From Cloeon dipterum (taxonomy: Eukaryota > Arthropoda > Insecta > Ephemeroptera > Baetidae): DNA of 64,000 nt. The stretch is from positions 5,200,886 through 5,264,885 of the forward strand of contig NC_088789.1 in NCBI RefSeq assembly GCF_949628265.1, read 5' to 3'. Below the pieces are notes generated by a model. The model did no database searches and was not told where the DNA came from. It saw nothing but the letters and a program-made list of their open reading frames with translations. Both the position numbers and the translations under genes were made by a program. Of this stretch, positions 1 through 64,000 are shown piece after piece; within the stretch, counting starts at the first letter, position 1; each line of letters begins with the position of its first letter.

Positions 1-1025
1 TTCAATGCAACGGTCAAACAATAATATACCCCTAGATTCCAACAAAATTATTATTTGAAGTTAATTTTTTAATAACGATTGTAGATGTAATTTCTGTGGC
101 GAGACTTGTGAAAAAAATCACACTCAAAAGTTTACGGCAAGAATATTGGCTTTGAGAGAAGCAGCTAAAATATGCATAAATTGATAAATTTTAGATTTAG
201 TGTGCACGCATATTGCGTTTAATAAATCATTGATTAATTGTTTATAAATGAAAGGCAAGAATTTTCTAAAATAATCATTTATCACATAGAATTACTCATT
301 TTCCTCACAGCTGTTCCCAAAATATACTCTTCTCTTCAGAGCAGAAAATTCCTAAAAAAAAATGTTGAACTTAATTAAAAAGCCTTTGGGTTTGTGCAGC
401 AGCCACTTTTTCCCCACTATCACCTTATGTTCAACTCGACCCCTCTGTGCGCTAGCGAGCGGGGAGGAGGTGATTGTAAGGTGATAGTGGGCAAAAGGTG
501 GCTGCTGCACAAAGCCAAAGGATTTTAAATAATTAAGTTCAACAAATTTTTTCTTAGGAATTTTCTGCTCTGCGGCCAAAGTCACCCTTAGACGCGCGTT
601 ACATTTGGATCTCAGTTGCAATCAACGTTTCACTGCTCAGATATATTTATTTAAAATCCAAATAAAATGTTAAAATTACTCCGGTTCTTTTTCCCAATTC
701 GGCTTTTTGAAGCAGTAAAATATATGAGCAAGATTTTGGGATTGGTTTTATGCAGATGACGAATATAATTTACTATAACGAAGGCGCTTACAAACTTGCT
801 AGAGGTCATAATAAGTCAGCGCAGCGTGGTGGATACGCATTAATATCAATAAAATATTTTTTCTTTTCTGATAAGAGAGCATCAGACTGGACCATTAATG
901 CCTCTGCAGTAGTTATGCAACTTCTCTGCAGTCGCGCTTCACCAGTTGCATATACGCAGACTTTAATGTTGTTTCTTACTCGCTAAAAACAGTGATCCTC
1001 GTTTCCCATACAATTTATAGAAAAT
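1..1025. other. Gene-free 5' edge of window
   Basis: AT-rich DNA with no coding region I can support. Its one distinct structure is the inverted repeat at 337-572, listed separately. The open frames at 352-621 (minus) and 750-986 (plus) resemble no known protein; the first is simply the palindrome read through. An upstream exon of the LRRC56-like gene could lie here, because the reading frame starting at 1026 begins later than in vertebrate homologues. Confidence 0.5.
337..572. repeat. Foldback palindrome (MITE-like or hairpin locus)
   Basis: Two arms, about 337-427 and 477-572, are reverse complements of each other at roughly 88-90% identity with a few small indels. Both outer ends read CAGAGCAGAAAATTCC when each is read inward. 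The roughly 49-bp centre (428-476) holds its own short palindromes, CGCTAGCG and a CCCCTC/GAGGGG-type pair. I see no convincing target-site duplication (flanks TCTCTT and CGGCCA) and no transposase. A non-autonomous foldback or MITE insertion fits best. A transcribed long hairpin RNA is the alternative. Confidence 0.8.
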
Positions 1026-2130
1026 ATGCCTTTGTTCCAGCAACAAGTGGATGATGGCACCGATTTTAACGCGGTTAAGTCGCTTTCGTTGAAACTAATG
1101 GTGCAAGACGTGAGTCTCCAGAGACTCGGTTTCATCACACCGAACCTACAGCAATTAATACTGAATGGCAGTTTTCTGCTCTCGTTGCGGTAAATTCAAC
1201 TAGTCCTACTTGTATACAATTTATGAAACACATTACGTTGCAGAGAACTGGGAACAGGAATGAGCCAGCTCATTGAACTGAGGGTTGCCAGCTGCTCTTT
1301 GCGTTCTCTAGACGGCCTCAGCGCCCTCGCCAACCTTCAGGAGCTCCACGCGCCTCACAACCCTGTTGCCGACATATGGTCTTGCGCCGCATTGGCCAAC
1401 CTCAAAGTTCTTGACTTGAGCTAGTATGATGTTTCCTCTTTATTTAGTTCTACTCTAAATGGAATTGTTGAATCTACATAAAATAGTTGAAGGGATTAAG
1501 AGAAAAAAGGAGAGTAAATAATATGAATAAATTTAATACTGAACTGCAAAGAAAAGTACACTGCAAAATTGGGGTTTAGTCTTCCAAAAAATTCAAATCT
1601 TAAAATATTGCTGTGTACTGGCATCTTTCTCATTGCTTTTTAATCCACACATCTAACACATTTACACTTTTAACATGAAACATGATGATTGCTAATAGAA
1701 AAATTTTCTTGTTCTTTAAATTAATTCATTAGAGTTACCACATCAACCTAATATAGAAAATAATGCTAAACCCCAGTTTTTACAAAAAGTAATTTTTTCA
1801 TTGCTATTTAAAAAAATTGTGTCTTACAGTACAAAAGTTGTGAATGCCAAGCAGACTGGGTTCCTGGGCGCCTGCACTGATTTAAAGGCGCTGAGCCTGT
1901 TCGGCAGTCCGGCGGCCAGCATGGTGAACTACAGGAAGGAGGTTGCTAAACAACTGCCTGATTTGGTGACTTTGGACGGGCAACCATTTGCATCGCGAGG
2001 TATAATAAAATTTTGTTTAAATCAATCTACTGCCTATTTGACATTACATAGTGAGGAGCTGCAGAAACTATTGAATTGTTTTGATAATATTTTGACAAAG
2101 AGCTACAACAGCTATGTCTCTAAGGGTTAA
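1026..2130 (+). CDS. LRRC56: LRRC56-like leucine-rich-repeat protein
   Basis: Vertebrate LRRC56 is a leucine-rich-repeat protein linked to intraflagellar transport and dynein-arm assembly in motile cilia. Supported coding exons are 1026-1189, 1244-1423 and 1830-1999, which keep phase through GT-AG introns of 54 and 406 bp. The product carries successive LRR units (NLQQLILNG, QLIELRVASCSL, NLQELHAPHNPV, NLKVLDLS) and then a cap reading NYRKEVAKQLPDLVTLD. In vertebrate LRRC56 the matching cap reads NYRAEVRKLIPQLQVLD, which is the strongest evidence. The start is uncertain: TTTGTTCCAG inside the first exon (1031-1040) could be an acceptor for a missing upstream exon. The 3' end is also unresolved. 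Splicing 2000-2051 (52 bp, the local intron size) brings a stop at once, while reading straight through gives a stop at 2130. Vertebrate proteins have a much longer C-terminal tail, not seen here. Confidence 0.75.
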
Positions 2131-2174
2131 AAATCACGAAAATCAAACTACTTGTTTCGGTTTACTCTGGAGAA

Positions 2175-2180
2175 GTTTAT
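2175..2180 (-). terminator. Polyadenylation signal of the secreted-peptide gene
   Basis: AATAAA on the minus strand, 80-130 nt past the two candidate stop codons. It sits about 45 bp from the LRRC56-like reading frame that ends at 2130 on the other strand, so the two transcripts converge and probably overlap at their 3' ends. Confidence 0.5.
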
Positions 2181-2259
2181 TGCAGAAAGAGCCATCATAT
2201 GAAATGATATTTGAGCTCTTTGGCCCAACTGTATACGATTCAATATTTCTTCCAAATTC

Positions 2260-2634
2260 TTAATGTAATCTTTGATATTGGCGTGTCGCTGAAAATATTG
2301 AAAAGAGTTTAAATTAGATTCACAACAAATGTGGCATAGCGTGTATTACGATTGTTGCAGTTGTGGCAATCCAGTAGGCACTCATTAGTGAAATTCCTTC
2401 GTTCAGTTCCTCCAACACGTTGAGCGACAACTATTCTGTGATAGTTACCGGCACAAGAGCAGCGAGAATAGCAGTTTGGCTGAATAGTATTGACTGGATC
2501 CGCATTTGCTATTGATTTTAAGAGTTGGCTTAGTATTTTACAATGGATCTGTAATTTACCAAACTCTTACCTAGCGCAACGAACGCCACAGCGACAGCGA
2601 TCAGGACAAAGCTGAGAAGAATAGGGAATTTCAT
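2260..2634 (-). CDS. Small secreted Kazal-like cysteine-rich peptide
   Basis: Exon 1 (2634-2571) encodes a clear signal peptide, MKFPILLSFVLIAVAVAF. Exon 2 starts at 2508 (intron 2509-2570, 62 bp). The mature part begins near ADPVNTIQPN, followed by CYSRCSCAGNY and later NFTNECLLDCHNC. Kazal serine-protease inhibitors typically show C-x-C, an N-Y pair, V-C, and then Y-x-N-x-C-x(2-3)-C, so the ending matches well. The cysteine normally after V is missing (RIVVAQ). Two endings are possible: reading straight on to a stop at 2309-2311, or using a good donor at 2349 (GTAATA) and the acceptor before 2288 (61-bp intron), which gives tail PTRQYQRLH and a stop at 2260. An AATAAA (minus strand) lies at 2175-2180 and a TATAAATA box at 2717-2724. 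Likely role: extracellular inhibitor or antimicrobial-type peptide. That is inference, and the family may be only Kazal-like. Confidence 0.65.
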
Positions 2635-2716
2635 GTTTTCTTCTGGTCTGTTTATACGCGCTGTTTGTCCTTTGAATGTTTTGCACAAACTGAATACTTT
2701 GCTTTGGTTTCCTTTA

Positions 2717-2724
2717 TATTTATA
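2717..2724 (-). promoter_or_regulatory. TATA box of the secreted-peptide gene
   Basis: TATAAATA on the minus strand lies about 83 bp upstream of the ATG at 2634, which fits transcription starting near 2690. A strong TATA box suits a small, strongly expressed secreted-peptide gene. Assignment is by position only. Confidence 0.45.
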
Positions 2725-3748
2725 CTATTTTTGACCGTGGCATTTAGGTTATATTATCGATACTTTCTGATAGGCATTTTTTTCACTCTTTTCTTAGAAC
2801 TTTGATCTTTTTCCTCCTTTTGGTTCAAAGTGCGCTGCCCTTTGCCTTGAGATAAAGTCAATGAATTCGTTGATTTTTAGTAAAAATTGGGAATAAATCA
2901 ACGTTAGAATACATATTTTTAAAATAATAAAAAAACGCAAGAGTTAGTTTGAAGAAAAACGTTTGCTATCACATGATTTGAAATTCCTAGACCTGCTCTT
3001 TCGTTGGAAGTACCGTGTTAAATTATAGTGCCTTTAAAGTGAAAAACAATGTAGTGTAAGGCACAAAAGAGACGAACGAAACAGACGTCGGAGATCAAAG
3101 ATTCCGCGTCGGGAGAGTAAAAAAGAACAATGATAGCGCGCCCCTAATTAATGAAGGATATTAATGGTGGACTTAAATTCAACCATATGGTAAAAGCATC
3201 CACTGCCGTCAACAGAAACAACCTGTTTTTTTAAAGTATATAGCGCTTGAATTATTAAATGTACATGACTGTGATAGAGATGTAAGATATGAAAATATCA
3301 ACTATTATTTTTTTTACTTAAATAATCAATCAATCATTTTATTAAACACTATTTTGTATACAACAGAAGATGATAATTAAACCACAGGTCAATTTACTAA
3401 GCTGGACATTTTGCAGCTTACAGCTTGTGTCAGACTCCTTTTGTATTTATCACAGCTTATAAGAAATAGTAAAAGTCTATATGCTCTAATCACTATTAAT
3501 AGTTTAGTTCATTCTGCTTACTTAAATAATGCGTTCATTTTATCATAGTAACGTGGTTTTAATTTATGCTCTACAGTATTATTTTAGGGTTGCATTTTTC
3601 CCATAAAAAAATATTGAAGTATAATTCATTTTAAAATGGACCTAAATGCGCTCCTTAATTCTAAGCAGGATATATATTTCATTTTTCAGTCGATTCTTGC
3701 GAACCATGCTGAAAATGCGTTTAACTGCAACAATTCTTGCTCTGTTAG

Positions 3749-3910
3749 GTCGTCTGACCATAAAGAAACTGGACCGATACCGTGTTTCAGGGCAGAGAGG
3801 CAGCAGCGCAGACAGAGACGAGAATGAGGGGGAGGCTGAAGGTGAATCATCACGCGCCGGTCCAGGGAGGAACGATCTTGACCTTGCCTCCATGAGGGTC
3901 ACGTCCGCAG
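3749..3910 (+). other. Candidate orphan exon
   Basis: An open segment between an acceptor-like TTAG (ending 3748) and a donor-like CCGCAG|GTATTA (3911). It encodes an Arg/Glu/Ser-rich, polar sequence that includes DRDENEGEAEGE and ends NDLDLASMRVTSA. Composition is compatible with a disordered protein region, for example a C-terminal tail of the upstream LRRC56-like gene. No homology is recognisable and no phase link could be proven. Confidence 0.18.
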
Positions 3911-4131
3911 GTATTAGGAAAATGTAGTCAAGGGTGCTCTCTCGATTCTCACGCCCAATTTGAATTTCACCAAGATTGATGAGAGTGCCTATTTTCCTAA
4001 TTACCGCGCACGCATACGGTTTTTGTGCCCTTTTCGGCTAATTAAGTTTGTTTCCAACATTTTTAGATCCACCAGAATGATAATTATAGACTTGTGTTGT
4101 TTTTCCATGCCACTTGTGGGTGGAGTTTTAA

Positions 4132-4494
4132 TTAATGAAGGGGCAAGAAATCGAGGTTTAAAGGGCTATCTTGCACTCTAGTAGTGCTGTTTTTTGGCCT
4201 GTTTACAGGCTGGGTAATATTTATTCTTTCCTTGAGCAAAGAAATCTGTTCTTTCGTGGAGCTATTTATACATGAGAGAACATTTAGCTTGATTTTGTCT
4301 GAGTAATGGAATGATTTTCTAGATGACGACGGATCTGATGTAGACGACCCGCCCAGCAATTGAGTCCTCTTCTCGTCAAGTAGGGGATTAGACGTTGGTA
4401 TTCTGGAAAACTGATTTTTCACCGGACCATCTTGAAATTTTGGTCTGACAGCCTGTAGCACGTGAGAATAAATATCCACGAGACTTTCATTCAA
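4132..4494 (-). other. Unrecognised open frame, possible exon
   Basis: A 120-codon frame beginning MNESLVDIYSHVLQAVRPKF and rich in Ser, Lys and Asn, with PTSNPLLDEKRTQLLGGSS in the middle and SSTKEQISLLKERINI later. It reads more like real protein than most frames here, but I do not recognise it, and I see no nearby polyadenylation signal or partner exon. It could be a single-exon gene, an exon, or chance. Confidence 0.2.
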
Positions 4495-6006
4495 AACTGT
4501 CTAGTAAGAAAACTGTGTTTGCCTAGAAGACCTTTTACAAGTTTAGAGAGGCGCGTGAGAGAGCAAATTATTTGTCCTGCACTCGTAGAAAAAGGACACA
4601 TAATAATAATATTGAGAGAGATGTCACAAGCAGTGTGTGGCTCCCCCCACTCGAATTAGCATATAACAATGTGCGTCACGGCAGCGTTAATAAAACATGC
4701 GGACTTTAAGCGCAAGGCATATGTATTCCATTTGAATAGTTTGCTCGCCAATTGAGATCTCCATTGGTGCTCCAGATTAATTCAGGGGTCAAATAATGGT
4801 TAATAAAAAGACAGTTGCAAATGTTTCAATTGAATCCACGCGTATGCTGTCCATGTGAATTATTTTATCATGTGATTTCTTTATTTTACACTTCGTATTA
4901 CTTAGTCTGCCATTGTATTAAAAATTATATTAACAAACTGGCAGGGAAAACCTGCCCCAAACCTCTCTCCATCAATGACAAAATTTGAAATATTATCAAA
5001 TTTTATGAAATGGATTATATAATGGGCCACATTTTTTTCGAAAAAATGAAAATTAATTTTGTTTTTGAAAGCACTGGTGTTCTACTCCTTCAAACACAAA
5101 TTAGGGTTGAAAATATTCTACGACCAGTAGCACTAAACTTGAATGCTTTGTTCCGCTCAAACTCTTGCTTTAAAATGCTAATAATCCAGTTCAATGACGT
5201 ATATACCTACTGCTTTTCCAGCATGTCGGCACGCGCGTAGAGAATTATATTCCGTGTCTCACTCCTATCCGATCATTTCAAATCTGCCTCCATCATCACT
5301 TTCTCTTCGCTGCAATTGAAGCAAAATGCGCTGCATCATGAAATAAGTAGGCTTCGTTGCAGGTAACGGTTCTAAATGCAGTTGGTTTCAACAAGAAACA
5401 ACCGCACGGCGATGCAATTCTGCTGGCAGCTGCTTTCATGAAAACTTGACCAAAAAGCGGAAATTTAATTGCGTTATATGATTTTTTGCTGAATAAGCGC
5501 GCAGAAGGCCGAGATGATAAATGAGTGAATGCCATCTTTGACTGTACAAAATATTCACTAGGATCTAGTTTTCCCTTGCCTGTTAGCGTAGGATTTCCCT
5601 TTTATTTATTATTTATCGGTGTTAATAAAATAAAATATATTTAATCGCTTACCAGCAGGGTGTTTAAATCGTTAAAGGAGACGTTAAATGCAAATAGCGT
5701 AGTAACTATCTCATAATTTAAATAAATGTCTAGGATCAGCGGAAAACCTTGAAGGTAAATAGAAATTCCCTGATTGCAGTTTTTTTGCTAGCTTTAAGAG
5801 CAATAATATTGTAATTATAAAGTTCTTGTGTTACGCCTGCACGCGGAAATTCCGAGTAAGGTGCACACGTCGGCACCTGTGTCCCACGTGATGCGAGAGT
5901 TAAGCTGAATGAGACGCAAAATTGCCCTTTGAGCACCAGCTATCTCGATGAGTGAGTCGCGAGATAGTGGGGACCGGTGGTGCTGCGGCGGCGGCTGCTG
6001 ACCTTG

Positions 6007-8623
6007 ATGCACGAGAGCTGCACTGCATTTGTGAAAAAGCCGTCTCAGTGGTCGCACGAAATGTGGAAGAAGATCGTCACCTGGCTGGTGGTACGTGCGA
6101 TCGCCCTTTTCTACACATGGCTGCTAGCCCTGTTCTACGTGTGGAAGTACGTGACCAACCCCGGAGTCAAGTTCTGGCGCGTGCAGCGCCGCGAGACACC
6201 TCCTGATTGCCTGTCCGACCCGGCGTACGGCCAGCACGCGTACGTGCAACTTAAGGTTCGTGCGTTCCAGTCTTCCAAACGAGATCAATACTCGCATTAA
6301 TCCGGGATAAATCTTAACAGCGTTCTCGCGATGCTGCGGGACCAAGCGTCATCATCGTCATACATTCTTCGTAAGAAAGTTAGAATCATATAGACACACC
6401 TTTGTTGGGTCAGATAGACATATTTCACGACGGAGTTTTAAATAGCTAGCTTGCATTCAGATATAGGCCCATGGTTTTGATTTTTAGTCCTAGCCAAGTA
6501 GGTCAAATTGCGTTAGACTCTAGGCGAAGGCTGTTGTACAAGGTTAGTTTTATGGCCGCTGTACGGTTAATTCCAACACACGCGCGCGCTGATGGATAAA
6601 ATTCAATTGGGATGTTTTCTCTTCGTCGAGACGTCTTGCGGCTTTCTGTTTTCTGCGGTAACTTACTTCCGTATTAGATAGTAAAACACGGTCTTTCAAT
6701 TTTTTGGTTTCGTTTTAGTGCTTGGTTTAAATTCAAGCAATCTTACTATATAATTTTTTAAAATTAAAATCTTCAAAAGTAAAGACACGACACCTTTGTC
6801 CTTTTGATTGGCCATGAATTGATATAGGCACACATATAACTTACATGGACTAAATAATCATTTTTACGATTTTTACCGGCAACGTCGACAAGTTTTAATT
6901 AAAATTCTAAATTTCCCAAATATAGATGTGAGTCGACAATATCATGTGTATAAAAGATAATGAGCCCGAACAATTTAACAAAGATAAAAATGAGCATATA
7001 GGTCGAAGCTCAAGGGAATTCCAAAGGCAATTTGAAATAAAAATGCTACGAATGTTGATACAAGTAGGAAATAGCAAACCACCTATTTTTGGCTAGTATA
7101 AAAACAGATTAAAGAAAATGCGGAACTGAATCACGAATTAAAAAAAGGATTTTTATTTCAGGATGTCAAGCTGCACTATGTGGAAAAGGGAGACAAGTCA
7201 AAGGAGCTCATGCTTTTCGTGCACGGCTTCCCAGAATTCTGGTACTCGTGGCGTAACCAAATAAAGGAATTCTCCAAGGATTACTGGTAATTATCAAATT
7301 GCAGGACGGATTAAAAGAAACTGATTCTGAACCAATTTAGGGTTGTGGCAGTTGACCTTCGAGGCTATGGCGATTCCGAAAAACCTCGGGGCCTTGACGC
7401 ATACAAGCTCAACACACTCGTTGATGACCTGAGACAACTCATCTTGGCTCTCCGTACGCTTCATCCATAATTCATATATATTCATTTTTTATTCTATATT
7501 GTTGGCTTTGCAGAAAAGAAGGACTGCATTTTAGTTTCTCATGATTGGGGCGCAGTAATTTCATGGTACTTTGTCATGACTAACCCGCAACTCGTGTCCA
7601 AGTACGTCATTATGAACCTGCCTCATCCCGAAATTATCAGAAAGAATCCATCGATAAAACAGTTCTTCATGTCCTGGTACGTAAGCATGTGCGGTTTAAG
7701 TGTAAAGCGTGTAAAGCTGTTTTTGTTAACAGTTTAAACGGATTTGTAAATTTTAGGCTTTTATGCTCCGATTTTGAGTACAAGACTTTCGCTGTCTATT
7801 CTTTATTTCTTTTCTTTTTTGCAAATATGTATTTTATATACTGAACATCAAAATCTATTCCCGCTGATCGCGGTTGGAATGAAACAAATTATATTTCATC
7901 TTTGCAGTCATCAAATTAAATTTCCCAAACAGATTATTTTGAAAGTCAAACCAACTTTTTTCCTCAAAAATATAAAAAAACCAGCAAGAAGAATGAAACA
8001 GAAAACTATTGAAAATGGCATTAAATTTTCAAATGAATTTGTGGCCCTATCTGTTGATTACCACTTAGAACCCTAAAGACTTGCGCTATTGGCGCTTAGT
8101 CCGCAGATATTAATTTTATTGTACGATTCCAGGTACATGTTCTTTTTCCAACTTCCGTTTTTGCCTGAGCTGTATATAAGCAGCTATGACTTCTACGGGT
8201 TTGCTAAAATGCTCAGGGCTGGAAAGGGAATAAACTCAAAGGTCACGGCTGAGGACATCGAGGCCTTCAAGTATACTTTTGGGAAACCAGGTATGATTTA
8301 AGCAGTTACCAAAAATAGGCTTATATAATTAACCTACTTTGCAAATTCCAGGGGCACTCACGGGGCCAATCAACTATTATAGAAGCAATGTATTCCACAC
8401 AGATGGGCTGAAAGGATTGAATGCCAAACCAAAGTACATGCCCCCCGGTTTACTAATCTTTGGGGCAGAAGATAAATATATTGACGTCCGTAACGTAGAA
8501 TTAACTGAAAAGTTTGTCCCGAAACTGCAGACAAAAATCCTTAAACGAGGAAACCATTTCATCCAGCAAGACGAGCCTGGCGCAGTGAATGACGCGATGC
8601 ACGAATTTTTGAAGTCATTTTAG
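6007..8623 (+). CDS. EPHX4: Epoxide hydrolase, EPHX4 type (alpha/beta hydrolase)
   Basis: Six exons: 6007-6255, 7162-7286, 7341-7453, 7514-7676, 8133-8290 and 8352-8623. All phases agree and give 359 residues, close to the 362 of human EPHX4. The N-terminus has a hydrophobic segment (IVTWLVVRAIALFYTWLLAL) expected to anchor it in the membrane. The hydrolase fold follows with oxyanion motif HGFPEFW (about 104-110), DLRGYGDS, nucleophile elbow SHDWGA with Asp173, cap motif TGPINYYR, acid Asp310 in GAEDKY, and catalytic His338 in RGNHF. By family chemistry Asp173 attacks the epoxide and the ester is then hydrolysed, but natural substrates of EPHX4 proteins are poorly known. This is not the microsomal juvenile-hormone type (EPHX1/JHEH). 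I chose ATG 6007 because upstream codons in frame lack ATG. Intron 1 is 906 bp, while introns 2 and 3 are 54 and 60 bp. Confidence 0.93.
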
Positions 8624-8701
8624 TTTTCATAGCAGTTCAACTCATCCTGTCTCCACATTCCTATAAATATGTATGAATCGCCCCACATTCTGTGTCAGTC
8701 C

Positions 8702-8707
8702 AATAAA
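8702..8707 (+). terminator. Polyadenylation signal of the epoxide hydrolase
   Basis: AATAAA lies 79 nt after the stop codon of the EPHX4-type gene. The convergent PTRH2 gene (minus strand) has the variant ATTAAA at 8748-8753, so the two 3' ends probably overlap or abut. Confidence 0.6.
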
Positions 8708-8802
8708 GTGTACGAGTTGTCAAATAATGTAACATGTTTGTTCTATCTTTAATATATGTAACAAAAAATTGGGTGATATATTTACAGTTTCTCATTATGG
8801 CA

Positions 8803-9446
8803 CTACAACAGCTTCAGTCCCTTCACCAGCGACTCCACCTCCCCAGGGCCGACCCCGAGGGCAGTGACGGTTCCGGGCGCGACTTGCGTATGACCGGCAT
8901 CTCTAATCAAAACTGTGTTGAAACCCAGCGTCATAGCTTTTGCATGCAGGTCAAACATGTCAAGTTCACTCTCGCACTTTAGCACAATCTGCAAGAAAAT
9001 TTAATGATAATAATTTTTAGACTACTCAGAAGCAGACATTATTTCATCATTTCATTTATTAATTGGATAACTGGACTATTCAAACTCAAGCCATAATATA
9101 ATAAGACAATTTAAGAAGCTTTGACGGGTGACAAAAATATTGAAATGTTAGAATTTAAATAAAATAACTCTTTTGTCCCCATCTTAAACAGCATCAAGAT
9201 TAAATTATTTACATACTTTTGGTTCTCCAACCATCTCCCATTTGGCTAGGAGCTCAGGAGTGTCACGAAGAGCTTGTCTGTAGCATCCAACAGCAGCATG
9301 GCAACACTGAGCAGCAATTTTTCCTGTTCAAACAGCTACTATAACTGCATGAAGCAGTGCAAATTTTGAAACCAACCTTTTTTCATCTGCAAATCAGTTC
9401 TGACCACAAGGGCCATCTTGAGCCCGTGGAAGAAAATTTTGGTCAT
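8803..9446 (-). CDS. PTRH2: Peptidyl-tRNA hydrolase 2 (PTH2 family, Bit1)
   Basis: Three exons in minus order: 9446-9377, 9323-9217 and 8988-8803, giving 120 residues. PTH2 enzymes cleave the ester bond of peptidyl-tRNA released from stalled ribosomes; vertebrate PTRH2 is a mitochondrial outer-membrane protein also called Bit1. Diagnostic motifs are KMALVVRTDLQMKKGKIAAQ, CCHAAVGCY, LAKWEMVGEPK, and the C-terminal IRDAGHTQVAPGT and ALGVGPG, all collinear with the family. The catalytic domain is complete but starts almost at the first residue (MTKIFFHGLK...). The N-terminal membrane anchor of vertebrate PTRH2 is therefore absent unless supplied by upstream sequence. That upstream sequence is COA4: its stop codon is 3 nt before this ATG, in the same frame and the same exon. 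The transcript may be dicistronic, have its own start, or be made as a readthrough fusion. Introns are 53 and 228 bp. Confidence 0.93.
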
Positions 9447-9449
9447 CTT

Positions 9450-10165
9450 CTACACCTGTTTGCTATTGTGCTCCTGCTGCTTCTTGGTGTATTCGGCCAT
9501 GCACTCACGGAACTCTTGGACTTCCTTCTGGCACTGACGCCAGTCTTGCTTGAAAACAATGCAGTCCTGCAACGAGAAACGACATGTTACTTTTGCAACG
9601 ATACGTATTATACATTCATTTTATTGTAATGACGTAACAAGTACTTGTGTGTGAATAGCAAACAAGTCAGTGCGGGGGATTTGTTGCATCACGTCGTGAC
9701 CCATATTATAGTATCATTGCAGAGGAGTGTCAAGACGTAATGCAGAAAACAAGCTATTTAATATCACGTAACTCAAAGAAGGATATAAGGGTTATTATAT
9801 TTTATTTTAGTTTTTTTTAAATTTAAATAAAGCAGAAAATTTTATTTGAAGGTTGACTTTGAGTGTATTTATAAAATCATCGCTCAATTAATTCTAGTGA
9901 GAAGAATCCCCTAGGTAATTTAAAGTTTCAATTCTAGTGACAAGGAAAGTCAAATCGTCCCAAAAAATTTTAATTCAAAAAATAAAATTTTATTTCATAA
10001 AATCAGATGTATTGAGAAAACTTATAAGTTTTAAATTTGTATTTCAACCTGAATTTTATGATGAAGCTGTATACAACCAGTCTTCTTTAGCATGCCCTCA
10101 ACAGGGTCATCCACATCACTCGGATCTGCTGACTTTTGGTGAACACTGACAGAGGGTGGGCTCAT
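9450..10165 (-). CDS. COA4: Cytochrome c oxidase assembly factor COA4 (CHCHD8)
   Basis: Two exons (10165-10049 and 9566-9450) joined in phase 0 across a 482-bp intron, giving 77 residues. COA4 is a twin CX9C protein of the mitochondrial intermembrane space needed for assembly of complex IV. Both CX9C halves are present: C-IQLHHKIQD-C in the segment that crosses the splice junction, and C-QKEVQEFRE-C after it. Human COA4 has the closely similar QDWRQCQ..VQ.F..CM, so the assignment is firm. The N-terminus is acidic (SADPSDVDDPVEGML) like the human protein. Such proteins usually enter mitochondria through the Mia40 disulfide relay and have no cleaved presequence. MRPS28 starts divergently 236 bp upstream. 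Downstream, the stop codon TAG is followed by AAG and then the PTRH2 ATG, all in one frame. Confidence 0.93.
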
Positions 10166-10401
10166 TCTTCAGTTCAACGCCATGCCTATGACTACAGTTT
10201 GTTATTTGCACAACATCTTATCGAAAAGACAAGGAATAATCACCCCTGCAGTAAAACAAGACGCCACGAGGCCTTCAAGGACCGCAAATTAGCAGCTTAC
10301 GTGCGGCCGGCTGCGAGAGTTGCTCTGCTCTTGGTGCTATTTTCGCCCAACAGCTGCAGCGAGCTGAGCGAGCTGCAGTGAAGAGATCATAATAAACAAA
10401 C
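10166..10401. promoter_or_regulatory. Divergent promoter region, COA4 / MRPS28
   Basis: The 236 bp between the two start codons must hold both 5' UTRs and both promoters unless hidden upstream exons exist. It is GC-richer than surrounding DNA and contains a repeated CTGCAGCGAGCTGAGCGAGC segment near 10350-10380. No TATA box stands out. Both genes encode mitochondrial proteins, which fits a shared promoter for co-expression. Function is inferred from layout. Confidence 0.55.
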
Positions 10402-11076
10402 ATGGCCGCCATCGCAGCACGAGGGTTCTGCCGGGTTATCACAAATCGGCCCTTTTTCGCCCGCGTTGCTGTCCACAGGTGCCGTTCCGATGGGGCAAAC
10501 GTTGGTCAAGATCACGAGGCACCGACCGATAATAAAAAACTGAGTGGATTCGCCAAATCTTTCCAAAGACAGTTCAAAACCGAAGACGAGAAGAGTGTGC
10601 TCGAGCCAGAGCAAGTGGTCTCTTTCGCGAATCTGCTGAGAAATTCCAAATTTGTTGATGTAGGATTTTATCCATTATTTATCAAGTTGCTTGTTTATTT
10701 ATTTTTTAATTTTAGCTCGGAGACCCAAAAGGCAAGGTAGTGGTTGGAAACATTTACCACATAGTTGGAGATGATCTGTACATCGACTTTGGTTTCAAAT
10801 TCCCTTGTGTTTGCACTCGGCCAGCAAGAAATGGAGAGTAAGAAATAGTCACGATTCTCTAATTTAATGCTCTATTAACCACTCCCCCAATTCAGTGCCT
10901 TTGTCCGTGGCGCCAAAGTGAGGTTGCGTATCAACGAACTGGAGCTGTCTTCAAGATTTTTGGGATCAAACAGGGACATGACTCTTTTAGAAGCAGATTG
11001 CACACTCCTCGGTTTAGTCTATTCGCCAGCACAGTCAAGGGATTCGGGTGCTACAGCGCCAAAAACCGTTCAGTAA
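10402..11076 (+). CDS. MRPS28: Mitochondrial small-subunit ribosomal protein MRPS28 (bS1m)
   Basis: Three exons (10402-10659, 10716-10837, 10896-11076), in phase, giving 186 residues (human 187). It is a structural protein of the mitochondrial 28S ribosomal subunit. The N-terminus is rich in Arg, Ala and Phe ([21 protein letters not shown]) and lacks acidic residues over its first 30 positions, as expected for a mitochondrial targeting peptide. The conserved core follows: [48 protein letters not shown], and RVRL-type segment [17 protein letters not shown] ending in [12 protein letters not shown]. This order matches the family along its length. Introns are 56 and 58 bp. The ATG is preceded by AACAAAC, a good insect-type context. 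AATAAA follows at 11105-11110. Confidence 0.95.
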
Positions 11077-11104
11077 TATTTTGTAGGTACATAAATTAAA
11101 TATA

Positions 11105-11110
11105 AATAAA
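11105..11110 (+). terminator. Polyadenylation signal of MRPS28
   Basis: AATAAA 28 nt after the MRPS28 stop codon. The opposing RRP8 signal lies at 11144-11149, so cleavage sites of the two convergent mRNAs probably overlap. Confidence 0.65.
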
Positions 11111-11143
11111 ATGTTTCTCAAATGTAAAGGATCAACCAGATAT

Positions 11144-11149
11144 TTTATT
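11144..11149 (-). terminator. Polyadenylation signal of RRP8
   Basis: AATAAA on the minus strand begins only 2 nt after the RRP8 stop codon (TGA at 11153-11151). If used, it would leave a 3' UTR of only some 20-30 nt. This is the only standard signal between the stop codons of RRP8 and MRPS28 on this strand. Confidence 0.55.
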
Positions 11150-11150
11150 T

Positions 11151-12564
11151 TCATCTCCTCTTGTACATACAAGGTTTGAGCTTTAACTGTGGAAGTTTTT
11201 TCTTCGCATCTATGGAAAGTGTCTTCTTGAAATCCAGGAAGTAGAAGTAGGTTTTCGTCAAATTCTTGGAAGCCAGCTTGAAGCCATGTTTCGTTACTCC
11301 GTAAATGAAGCTGTTCAGACCCTTTTCTCCGTCAAATCTGCTCTCCACCTCTGCAATTTTCAAAGTTCCCCTGAAATAAATTATCAGAGACATTATTAAT
11401 TGTGATGACAATTAGTTTCCCTCCCTTTAGCGGGGAAAGTTTCTGCTAACTAAAATAAAATTGTTAGTAAATTAATTTACCCTGGTTTGAGCACTCGATT
11501 GGCCTCCAAGATGAACTCGGAGAGGTTTGTTCCCATCAGAGAGAGACAAAAGACAGCGATGTCTACAGAGGAATTAGGCAAAGGTGTGTGTGTCATATCA
11601 CAAACGGTGACATTTTCGTTCATGGCAACCAGATCAAATGAATGGACTTTGTTCTGGACACTAAAAGAAAGGCGCGCGTCCCCGCACCCAAAGTCTGCAA
11701 TGACCAAGTCGCTGCCTCTGAAATATTTGTTTCAATAAATCAAAATTTAGTGGTACTAAAAATTATGTACTTCTTTTTTATGTTGGCAATGATCAAGTCC
11801 AAAGGATTGAATTCCCATTGCTGAACTTGCTGTTGAAATCCTTCGTGATAGGCCGTGAACGCCTCAGGATTCTTGGTAAACATTTTAATGGACTTTGATC
11901 CTTCTGCCGTGTAGAGTTGTTCGTTTAAAAACCTATAATCTGATTATTAATCAACCCGCAACAAAAATTGGTAGTACAAAATTAAATTATTCTCAAAGAG
12001 TGATTTCATTATCACATTTTGTGTCAGCAAAAAATGGATAATAATTGTACGAGTTCATTTTTTTTATCTCAGCAATAAATAACGGTTTTACAATTCACGT
12101 ACACAAATTATGTTTAGATAGAAATATAATTATTTGGTAAGTTTTTGTTTCAATATCCTTGTTGCATAAAATCTTATTGCTTTTATTAACTATGTAGATT
12201 ATTTGTATTAGTGAGTTCCATGAGGTACCTATTAACGTAATTTTTATTTTTTTAAGAAACAAGGGAAATAAGAAATAATAATATGAACTTATTACCTAAA
12301 ATGAGCACCGTGTAGCCTTTCCATCATTCTTTCACGCAAACTGGTAGGAGCTTCATTTTTCTTTGAGGTGAGTTCACTTTTTTTGGTTTCGTTGACCCAC
12401 TCCTGAACTTTTTCAATCTTTTTATTGGCAGTTTTAGTTTTTGCTGGTTTTGTTTTCTCTTTAAGCATATTTTGGAATTTGTGATTCGCCACTTTAAACT
12501 TCTGTTCCTTGCCAACAGTCTTTTGGACAGTTTTCGCATTTTTTCTCTTCCTGTTTTTTCCCAT
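11151..12564 (-). CDS. RRP8: RRP8-type rRNA adenine methyltransferase (nucleomethylin)
   Basis: Four exons in minus order: 12564-12296, 11932-11771, 11717-11481 and 11370-11151, giving 295 residues. RRP8 installs N1-methyladenosine in large-subunit rRNA in the nucleolus; the mammalian protein is also part of the eNoSC silencing complex. Exon 1 is a long, very basic region ([14 protein letters not shown]...) fitting nucleolar targeting. The conserved domain begins at [22 protein letters not shown], a signature of the family, followed by FHEGFQQQV-type and [10 protein letters not shown] segments. The SAM-binding motif [10 protein letters not shown] comes next, then [16 protein letters not shown] and [15 protein letters not shown], the conserved core that is diagnostic for RRP8. 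Introns are 363, 53 and 110 bp. It is shorter than human RRP8 (456), mostly in the N-terminal tail. It converges with MRPS28 and diverges from the TRPML gene. Confidence 0.95.
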
Positions 12565-13133
12565 GTCGTATCTGAAGCCACAACCTAAAATGTTTGAGCT
12601 TAAGATTATTATATTATTTTGAGCGTATCTAAATAATGCTTTGATTATTTATGTATGTCAATCGATCAATTGCGTTAATTATACTCACTTATGTATTGTC
12701 CTGTTTATGATATTTCTTCACTTTAGACAATAATAATCACGTGCGTTTAATGCTCAAAAGTTTGCTTGTTGTGAGTGTGAGTAAACTTGTGATGACCACA
12801 GCCCCACAGCTGGCCCAGTCACTGAAGCCAACCTTATTTGAAAAAAAAAATAATATAATTTTACTCTAATTTCTGGCTTTTAAACTCAAAATTTTTTAAG
12901 ATTTATGTATTGATTTTATTACAATCATTATATTAGATTTTTATTAAGTAAATTTATTTCAAGCAGTCCAGCTATTTTGGAATGGTTGTTTTTTCAATGG
13001 TTGGCAACATTGCAACGGGCTGAAAACAAGATAATATACGAGACATGGATCAGCTGCACAAGTTGCAATATTTAGCTGATCTATTTTGATCAAATTATAG
13101 GTATAGAAATTGGAGCTAGCGTCGTCGAATAGA
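12565..13133. other. Intergenic region, RRP8 / TRPML divergent promoters
   Basis: 569 bp between two divergent start codons. The sequence is very AT-rich, with poly-A and TTATTA runs. I see no coding region and no clear core-promoter motif. It presumably holds both promoters and 5' UTRs. Confidence 0.45.
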
Positions 13134-16100
13134 ATGAACGTCGCAAGAACAAGCGCACTAATGCACAACAGCACAGAAGAACCCAATCGGCCCTTCAGCC
13201 TTCGGGAAGGAGGCCAGCCCGAGATGCGGCGCAGGTCTGGATCTTGGTCTGGTGCCAACGAGAGCGAGGAGGGTGCGTAGATGCACTTTTTACCATATCT
13301 TAACCAGTTACATGTGATTTTATATAATACTCTTATTTTGTCGCAGAACTAGAGGCAATGAACTTAGCGAGAAACAACCGCCTGTTAATCAACGACAGCA
13401 CTGTCACCGAACACGGCAGCTCAGTTTCTCAGGCTGAGGAGAAAATGCGGAGAAAGCTGCGTTTCTTCTTCATGAATCCGATTGAAAAGTGGCAAGCCAA
13501 GAGAAGATTCCCTTTTAAGTTCATAGTTCAGCTTATTAAGATTGTCCTTGTCACAGCCCAAGTAATGCATTACTGTCCCAAATTTTGATGATACTGATTC
13601 AGTGGCTTTATTTTGCAGTTATGGTGGTTTGCCAAAGGTCGATACGGCCACATCAACTACACTTGGGACAATCGAATTTCCTTTTCTCACCTTTTCCTTC
13701 GGGACTGGGACCCAATGAGGGAGGTGGACACCTATCCTCCTGCCACAGGTCCAATGGCTCTCTACAAAATTGACGAGTTTTTCGACACAATCGATTTCGC
13801 CGCTCTTGGAGTAATTTTCATCGAATTCTCCTGTGACGTTTAATTAACAATGGATTTACAGTATGCAAACTTGACGAATTCAATCGGGCCTTACTTTTAT
13901 CCTACAATAGACAACACTATCACTCCTATGGAGTTTTGCATGAGGAACTACAAAGAAGGCATCATTTTTGGTTTCAACGAAAGCTATGTTTTCAACAGTG
14001 AAATTGTTGAGAGTAATTTTATCTGTCCTCATTGAATGAAGTGGTTAACAATTTGTCTTAAGGCTGTGTCAACTTGACTTTTCCTGTGAACGCAACTGAG
14101 TTTTCAAGTGCCGAATACTTGAGCAAAAAGAATGTCAGCATCAATTTTTCTGCGCTTGTCTCTGCCAGCTTGAACTTTGCGATCAAGACAGTGAATTTCA
14201 GATCAGCTGGACCTATTTCCCCGCCTGACTGCTACAGATTTGATATAGAGGTAAGTGACTGTTAAATTCAACTTGTTATTTTGATGAGCTAACAGTTCAA
14301 TAATTAAAAAAAAAATGTCTGCTGAAGAACATTATCATGAATATAAATAATTAATCTCATGAACTATTTCCAATATATCATTCCAGATTGATTTTGACAA
14401 TTCAGATCATGATGGCCAAATGATGCTCTCATTGGACGCACAAGCAACTCGCCTCTATTGCAATGGAGTCGCCAAATATAATTGTAATTTGAATTCACAA
14501 CCATTTCCAAACACGCCCTTGATTATTTTCTATTCAGCTGACAATATGGTCGGGTCAGTTCTTCGCACCTTGATGAACGTGACAGTCATTGTAATTTGCA
14601 GCATTTCACTAATCCTGTGCAGCAGAGCTTTGATCAGAGCACAGCAACTGAAATGGGTAAGCTGTGGGGTGAAACTCTGGCTGTTCTTATGTTGGTGATC
14701 AATCAGGAAACAGTGAGATTCTTCAAAACCACTTACGGAAAAGAGCTTAGCTCCAAGGGCAAGATGGAATTCATCAACTTCTGGTACATCATGATCATTG
14801 CGAATGACCTTCTTATCATTTCTGGTTCTGCGATCAAAGAAGAAATCGAGAGAAAAGTACGGGTTGGTAAAATTAATTGACTTTACAATACTTGCGCCTC
14901 AAAACTCGTCAAACTTTTCTTTGAAATTAACTGTGAACCTTGCAGCAATTTGGCGGCGATCAGTGGAATATCTGCAGCCTTCTTCTTGGAACAGGAAACC
15001 TTCTGGTTTGGTTTGGCGTGCTCCGCTATCTGGGATTTTTCAAGACTTATAATGTAACTTTTGGAATTAAATCATTAATCTTTGGGTGTAAAAAGTTTTG
15101 ATTTACTTTTTTCAGGTATTGATCTTGACCCTCCAGAGAGCAGCACCGCGAGTGGCCAGGTTTTCCTTGTGCGCTCTTATAATTTACGCTGGATTCACTT
15201 TTTGTGGGTGGCTCATCTTAGGACCGTATCACATGAAGGTAAATTGTTGTAATTTATTACAAATTGTTGATAACGTTTTCAAAAGGGTAGATTTTCTGTC
15301 CTTTATGTTGTATTTTTTTATTTGGGATATTGTACTTTTAAATCGCTAAAATCCATCTTATTTGCTTCCCTGCTTGTGATTGAAATCTAATTTAAATCAA
15401 AAAGATATTCCAAAATCCCCTTTAAATATTTAGGATTTATTGAATAAAAAAAAAATTGAGGAGTGACAGCTACGTTTTGAAATTTTTAAGTACATATATA
15501 CATGACAACCGCTTAAAGTGACCCAAAAGTTAGTGTTTTAATTGAAGAATGATTAAGCAACCAAGACAAGAACATGTGGGGAGCAATCTTGCTGAGTTGT
15601 TGGTTGGAATTCAATACCGTTGTTATAAAACATGTCACTTAACTGTTGCTGTTAATGCATTATCAGAATTCCAAATATATTTCAAAAGATACTTAGTGAA
15701 AAAACAATTTGTAGTGTATTCCAATAAGTATTCCAATAATCCTGTGTTTTAAAATTGAGAAATGTGTCTTTTTGAAATCACTGCCTCAAACAAGCACTCA
15801 GCCTAACTCCCCAGGAAATTTCCAGGTTTGAATTATTTAATACTGGTATTTCAAAAGCAATCAAGCCCATGCTCACACTTCTCAATTATTGGTTAAGATA
15901 AATTTTCATCAACTAGCAACTAATTTAATCAAATTTAATTTTATCAATTGATATTTTCAGTTCCGCTCATTGTCTACGACCTCTGAATGCCTCTTCTCAC
16001 TGATTAACGGTGATGACATGTTCGCCACCTTCTCCATTATGTCTGAAAAATCAATGATGCTTTGGTGGTTCAGTCGAATCTACCTCTACCTATTCATCGC

Positions 16101-17317
16101 GCTCTTCATTTACGTAGTGCTGAGCTTGTTCATCTCGCTGATTATGGACGCTTATGAGACAATTAAGGTCTGAATCCGATCAGAATGAGCAAGAGATAAA
16201 ATCAACTGATTGTTAATTTCTTCCAACCGCAGTGTTATTACCAGGAAGGTTTCCCAAAGAGTGATTTGATGGAGTTTGTATCGCAGTGCACGGAGCCACC
16301 CTCCAGTAACAGATTCCGAACTGATTCCTTCACCAATGATCTCACTGACCTGCTCAAATGGCTCTGGTGCTGCCGAAGGTAACTAGAGAATATTTTTGTA
16401 TTTCTCTTGCTCTTTGCTCAAATGATTCCAATGCATGTTCCGAAGTTTACTTGCTTGGTTACACAAAACTAATCAAAATTTTCTGATTTGCCAGTTTGGC
16501 AAGCTTTGTCCACACCAACAAACTAAATATAATAAGACATTATACAGTAGGAAAATAATTTAAAAACTTAATGAGAATGAGATACTATTAATTTATTGTG
16601 AATGAATAATTTATTAAACGCAATAATGCGTGCAACACTAAGCCCACTGTCCACGATATTGACGTAGTATCGCTGCCATGTTAATTATAACCAGAAAGAT
16701 TGGAACGCGTATTTGCCACAAATAACGTTTGTGATAAATTCGAGTGTGCACGAGACGACTCGACTTTCTACAGAGTCAAAAGACAATAGGATATAAAATA
16801 ATGAAGAAATCAACCATTTTCCTTATTTTACATTTCAATGCTAATTCTACATTGCACAATCTACAACACATTGTTACAGTATTTACAATTAGATATCGCC
16901 AGCACCTTCTTTAAATATCGTGTTTTGACTCATTCTCATATTTCATGTTAAAGTACGGCTAAATAACTTCTATGCCATGAGTGGCAGTATGGGATACATT
17001 TAAGTCAGAGAGTTAAACTACAGTTTCAATAATTTTATTATTATATTTAATTTCTTAGCCTTACAATCTTGGAAAACTATCTAACTCAATGTCGATATTT
17101 TATTTTCCTTTTTAAATGTATGCCACCGGCCTTGACTAATATTCCCTTGAAGAAAAAATAGTAATTTTATTGTTGTTAAAAGAATTATCTAGACTGCATT
17201 TCCCCCCAAAACTTCCTCAAAAATCTTCATACTCATGACCATGTGGTGCAAATTTTGACTGTTTCCCATTGCAGGAATCCTGTGATTGACGGTGATGACG
17301 AGCCAATCTTGCAGTAA
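13134..17317 (+). CDS. Trpml: Mucolipin (TRPML) cation channel
   Basis: Twelve exons: 13134-13272, 13347-13561, 13619-13810, 13862-14012, 14063-14250, 14387-14656, 14707-14856, 14946-15053, 15116-15238, 15961-16167, 16233-16378 and 17275-17317. All phases agree and give 643 residues. TRPML channels are late-endosomal and lysosomal Ca2+ and cation channels opened by PI(3,5)P2. Seen: a polybasic N-terminal region ([19 protein letters not shown]) like the phosphoinositide-binding site, TM1, then a large luminal loop with many N-x-S/T sites (NYTW, NLTN, NESY, NATE) and cysteines. Five further membrane segments follow, with the pore helix and filter [16 protein letters not shown], a near match to the family. 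The C-terminus has a CC pair before RR (possible palmitoylation) and an acidic tail ending DDEPILQ that could act as a dileucine-type sorting signal. Insects usually have one such gene. The last intron is 896 bp; several others are 50-60 bp. Confidence 0.95.
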
Positions 17318-17952
17318 AGAGGTACTATTGTGGAACTTGCCATTCCCAACTTGATCTCTTCGTGCTACAGAATCAAAAGTCAGATCGCAGCTTTGATGCT
17401 GAGAAATCAGTCTTCATGTGTCATCATACTTTTTAGACAAGATATAATGAGACTGCATCCTCAATCCATGTTGTGTACAAAAGTTATGCTAGACTCCATT
17501 TGCTGGTCATGTTTTATTTTCCTAATTTTTATCCTGTTATATTAAATCGTTTTTAAATTTGTTACATATGACGCAAGTAAGCAGAATATTAGTCTCCATT
17601 AAATAGTCCTATGTTTTAAATCTTATCAGGTTGTGCAATCATTAAAAAGATACAACGATATCATTTCATTGCGCCTAATGTTAAACATAATTAACCACTC
17701 ACATTCCTCATGTTATTCAATTAAAAATATTGTGCTGCTGATTTGCTATTTTTATTACTTGTTTGCCAAATGATACATATTAATAATAAACAAACCTACA
17801 TCCTGAACTTTGACCTGTTCTTAATTCTTTATTCATGCTACCTACTTTTTAAATGGTGGATCTTTTGAGCAATCAAATTGGCTGATAGCATCGTCTTAAA
17901 TGATCACAACAAAAAAACAATGTTCCACTCCGTCACCATGTGTGTACGATAG
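17318..17952. other. TRPML 3' UTR and IYD upstream region
   Basis: About 630 bp, AT-rich, with no coding region I can support. A polyadenylation signal AATAAA at 17785-17790 would give TRPML a 3' UTR of roughly 480-500 nt. That leaves only about 160 bp for the promoter and 5' UTR of the downstream deiodinase gene, whose ATG is at 17953. Confidence 0.4.
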
Positions 17953-19716
17953 ATGCCTGACCCAGTTGCGAGTATTCAGTCTCAAGCCGGCGCTATGTTG
18001 GAGCACATGCCTTTTCTGGCCGCTTACTGGCCTTACGTTGTCACATTTTTAGCGGCCCTTTTTGTGCCCGGTTTGTGGCGCAAGAACGACAGTAAGGGTG
18101 AGAAAAATGATGCCCCTAAGCAGTACCAGACACCTGACCAAGGTAATTCTTTAGTGTCTCCAAATCATGTCTCATTGGGGAAAAATGGCTAGATGATTAA
18201 AATTTATGAAGATATCGTATATCTCTACTCATAGACTTAAAAATATATTTTTTATTGTTGGGTTGGAGCTTTGTTTTTGTTATGATACATTTTAATTTTT
18301 TGAATCGATTTTGAGGCTGACAACAGAGTCAACCAGTGTTCAAAATATTATTTCAGTGACAGTTAAATTTAAAGTTCAAATCTTTATTAATTTTCAATAA
18401 TCTTGGAATTTAGGTTACACTTGTTCTCTAGTAGTCACAGCAACATCAAAACAGAAAGTGATAAGATTTTACCCCTCTCTTATGCGCTTTATGGCTGTGA
18501 ATCTACATGATAGTACATACATATATGTAAAATGGACGTGGGCAAAAGGCCGTGACCATTCTTAGCAAACGCTTTCACCGACCTGATTGCCATGGGTGTG
18601 CTCAAGATTAAGAAACCATTTGCTTATACACATGATTTTCAAACATTTTAGTTCACATAAATTGATCGTCACTTAAACAAAAAATAATTGATTTAACTTT
18701 TTAAAAATTAAATAATTGGTTTGAACCCCTGGCACATAGCAAATTATGCAACCGGGCGGTCGCAAGTGTGCACGCAGTTGCATAACACTTAAGATTTTGG
18801 AATTTATTTTGTTTTAATAAATTCTTGTCAATTCTCAAATAGCTGCTGAAATCAAGGAGGAAGAAGATTGGATGGACTATCAAAACACACTGACCAGCGC
18901 CCTTCCTGAAGATTTGCAGCACATCCCATTCGCATACAAAAGACCGACCGAGAACGAAATGCTCAAACGCTCCCAGGAGTACTACGAAATGGTAAACGGC
19001 AGGCGCACGATACGATTCTTCAGTCCTGATCCAGTTCCTATTGATGTTATTAAAAATATCATCAAAGCCGCAGGTAAATTGCTTCATTGAAATCTTAAAC
19101 CTGAGTAGTTTTTTTTTGTTAGACTATTAAAACAAATTATTTTTGTGGTGCGCACGCAGCCACTTCACCCAGCGGTGCTCACACGGAGCCGTGGACCTAC
19201 GTTGTTGTGCAAGACCCAGATGTCAAGGCCAAGGTGCGCCAAATCATTGAGGATGAGGAAGAAATCAACTACAAGAAACGCATGGGCCAGCAGTGGACGA
19301 CCGATCTGAAGCCGCTGAGGACCAACTGGATCAAAGAGTACTTGACTGACGCGCCGTACCTAATCCTCGTCTTCAAGCAGATGTTCAGCCTCAAAGAGGA
19401 CAACACCAAGAAAATTCACTACTACAACGAGATCAGCGTGGCCATATCCTACGGAATTTTCCTAACAGCGGTTCAGGTATATATTCAAATTTCAAGAAGA
19501 GGATAAGTATTAAAATTTTAATTATTATTTCAGAATGCTGGACTTGTCGGTCTGACTAGCACCCCGCTTAACTGCGGCCCTGCCCTTCGCAACCTGCTGG
19601 AACGTCCTCCATCGGAAAAACTGATGCTGCTCTGTCCAGTCGGGTTCCCCGCCAAAGACGCCACTATTCCCGACCTGGAAAGGAAGCGCCTCGAAGACGT
19701 TATGGTTCTTTTTTAA
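17953..19716 (+). CDS. IYD: Iodotyrosine deiodinase (halotyrosine dehalogenase)
   Basis: Four exons (17953-18142, 18843-19073, 19160-19476, 19534-19716), giving 306 residues (human 289). IYD is a membrane-anchored FMN flavoprotein of the nitroreductase fold that reductively removes iodine, or bromine and chlorine, from mono- and di-halotyrosine. Seen: an N-terminal membrane segment ([20 protein letters not shown]), a charged linker, then [28 protein letters not shown] with the FMN-binding Arg pair, [15 protein letters not shown], the active-site lid [14 protein letters not shown]...[10 protein letters not shown], and [16 protein letters not shown]. The lid keeps the Glu, Tyr and Lys that grip substrate in human IYD, so true dehalogenase activity is expected. 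Insects lack thyroid hormone, so the role is likely halotyrosine salvage or detoxification. A candidate polyadenylation signal AATAAA is at 20174-20179. Confidence 0.96.
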
Positions 19717-21139
19717 AATTAATTGTGCATCTGGTACAAAATTTTGGGTTGGCATCAAATGAGATTTTAAACTTTGGCGTTTTAAGAAATATATTTTTTT
19801 CGGTTTTCCGACACTTACAATCTGCTTAATTAAATTTAGCCATTTGTGAAATTCACGTTTTATCATTCACCATCATAAATATTACAATGTAAGCTACTCC
19901 AACCTTTTTTCGAGGGAATGAGTAAATTTTAAATAGAAACAGCAAGTATAATGACAACAAGCGGGATTTTTGCACTTGAATATTCGTGGGCACTCGTGGT
20001 GACTCCAGTTTTTCCATTTGACAGTAGCCAGAGCGATTTCCTCTGTATAATCAACAGGGTGACGAGTTGAGTCGATGATCATCACGATCCTTCAGCAGTA
20101 CACCATGGTTCCTGAAATTGTAAACATAGAAACTTGATTCAAAAGCTCCAAAATAGTAACAGCTACTGTAACAAATAAAAAGCAGGAAGGTTAAAATAAA
20201 TAAGGTCTTATACCGTTACAGGCAAACAAATAATTTGTAAATAATGAAAATTTTGAAATCAGCTATTAATTGATTGGTGTAAACTTAATGCTAATATTTA
20301 ATACTTTATGGTATAGATCATAATTACCTTGAAGCAGAAGCAAGATTAATGAAATGGAGAGTGCCCTTTTGACGACATTTTTGGTGTGCTATTGGCGGAA
20401 TGCCTTTGTGTGTTGCACATGCTTGTACAATATATTTTTTTTAATTAAAGCGATTATTCGGTGTTTTTTTCCAGTGCAACATTTAGAAATGGTAACGTGT
20501 GTATGCAATGTGGACTGTGTAATTTGCACTTATTGAATAATTTATGTAAATGAGCAGTGCTCGGTGGAGTGCCAGTGGAGTTAAATTAACATGTTTAGAT
20601 TAATTAAGAATATAGTATTTAATTGTTGTATTTACACAATAGGCAGATTAATGTTAACAACAGCCCATTTCAATTTTATTGCAATGTCAGACACTACAGA
20701 AAATAAAAAATTGATAATCTTCGTAGAAAAATCTAGATATATTTATAAATGTAGAAACACAACAAATGTTGGAAACATTGGGGAGCTAATCAAAAACCTT
20801 TCTTGATGCCAAATCAAGAACGCATTGAAAAAGTTCCGAATTAAAGCAATTTTTACACATTCATCCTATTGATATGTTCAGCATGCTAAATCAAAAGAAT
20901 TTTTGGCAAGAAAGTAACAATCACAGAACTATTTGAAAACCCCAGTGAACAGATATCGAGAAGGACAAAGAACCGCAGACATCTAATTTATCATCTTCCA
21001 AAAATCGTTCCAGGATTAAAGTGAAATGCGACAAGTAGTGAAAAATGTTGAGACATGAGTATCTGCCGACAGTCGATTGAATAGTAATGAAGCTGCAGTA
21101 AAGGCAAATTGTGTTTTGGAAAAATGCGTGCTGTGGTTT
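19717..21139. other. Intergenic region between IYD and the Rho GEF
   Basis: About 1.4 kb including the IYD 3' UTR (AATAAA at 20174-20179) and the 3' UTR of the minus-strand Rho GEF. Short open frames such as 19894-20085 (minus; Cys/His-rich, KCKNPACCHYTCC) and 20591-20806 (plus) have no recognisable homology or splice context. I see no RNA gene. Confidence 0.4.
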
Positions 21140-24100
21140 TTAGACTGCGGTCTCTCTCAGACAGTACACAACAAGCTCAATGTAACCAGGCATGCGGCCA
21201 ATTTGCTGTACCAAACCCTTGAGACTGTCCGCCTGAAGTTTGGAGACGTCTTTAGTGGACACGCACCTCTTGCGGAAGGTTAGCAAGTTCTTGAGGGAGA
21301 ACGACTTCTTCTTCTGCTTGTTCGAAGAGTCAAACAAGGTTACATACTTGCTCGGCGTGGCTGTTACCACGACTGAAGAGGCACCTGTGTTTGGAACGAC
21401 CACCGCCTGTTTGCCTGGGGACAGCAGACTCGGTTCACTCTTGGTCGAGCAAAATCTGCTAGCGGGACTTGCACACTCCTCTGAGCTAAGCTCGCTCTGA
21501 AAGCAAATTAAAAAAGTTTGGAATTTCAAGAGAGAGTATTTTTATAATTTTTATCGCTAGCTATAATAATACAAGATTACCCAACTGGAAAATAAAGACT
21601 TTGGGTAGCACTCATCCTAAAAATTTGTTGAAATAAATTTAAAAAAGATTAAATTACTAATTACCTCGCTGGAGTGACTCCGATGCTGTTTGGTCAAGGC
21701 CCACTCGGAGGAGGATCTGCTGGGCCGGCTTTTTCTTGAAGACACATTCGAGTCCTTGCTTCTCATCCTGGTGAGTTTGCACCCTCCTCTGTACCATCAA
21801 ACCAATTATTTTAACAATCTGAGGTTTTCTCCTTGGTTCGTCTCATTACCTGCTTGGCTGAGGTTTTGGCGCCTCAACCTGGGAGGCGACCAACTGGAAC
21901 GAGTGTTCCATCGAGTCATTAAGTCGGGCCAAAAAGTCTTTCAGTCTGCGCAGGCAAGTGGAAATAGCCGCGTGCTCCGGCGAGGCCTGCGGCGTGGCTT
22001 GCAGGAATTGGCGCAGCAGAAGCACGTAGCGCGGCATGTGCTGCACCGGGGTCAGCAAAAGGGCGCCCAGGTCGAGCCCCGTGCACGCCGGTCGTTGAAG
22101 GCAAGACTGCGATTTGCGAGATTATATTTTCCGTAAGAACAACAACAGAGCCAAATTGCTTACTTTTAGGAACCTGGTGAAGGCAGGCGAGGCTTTGCAA
22201 AGTCGATGGAATGTCTGCACAACCTCTGGAAAGGCGTTGGCGTAGCTGGTGTACAGCCTCAGAACGTCAGAGCCGTTGGGGTCCGCCAGGAGCTTTTGAA
22301 GCAGGTCCCCCAGTTGGGAATGTTGGTCCCAGGTGCTCACCCTGGCTTTCAGTGAGGTTAGAAGTGCACTGTGCTCTGTCCGCAGCTGCCAAACCTCCTC
22401 AGGGAATAGCGTGCTACAAAATTTTAAAATATATAACGTATGAGAACAACTTATAGCTTAAAAATTAAAATTTGTTGAATTTTAGCTTCAACATTAACTT
22501 AACAATTTGGATCTTGTTGCGGAATTAAACTGGTTTTGCTGCAATGTTAAAAGTTAAACTATTTTATAAAAAGTCCCGCTTTTATATATAACATCGCACT
22601 GGCTCTAATATTTTTTTTTTAAATCAATGAAATATTTAAACTTCCGCTTGTGTCATCTTTCCAGGGTTGAAGCATACTTTTCATGGCCCAGCGCTTTTGA
22701 AGTTAAACAAAAGATGTAACAAAGTTAATAAAAAAATTGACCTCGAATGGTTGCCATACCAAAAATTCCCTTTTTACACAGCATGAGTATTTTACTATAA
22801 ACATCTCCAAGTGCAACAGATAAAAAAATGATTCTGTTAACTGCCGCGTACTTGAGTTCAGTTTGCTGGACAATGCCGCTCGCCTTGAGCGGTTGTGCGA
22901 ACGCTTCCTGCATCGTCTGCAGTGTGCTACAGTAGTCCTGCTCGAGGGCCAAGAGTTCTTTGGCAACTTGTAGCCTCTGGGTAACAAAGGTGCTGTCCAT
23001 TTCCAGGAGCTGCAGGCCGCACTGTTGGCCCAACGAAGTACATAAACTCAAGCTTTTTGCCGCTGCCAGAGAAAGAGAGCATTCCGAGTCATCGTCTGGA
23101 GAATCTAAAAAAATTAATGCCCAAAGTTTTACTCGTGGGATAAGCAATTAAATTTGAGGAATTTTTACAACCTCTCATAATTTATATCCTCTCAGTTGCA
23201 AAAATAAAAATATATTACCAATTCTAACATCTTTTTAATTTTGATGGCACGATTGTGCAATGTGCAATTACCTGTTAGAGTGGCGACGTAATCGTGGACG
23301 AGGTTGGAGACCTGCGCGTTCGACTGGGCTGAATTAAAGGCTGCGTTGGCTCTTTCGAGAAGAAGAGCGACCCCGGAGTCGCTGGACGGTGCGTCGCTTG
23401 AACCGTTGGTTCGAAATCTGCGGATCACGAGGCAATCATTAGAGCCGATTCATCTAGAGATGCGATCGACAAATAGGAAAACATTGCGCCAAACAAGGAA
23501 GACGAGATAATATGCATCAGTCCAATAAATAGTTCATCTAATCCGCGAGCATGTGGAAATTGGGGGAAACACTTTCTCTATAGGTTCGCCGGTCGTAAAA
23601 AGCAGAGTTCGCCGAACTTGCAATTATTATTGCTCATATTACGGTGCCAGCAATCGCGTGCAAAGGAATTTGTGCATTATCATTATATATAGGCTGTCGA
23701 ATAAAGCGGTGCAGTTGTGTAAGCCTGCCTTTTGCTTTCGGCTCTTCGATCATGTGGAATTTTTGCTCGCATCTTACGAAAGCAATTTTTCTCCTTTCCA
23801 TCTGAACCGGCATTGCAGCTCGCGAAAGGCATTCCAAAAACTGTTGCCTACTGTGCAATCGATTAATTGACAGTTTGATGGATCCCTGAAATTTTTCGAA
23901 AGTAGCTCTGAGTACGCATTTAAATTCCGCAGCAAGTACAGATAGCGGAATTTCAAGAAGATCCCATTAAACTGCGCCTTGCTGACACGCTGATCCTGTT
24001 TGTCTGCCGATGTCAGAATGTAAAAGTCGTGAAGTATGATTGCTGCACGCAGATAAAATAAATTATGCTCCCCGCGCATCAGGGTATGACTCAGGTTGTT

Positions 24101-27100
24101 GCCCTGGCTCAGAATTCCTCTCGCTGGTCGTCGGGTTACCTTCTCGCCTTTGTTCGAATATACGGTGCACGTCTCGTGCGTTCCTCTTAAATATCATCAT
24201 CTCATCGCACCCACCGTGTGTCATAACGGCGAAGTACTTTTTCATTATTCAATCGAAATCAAAGAAGCATGTGTGTAAAGAAACTGACACCTACGCTTTC
24301 AGAAAATATTGACTGTTCATTAAGATTAGCTCATGGCTTGAGAATTTGTCCCTCTTGACCTAGAGCGTTTTCTCTCTTTCAAAAGGTCAAATGACTTCTT
24401 CATAGCGCACACCATTCTCTTTACCATGTTGGGCATATCGTCGACACTATATGCACTAAAATTTTACGCAGAAACTGTTTTTATTCTGCGAGGAGAAAAG
24501 AGTACAGTTTCTCAAAGTTAGTCAGTGAAAAATATTTAACTTTATTCAGACATTTTTCCTTCGATTTGTTTAAGTAGGTAAAATCTCTTGGTCCTTTTTT
24601 GTTTCATCCTGGCTGTATTTCCATTTTTACCTTTTTATAATCACCATTTTATACAAACATAACGGCATTGAAAATTATACTTACTCCGTCCAAAAAAACA
24701 GTTAAATTCGTAAAATTCAAGTATGCGAGTGCTTTCGATTAGTACCTGATTTAAATGGAGATTTATTCTGAACAGGGAATATTTACTATTTGTAAGTCAA
24801 GGTATAACACGAGCTGATTTTTATCCTGCGCGCAGGGCATATATAGAGGCAATTTTGTATGCGGGCAACTGAGATAATGATGCGCCTTTCACATCAATGT
24901 CAGCGCGCTCTGTTACAGCACTGAATTGGAAATGTGCACGAACAGTTAGATAAAAGGCGCGCGGGTTATGGCTAATGTTTCTTATGTTCGCACGTCAGAG
25001 GAAAACGAAAATTAGACCCGTTTTGCGTGACCCTAACACCAAAGCCTAGAAATTATTTTGCCGGAATTGCTGCGTAATGAAGGATAAGGACCTCTCAGAT
25101 CGTCTCAAATTGTGTGGCTTTTCCACCTGACGGCACAGAAATCGCAGACTTTCCTTCCGAGGAGCGGATAAGAAACGGAGCCATCGCAATTTTTCGCCTA
25201 TTATCTATTCGGCCGAGCACTCTAAATAGGGGAACGACGATCACCAGTCGATCAGGTGTGAACGTGAACAGAGAGAAGAGGCGATGGACGGTAAACCACG
25301 CCGAAATGAGCTGTAAGTGGCAAAAAATCGGAGCAAACGCGCTCTCGCTGTATTACTTTTTGGTGACACTTTTCAGCTCCAGTGGAAAACGTGACTCGAC
25401 CAGTCGAAAATTGAATGGAAAATCACCTGCTGCGCGATCTGGCCCGATCAATTCACCGCTCATTGTCAGTATTTGTTCAAAGGAATCAAGATCACTTCTT
25501 GCTCCACTCACTCGAGGCCGTGTCACGACTTCAACTTGTGCGTCATTCCAATCTGAGTGGAAATAAAAGGCCAAGATACTCGTGAATTCATTTAAATTAA
25601 TTCAATTAGATTTTGAATTCCCAATCACTGCAGCTGTTCAGTGTATTTGAGATTACAATGAGTATATTAAGTGAGTTCGGTTCACTCTTGTCCAATTTTG
25701 GAGCTGAGACGGCGACTTGACGCTTTTGATCTCGCCGGACGATAATTGCGCCGCCGACAACTGGTCCTGGCTGCAAAAGGCAAACGTCGGCCGTCTGCTT
25801 CTGCTGCCGCGCGTGCATGAATCAGAAAGTCGGCAGACTGATTGTTTTCGCTCGTGAGGTGTCGAGTTATTCTGCGAACCTAAAAAGGCTCTCGATTTCC
25901 AGGTCAAATAGAGACTCTCGCGCGCACGCCTTTTAATTTAATGGCAAAATGCCATCCGCCCACTCTGATGGTATAAACTGTGCGCAAAGAGCCTTTCATC
26001 TCAAACGCTCCAATTTATCTGAATCACGAGATCATACTTCTGAGTGAGATGAGGAGAGAGGTTGCACGGCCAGGGCACGTTCCATTGTCGCAAGTTCGTT
26101 AGCCCGGACGACCGGCGCCGCCGCCGGAGGACAGATTTCTGCCGCCTCGAGAAATCACTTTCAACCGCGAGCCGCGCGTCTCATAAAAAGTGAAACACAA
26201 TAAGATTGCCCCTTACATAAAGGTATACAGTGGACGTAACACTTGGATTTATTTTCAATCGAAGTCTTTCAAAGGGCATAATATAATAAAATCCTTTTGC
26301 AGATAGCCACAATAGAATTCAATAGGCTCAAATCTACTTATTTTTACAAGGTCTTAACTGTCTTGATCATCATGATCTCAATATACATAATTTTGGTTGA
26401 CAACTAAATTAAAATTAATACAGAAATAAGCAAAAAAGCCAGTTTTCAATCGAACTCTCCACGCAAGAAAAAAACGACAGAAAATGAGTCAATTTTCCGA
26501 GCTCTATTGAGACGCCTATTTTCGACAAGGCTATTGACATGCGGTCTATACAATTCGACGGGGAAAAAAGAAGCGGATCAATTTGATTCAGCTTGAGAAG
26601 TGTCCCAATAGATTTAGATAATAGATCTTTGGTGGAGCCAAAAATAATGATGGTTTCACGGCACATTTCACACACAGCAGCGAGTGGCAGATCTCATCAA
26701 AACACAACACGCTGATTGATGCAAAGCTGGAGAAAGAAGAATGGACACGATTGCAAAAATGGCCACGCTGACAACTCAATATTCTGCATCACAAATGGAT
26801 CCCACTTTCAAAAATGACTTGCTTGACAGCTGCGAATTATTATGCTCCTACATCATTCCTTTCCAAACTGAACAAGCAAAAAGCAGACAGTGCATGAAAT
26901 GTCTGAAGCGATTTGCAAATAGTGCTGTACTCTTTTCAGTTAAATTGCACGTAAACACTTTAAAAAGTGTGACACACGTTCACATAAAATTTCTTTTGTT
27001 AAACTGACGAGAAATAAATTTTATGTTCATATTTCTCCTATTCAGTGTTTTCAATTCGTGCCAGCGCAGAGAAAAAAAGAACAATTCAAAAACAGTAACC

Positions 27101-30100
27101 GCACGTTATGATTACTGCACCTAATTTTGGTAAGAAATCCCTTTAACCTCTCCTGGCCTTAAATCACGACTTCGTTTAGTTCCAAAAATTCTTTTGAATT
27201 GAGGCTCAAAGTACAGGGAAAGGTTCCGCCCTGGTTCCACTTTGAATCAACCGCAAAACGATTATTAGACGCGATTACATGATGCGAGCTGTGCACTTAG
27301 AAAGGACCAGGAAACAAAAGATAGCGTCCACTGTTGGAAAAACCGCACAACAGGCCCCGAGGTCACGACCTTTTTCCAAACAACTCTTGCTGCGGTCACT
27401 TTTGCTGATTGATACGCCATTGGCAATCGAATGAAAAGGAACCCCGCACCCACAAGAGCAGCTTTGCCTTACGTCTACCCTTGGATGCAAACCGCAAGGT
27501 GCGAACAATTATATTGCGGCACGAGATAGAAAACTGGCGCACCGACTGACTGACTGAGATGCTTTTTGATGATAATGAGCAGCATCTGCAGCGTTCACAC
27601 GGCTGAGCGGTTGGGTCAGGCTCTATTACTCGCTGCTGCCGTTGCATTTCGAGGCGTCAATTCATTCATTCATCAAAGTTGCTCATGCTTGTAAACTTGG
27701 CGCAGCATGTCACACAAAAATAGCTAGTAATTTGTGACAGAAAATTGGTGTAGGAGTACCGACAGCGAGATTAATGTTTGTACTTTGTATGTAGCGCACT
27801 GCAGTATACTTTCTAACTGCTTTCTGCCTTCGGGCCAGGGTTTGTATTATATTAATCGACAGACGACTTAAACCGGGTTTCAAGGATTTCTTATAGCGCT
27901 TCAATAATTGTCCCGCTGGTCCAGCATATTCAACTCAACATTTCAAAATGGATTGCTTGAGGCTTTGGATAATCAATTCTATGAGCATCAGATCGTTCTT
28001 TGAACGCCTCTAATAAAACTATCTGCATTTGCTCTGTGAAAATTCCAAATTAGGAAAAAACTCTGCATTATTTATTTATGAACAAAATATACAGCAGATG
28101 TTGGTAATATTGTAGTAACCAAAGCTTATTAGGGTTTTCAATTTTAGAGCCTATTCTAAAGCACAGTTTGTTTATAATGGAAAAATTAATCTAAAAAACA
28201 ATAATAATAAATATATTAATTTTGTATTAACATTTATTTATTTTGCAATAGCTACTTCCACTGCCAAAAAGCAAAAAAGGAATGGAAGGACTTCTCAAGA
28301 TAACGTGTTACTATTTGTAGATTTTGTTTAGCAATTTGAATTGTTGATGCTCGAACGGATAATCTGGGTTAATAAGCGCACAGTGGTTGTGTTGAGCACA
28401 CTGTATGGAGCGTGGAGCCTTTTTGTAATCATTATATTCGGAAGAAGAGATTAAACCTCTCATTGTCCGCATTTAGAAACAATTCACAATGGCTTTTTCG
28501 AGTGTGGAAGGTCGAACTAAAACGCTCTAAATGAATGAGGCGTGATTTCGCCTATTTCCCACCGAGGAACAACAGACTGCTTCTCATCATAAGCATCCCA
28601 TTTTCCCAGCTCAATTGTGGGTGACGCAACGTTAATCAGACTAATAAGCGGCGTCGCCGCATCAATAAACTCAGTGCACCTTAAGCATGCAATTCCGGCT
28701 CAAAGCGAAAAGCAAGAGATGCAACGGTTGGAAAGCACTTGAGCTGCATTTTAATTAGAGCGGCAGCGCAATTCTCGAGAAAAGCAGCCTGGTGGATTAA
28801 TTACATGCCGAAATACGCGCGAGGGGAGCGAAAGTGCGACAAAAAGTGGCGGCCACTCATGTGAAGTGCTTTCTAAATTTGAATCTCATCTGCATTTTGG
28901 ATTAATTGCTCCCACCTTGACTTGTTAATGTGTGTTTTGGCCATATTTAATTTAACATGAATACCTAATTAAAATGCAGAGTGGCCCAGAAAAAACAGAC
29001 CGGAACGGCTGAATGGTTTTCGCTTAAAATCCCGATTATTTGGGAATTACATGATTATGATGGGAAGCTTAATGACTGCCACTCTTGTAAACCGGGGATT
29101 TTCACACGAAATTTCTAATCGCTGTAGACTTTAACTTTCTTCACTCTCTGTGGTAACCAAGTATTAAACATTCACTGGAAAACTTTGAAAACAGCAAAAA
29201 CGATAAAAAAAACCTCTAGCAGGTGGTTTTAAATCAAAGGAAAGTCTCTTGAGTCGAAGAATATTGATTCGAAAAGTTCAAACCGCAGCCAAACGTGGAG
29301 TATTACCCGTTTACGTAGTTCAGCTGTACGATTACCATCATTTCGTGAGTGAGCAGACAGGTAATGAATGAGGGAAGGCGAGGCTCTGCGAGTGCTAGCC
29401 AAGCCAACGGTCGTCAGCCCGTTAAGTTTCCTTCAAGTTGCTCGTTTTGCGCTGCTTGCAGCCATGGGCGGATGAAATTGCGATGGGATTAGACGATAAA
29501 CCATCCACTTCTTTTTATACGGCGCCGTTATTCGAGTTAGCCACTTGTCTGCGAGTGACATTTTGTTATTGAATCCCCAGAGATAAATCACTCCATGCGT
29601 CCGGGCGAAAAGTGCAACAATGCGGTAATTGGAAGCAAATTTCACTCGCGCGCGCAGTGACACGCCTTTTCAATTAAGATTAGTCAGGCTGTTGATTGCT
29701 TCCTTCACAATTTAATTTGCGCGCGGCGTGTGCAAACTAAATTGGCTTTTGAGCGAAAAAGCGGCGCCGTTTCCAAAGGATATTTGTGCTCTTTGGAGAA
29801 ATAAATAAAGGTTCACAATTCAAGGAGAGTGTCTGGCCTCATTGTTATGCGAATAACTGCATTTAAATTTAGCTCTTATTTCAGTTGAGCAAGTTTTTTT
29901 TAATTACGAATGGAATCAAGCGTTGCATTTACGACTGCAGTGAAGCAATTCGCTTTGTTCTGAAAGCAGCGTTCTTGTTACACGTGATGGCGCGGATGAA
30001 CATCGACGGCCGGGTGTGTAAATTTGGGCGAATTCCTGGGAGCATTACGAAGCCTTGCGCAGAAACGGACGAGGAAGTGTGATGAATGTCATTTGGCGAT

Positions 30101-33100
30101 AAACAAAATTGAGTGGCATTAGCCCGTTGTCGCACACCCGCAGATGATCAAGCTGGCGCTCGAAAGGAAACGAGAAAGAAACCATAATGTGTTAAATTGT
30201 ACGGCTTCGCTAAATTAGAATCTAAAGCGTGAAACCTCATGGGAAGCAAAGAGAAACGCGCGAGGTGTGCGTGTATATGTGACTATGCAGCAGATTCCTG
30301 CATTCAGCCCTGGATGCATTTTATAAACGCTCTTGAAGTGATATTACAGAGGGCACGCCTTCCTTTCTTTCTCATGACGATGAAATTTGCCACGAAAATG
30401 AGAGCGCGCCGACAAATGAGGCAGGAGAAAACGATATTGCCGTGGTGCGTTGAAAAATATGCAAAACATCAGGCGCGTGAATTCGAACAGGCTTTTTGTT
30501 TCTGGAGCGTTTCAAATTACACTTTTAAAATACCTGCGCGAAAAAGAAATCGCATTTTTCTTGCGATATTCTAATCGACTAAAAGCGAACTTGATTTGAG
30601 AAGCTCTCGGGAGTATATAAAATTTGGAAATTACATTCAAAGTAAGATTGTCAGCTTACCTTGCCGGTAAAGCTCCACTGAGGAGTAGTTCGTGCGTCAA
30701 AGTGTCCCGTTCCTCGCTCAGGGTCCGAACAGTCATTTCCAAGGAGTCGACCTGACCCTGCAGGGCGCGGACCGTAGCTTGCGTCGTGTCTAGCTCATTC
30801 TGGCAAAGGAAAGCGATCTCTTCAGAGCCCTGGATTAAATGAACAAAGCGAATTGCTCTTACTTTGTATGTTATGAGCAAGCGAAGAGCCTCGGCTAGCT
30901 GTCCGTCGTCCTTCGGCTCGGTGGGACTAGAAGTGTCTTTTCGGTGGTCATCGATCAGCGACAACTTCTCCAGGGCGGCCTCGAAGGCCCCTTTCATTTC
31001 CACAACTGCGCATTGTAACTGTAATCATACAACAAATTCGGAATTAATATTTGCTTTTTTATTATATAGTTCCAAGCTTAAGTGGAAGAATACAAATATT
31101 ACTCTTGATTTATAATGATTGATAAATTTTTACGTGTTTATCTACCAATTTCCACTTCCCATCATAATGAAATGATCAACAAGGGAGCTGGAATAATTTA
31201 CGTGAATTTTGGATTCAATTTTACTTTTAGCATTAATAAAAAAATCAAAGGCTGCTCGCGGCTTGCGAGTATGGCATCTATTTAAGTAACCAAGCCGTGC
31301 ACCACAGGAACTCTATTTACAGCAGCTGCTACAGTATACGTGCGTGTAAGCATTGAGCCAACAACAAAGCGCGAGTCCATCATTTTCAACGCTCACCACC
31401 CGCACGTCAGCGTCAATTAGGGCCGAAAGCGTCTTTAGACGTTCGCGAAACGCGACACTTGTTCGAGTTCTCAATTAATTTGAGCAACATTAAAGCCACA
31501 CAAACTGCACGGGCATGCCGATTCCACGGAGTCTAAATGAATGATATTGTTGCAGGTGTGATTGAATTCACGCCTGAAAGCGGCTCATTCGAGTGCACGC
31601 ACGGGATTACTGCAGAACTTCGCCTTTCCTTCGTTCTCACGCTATTCGATTCTTTCTCTTCCTCGCCAAAGCACCAGCGTGGCATTTTATTCTTTGTTTT
31701 GCGCAACAGATAGAAAGACAGCTCGAGTGAGACAATATCATTATAATATCCCGTGCATGTGTGTGGGGGCTTTCAAAAACTCTTCTACATTAAAATGAGA
31801 TAGGCTACCTTTTAACCTTGCAAAATATAAAAAAATCTATAATTTCTTAGGAGCAAAGATGACAATCTGGGTTTAAATTTATTTTTGTATTAAATCAATA
31901 AATCTATAAAATTTTATTTAACTCAATATGGATGAAAATAAAACTGATTTTCGTGTGCACTTTTATATGTTACCATTTCATTCATGTCTAAAAAGCATAA
32001 AATATCACGCAACCAACAGGAAAATAAAATGCATCTGAATTTAACAAAACTAGTGGAAATGAGGAAAACGATAAAAGTGCCGTGAAAAAGCACGTGTTTG
32101 TTTAAGGTTCGCTTGCACAGGGAAACTAGTAAATTTGCAGCTCAAGCACTTGAAGCCATTTTTAAAACTGATGCAAACAATTCTAATAAAATTATCACGA
32201 TTTGGTTTACTTTTACTTCATTAAAAATTCACATTTTAAGGGTTCGTACAACCAAATTTAACAAACTGCAGAAAGATCCCATGCAATTTCGCAAGGATAC
32301 GTCATTCAAGAATTAGACATTCGCTTATAATTGCAAGTGGCACCATAATTTAAATTTCGATTAAGCAGACTGTATTTTTTTCAATTTTGGTAAAACTGTT
32401 AATTAAATCCGTATACAAACTCATCCCGTTTTTTAACACTTTGTATTCCTAAAACTCAACTCCTTATTTTCAGTTTTCTTCAATGAAACATTACCCCTCA
32501 TATATATTCATTTGGAAGACATCTGACATATCAAATGTGAAATCAAGTCACCTCAAAAGCAAATATTGTTTATCGTGCAATTCACAATAGCTCGTGTGAA
32601 TTATTTATTTCCTCGTCGTTCCGCAACACCACTTCATTTTTGCGATATTCAATTGAAACCACAAGTGCAATCTTTGCATTTTCACCGCATTGCGAGGCTT
32701 CATAATGTTTTATCAATGTGAGCCAGCCGGGCGACACACGCCTAGTTAAATAAACACAGACAATATCAGGCCTGGATCAGCGACAAGTGCGATTCATTAA
32801 CCGACCGCACGAATGACGTCACCCAACGATAAACACCCATTTGCCGACACACCTGCCCTTCGCACGATTGCCGTTTGCCGTCTGGATTCGACACGCTGCA
32901 CTTTTATTGCGTTTATTTTGCCATGTGCCGTTCGCCGTATTACTCTCTGCGAGCAAGCAAACGGCTGATTCAGAACCGTGGCGGAAAAACGTTGTTTTGA
33001 TCAACACCGCATTTCTATTTGCAAATATGGGACACGTGTTTGGGGCGTACACTCGCATCGTCATAGCAACAAAATGTAGGAAGTACGACGAGTATTTTGC

Positions 33101-36100
33101 GTTTCCAGGGACTCAACGAACGGATTTGTTTCCAAACAAATATACGCTTTAATGCACTTGGGAGTTAAAAATAAACAAATAGATTGGAAGTGAAGCTGCA
33201 TGCTAATAATAATGTACGTATGTTCAACTGCTCCTTTGCCAATAAAATATTTTAATTTTAGAATATTCTTTCCCGTGCCGATTTAATTTGTACTTTAAAT
33301 AAATTCAATACATTATTCAGATTTAAATTTCCTAAATTTTAAGCCCTAATGCGACTCAAGTTTATATTTAGTAATTGAATTGTCAACAGCTTTTACTGCT
33401 AACATTCTAATTTTACTCTAAGTCTTAGCAAGGTTATAGTTTGAGCCAAATTAAAAATTGTAATAATAATATTGTAATATTCGCTTTTTGATTATCTATA
33501 CACCCACTTTAAAACATGAAAAGTGTTCCAAAGTTCTATTTGCATCTCTTCAAAGCTATTGAGGAACTTTTTCTTACAGCCATTCATAACTTTTCCCGTT
33601 GAAGCCACTCCCAAGCGTACATCCTAATAAATTCCGATTCATCAATTCAGCCACACAAAAAAGTGATCACATTAGCATGCTCAATTTTTTTGCGCCTCTT
33701 CCTTTTAACGGCAATATATACCCTCACATTAAATCAGCCCAATTTCCCACGGTGCGACCGTTATTGCTTTCGTGTAAAATTAAAATCAAAGCCAGCTCGC
33801 AGAGCACCGCTATCTACTACGTATTTTGAATGTTCCGACGATCGCCCCAACTGGCACAGAGGCAAGCAGGGCGGGGTGGTTCGCTTTCTTGGCTCTGAAT
33901 AATCGTGATGTCTCCAGAGCCGTAATTACACACTGGCAGCAGTCCTGCTGCTCCCTCTGATCTTGGTTCTACTTATCAAAATTATACATCATTACTCTCG
34001 CTCAAGATTGGTGCACACAGATAATGATGCATATTTCTGAAATCGTTCCTACACGCCGCTTTTTCCAGATTTGAAAAAATACAGGCATCAAGAGATCTCA
34101 TTGTCAGTTCAAGATTAGGTGTATGGGTAGTTGAGAAGACAGAAAATAGTTTTAAATTCCAACCAGTTCAGCCGTCAGGAGGAAGCTGCCAATTAGTAAA
34201 GCATTTCCATTTTTTGTGTGAAAAGCGAGGGGTCATTAGCTTAGCGCTTAACTTTTTCGAACGAGAGTTGTAAAACCGCGACCAGTCCTTGGGGCAAGGC
34301 TGGATCTGCAGACTACGCAACTCAAATGCACACAGATTCATCACGCACGCGAATTAGTTATCATATTTTGCGGTGTCAATGTTTGATTGTTAATATAAAA
34401 AAGTCACCAGTCATTTTGGCCGTGAACAACGTGATGTGCTGCTTTTTGTCCCCAAATTCTGACTATCTCAACTTTTTCGAGGATTTTTACAATGCAAAAC
34501 TTTGCGGAAAGGAATAAAAAATCTCTCGCTGCGTTTGAAAGCACACCTTGCTTAATTAATTTTCACTTTAAAAAAAGTATCACGATCATCTGTCGCTCCA
34601 TTGAAATAATTTGAGTGAAATGCGGAAAGAGAGCTGTTTTGTTTTACACAGTAAGTTAGGTAAACAATGCGCCCGAGCTAGCGAACAGAGGATAATTTAT
34701 GCACACTTCTTTTTTGGCTCAATTCGGTTCATCCGCGAGAGGAGGAACAAAAGAGGCACAAAAGTGAAGTTAGCGGTCCAAGCAGGTATAAAAAGAGCGG
34801 TTGGCTCAGGTAAGAAGGAACCGCGCACTCAAAAATAGACGCCGTCTGATGATCGCAGAGCGCAAAAACAACAGCTAATTTCAACCTGCGGTCATTGTTG
34901 TTGTTGCGTTGTTTTGCGTTTACGCGTCAAGGCACACTCGTTGCGTACAAGCCGTTTTCATTGTTCGACTCCGCTAGAGACGATTTTTATTGCTTTTGCG
35001 GCGAATATCATTTATATACGGTTTTTGATTAATTTTGAAAGCCGCTTTGCAATTGCTGACGGTTGATTATAAATTTGATTAAATAATCACGTCGTTACAT
35101 TTCACTTGTCAAAGCTCAACTTTCTCTGCTACGTTCTAATGTTTCGAGTTAGCTTCATGGGAATTAATGAGCTGTTTGTTTAATTATTGTATAATTTACC
35201 TCCAACATTGAATAATGAAAGTGAAGATGTGAAAAACCAATTCACTTTTTCAGAAAGCTCTAAATTTCGTTAATTATGGGTATTAAAAACATCGTAAAAC
35301 GTTTGGAATGCTCTTCTTCTAGTCTTGTTAGAAGACCATTAAATAAATTTCAATTTTTTCTTATCTTTTGTAAATAATGAAAACTGAAGATAATACAGAT
35401 ATAGGGCGAGTAAATGTTTATTAGAAAAATGAAAAATTAAGCTCTATTTGAAGAATTAACGTGAATCAACTATGATATAGCTCAAGTGTTTCTCAATTAA
35501 GTTAACAATTACTTTAATTTTGTTTCTTTTGTTGTTATTATATTTATCATCTTTTTGTATATGTTATTGTATATATTTTATCTGCTTAATTTTATCAAAC
35601 ATTTTACTTGAGCTTGAAGATACCAGGAAGTCTGCTTCGCCCTTGATGGAAACCACCACGCGACGAAAAAGTACTTGACAAAAACTGCTAATCATTCACA
35701 CTCAAACGTTATTATTCCTTGTTGAATTGTGCGTGGGCGGGGGCGAATAACTAATCGTTCGATTTTCCTCGGCAGCGAGCACAAAGCAGGGTGTGTTTCC
35801 AATGAGGCGTCCGTTCCCCGGTCTGCTTTCCACGCAGGCAGACACGCTAAATTCGTACGCCGCAACAACACGAAAGGTCGTTGGAATCGGATTTGATTTT
35901 GTTGTGTTTCATTTGACGGCAGTTATAGCAGCTGGTCATGACTGGGAGGACGCGGAGCAAAAAGGTTCACCGCTTTTTGTGTTCAATGTGCGAGAGTGTG
36001 AGTCATCGCCAACACGCCGGCGGTTCCTCTTGCGTAAAAAGCACGCAGACTCCATTTTTATATACAATTGCATCGAGCGTAACTCCATGGTTGTCGACTC

Positions 36101-39100
36101 TGATTGCGAACCAGAGATGAGCTTAGTCTGGTGTTCGGACTGATGTGGGTCGAATTAAGTTGTCACAGTCCTTTTTGCGAGATGAAACGATAGCAAAACA
36201 CAACAAGAATCGCGTAACAATAAATACTCAGAGAAAGTAAATTGGAAAAATCACGTTTCATATGATTCCTTTTCAAATTCTTTACAGCACGTACCAGTAA
36301 TTTTTTGTACATTTTCAAATATAGGCAGTGGACAGTGTAAAATGCAAATTTATTTCGTTAGGTTATGCTCTGGCGGAAAACAAATAAATAATGTCCCAGT
36401 TACAATTTTTTAATATTTTTTTTTCAATTTGACATCATGTAGCCAACGTGTCTAAAAAAAATCTACTTACTTATATTGGTCCACTTTAAGTTCATGCCGG
36501 ATAATTGATTGTTCTAGCTTTTTGTCTTTCTATTAAGTGAACATTTCTCTCTATTGAATTTCACTTCAATTGATTCGATTCCTCGTTAAAACAGTGGGAT
36601 GTGTCGGAGAAAGCTGGATGCTTTCTGTTTTAATGTTTTGATGAATTTCGAGTGTGACGGCGGGTGGGCAATTAATTAGACTGAAATCAATGGTTCTTTT
36701 CATATGCTGTCCTGTCCAATCACCACGTGAAAGGAAGGTTCTCTGGTATTTGTTTTGGTCCTGCGCAGCATCAGAAGGTGTTGCTGCCTTTGTCAGGAGA
36801 TCCTTTCTTTTTCTGACAGTTTAATAACCATTTCAAAGAATGTGAGCGTGTGTGTAGTGCAAGCCTTTTCTTTTCCTTTCCACACTTGCTTGGGCAACAA
36901 AGCTGCATCTCTTTTTTACGTGTGAAGACCTGATTCTTGCGCGAATAATGAGGAGAGCTGTCGCGTCTCTGTGTGCATTACAAAGGGCACAAAGACACTT
37001 ATGCGCGAGATTGACTCTCTTCTTTTGTATCAATAGTCGACCTACATGTCGAGTGCAAGATTAACGATTAAGATTTTCGCATCAATTCTGGTGCTGAAAG
37101 TTCAGAAAATAAAAATGAAAGAATAACAGCTCTTACGGAAAATATATATTTGCACCGACTCTATTGCCAAATCCAATTATAATTAATAAGATTTTATACC
37201 ACTTAAAATGCTGCAGTTGTCCAATAGCCTTGTCGATCTGTATATCCTATATTTCAGTGCAGAATGCACTGCTCTATACCTTTTGTCTTTATTTGAGTTA
37301 AGCATTATTTATTGAAAAAATTATACTTAAATCATTTGTGTTAATATGGTTCGAAAAATATATATTTTAAAATTTTGCGTCACTGTACCGCATTGATTTA
37401 TCATGAACTCTCAGAGCATTTTGGTCATCTAAAGCTTGCACCATGACTAATGTAGCAAAAAACAATCAGTTCCAGCGGCAGCACATGGCAAATCGGTTAC
37501 GTCTCCAGAGTTTGTCAGTGGCCGTGAACTGGCCAACGGCCGCCGTGCTTATCTCACACCTTCTCGGTTCCGCGCCAGAGTCGCTCGGCGCGAAAATCCC
37601 TTTTCTCGCACATTTCTTTATAAAATTGCAATTTCATTTTTTTTTAATTTCCTTTATTTGCATTACACAGCGGTACAAAAATCGAAGCTTCTCCATTTCT
37701 GTCCGCGCATTTACAAATGAGTCTTAAACAACAAAATAATTAATAACAATAAATTTCAATCATGAAATGCTTTAGTGCAGCTTCGGAAGCTCAACATGTT
37801 GCGATTTACTTTTGAAGTATGGCACATCTCATATCGCCGAGCACTCATGCGAGCAGCTCACTCAGTGCACAAACACTTTGGAAACAAAAGCAGACGCAGA
37901 CAGACACCTTTGCAGACGTGAGTCTCGTGGCTTTTTGTTGTCGTTCAAACACTTCTCCAGAGCGTAATATACCTGCATGCTCAGTGCACCAGACGAGTCT
38001 ATTTTTTGTTCCTCCGTCGGCTGAGCAATATTATGTTTCAAGCTTTTGATCCGTTTCACACGAAAGTGGAAATTATCTAGCCTATTTCCGAAGTATGCGT
38101 GAAAGACAATGCTAAGGAAATTTTTGGGCTGCTTCTTGAATTATGATTAGAATTTATGTGCAAACCTCGGACCCTCGGACGCAGCAGAAGGTACATTATT
38201 GCTGATTGCGAGTTAAAGAATGCTCCATTGTTCCCATCCACTTTACAAGCACGCAGGAAAACACGAAGTTATAAATATGCTGGGGGCGAGGAAAGAGTAT
38301 GTATTGTGTTATGTTTGTGGAGACATGATTAATAGTTGAAAGCTACGCCAGCAGGAAACAAGAAGAAATTCTTCATCTTGATTTGATAAAATATAATCGT
38401 AGGCTGTTAATTATTTTGTGCATTTCCTGCGAGATATCTAACAGCCTCTGAATTTATTTTATTTTTTTTTAAAAAAAGGTGGAAGTCTTAGTTTATATAT
38501 AATGAGGAACTGTGACTCAATTACGAGTTGGGCTATGAATTAAACGTAGATTTCAAATTAGAGATAAAATGTGAGTCAGATTTTGTAAACTATCACCCAA
38601 GTGACTTAATTGCACCCAGAGAGATTAAAATATATATGTTGCCAACAATCTTGACGTAGCGAAGTAAAAAAAATGGATATTGTGGCACCATGTCGTTTTG
38701 GGAAAGTTTACTCTCCGATTCATTATCTTCATTATCAACTTTTCCCAGCGTTCCAAAACAACACTTTATCTGTAAATTTCGACGTTTTTCAGGCTAAAAA
38801 CTTCTACCGATAAAGTGTTTGTTCGCGAACTGCGCCTAACTGTGAATACCAGTGGTCAGCTGTTTTTAGTTGAGTTCCACGAAGAAAAAAATACTTGCAA
38901 CGAGACATCTTGGCACGGGCGGCTTGTTCATATAGCGGTCGGTCGATCAGTCTGGCCGTGGCCGGGCCGGCCAAGATGAAGTTGCAGGTGAATGGACCAA
39001 GCGGCCGCGGTCTCAGGATAAAACACACACACACACAATCGGAAAGAAAGCCAACCTGTTGGCAAATGTATGCAACACCTGCACCGCGCACTTAACGAAC

Positions 39101-41968
39101 AAATTGACCGCCTTTTACTGCTGGTCAACCGAGTATGGAATATGCTCGCTCTGCCATTGTGTTTGCTTTCTGGTGCAAAAATTATTTATGAACACATCAA
39201 GCAGAAGCGAATCAAAATTGGCAAGCAACGCAGCTGTCAATTTCTTGAGAGCTCGTTTTCACTCTTATCATAGAGTTAATTTCTCAATTGACTGAGTCCA
39301 ACCCACGCCGACCACTTCCAGGGAAAGCAGTCCTCTGCAAAAAGGTTCCACGGTCGTCTTGCGTTCACGCATTTTGTGTTTTTGGGAATGCACCCTTTTG
39401 TGCAATGGCCTTCAAGAGCAGGCGAGAAGGAAAAAGCAATCACTCTCTCGTCTCATCACGCTGCATGCTCGCATTTGATTAAAAAGCAGTCCATTGGTGC
39501 GTTGAGGAAGAAGTGGAGAAGAGGAAGAACTCCCAAGAATCATACTTTAGTGACGCCTGGTTTTTATTAAGTACGGAGAAAAACCTGTCACGCTGCTTGG
39601 ATCGTCACTTTTTCATCAAGTGGAAATAACTGCTGTAACATTTTGCTGCGTACCTTGAGCTTTGGGAAAACTTAAAAGCTAAAATTTGATTAATTGGAAA
39701 AGTCCAGTTTACTTTAAAGAGTGAATTTGAGCTCAAATTTCACTTTATACAAAATAATTAAACTTTAATGAAGTCTCGGAATTGCGAAGTTATTAAAGTC
39801 TTCTGAAAACTTTGCACGAAAAACTAAATTAACTTATTATGTACTAAATAATTCATAATTTGACACAAGTTGCTCAACAATCGGGAAAAAACTCAACAAT
39901 TCCCTTCTCACAACTGACGTGGATACTTGGCGATAAAACAATGGACCGCTCGCCAAATCACACAATTCGGGGCCGAGTCGTACATGAAAAGGAAAGGAAC
40001 GATGGCCCACATGAGATTAGCATAGCTGGCCGGCTGGCTAATGAGATGATATGAAAGTTGCCTCATGTGCCGCGAGAACCCGGCGGCTTGCATGACTTTT
40101 ACTGCAGAAAAAGTGCGGCGGCAGGCGAATCGAAAAGCGATCGAAAGTAAATTATCACTGCCGGGATGCGTGTTGAATGAGTGTTCTTGCTACGTGATTA
40201 TTTTGTGAATCGCCACGACACTTCCGAGAATGAATTCAATTACAGACTGTTAGCGCGCGGGGGACGAGATTTCCTTCGCGAGAGAATCCTGCTCGGTAAT
40301 TGCAACAATTGAAAACAATTAACGAGAAATTGCAAATTAAATTCTACGGCCGGGATGATTGACCTGCAGAATCATCGTGCTTAAGTGAGAGGAGGTTGCC
40401 GGCGGCACAGAGAATTCCGCTAGAGCTGGACCATTATTATTTTGTTTCAATATCATACTCGCCATGTGTGTGGTTTGATTCGATATAGTAGAGAAAATTA
40501 CACCCAAGTTAGCGTAATTGCGTGGCCATTGAAATCATTACAATGTCATAAAAGCTTCTGCTCAATGTGAGTGCAAATAATGGAAAGCTTCTTTGTGAAG
40601 CTCTTGGTATAATTTTTTCACGGTATTATTAAGTAAAATAACATCGTGAAATACCTTTGATTTGCACTGATATTCATAAATAACCTGGCACAATTCGTCT
40701 CATTATAAAAATGTATGAGAACAGCTATTGATGAAATTTCGGTTATTTTAGTATCATTTCCCTCAAATGACTAAAAAAGTTTGTTTTCGTCAATTTTTAA
40801 ATTGGAATTCCAATTATCTATTCATAGATAATAAAATGATATGAAATAGCTCGTAATTAATAATAATTAACTTGATAAATAAAATAGATCAGGTGTATAA
40901 TTCAATTTTCGTAAATTGCGACCTTGTAATTCATTGCATGTGAATCCAAGTTTTTTTTTTAAATTTCATTGATTGTGCTCCGAGTTTTAATACGTGGATA
41001 ACGTGGTTGAATCTTTCCCCTTTATCTCTGTCTCGAAATATGATATATTCTCTCAACATGTACGCCTTTAAGTTTCTAACACTCGAACCTTTTTTAATGA
41101 AATTAAGCCGACAGCATGGCAGGGCGGGGGGTAAGCAAACATTGAGCTCGTCTGGTGTTTCTTCCGCTTTTTTTCTGGGCGACGCCGCGTACATTCACAA
41201 GGGGGACGTGAAGAAAAATATTGCGGCTTGTATTTTTGACATGAGAACAAGAGGTTTGCATCGATAAGTCCGCACGCACTGCGAGGAGAAATTCCCAATA
41301 AATTTAAGCTGATCGGATTTTTAGGATTGAATTTCGAGGTCTGCAAGATCACGAAGGGAATATTTTTTGCAGGCGCATGAGAAGCAAGTTCTTTTTGAGA
41401 GAGTACGGGATAGCAATAATATTGCCAATATTTCTTTGCCCCCTTCATGTGCTTTCAATTTACACGTGACATGGCAATAAACTCTTTTAAGAAAATTTAG
41501 AGATACAGCCTTCTATCTTCCATCACAAACCGGGAAAATCGTGATGAAGTTCTCATAAAAATTAAACTATGATATTGCAAAATCAGTATTGGCAAGCTCA
41601 TTTTAACTTGTTCAAAATATTGTTATAAAATCCCACATTATGATTGAACTCCCTCTTCATAAAAAAAACAATGCCATATAAATATCTCTAGTACTTAAAA
41701 ATGATTTGTTATCAATTTTGCCACTGGCTCAAGGCAAACAAACTATAAATATTAATAAGCACATATATTTTTAAATGCGCTTCAAAATATTTTTTTTTCA
41801 AATTTCCAAATTAAGAGTTTTCATGGGAAATTAAATAAAAGGTGATCGACTCACCTCTTTAACTTGCTGTTGGAAAATGTGTTGGTCCTCGGCGTCAAAA
41901 TCATTTTCCTCGTCTAAATCGTCGTCGAGGTCGCTCAACCCTCCAGCCAGGTCTTCTTCGCTGGACAT
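21140..41968 (-). CDS. Rho guanine nucleotide exchange factor, DH domain, ARHGEF33-like
   Basis: Nine exons in minus order: 41968-41855, 31018-30660, 23417-23272, 23104-22852, 22413-22164, 22106-21850, 21788-21665, 21616-21581 and 21496-21140. Phases agree throughout: 631 residues. DH domains open small GTPases of the Rho family by releasing GDP. The N-terminus is acidic (SSEEDLAGGLSDLDDDL). Residues ~40-155 are predicted coiled coil (EMKGAFEAALEKLSLI; VRALQGQVDSLEMTVRTLSEERD). The DH domain spans ~250-450: RLQVAKELLALEQDYCSTL (CR1), TLFPEEVWQLRTEHSALL, FPEVVQTFHRLCKASPAFTRFL (CR2), and LGALLLTPVQHMPRYVLLLRQFL (CR3). No PH domain follows. The tail is Ser/Arg/Lys-rich and ends in a conserved-looking segment with KKKSFSLKNLLTFRKRC. 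Coiled coil plus DH without PH resembles vertebrate ARHGEF33; that name is inference. A 36-bp microexon (21581-21616) lies near the 3' end. Exon 2 may hide a 33-nt optional segment (30830-30862). Introns 1 and 2 are 10.8 and 7.2 kb. Confidence 0.88.
23418..30659 (-). other. Rho GEF intron 2 (7.2 kb)
   Basis: No nested gene is recognisable on either strand. The longest frames, such as 25114-25566 (plus, no ATG start) and 26741-27004 (plus), show no homology or splice context. GC-richer patches around 25.1-26.2, 27.3-27.7 and 29.3-30.5 kb could hold enhancers or alternative first exons, but nothing specific can be shown. Confidence 0.4.
31019..41854 (-). other. Rho GEF intron 1 (10.8 kb)
   Basis: A long AT-rich intron separating the first coding exon from the coiled-coil exon. 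Open frames are short, lack family resemblance, and often rely on non-ATG starts. A short CA run lies near 39022-39037. Large first introns usually carry regulatory DNA; I see no specific element that I could name. Confidence 0.4.
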
Positions 41969-42932
41969 GACTTCGGTTTTGGTTAGCGTCGCTCTAGCAA
42001 AATTGGTCACACGGCTCCATCGAGAGGGAAAGATAAATAACAGCCGCGAGTGGTGCTTGCTCGCACTCCACTGGGCCTAACAGCAGGAATGTGCGGCCGC
42101 TACCTGTCTCTTGTATGAGCGCGCCGCTGGCCGCCGAGAGCAGAGCAGGTGCGCAACTGACATCTGGCGGACGAACTGCAGGAAATGGTGCTGCTTTTTA
42201 TTTTTACTGCCCCGGCCGCGAGCTGACCCTTTGCACTCAAAATGAGTCCTCTCGCATTAAATATGTATAGCTAACAATAATTCGTTCTGGGACGTGTTTT
42301 AATAAAAAAGCCGAGATTTTTCGAGTTTTAACTTATATTTAAGTCTTGTTACTCTTAATCATTCAAATTTGACAACAGCTACAAAATGCAATCAAAAGTT
42401 GTACAATCATAGGTACTTACATTATGTACAGATCATATGGTAAGATGCACAGCGCAAAGATTTATTTCAAACTAGAAGTGAGTTGTTGATAAAATTCAAG
42501 GAGTTGGTTTCTCAAAACAAACACAAAATGCACTCGCAGAAGTGTCGAAAAAAATTTATAAAAAAGTAGACGAGATGATGCTTAACAACACCAAAAATAG
42601 AAAATTACATTCAATTTTTCAGAACAGTTTTATCTTTATCACTTTGCATGACATGATCAAAGAATGTAAATGAGCAACCGAGCAACAACATGGAAATATT
42701 CCTCATATTCTGGCTTCCGTTCGTCCGAATCAAGTGAGAACCACAAGAGAGAAGTCTCGCACTTCTTGGCAAATATCAAGAAATACTGAACATCAATTAT
42801 CAGCAGTGGAATACCTGTTTGACAATATCAATAGACACGGAATTAACAGCGGACTAGGCATTGTGTCAATTTTCCAGGTCCTGAAAAACAGAAATCACAG
42901 GATGAGTGTGCGGTCAGCGAGTGAAACTTGCA
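41969..42932. other. Rho GEF 5' region and PHF14 3' UTR
   Basis: The part next to 41968 is GC-rich (around 42080-42240, with several CGCCG and GGCCGC tracts), fitting the Rho GEF promoter and 5' UTR. The rest is the PHF14 3' UTR, with AATAAA on the minus strand at 42461-42466, about 467 nt past the stop. No independent coding region is supported. Confidence 0.45.
42461..42466 (-). terminator. Candidate polyadenylation signal of PHF14
   Basis: AATAAA on the minus strand, 467 nt downstream of the PHF14 stop codon at 42935-42933. It lies about 490 bp upstream of the next minus-strand gene's start codon, so the two genes are in tandem with little spacing. Confidence 0.45.
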
Positions 42933-45900
42933 TCATTCTACCGTAGGGTCACAATCAGCACAGTGCCACGAGTAGCCCCGTCGCTTGGGCGACTTTTTCA
43001 GCGGCGGCTCGAGGCAGTGGAAGTGGAAGCACTTTCTGCACTCGTCGCACCGCACCAGGTCGTTGTTGTTGCCGGGGCCGCTGCACTTGTCGCACTGTGT
43101 CAGCAAGTCAGGCTCAGGCTTGAAGCTCGCCCGCCGACTGCCACTGTGGTTCTCCATGCCCACCTTTGGGTCCGACGTCGACTCGAACTGCGTTGACATT
43201 AGCTGCGCCGTGTACTGGCCAGGCATGATTGGTTTGATCTGAGCAGACCAAAATTTTTGCGTTAGTTCCCAGAACCCATGACTAGCTGTTAGCGTTTTAG
43301 CTTAGTTTCAGGATTTTAATCTGATTTACATGCAATTAATAAATTTATTGATATTGAACATAAAATAATAACAATTACCTATGCTATGAAAACTGCCTTG
43401 ATTTATTTAGGCATGATAAAACCAAAAAACTTATATTATAGTAGCATGCACAAAATCAAAAATAAGAGGTAAGGCATCAAACTTATTTAAAGAATGACTC
43501 CCAACAGAATAACAAGCAGGGTTGAAATACACATTTGATGAGGAGGTATGTACTTTTTCCATTTTTACCAATCTCGTAGAGACAAATTTAGCTTGGGAAC
43601 ACTGACTTTAAAAAGAAGTTGACTGTCCCAATAACAAAATCACTGCCACATTAATGGCTTATAACTTCATTGCCATTGTTGGTGTATTTTTCCCAATCCT
43701 TGATAGCTTTTAGCAAGCACAATGAAAATAAGCTTTAAAACATGAATTTCATGCGAAATAAGTAGAAATTTATTGCAAAATCCCAGGCGGTTTAAAATAC
43801 TTTTAAATAGTTATTTATGTATGAAGCCATGTTATGTTTGCTGGATAAAAATGCGGGTCTATTTAAGGAAGCTATGTTAGCCAAATTGAATTGTAAGCTT
43901 GAGATTTTATTAGCTAATAAGCAAAAACAAACGAAAAAGTACCATTCCTGATTTGAGACGGTGGGAAAACAATAGCTAAAAACAATTTGAGCAAATATCA
44001 TGGCCAGTCTTTCAAATCTGGTCTGATGTTAAAGCAATAAAAAAACTGATAACAAAATGATTAGAACCCAAATGAAATCATGGTCAAAAGGGGCTAAGAA
44101 AAGGTCAGTGATATAGAACACAAGGATGGCGTTCCAATTGGAACACATTCAATCACAAAAAGGCATAATATGGAGCGTGCAACATTCTAGCTACAAGGTT
44201 TCTTTAAAGTGCACCCACCGTGATTTTAATTCTGGGCTGATCTTCTCCAGCAACTTCGCCATCCAGTCGCTTCTTCTTGCGGTGCTTCTTTTTCGGTTTG
44301 TCCCCCTTCTCTTTACGCTGCTTCAGTTTTTCTTCGCGGTTCCGCCTTTTCTTGCCACTGTGCTCTTTGTGGTGCTTTGGCTGCTTCTCCTTGTGTTCAT
44401 TCTGCTCGCACCAAACATCACCAACCACCGATTTTTCAGTTTTCACTGGCTCCTCAAGCATTGGAGGCGGAATGATGGGCTGAGGATCAGCTTCGAGGAA
44501 GTGATTGTTCTCAGTGAATGACACCTTCCGCTGCTTCTCCCCGTGCTCTCTGTGCTTGTGAGGCTTCAGCTTGCGTTTCTTGTTGATTTTCACTTTTGGG
44601 ACGGCTAGCGGAGTTGGATTGTCCAGAAAGACTTGTTGGTCTGCCTTCTTCTTGGTAACGGGCTTGCTAAAGCTTTCCTCCTGCAGAGTTCGGAGAAATT
44701 AATTTGTTTTCCAAATAAATTTTATCATGACACGCACCTTAATTGGCGTTCCATGGCTGTGGCGGAGCTTTCGAGGTGCCTCTGGATCCAAGCATTCTTG
44801 CTCAGAACCCGAACTGAGTTTATCACAATCAGTGCACTGCCTGAAAATTCAAAGAAATCGATTTGTTATTATATAAATTAGTAAAACATGAGATTTAATA
44901 TTTACCATCCCATGAGTTTGGTCTTTTTGGGCATTCTTGTGAGTGGTGGATTGAGACAGCCAAGGTGGTAATGTTTCTTACAAGTATCACATTTGGCCAG
45001 CAAGTGTTGGTCCTTGGTAGAGCGGCACGCGCCGCAATCAAACAATGCGACAGATGAAGATGCCACGTTGTGATGCGCAGGTGCCATAACTATAATAATG
45101 ATGCAGTGTTGGATAAATACAATTTAATTCCATCAAGCCTTGCCTGTTTTTGCTTTGGTTGGTTCTTTCCGAATGGGTGACTGTTGGACCTGGGGTTGGA
45201 CCAGTAGGGTTGATGGATCAGGAGGTAGTTTCTTGCCAGGGCATATGCTCAGAATTGCCTGGCGCAGAGCCCGGATGTTTCCTACAAGCTGCTCGTTCTC
45301 AATCACCAGGTTTTGGCGATCACAATCAAGCTGTTATGCAAAAAGATCATAATTATAGTGATTCAATTTCAGACTTTTCTAAGGACATAAACACCAAAAA
45401 AATAACTGTCAATTTTTACGCAAACGATTTAGATCTGTTGAAAATTTATCGCATCATAAGAAATTTCAAAACATTAATTACTTTGTTGTATTTGGCTTGG
45501 ACGTCTTGTTCTTGTACGGTGTACTGGCTATTGGTTTTGAGCAGTTCTTGAAGTTGACTTCGTAATCCAGCCAATCGCGCGTTTCTGTCCAAGTAGTAGG
45601 CCACAAATTCCACACTGCCAGTGAACTTCAATTGAGAGATGCAACGCGGTAAATGGGAAATTCTTACGAAAAGGCGGGGGTAATGTTCCACTTTTTCCTA
45701 GCATCTAGAATGGAAGAAATTTGAGAATCCTCTGTCTCTTGGACTTCAACGTTGATGCCCATCTTTTCGCTTTTCCGCGACAAATCCACGCAGGCCGAAA
45801 AACTAGTAGTAATGAGTCTGCTCATTTTTTGGGTGGGCACTGCAAAGAGAACGTTAACGACACTTAGCACACATATCGGCAGGAAACTCACCCCAGGGAA

Positions 45901-47951
45901 CTGGTCTGTTCTTCTTATGAGCTTTGTACTTGTGGCTCTGGCCTAAGAGCTTGCGCTTGATCCGCCTTTGTTCCACAGTCTCCTCCGGTCTGCTATCCAG
46001 GTCCATCTGTCGCTGCCTCATCCGCATCTGCACCGCTAGCCAATTTCTCCTTCTCTTTCTGCAAAGAGTTTGCTCTCAATGCATCCCAATCATTCAAGAA
46101 TATCATACCTCATGAGGAATTTGTCTGTGTGCTGCTTGCAGTGTGCATAAAAGGGATCGGCGTGCTCAAACTCGTCACTATGAGCCTCAGCTAAGAGACC
46201 TTCCCGCTGCGCACTGTGAAATATTAAAAATGTAAATAAGTTTGCTCCAAATAAAATCCACTTAGCTCACCAGGTAACATGGAAGTTTTCACGACACATG
46301 CCCGCGTCACAACCTATGGTAATTCCAGTGCGCACAAACCGCTCGTCTGTGCAAAGAGTGCATGATTTAGCACCCCATTTTGTGTAGGCCAACTCAAACA
46401 AAGTGACATTCGACAATTTGTCGACCTCGCCGAAAGCCACCCCTGGCACATAAAGCGCGCAGACCAGGTGAGCCCACTTTCCTACATCAGTTTCTTTAAA
46501 TATTCCACCTGAAAAATCATCAACAGATTAGTAAAACTGAAGAAGCATTTTTTGTAAATTGAAATTAAATATTAACACAATACAAATATTCCAATAAAAT
46601 GTGCGTTCATCTACGTATTTACCTCTGTTGGGACACAACTCGCAGCAAGGGTCGGTGACGCCAGCTTTACACGCTTCACAGAACCAAGGTTCCGTAGAAC
46701 AGGAGGAGGCAGTGCTGGAAACACTGTTTGTGTCTGACACACCATAGCACGCTGTGCAAGGAGAAAGGGTTTGAGACGGGATAAATTATCAGCAAGACAA
46801 GTACTGCACCTTCATGAACCGTAACGCCGCAACTGTCGCACTCAACTATCTCGTTCACATTGTCACTTCTGTCACCGAGACACGCACAACACACCATGAT
46901 TTTCTTGTAGTCCATTGACGGAACTTTTTGCTGTTCCGCTTTGGCCAGCAGTTGGGCACCGCTGAGAGGGCTCTCAGCCAAGCTGCCGTCGATGCCCAGA
47001 CCTGCTTCATCGCCTTCTTTGGCATCAGAGTCACTTTCTTCTTCGGACTCATTTGCATCTAAAAAGAACATTTTTTATGCATTCACCACTACTTTTCATT
47101 TTTAAATCTACTACCATCTTCGTCGTCATTTGAATTGATCGAATCGTCACCAGAATCGTTGTGATCCTCAATACGAAAGTCGCTGTCGTCCGAGCTTTCT
47201 CCTAGATCGAAATCTAACAAAGGATTTTGCACAGGCTTGACCTTTCGTTTTTGTGGGTCCCTCTCGACTGAAACAATTAAAAAAATTCAAGATTTTCTTA
47301 TAACTCTAAATTATGAATTTAATGTACATGATTCCTCATTATTTAAAATTGAACAATTTTTTAGTCGCATCCACTTCATGAATTTTAGGAAGACTTATAT
47401 CGACAAATTTATTTTAATACAAAATGCCACGATAAATCGAGAAAATTCTTTGGCACTTTTACGTGACAGAAAAAAAGAAGATAAAAAAATAACACCTTGA
47501 CAGAATTAATACGCATAGGCCGGGACGGAAACAAAATAATGTTAAATATAAGCAGGAAATTTAATAAATATTGTGATTCACGCATAAAATTCGAATGGAA
47601 GAATGTTGCAATGCATTGCGTAAATTAACGTGCTTACTGGTAAAAATTCAAAATTTTAAAATTTCCAACATGTTTTTACGCATTTTAAAAATCAATGGCT
47701 CATAACATGCGGTGCAGACGAGTGTGCGAGGACAAGGGGTGCCGGCTGGCTGATCCATGCAAGGAGCGGTGTGAGCGGCCAATCGCGAGGGGTTCCGCTG
47801 CGTTTTCACGCGAAAATTCGCGGTCAGCGTCACGACTGACGTCGCGATGGCTGGACAGACAGCTCACGAGTGGACAGAGTCTGTCCGAATTCCACATCTC
47901 GGCCTACTTACCCATAGTTTTAATGAGAAAATTAACTTTTCCAGACTCCAT
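42933..47951 (-). CDS. PHF14: PHD finger protein 14, histone reader
   Basis: Fourteen exons in minus order: 47951-47912, 47267-47115, 47058-46810, 46751-46623, 46508-46271, 46213-46109, 46058-45892, 45839-45668, 45614-45482, 45330-45144, 45089-44906, 44840-44738, 44680-44219 and 43238-42933. All phases agree: 875 residues (human about 890-950). PHF14 is a nuclear chromatin reader whose extended PHD1-zinc knuckle-PHD2 module binds histone H3. Seen: N-terminal KRKVKP and acidic SDDSDF blocks as in human; extended PHD from ~119 (VCCACLGDRSDN, ECDSCGVTVHEACYG, WFCEACK, CELCPNRGGIFKETDVGKW, CALYVPGVAFG, CDAGMCRENFHVTC); basic linker; NRPVPWVPTQKMSRLITTS; coiled coil ~460-520; PHD at ~543-592 (CDTCKKHYHLGCLNPPLTRMP); Lys/His-rich region; last PHD ~820-870 (RCDECRKCFHFHCLEPPLKKSPKR). 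Intron 10 uses a GC donor (AG|GCAAGG, 45143-45142) and is the only exception to GT-AG here. Confidence 0.97.
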
Positions 47952-48242
47952 GATGCGAGCAATGCGTGCAGAAAATCGACCGTATCACCGGTCGACCGGT
48001 GGATGGCACTGCGAACCCGGCTCTACTTGAGACCACCAGCGCTAGGTGTCGACACGTTCGAATTTTGGCGGCAAGTACGAAAATGGCAGGAAGATGGCAT
48101 TGGAGGCGGAGGGATAAGAGAGAGAAGAAAATGATCCAAACGGGCACCGCTGGCGGATGATCTGTTCGCAGGACCGCAATTTGCTGAATACCGGAGCGAT
48201 GACAGCCGTTCTGAACTGACTGAAGCTGCGGTAAATTCGGCG
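47952..48242. promoter_or_regulatory. Divergent promoter, PHF14 / plus-strand gene
   Basis: 291 bp separate the PHF14 ATG from the ATG of the plus-strand first exon at 48243. The surrounding 47.7-48.6 kb is clearly GC- and CpG-richer than the flanking DNA, typical of a bidirectional housekeeping promoter. No TATA box is evident. Function is inferred from layout. Confidence 0.5.
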
Positions 48243-48414
48243 ATGGACGCGGAGGCAAGCAGCTCCGTCGCCGTTTCCGTGGTGCGGCACGGAAGGGTCG
48301 TGATGCAGGAAATGGTCCTGCGGGAACCAGCGCCGAGCACCAGCACGGCCGCAACTACCATGGGCCCGCCGGGCGCTGCGATAATGGAGACGGTCACCCA
48401 CGAAATTACGCACG
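48243..48414 (+). CDS. First coding exon of an unidentified gene
   Basis: A GC-rich open frame from ATG 48243 to a consensus donor (CACG|GTGAGT at 48415), 57 codons, ending in phase 1. It reads MDAEASSSVAVSVVRHGR, then VVMQEMVLREPAPSTSTAAT, MGPPGAAIMETVTHEITH. The Ala/Ser/Thr/Pro-rich, disordered style is typical of the N-terminus of a nuclear regulator, but I do not recognise the protein. It starts divergently from PHF14. No convincing second exon appears for the next 14 kb. The exon candidate at 62588-62737 has the matching phase and could follow. Reading direction, codon use and the donor make this a likely real exon; identity is unknown. Confidence 0.5.
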
Positions 48415-51400
48415 GTGAGTACCCGAGCGATGTGTGTTTGTGTTTACTTCGCGCCGCGCCCCTCCCCTCGTGAACTTTCCCCCGGCTGCCCGCGGCGTAT
48501 TTAACGGAGCGCCTTCAGTGGTGCTCAAGGTCGTCCGCGGATGCACCTTGCTGGGTCGCACGCGCTGCGCCCCAGGTGTGGCCGCTTTTCCACTTTCCTT
48601 TCGCAACGCTCCGTGGGCTGCACACAGTGTTACATTTGCGCACCTAACCCCCTGAGTGCGTACGTGCGAGTTAATAATGAGACACGAGACGATCTTGGCA
48701 TTGGAATGAATAAACACTGCCGTGCACTATGCACTTTTACTTTCATTTACTTTCATTTACGCTCATGCGTAAATATTTGTATCTTACGATACGCACGTAT
48801 GAGTTACGTGCGTATGAATATTTCATGTTTCTTAATATACTCTACGTTGTTGATCCTTAATAATTATTTTTTCCCATCTCAAATATATATCATTTTTAAT
48901 TTTCATGGATAAAATTTATGTTATGTTATTTTAAATCATTGATTTGTAATCAGGAGTTAATTAATTTAATCTTCTCCAGTCAAATTTTTTCATTTGTTCG
49001 CTGATAATTCCGAGTATTGCCAAGATAAGTGTGTAGTTTAAAGAGAACTTCTTGTTTTTGTGTCGTCTTTTCCTTGTGTTGCGTCAAGGAGGTAAAAAAT
49101 ATATTAAGAATTATTTTAGCATCCGCAAATTTCAAAAGTTCAGCGAAGAAGAGTCAGCGCATTGTGAGCTGATTGTATTTTTTTTTCAAATGTTTTTAGC
49201 TCAACTAAACCACTGCAAAAAATAATTTTCTTTTAATTTTCTACTTTAATATTAATTAATTATAACTTGTTTTTAGGTATACGAAAAGATGGTTAAGTTT
49301 TAATTTTTAATTAAATTGCACAGGCTCTAAAATTCTAAAATTGCAGTATGCTCAATATGGACGGCACGAACTAAATTCAAGGATCTTGCTCTGATTGCTA
49401 AATTTTTATCCTTATTTTGCAAATTATATCAACAAACATTCGTTTTAATTTTTCATATCTTCTTAGCATTCAACACTTCTTCTTGCTTTACTTTACTGCC
49501 TGATTATCTTTATCTAATCTGCTCGCTTTTAACAGCGGAATCGGCGCAGATTGAGCAACATTTTTTAAACTCTCCATAGCAACCCAAGATAAGAAATTCC
49601 GATTTTAGAGTCATGTATACTTTTCTCGGAGAGAACCATTCCGTCGTTGCCGGGAGACGAATGCAATGATTAATAGCCCGGACAAAAAGAAGTGGCGTGA
49701 AACACCTGCTCGCGAATCCTTGTTACCCACTCGTCCAACCTCCAGGAAAACCGCACTTTTCTATTACTTTTGCAATCTGAAATGTGCGAATAAAGCCATG
49801 CGTTGCAAAATTCGGCATTAGCGCACAGAAGCTGCAACAGCAGGTGTTTGCATTGTGCCGATAAAACCCCTCTCGAGTCGATTGAGAATAGAGTTTTCGG
49901 TGCAGCCACAAAAACCGCCGCAGGGTTGTTCAAATCCTTAAAATCCGACTGTTTATTCAAAACTAAAAGGGATCACTAGGCCAGAGAGTGAAACGTCGCC
50001 GCTCGGAAGCGACCGAGGGGCAAGAGCAGAGGCTAGCAGATGCTTGCACCAGCCCTTGTTACTTGTCTTTAAATTCGATATCATAAGTAGTTATAAGCGA
50101 GCAAGTCTCGTGGCAATTTGCATTTTACACGTCGGTGCGTGGGCCTGTGCGCCTCATAAAGAGAGCTCTCCTTCCAGTTGCCTGGTGGGCGAGGAAGAAA
50201 TGGGAGTGCTGCAGAGGCCACTCCACCCATTCATGCCTTTTAGCCACTGCGGCCTTTTTCATTCTTTCTTTTCTCTTTCTTTCTTTCTTCTGCAGGTTCA
50301 AATAACAATTTGACCATGTGAGACGAAAACTCAGTGAGCAAAGCCTCGCAGCGTCTCAACCTTCTATCCTTCGCACCCCTGAAGACGATGCATCGTAAAT
50401 TAATATTCGCAAATGGGTGGTTGATAATCTGTGGGAAAACTTGTCTCTGGGAAAGAGAAGGAATGTTCATGACAGGCACCTCGATTTCATTAAGATTATT
50501 TCAAAATCAATCAATCACCCTATACTCGGCAATTAGAGTAGTCAAGATATTTGACAACAACACATTTTTTCTTTTCATACTGCACATTATTATTTTCCTT
50601 TATTATTTGGGCACAGTGAAAAGTTCAACAGCTATAGGAGTAGTTAGAGCTTCCTTTCGTTTTAATGCGTTTTGATGTTTTTTGTTTTGTATTAGAGTTA
50701 CAATCATTATCGCTGTTTATTCTGCAGCAGTATTATTGCTGCACGGTTATCCTTAGAAAATATTTTTAACCTTTGTGTTTGTGTGCCAACTGATGTAAAC
50801 ACAATCGAAAAAGATCTTTTTTAAAAACCAATACCTTTTAGTAACGCAATATCGATTATTCTGTTTAAATTTTGCATGATGAATTCGAATAGCTTTTTGT
50901 ATATTGTTTTAAAACAAGGAAGGCAAGTCAGAAAATGCGACGAAAGTAAAAAAAAGTTCTATAGGCCACTAAAAATACATCGAAAATTGTAATCTGCTTT
51001 TCCTATTCCCTATTCCCCCATTGTCTTGTCGTAAATGTTTTTTTCACGATTCAAAATTATTACATGGCTTTACGAAATACACGTGTCTTACTAACTTCAA
51101 AATACAATTAAATTAAGATAAAATAAGAAGGCTTAAGGGAGCCAATCAAATTAATTGAATGTATATGTTATCAATTCAATTGAAAATCTATTCAACTTTC
51201 GTTTACCCAAGAAAAAGATTAAACATAAAAATAACACGTGATTTTTCGAAATTGATATAAGAGGAAAACAAATTAAAGCATGTAAAATGAGTCTTTTCTT
51301 CTTTATCGGTCCATTTTAATGAAGCGGGGAAAGAAATATTTTGACCGACCAATTAGTCATATTTGACTAAGTAACTCCAACATCTATATACATAAATTTT

Positions 51401-52348
51401 CGATCATGATGAAAATGGTAATTTATTAATTAATAATTAATTCCCAAACGAAATGAAAACTTTTGTTGCTCAACGCACACTTTCTTTATTCCAAAATGTT
51501 TTTTTTTTTAATATGACACATATTAAGTGATTTACTTAACAGCTCTGAATTATTTGGATTTAAGTCTAACCACTGGTGACTGAAACACAGACTCGTCATT
51601 TTAGAATCGTTTGCAATCACGTTTTTGTCGGGCAAATTGCATCTGACAAATTGAGAAACGAAGTGGTCAAGATGCCTGCTGAGCCTGAAAACACTGGCAC
51701 GAAATTTTTATCAGTTACGCCTTGTTTATTCATATTTTTTATATCAATGCACATTTCGATTTTCGGCTTAGGCTCTTTGAGTTGAAAACAAAATACATAA
51801 TATATTTTATATGTAATTAATCAGTTAATCTCAGCATATTTTGCTAAAATGCAAAGCAAAGCTCTATTAAGCTTCAAAGCAATACAAACCAACATTCCCT
51901 AACATTTTTTTTTATCAAAATGAAATGTCACTGGGAAATTACAGAGACATTTTTGCGGTTTTTGTTGGAATATAATTCTTGGCAATATCGCGGTTTTTGT
52001 GAATTTCCGTAAATACAGCTGCACTGATGAACGGATGGGGAGTTTCACTTCAGAGTGCTGATAGAGGATAAAGAAAAAAATATTTTTAGCTCTAATTTTT
52101 TCCTTTAAATTTAATTGCAATAAAATCAAATTATTCGAACTTATTGTTATAACTTAAAGAGATAATTCAGAGTGAAGATGGTTTCGCACATGGTTTGTCG
52201 TTTTTTATAAACAATTATAAAATAATATTACTTATTAAATTTCTTTAAAGCTTTTTTTATCAATTCATGAACGTGACTTGTCCGCGATTAGTGTGCGGTA
52301 ACAAAAAGCAACGCGATGGTGTAAAAGAGCAACAAGGTTCAACGCTTT

Positions 52349-52457
<109 letters not shown>

Positions 52458-53879
52458 CAGTCTTGGTCTCAGCTTGAATTCGCACCAAGAGAGAACAAAG
52501 CAAGGCGACCGGTGTGTGCGTTTTATTGTTCTTGGTTCTGGACAAAGCACCTGAAGGAAGATAATAAAATAAAGGCCCCCATTTGTTAACCTCCGTATAG
52601 GGTGAAAAGTACAATAAGCTCTTCGTGCGTGTTTGGTAAATGCGCAGGGATTTGACAAACTCAGGAGAGTTTTTCTTTTCAAATGTTATTTTGTTAGTTT
52701 CAAAAAGCATTATTAAAAAAAAATTGCGACACGCTTTGACAGAGAAGGCAAAAGAATTCAATTGCGTTTGTTTAGTAACAAGTTGCTGCTGAAAACTCTA
52801 ATAAGAAAGTTTAAAAAAGAAGCTCCTTGTGCGACTTTAGTGATCCTCAATCTAATATTTATCTAAATTTATAATTGATTGTAAAACTTTCAAGTATTTC
52901 TGACCGTCTTTGATTTGAGATCTATTAGCATTTTCCCAGAATATTGCTTTTTTTAATTGCCTTAAGTTTTTCGCTCGTAATTTTGCCTGGAGCTATGCAG
53001 ATGCCATATAATATATGTGACTCGCCGGTGCCGAGCCGTGAGGCCTCCGGCAGATGAGGTCGAAGAAAATCAATAAACCACCTGTAGACGAGTCCACTTT
53101 GATTTCGTCTTTTATTTCCATCTCGCGCGCGCGCGTACCTCTTCTCACGCAGGCCTTTATACGCTCACCGTCGCTCTAGCTGCTGATTAAATCTATCGTA
53201 ATTTTCCTCAGTCCTTGTATATTACTTTATTACCGCTTATAATGTAGAGAGCAACGTGCGCCTCCTCAGAATTTATTTCGCTGGGCAATAACTCGCTAAA
53301 ACTTTAGCACAGATGCAGATTGTATCGTTTTTCCTCTCAGAAAAGTGGCTTTGCAATCTTTCTTTTATACAAGTCTCAACGAAGACTGGTATTGACACCG
53401 AGTTTAAGACGACATAAAATGGTGTTAAACTTGTATTGGCATATTAATTAAAATGTCGGATCAGCTTCTCTTTACTCGTGCAGCGAATCTATTCACAGTC
53501 GGAAAATAATTATCTTTTTATATGGACCCTCTTGTTATGGTGGGCTATTCTATAGAATATCTTCAGTTTTCCTGATGATCCAAATTACTTAAAAACTTTG
53601 ATGATTAATCGCTCATGTTTGCGTCTTCAAAATAACAACTAAGCAAACAAAAGAAGCGATAAAGTTTATCAACAAAAATATAAACAATACTGGAAAATGT
53701 TGTTTACTTAAAATATGTAAATAAAGTAAAAAGCATTTCAGTCTCCTGTTCAACTAGGGATTTTGCTAATAAGCATAATATTATGAGATGTTTTGAAGCG
53801 GCTTGCTATTTTTACAGGCTTCAACGTTACAAAATGTTATTTGATTCTTTATTATTGGGCAATCTTGTGAAAAAATTAT

Positions 53880-54505
53880 TATTCTGTGTTCGTGCTATTT
53901 CAGAAGAGCTTCTATATATTCCTGACCTTTCCACCATTCAACAACAATGTTATTGATGGACTTTTGACGGCCTGAAAAGGTTAGCCTCCTTAGGGGGTCT
54001 GACACTGGCCAGCTTAAGTTGATAGATTGTCAGCTGCATTTCCAAAGGCTTTTCACTCCCCTGGTTTTGACAGTGTGGTTTGCTCTGTTCTGCCAATTGA
54101 AACCCTGACCGTTCAAAGAAAAGCATCAGTTAGTCACATTTCTCAACTTTTATTCTCCGAAAAAAAGGAAACATAAAATGCGTTTCATTTTCAGTAACCA
54201 ACCAGACTATTTCTCTTAAAGAAAACAACAAACTGTTAATATAATTACCAACTTTGAATTAATATCATCAATATAATGCTGAACTATTAATCTATTAACT
54301 ATAGCCTACGTTTTTTTGCTATTGTTTTTAATTGTATGTGCAAAGAGCCTTAAGTCCAGTGACAACGAGTAAAATTTTCCATTCGAGGTAAGAAGCACTA
54401 TATCAACACACTCAGTGACGCAACACTCTTTGCCCATTATTATATCTGTAACGAATTGAGGCTCACAACTGAATAGCAGGGATTTAGATTTATATCTGTA
54501 TCAAA
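53880..54505. repeat. Diverged dispersed repeat, copy 1
   Basis: Aligns in the same orientation with about 56990-57615, with many substitutions and small indels (I estimate roughly 75% identity by eye). Shared landmarks include CCTGAAAAGG, GTTCAAAGAAAAG, TTAGTCACATT, TGCGTTTCATTTT-like, AATATAATTACCA, GCAAAGAGCCT, AGTCCAGTGACAACGAG and CAGGGATTTAGATTT. It has no coding potential. It is an old transposable-element remnant or a segmental duplication; the boundaries are approximate. Confidence 0.8.
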
Positions 54506-56989
54506 TGCTTTAAGAATGAAAGAAAGAAAAAAATGGCAAACAACAATAAATCCAACACGTTTATATCAGGAGAAACGAGATGTATATAGCAACAGACTGG
54601 CAAAAGTATTATATATGTTTCAGTGTTTCACTTGAGCTGCATGGCGCCTCATTTGATCCCTACTCGTCGCTATATTCAGCGCAGGGTGTGTTTCTCTCCC
54701 ATTGTCAAATTACATTCTGTCTCGACAACTCGTTTCCACTATCAAAAAGTTTGTCGCCCAGCCGGGCTTTTAAAATGTGGGATTCTCTTACACGGCGTGC
54801 AGCCTTTATATTGCTTATTTTTGTCTGTTTCCATTTTGTCTTTTGAGGTCAAGGGTGCAGGCGAGATTGTGATAATATGGCTAAGCCGCTATGGAAGTCA
54901 AGGAGGAACAGAATGTGCTCTCAAGCTTATGATGCTTGGTGCTCCGTTTTTCCAACAGAAGAGATTAATAAAACAAGTGCCGCTCATAGCAGCAAATGCC
55001 AAGCAAAATGCTGGAAATCCGAAAGGGTTTAATTTATAGAAATACAGGAACTCTTTACTTGATTTTGGTAAGAAGTGGCATTTTTTAATTAACAGACACT
55101 GTGGTAGTCAAAATATCCGAACATTCGTTCATTCAATCATAAATCAATTACATCAGGCTCGAATATAAAATAACCACTAAAATAAACAGTTGGGCTGCTT
55201 GGAGATAAAATAACTGTTTACTTGCTTTGCTTTCAGTTTTCATTGAAAAAATGTAAGGCTTTCAAGAAGTCATTAATTTTATTGAATTCACAACAGATTG
55301 ACATAGCTGGCAATTAGCAGCACTAGGCGCGTGTTTTCACTGCACGCCGCCAATCAAGCATTGTCAAAATGCAGTGTGTGTGCAACCCGCGTTTCCCAAA
55401 TTAACTCCTGAACTAAATTCTGATAGAATGGCCGACCACGGCGGTCGGCTGCGTGACAGAAATGATTAAGAACGCCACTAGCGCCAAACAGTACACAAAT
55501 TCATCGACCGGCGTCGTCGAGCTGATTTGGAAAAGATTTCAGGTTTTTTCACACACCGCGGTCGGACAGGTTTATGCAAATTGGCTCAACAGTTGGAGTT
55601 TGTTTTGATGGCCATTTTGAGGCAGAGTGAGCAGCAGCATAGGAGAGGGCGGGCCGTGCCAACTGCCCCATGCTATTTACATAAAATTTATCCTCGCGCT
55701 CATTGTTGCTGGCAGGCCAGAGGGAGCCGCGCCGAGCGAGAAAGCGCAGTGGATCTCCATCTCGCGCCCAGCTTTCTGTGCCTATGGCTTTTCGAGCAAA
55801 ACAAAGTGTGTGTAAATTACATACACAGGCTGGGCGGTCGGCCTCTTTGTTATTATTAACGTGGCAGATGTGTTGAGGTGTGATTACTGCTGCTCTACGA
55901 CAAGATGAAATAGTTTTAAATGCGAATGATTCATCGCCATCTTCAGATAATGAATACAAGGCGTTGCTCGTCGGATAAATTTGATAGTTTTATCCGTTTT
56001 ATCTTTGTTCTCTTTTCCGCCATCGAGAATATTGCAAAATGAAGGGATAAATACACGAACCAATAATTAGCTAAAAACAATTATAAAGGCTTTGGCATCA
56101 TGCTCGCATTAAATGGTGACCTTAACCCATTGCGCTACTTCAATATGTTTGTATATAGTATAACTCAGATCATGTTAATTTTCGTTCGAAAACGAGTAGG
56201 TCAAGGCCCATCAAATTGCGAACATTATTCGCACTGTTCGCTGCAGATTTGCCAAAGAGATATTTTAATTATTGGTTGCCAACTGTGCTGAGTTGACAGT
56301 AGTGTCAATCAGTGTCAATGCTCTTGAAAATATAATACTTTCTTTTCTTTTTTTTTTCGAGGGCGTGCTTGCTCGATTGTGTTTTTTGTATTGTTCTCTC
56401 CAGCAGAGCAAAACTCTCTTTCCACATAATACAGCCATAGTTCGATAAGCACAAGGACGCTTTTGCTGATCATTTTCAAAGTAGTTATTTAATTTTTCTC
56501 ACTGAATATATTTTTTATACCAAAACACAACTGCTTTTCCAGGAACAAAAGATTTCCTGTTGTAACAGCTCAAAATATAAATATTGATTCAGCATAGGAC
56601 ATGATTTCTCTACTTATCACATTTATATACTCATTGCCTTGTTTATTATGTAAGCTTGTGTCGTTATGCACATTTATTACGTAATAAATTTTGATCAACT
56701 ACTATAATAATTAAATATACTTATATTATGTGCTGGTACACTTATAAATTTCTACATGCAGTGATTAGTAATTTTAAAACTCAAATACGTGTGATGTGAC
56801 AAATAACTAAGCATTACTAATTTTTTTCAAATTTCAATACGCGGGTGGTTAAGGGGGTGCAAAATGTTTTGTTACTCTGTGTGACACATAGTTTGTCATG
56901 ATGCAAGATGAGTCAGGGTGAAGGTTTTTATTTGTAAGTTGTTTCATTGGTACTTTGTCCGACATCTATTTCACGGAAACGAGGATACC

Positions 56990-57615
56990 GCGCTGTGTGG
57001 CCTATTATACCCTGAGAACCTCTATATGTTCCTTACATTTCCACCGCCTCAACGACAAAATATTTATGGGCTATTGACCTCCTGAAAAGGCTTAGTCTTC
57101 TTAGGGGGATGGGGCAGCTTATTGATAGTTTGTCAACTCCGTGTCAGAAGGCTTTTTAATCCCCTGGGTTTGACAGTGTTTTTGTTCTGTTCTGTCCGGT
57201 GCACCCCTGTCAGTTCAAAGAAAAGTAATAGTTAGTCACATTGTCACATTTATCTATACAATATATCTTGGAAAAGGAAGTCGACATAAGGCGTTTCATT
57301 TTGACGCTAACCAACTAGATTATTTTCTTAAAGAACTAAAAATACTGCTAATATAATTACCATATTTTAATTATTAACATCAATGTTATGTTGAACTATG
57401 AAACTATTAATTAGCCTACGGTATTTTTTGCTACAATTTTTTATTGTATGCGCAAAGAGCCTAATAGTCCAGTGACAACGAGGAAAACTATCCATTCGAG
57501 GTAAATAGCACCGTGTAAAACACACTAAACAACGCTCTTTGCCAAATACATATTATTTCTGAAACGATTTGAGGCTCATGACTGACTATCAGGGATTTAG
57601 ATTTGTATTGTAAAA
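56990..57615. repeat. Diverged dispersed repeat, copy 2
   Basis: Second copy of the repeat at 53880-54505, direct orientation, about 3.1 kb downstream. The shared landmarks occur in the same order, from CTCTATATGTTCC and CCTGAAAAGG through GTGACAACGAGGAAAAC to TATCAGGGATTTAGATTT. Terminal inverted repeats and target-site duplications could not be identified. Similarity fades gradually at both ends rather than stopping sharply. Confidence 0.8.
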
Positions 57616-60600
57616 AGTGTTGGTTCTCTGTATGGCACATAGAAGAGTTATCTTCTGCAATCCTGCTAATGATGTTTAAAAATGTGAGAAATAATAGCTG
57701 CTTCTGCTTCTCAGAATCGCCGCGTGGAAAAATGTGTTGTGTTTGTTAAGTTGGCGCGGCGTGCAGTTTTGCGAAAGTATTGGCGCAGGCAGCAGCACCA
57801 CCAGCTCCGCCAGCAGAGTGAAACGGAGCCATAAAGATGGCGGCACAATAAAGATTACAATGTTATTTTAAACCGGAGAGAGAGATGGAAACAGTCTCTG
57901 AAGAAAGACGCACCTCTTGGCTTTATCTCGCGGCCCAAGAGCAAAACTTTATTCAAATAAAAAATATAAATTCACTCTCTAGCAAGTGGAATAAATGTGA
58001 TAAACGTTGAGCAAATAGTTTGTTTTGTGAATTATGTTCAACAGGGGCTTTTTGGATGATGCGAATAGAACGGCACGGCAACGCTCCGAAATATAAATAA
58101 ACTGGCAGGCGCAGCAACAGCATTTTGTCCTTACGCACACAAACCGACGGCTGCTAATATTGATTTCAGATTATTGTTCGCATACATGTCTTAATAACAA
58201 AATATTAACGCTCAGGCTAGGGCAATTTTGCCTAAAATTTTAAAATAAAAGCCATAAAAGCTAACCAGGCTGAACTGGCTGGTAATAAAATAAAACAAAC
58301 TCGTCTTTCTACTCTTTTCTAAGGGATAAAATCAAGTTTTCAAAAACTATCGAAATTAAATTTTATTAAAGACGTTTAAGTTGAATTTATTTTCATATAT
58401 ACCCTGGATATAGCAGAGGCAAGTCTTGTAAGCATATTTTAATCCGTTTTTCATGTTACGATCGATCTAATTTATCTGATCAGTTTTCATTCTCAAGAAA
58501 ACAATAAATCCATGAATTATTGCACAAATTTGTATGCCTGCCCATAAATCAAGTGCGAAGCAGGTTTAGTTCCATGTGCCATGCACACAAAAGTCGAATT
58601 ATGCTGCTTGTGCTCATCTCTAACGGTTCTATTGCTTCAACAGTTACCATTATTTTCTACATAATCTAATATATGTCGCTCAGCTCGCTCTTGAAAAACA
58701 ACCAGCACATTATAAGCACAGGGACGAGTGACATAAAGGCATCTATAAAATATCCATCACTCTATTTCGAACGATTGCATTATGTAAATACACGGTTGGT
58801 TTCAGCGCACCAGTTCAATTATCTAATCTCTCTCTCGGCGAAAGGAGCAAGCTGGAGAAAGAGAGAGAGAGAGAGAACTAGGCCTCACAGCTCATAGCCG
58901 TGCAGCTCTCAATTTTGCTTTATCAAACTCACCATTTAATTCCTTGGCTTGTCTAACTAGTTTTGAACGAGGAGGGTGCAAATGTTTTCCTACAAATCCG
59001 CAGCTATAGATTAATTAGATTCAGAAACAACCTCGTCTAATATATTTAATAAAATTATAATCGACAAACTTCTAAGTGAAATGGGTATGTACAAAAATTT
59101 TTTGTTGTTGTTTACACAGCACATTTTGTTAGGCTCTGTGTTATGTGTTATATTTATTATTCAGTTCTATCGCTCGCTAACAGGTTCTAAATTTGGTATC
59201 AGCGCGCAGCACGGTATCAATTTGACTTCCGAAAATGGTGCCCTTAGACCTGGGGTGTAATAAAAGAGCACCATCTAGCTTGTAGAACGCCAAGCTGCTT
59301 CAGCTGTCGTGATTGCGAGCAGACTCACGCAAAATCAGAGTCGAACACCCGCTCACTTTGATGTGAAAATGGAGGTGACTGCGGCTCAATTTTCACCTTT
59401 CGTTGCTGCGGCGTGCTTGGAAACCTTCACAAAATAGCCTGCTGGTGTGCTGTTACAGTTTAGCGACTATTTTCGCGAACAATTTCACTGCCAGGGGAAA
59501 GCAGCCTACATTTAAACACTACCTTTTTATGTAATGGTCGGAGCCTTGACGATCATATAAGAATTTTGATTATCGATTGCAATGAATAGTGTCGTAGGAA
59601 TTTTGCTGTGTTACGCAATCATTCCCGAACTTTACCTTGTGTCATAACGCACGGTTTTCCACCGGTATATATATTTGCCCTTATACAGAGCGCCAATGTT
59701 AACTCTGCGCGATGTCCTTGCAGCTCTTTACAGTCTTCAAATTAGGCAACTGAGAGATAGCACGTACAAGAGTACGAAGAAACACCAACATTGTTGCAGA
59801 TTGTGTCTCTGATCAACATGCACCAGCTGAGCAGTGTTTGTTGAGATAAAAAATTGCTGCGGAGTGAAATGCCGAGTTGAAACAGCTGCTTGATTTAAGT
59901 ATCGCCTGAGCAAAATTAGGAACGAGTTTTAATAAATCGGATTCATTTTTCTCGTTCAGGCTGTTGCCACTTGTATTTAAACTCCTGTCCTGCATTATCT
60001 TATCGCTGCGACGGGCAGCCAGAACCAGCAGGCGGAGCAGGAGAGCAGATATAATACGCCGGCGCGTGATTATTGCACTTTTGACCTTGTTGTCCGTCTC
60101 GAAAATTCGTTCCTGTGAGCGAGGCAGCGACTTCAAATCTCATCTGCCCTTTTTCTTTCATCTTCGTTTTCTGTCACTTGCATGGGATGGACATCACATG
60201 TCAAGTAATATTTTGATGCTCAATTCACAATTAGTGCACATTCCAATTGGGGGCTCACTTGTCCTTGAGCTTAAAACGATTAAGGGTATTGATCGATTCA
60301 GATCTAAACGGAAATGTTTGAAAATATATACCAGGAAAAATAAAATTGTTTTCTCTTAGTCCCCTGGGACTTTGCAGGCATGAATTAAGTAGCATGTAGC
60401 TTGTCAGGAGACTAAAAAGTGAAAACACCTCGCTGCAGCTCTTCAGTGGACAGTCAAATAATCACTTAGTTGAGGGTTGGGGGTGTTTGTTGATTCCTCA
60501 AAAAAAAAGTAAACATGTTTATGTGATTGTCGGAACAAATGTTATTTTTAACCGTGGGCTCATTGTGCCGTCATTTTCAACTATATTAAACCGATATTTC

Positions 60601-62587
60601 TCTTCTTTCTATGCGTTGTTTACTTTATCGATAAGCTCAGTGCCTTTTTTAATACTCAAACGCGTTTACTCAAAATTAATTTAGTTTGTATGTGTGTAAT
60701 GTAACCACAAATTTTCATATCTCAATATATGTGCCCGGAAGCGACGGACATTCAATCTAGGTTTTTGTTGTGTTAGGTCTATCTCGTCCTTGTAACTTCA
60801 GTCTGTTTGGAGCCAATTGTGGAATACGATAACAAAGCTTTTGACACTTTTCATTGCCATTTTGCTCTTATGATGAGTGTTGAGAGACTATTTTTTCTGG
60901 CAACCACGGGATAATTTTTGGAAATGTCATACCAAAAGGGGGCGGCTTGGCAAACTTGACAAAAACCGCGACAATGGTACACCCCATATCGCACATTTGG
61001 AGCTACCATTTCCTGTTAGGCTGGCTTGTTTCTCGCGATAAGAGGCACGGCTGCACTTTAAATTTTCCTCTCTTGCCATTTAAATCGGTGACCTAGACGA
61101 GGAAAAGTTTAGTCAAATACGCACTAGAACGACAAGTGAAAATAATGGTGGCAATTGCCTCGAGTGATCATCACTGCAGCCTTGAACTTAAATTTGCGAC
61201 GAAGCCCGAATTGCGCGCTCTCGAATATTCCAGTTAAATTACACAGCTTGAGCATAAAATTGGTCTAGAAGCAAGTCGTGGAGCTTATCAATCGGTAATA
61301 GGTAAAGATTGAGATTGATACAAACTAAGTTAACGCCGGTGTGTGCGGGAACCGCTACAGTCTGAGTAAATATTTCCTTCTTGGGGATAACTTCCGTTTT
61401 TTCCTTTCTCAAGGGGGTTAACTCCCAATTGTATTTATTATTTTTAAATACTGCGGCACCATTTTAAAAAATTGGCACATCTCTACTGTAGTTGACAGAA
61501 AATCAAGGGCGAATCGGAGCGGCTTTTAATTTGACATTAGGGGCCTGTTCATGGCTGATAAGATAAAAAGTGGAATTTACACTGGCAGCATTATTGTTTG
61601 CGGCGGCTGGCTGGTGTGCTGAAACGCTCTTGTTTTCTCGCTTTTACGTGCGCTCTCTGCGTTGTGTTTGTTGTTATTATTTTCTGCGGCGGGCAAGTTT
61701 CGCTCTGCGCACTATTGGGTGGCAAGGAGGAGCAGCTTTTCTCTCTCGTGCGCATTACGGACTTACTGCGAACCCGACGTAGGATGAAACGCAAAAAGTG
61801 CGCTGTGTTCGCCACTTGAGGCGAACTCAAGTCGTAAAAACCCAAACGCTGCCGACATTCATGATAAAAGTGTCGTCGTTGCCATCGAGACTGCTCGACT
61901 GGGCGAAATCAATCACGGAACAAATTAAAATTGACGTCGAGGGTGGCTGTCCAGAGCAGGCGCAAATTAACTTTGAGAGGGCTAAAATGATGCACTTAGT
62001 TAATGAGGCCGTCGCTCCATTGCACAAAAAAAGTCTAACTGCGTGCCAACTAGGTCTTTCTTGCTGACCCAATCTATTTTTTTAAATCTCCCATTTTAGT
62101 TAACTCCATAAGAAAATATATTTTAAAATGCTTAAGTACAATTCTGAAAATGTAAATAATTTTCAATAATGCATCCAGCTGTAAATAATTCTGAGTAACA
62201 TTACTCAATGTTATGTATACCGTTTCTTAATCTCACAATCAGAGTTAAAATGCCTGGTTTTACTTTCCGTTTCCTATATTTATTTATGTATACAATTTCT
62301 AAAAAAAACAGGAATCGTTATTACTGAAAATTACCAAATTATTTTGTGTAAATACAAACGCATTTCTTAAAACAGAGTCAAGTAAAAGCCCCCTAATCAC
62401 ATCTGCAATATAATGTTCGAATAATAGGGCTATATTGGCTATAAATATATTTATTTAAAGAAGTGATATTGGTCAGTTGTTGTCGTTTTTTAACGTCCAA
62501 GCAATAGGAAAATAACTAAAAGAGTATTTTCATGAAATACTGTACCGTTATAATTGTTAAATATTTTAAATACCAAATCTAGTGCAG

Positions 62588-62737
62588 ATTTTGAGTTGAA
62601 AAATTTATTCGTTGGCTGCTACAGCGAAGTGGAGCTTGAAATTAAAAAGCGAGTCCGCTCAAGATTGAAGTACTACGAGCCGCTGTTCACGTCGGTGTTC
62701 CACTTTTCCACGTGCACAATAAATGTGATAGTGGAAG
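62588..62737 (+). CDS. Candidate internal coding exon, unidentified
   Basis: Open segment bounded by TCTAGTGCAG at its 5' side and GTGGAAG|GTATGG at its 3' side, 150 bp, entering and leaving in phase 1. In that phase it encodes DFELKNLFVGCYSEVELEI, then KKRVRSRLKYYEPLFTSVF and HFSTCTINVIVE. It is more GC-rich than flanking DNA and its phase suits the exon ending at 48414, which would give ...THEITH-DFELKN.... Phase 1-1 exons can be skipped without changing frame, so it could be a cassette exon. No family is recognised; chance or a mobile-element remnant remains possible. Confidence 0.3.
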
Positions 62738-63244
62738 GTATGGTTTGCTCCGCAGTAAAATGTCCACTTCCTATTTGCTGTAGACTTCTGCCAAGCCAAA
62801 AACTACTACTTCCCCGCTGAAAAGAAAAAATAACAGGCTAGATTACAAAAATACTAAAACATTTTCAGCCCTAGCGCAAGCGCGACCAGGGGGTTGTAGA
62901 GAGATAGTTGCGTAAAGGGCAGGCAGGCCGCGGCTGGATCCCCCACCAGCGCGCCGCCGCACACAACATACCTCTTTACAGCTGGCTCTCAGCTGGCTCT
63001 TGTTTGCGTGCTGTCCTCAGTTGAGCGCTGAACGTGCATTCATACAGACGAGCTCCGCTACGCCGCTCCTTCGTGTGCCTTTCTAAGTTTTCCGCTGACA
63101 ACTATGTGCAGTTTTTTCTCGGTGCATCACATGAACTCGTGTTCGCCGTTGTACAGATAACATTTTGCATATCGCACTACGATTTATTGGTGCAAAAGTT
63201 TGCGTTTTCGCACCACCTGTGACCCATTGACTGTATCGTTTAAG
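62738..63244. other. Putative promoter region before exon at 63245
   Basis: About 500 bp, notably GC-rich around 62870-63080 (GCGCGCCGCCGC-like tracts), which stands out in this AT-rich region. Directly upstream of the ATG at 63245 it suits a promoter and 5' UTR for an alternative transcript. No TATA box or other named element can be assigned. Confidence 0.35.
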
Positions 63245-63362
63245 ATGGGTTTGCAAGGAGACCACGAAAGTGGTTATTTTGAGGACGACTCGGAGTTGTC
63301 GGAAGACGAACGCCACCACCAACACCCGTTGTCCAGGAGGGTCAGTGATGACCGAACCAAAG
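63245..63362 (+). CDS. Candidate alternative first coding exon
   Basis: ATG at 63245, 39 codons, then a donor AAAG|GTAAAG at 63363, leaving in phase 1. It reads MGLQGDHESGYFEDDSELSE then DERHHQHPLSRRVSDDRTK. The acidic, His-rich, disordered style suits a nuclear protein N-terminus, but I do not recognise it. The start follows a stop-rich but GC-rich leader (62.87-63.24 kb) suggesting its own promoter. The exit phase is the same as at 48414, so both could join the same downstream exon beyond the window. Confidence 0.42.
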
Positions 63363-64000
63363 GTAAAGACATCGTTTTGTGACCTATTTTTCCGTCCGAA
63401 AGATTAGCGCGATCTAGGTTAATGGGGGGCGCTCTTAGTAATAATTGATGCCGCACTACTTGCTTGCCGAAGCTCTTGTTTGTTGTTTTTATTTTTATTT
63501 TGCTTCTCAAACTTGTTTTTAAAATTTCCACATTGGACTTAATTGCTGTTATGTTATCTTGATTTCCGCAAAGACCTTAGACTTATTTTATTTAGGTCCA
63601 AGAAAAAGTCACCAGGAAGTTGACTATTTTGCAAACTAACTATTACCATCCTAATCAACAACACAATATTCTTTTATCGTTGGTAATATTAATGATAATC
63701 CGATAAGACAAACAAAATTTCCGCTTAGTGCGATCATTCGCAAATTTCCCAGCGGCTCTGGTTTTCCCAGCCATTTTTTCCGGTCGTCACCGGTTCTCAT
63801 CCCGACTTCCAACTTTTTCTTTCCCTCTCTCTGCAGCCAGCGTCGGTCGGTTTTGCTTTCTATTCAGTTACACACTCAACTGATATACTTATAATATTAA
63901 AAGCACTTTCCCATGCGGCCCAATTGAATCGGCTGATATATATTTTTCCACGTTCATTCGGCATACTATTATCATAATGTAGGAAAATAATGCGGGTCGC
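63363..64000 (+). other. Downstream end of window, probable intron
   Basis: No further exon is recognisable after the donor at 63363. The sequence is mixed, with a pyrimidine-rich patch near 63770-63840 (CTTTTTCTTTCCCTCTCTCTGCAG) that would make a strong acceptor ending at 63837. The open frame after it is short, so it is not called as an exon. Confidence 0.35.

Follow-up and report, generated by a model that had tools for sequence, protein, structure and literature searches.

The adjoining genes for COA4 and a PTH2-type peptidyl-tRNA hydrolase, encoded on the minus strand of a 64-kb stretch of Cloeon dipterum DNA (the window), share one exon chain and one reading frame and are parted only by a stop codon and a single further codon. 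The reading that we favour, at a probability of about 0.58, is that both proteins are made from a dicistronic mRNA, on which ribosomes get to the second frame mostly by re-initiating at the stop codon of the first. Some insect genes, a minority, are known to be expressed from dicistronic mRNAs.

Under this model, the mRNA would start near 10.3 kb, at a promoter common to a divergent gene, and would end at a poly(A) signal near 8.75 kb. COA4 would be translated from the cap, and a complete but anchor-less PTH2-type hydrolase would be the second cistron. After termination at the UAG, some 40S subunits would remain on the message and re-initiate at the AUG 3 nt downstream, so that PTH2 would be produced at a reduced level, coupled to that of COA4. 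The parts of this proposal differ in strength: a single mRNA carrying both frames is strongly indicated by the gene structure, whereas confidence in re-initiation as the route to PTH2 is moderate. A dicistronic mRNA with re-initiation was among the options offered in a first-pass annotation of this DNA, and it is the best reading here as well, predicted from gene structure and spacing.

Gene structure and the shared exon

At the junction, the minus strand reads GTG-TAG-AAG-ATG-ACC in a single frame, with the TAG at 9452-9450, the AAG at 9449-9447 and the ATG at 9446-9444, so that 3 nt lie between the COA4 stop and the PTH2 ATG. Throughout the spliced frame, this TAG is the sole stop until that of PTH2. 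The exon holding the junction is bounded by an acceptor (...CGTTGCAG) at 9566 and a donor (GTTGGT) at 9377. The first-pass annotation had placed the three codons and their shared frame exactly to the base, and its interval for the exon, 9377..9566, coincides with both splice sites (Table 1).

Geometry of this sort is by itself weak evidence, for it is not rare. When open frames of at least 40 codons were counted from stop to stop on both strands and in all frames of the 64-kb window, 11 of the 793, COA4-PTH2 included, were followed by stop-NNN-ATG, and placement in the same frame is expected by chance in one third of cases. The COA4-PTH2 junction stands above chance because both of its frames are conserved genes.

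Table 1. Features of the COA4-PTH2 locus (window coordinates) and of related loci on other contigs
Feature	Position	Strand	Remarks
COA4 coding sequence, 77 codons	10165-10049 plus 9566-9450	-	coordinates include stop
COA4 exon 1, coding part	10049..10165	-	ATG at 10165; 117 nt; joins exon 2 to give 77-aa frame; donor CAG|GTTGAA
COA4 intron 1, 482 nt	9567..10048	-	from splice sites; possible PTH2 promoter site
Shared exon	9377..9566	-	COA4 3' part, TAG, AAG, PTH2 5' part
COA4 stop codon TAG	9450..9452	-
PTH2 coding sequence, 120 codons	9446-9377, 9323-9217, 8988-8803	-
PTH2 start codon	9444..9446	-	context gtgtagaagATGA, A at -3
PTH2 first coding segment	9446-9377	-	within shared exon
PTH2 exon B	9217..9323	-
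PTH2 exon C	8803..8988	-	stop TAG
AATAAA and ATTAAA	first bases 9060 and 9005	-	inside last PTH2 intron
ATTAAA	8748..8753	-	likely shared poly(A) signal; ~50 nt past PTH2 stop
Short upstream frame ATG GCG TTG AAC TGA, then AGA and COA4 ATG	10169..10183	-	4 codons; with COA4 ATG (10183-10165) repeats stop-one codon-ATG spacing, in frame; in mRNA only if 5' end permits
Candidate 55-nt 5'UTR intron	10246..10300	-	CAC|GTAAGC ... TTTTACTGCAG|GGG; best-scoring donor (7/9 consensus matches) within 10430-9450
Divergent neighbour start codon	10402..10404	+	236 bp from COA4 ATG
Open frame, long RERERE repeat C-terminally	52339-52797	-	probably a simple repeat
PTH2 family gene 1	window gene		3 PF01981 exon matches
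PTH2 family gene 2	contig C2		2 matches; first exon encodes MDLLNKSFLAGIGCGACLVWLLMRR ahead of domain
PTH2 family gene 3	contig C1, 16332584-16332976		1 match; UBA and PTH2 domains
PTH2 family gene 4	contig C1		2 matches; presumably PTRHD1-like
CMC4	C4 chain, cistron 1		assembled by eye from two exons; 53% identical to human CMC4 (53 residues)
70-aa frame	C4 chain, cistron 2		no Pfam match
CX9C frame, 64 aa	C4 chain, cistron 3		CHCH 24.9 bits, below cut-off 27.2; presumably NDUFAF8-like
PIG-M, 398 aa	C4 chain, cistron 4; ATG at 18789261	-	PF05007 216.4 bits

The case for a single mRNA comes from the 3' side of COA4. Only 73 nt separate its stop from the next donor, and this part of the exon contains neither AATAAA nor ATTAAA; the first such words downstream are the two in the last PTH2 intron, at 9060 and 9005, followed by the terminal one at 8753. 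COA4 is therefore left without a 3' UTR of its own, and an mRNA that encodes it should also carry PTH2, unless it is ended within the final intron of PTH2. The locus further resembles a dicistronic gene in the FlyBase sense in having two distinct conserved frames on the same strand and in a single exon chain. On the 5' side, a divergent plus-strand frame, which we take to be MRPS28, starts close enough to the COA4 ATG to suggest a shared promoter, and COA4 and this neighbour probably use a bidirectional one.

Identity of the two products

The upstream protein has the spacing C-X9-C-X9-C-X9-C, as does human COA4, and a two-sequence comparison with the human protein, taken as printed in PMC12114033, gave 37.7% identity over 61 residues, QDWRQCQ included (E 3.2e-14). 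Both results agree with the name given in the first-pass annotation. Profile searches were less telling: the score against Pfam CHCH, 25.7 bits, lies below the cut-off of 27.2, the NCBIfam profiles gave no match, and no PDB match appeared up to E 1. A search of the genome with COA4 returned three matches, namely its own two exons and one at chance level (E 1.47), and as far as this search shows the gene is single copy. Among contigs of viruses and prokaryotes, none of 8 pattern matches in the viral set and none of 150 in a further set was confirmed as a COA4 relative. COA4 is described as a cytochrome oxidase assembly factor of the twin CX9C type that resides in the intermembrane space of mitochondria (PMC11011759).

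The downstream protein contains a complete PTH2 domain, matching PF01981 at positions 1-114 of 115 with 139.3 bits and NCBIfam TIGR00283 with 131.9 bits, and it is 53.9% identical to human Bit1 (1q7s) over 102 residues (E 3.8e-32). Searching the whole genome (ten contigs, 190 Mb in total, five of them large at 33-43 Mb) with PF01981 yielded at least eight exon matches, including one at E 2.4; they were grouped as at least four genes. The sampled 2-kb contig ends (ten of ten starts, three of ten ends) held five TTAGG words at most and no evident array, and several were satellite-like; the telomeres are thus missing from the assembly or differ from the usual insect type. A search for PTH2 relatives in viral contigs gave 13 pattern matches, none of which was confirmed.

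Which member of the family the window encodes is a question of its N-terminus. Only 8 residues precede the Pfam match, as the first-pass annotation had implied in saying that the frame begins right at the catalytic domain, and the best mean hydropathy over 19 residues, taken from segments starting within the first 60, is 0.77 for the window protein against 1.52 for its paralogue on contig C2, both values lying below the customary threshold of 1.6. From the position and composition of its N-terminus, we take the C2 gene to be the anchored PTRH2. The window gene was considered for that role and rejected, the PTH2 domain being present but the N-terminal anchor absent and an anchor-like N-terminus being found on the C2 gene; it probably encodes a free, cytosolic PTH2. 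The split between the two looks old, because the window protein shares 54% identity with human Bit1, against 48% with its C2 paralogue. The name PTRH2, used for the downstream gene in the first-pass annotation, was on these grounds imprecise, and the accompanying argument that both products are mitochondrial and that a linked product would be sensible fails for an enzyme that has no N-terminal hydrophobic stretch. A COA4-PTH2 fusion makes little sense because the hydrolase lacks an anchor. The role of yeast Pth2 in preprotein removal, for which it is anchored, can be separated by experiment from its role as a free hydrolase (PMC9892010). The Drosophila gene CG17327 is described as encoding an aminoacyl-tRNA hydrolase, as raised upon CoVa RNAi and as p53-responsive (PMC3411240), and its human orthologue is listed as PTRH2 (PMC7026268).

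Routes to the second frame

In animals, low efficiency is to be expected of re-initiation that follows a 77-codon frame and uses a start just 3 nt past its stop. The viral termination-reinitiation motif UGGGA does not occur in the COA4 part of the shared exon. The junction also shows no unusual structure, with folding z scores of -1.07 for the exon, -0.93 for one shorter piece and -0.69 for another, namely the 65 nt that follow the COA4 stop, for which 44 of 200 shuffles folded at least as well. The absence of such structure gives no support for an IRES or a readthrough element.

The most serious competitor is that PTH2 is made mainly from a shorter mRNA of its own, begun in COA4 intron 1 or arising by skipping of exon 1, the long mRNA serving COA4 only; we consider this a real possibility, though a less probable one than the dicistronic reading. 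Precedent for it is found in flies, where only 45 of the 159 dicistronic pairs in FlyBase release 6.04 are exclusively dicistronic for both genes, 45 having monocistronic transcripts for both and 69 being mixed, and where a promoter further downstream is the usual source of monocistronic mRNA for the 3' gene (PMC4528330). The local sequence would accommodate such a transcript. Exon 2 has one AUG ahead of the PTH2 start, in a weak context (T at -3) and opening a frame of 16 codons, and a donor-like CAA|GTACTT, with its last exon base at 9645, could serve as the donor of an alternative first exon, the intron up to exon 2 then measuring 78 nt. Furthermore, intron 1 contains five ACGT words within 167 nt (9603-9769), a density reached in only 4 of 2550 overlapping 250-nt segments of the 64-kb window, all of them at this place. 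However, the cluster was noticed post hoc and may mean something else, for example a COA4 enhancer, and a separate mRNA would leave unexplained the 3-nt geometry that the locus has in common with the PIG-M chain described below. The earlier remark that no promoter-sized space separates the genes holds for the 3-nt gap itself, but not for the 482-nt intron just upstream, which could hold a PTH2 promoter. Three of the five ACGT words in that intron read TTACGT, possibly a bZIP-type element.

Leaky scanning, in which 40S subunits would bypass the COA4 AUG and reach that of PTH2 on the same mRNA, is a good deal less probable. It has been shown for green-algal bicistronic mRNAs, in which, however, the first frame has a weak context and AUGs are few (PMC11892635), whereas the COA4 AUG has A at -3 and five AUGs precede that of PTH2, three in the COA4 frame, its own included, and two out of frame.

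Least probable is readthrough of the UAG to yield a functional COA4-X-K-PTH2 fusion, which the first-pass annotation had listed among its options. The common frame, with the TAG as its only intervening stop, would permit it, and readthrough is common in insects, but the commonest readthrough codon in flies is UGA (PMC4528330). No unusual structure is seen around or downstream of the TAG, and one codon past it an AUG of its own, with A at -3, opens the whole PTH2 domain. CX9C proteins are retained in the intermembrane space, a compartment that offers no substrate to a peptidyl-tRNA hydrolase, and a fusion would place the anchor-less enzyme behind just such a protein. Splicing offers no better route to a fusion: CAG|GTGTAG at the end of COA4, raised earlier as a possible donor, would when spliced to the next exon give COA4 an alternative tail of 25 residues that leaves the PTH2 frame, and GTGTAG|AAG was judged by eye to be no acceptor, since a purine-rich stretch precedes it. 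Two routes then remain, re-initiation on a dicistronic mRNA and a shorter mRNA for PTH2 alone.

Comparison with known and candidate polycistronic loci

A second locus in the same genome has similarly tight junctions. The CHCH search of the genome gave eight matches at E up to 1, COA4 among them, and near 18.79 Mb on contig C4 it led to a four-cistron chain of CMC4, a 70-aa frame, a CX9C frame and PIG-M. The second exon of CMC4 alone scored 25.4 bits against a Pfam cut-off of 28.9. In order, the junctions are ATGA (a 4-nt overlap of start and stop), TAA-A-ATG (+1) and TGA-GCG-ATG (+3), and the last, before PIG-M, has the same one-codon, same-frame geometry as COA4-PTH2. For the other six CHCH matches, two of them weak (E 0.66 and 0.90), no partner frame was recognised by eye in the surrounding stretches. 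Elsewhere, a presumably MOCS2A-like frame lies directly ahead of a MoaE-family frame on contig C3, and an exon that we take to be mevalonate-kinase-like lies about 1 kb beyond one of the BolA family. Among frames of at least 28 aa judged by eye in the stretches inspected, no CX9C frame was recognised upstream at the PPCDC locus and no methyltransferase frame downstream of a Snapin-like gene; that these fly partners were not seen counts against a general conservation of the fly pairs here.

No report of the COA4-PTH2 pair was found among the literature matches listed (supplementary tables lay outside the search), and none was found that linked PTRH2 with a dicistronic arrangement. If confirmed, the pair would be an unusually tight natural case, with a gap of 3 nt, a common frame and two conserved genes of clear function, and would bear on how animal ribosomes reach a leaderless second cistron, a question for which the C4 chain provides three more junctions. 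A wider proposal is advanced only tentatively and we think it doubtful as a whole: that this genome may regularly use short-range, stop-coupled re-initiation for chains of small conserved genes, with start codons lying anywhere between a 4-nt overlap and 3 nt past the stop, as in bacterial operons, and that in COA4-PTH2 this would link a factor for cytochrome oxidase assembly with the rescue of stalled peptidyl-tRNA in the cytosol, in an animal in which two genes divide between them the functions that yeast Pth2 has in its anchored and free forms.

Fly dicistrons are the closest known parallel. Like COA4-PTH2, the FlyBase pairs consist of two open reading frames on the same strand with a small first frame, and the 3-nt spacing falls within the -34 to 319 nt from stop to start described for loci that make only polycistronic mRNA (PMC4528330). 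The fly pairs are, however, backed by cDNA or RNA-Seq, whereas COA4-PTH2 is known here from the genome alone. As to how the second cistron is reached, the FlyBase authors do not decide between an IRES, resumed scanning and other mechanisms (PMC4528330).

Upstream cistrons encoding CX9C proteins recur in flies and plants (PMC2276209; PMC3426882). Drosophila CG9865, a putative mannosyl transferase, is preceded by three conserved frames, two of them with CX9C motifs (PMC2276209), and in arthropods a putative mannosyl transferase has been reported to have upstream of it the homologue of a plant CHCH frame, that of 'group 8' (PMC2075485). From these descriptions, the C4 chain is the probable counterpart of CG9865. 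The CG9865 locus resembles COA4-PTH2 in that an enzyme is preceded, on the same strand, by small CX9C proteins to which it is unrelated; it differs from COA4-PTH2, as the C4 chain shows, in its proteins and in having four cistrons rather than two. MOCS2A and MOCS2B are likewise made from adjacent frames, those of a dicistronic locus, but they are subunits of one enzyme, unlike COA4 and PTH2, between which we know of no interaction. Finally, the window hydrolase has the complete PTH2 domain in common with the outer-membrane-anchored PTRH2/Bit1 and yeast Pth2 but is without their N-terminal anchor, a distinction that corrects the identity of the gene by separating it from the anchor-bearing PTRH2. 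The interest of the locus lies in its tight stop-start geometry, held in common with a second polycistronic locus, together with a likely split of the Pth2 functions.
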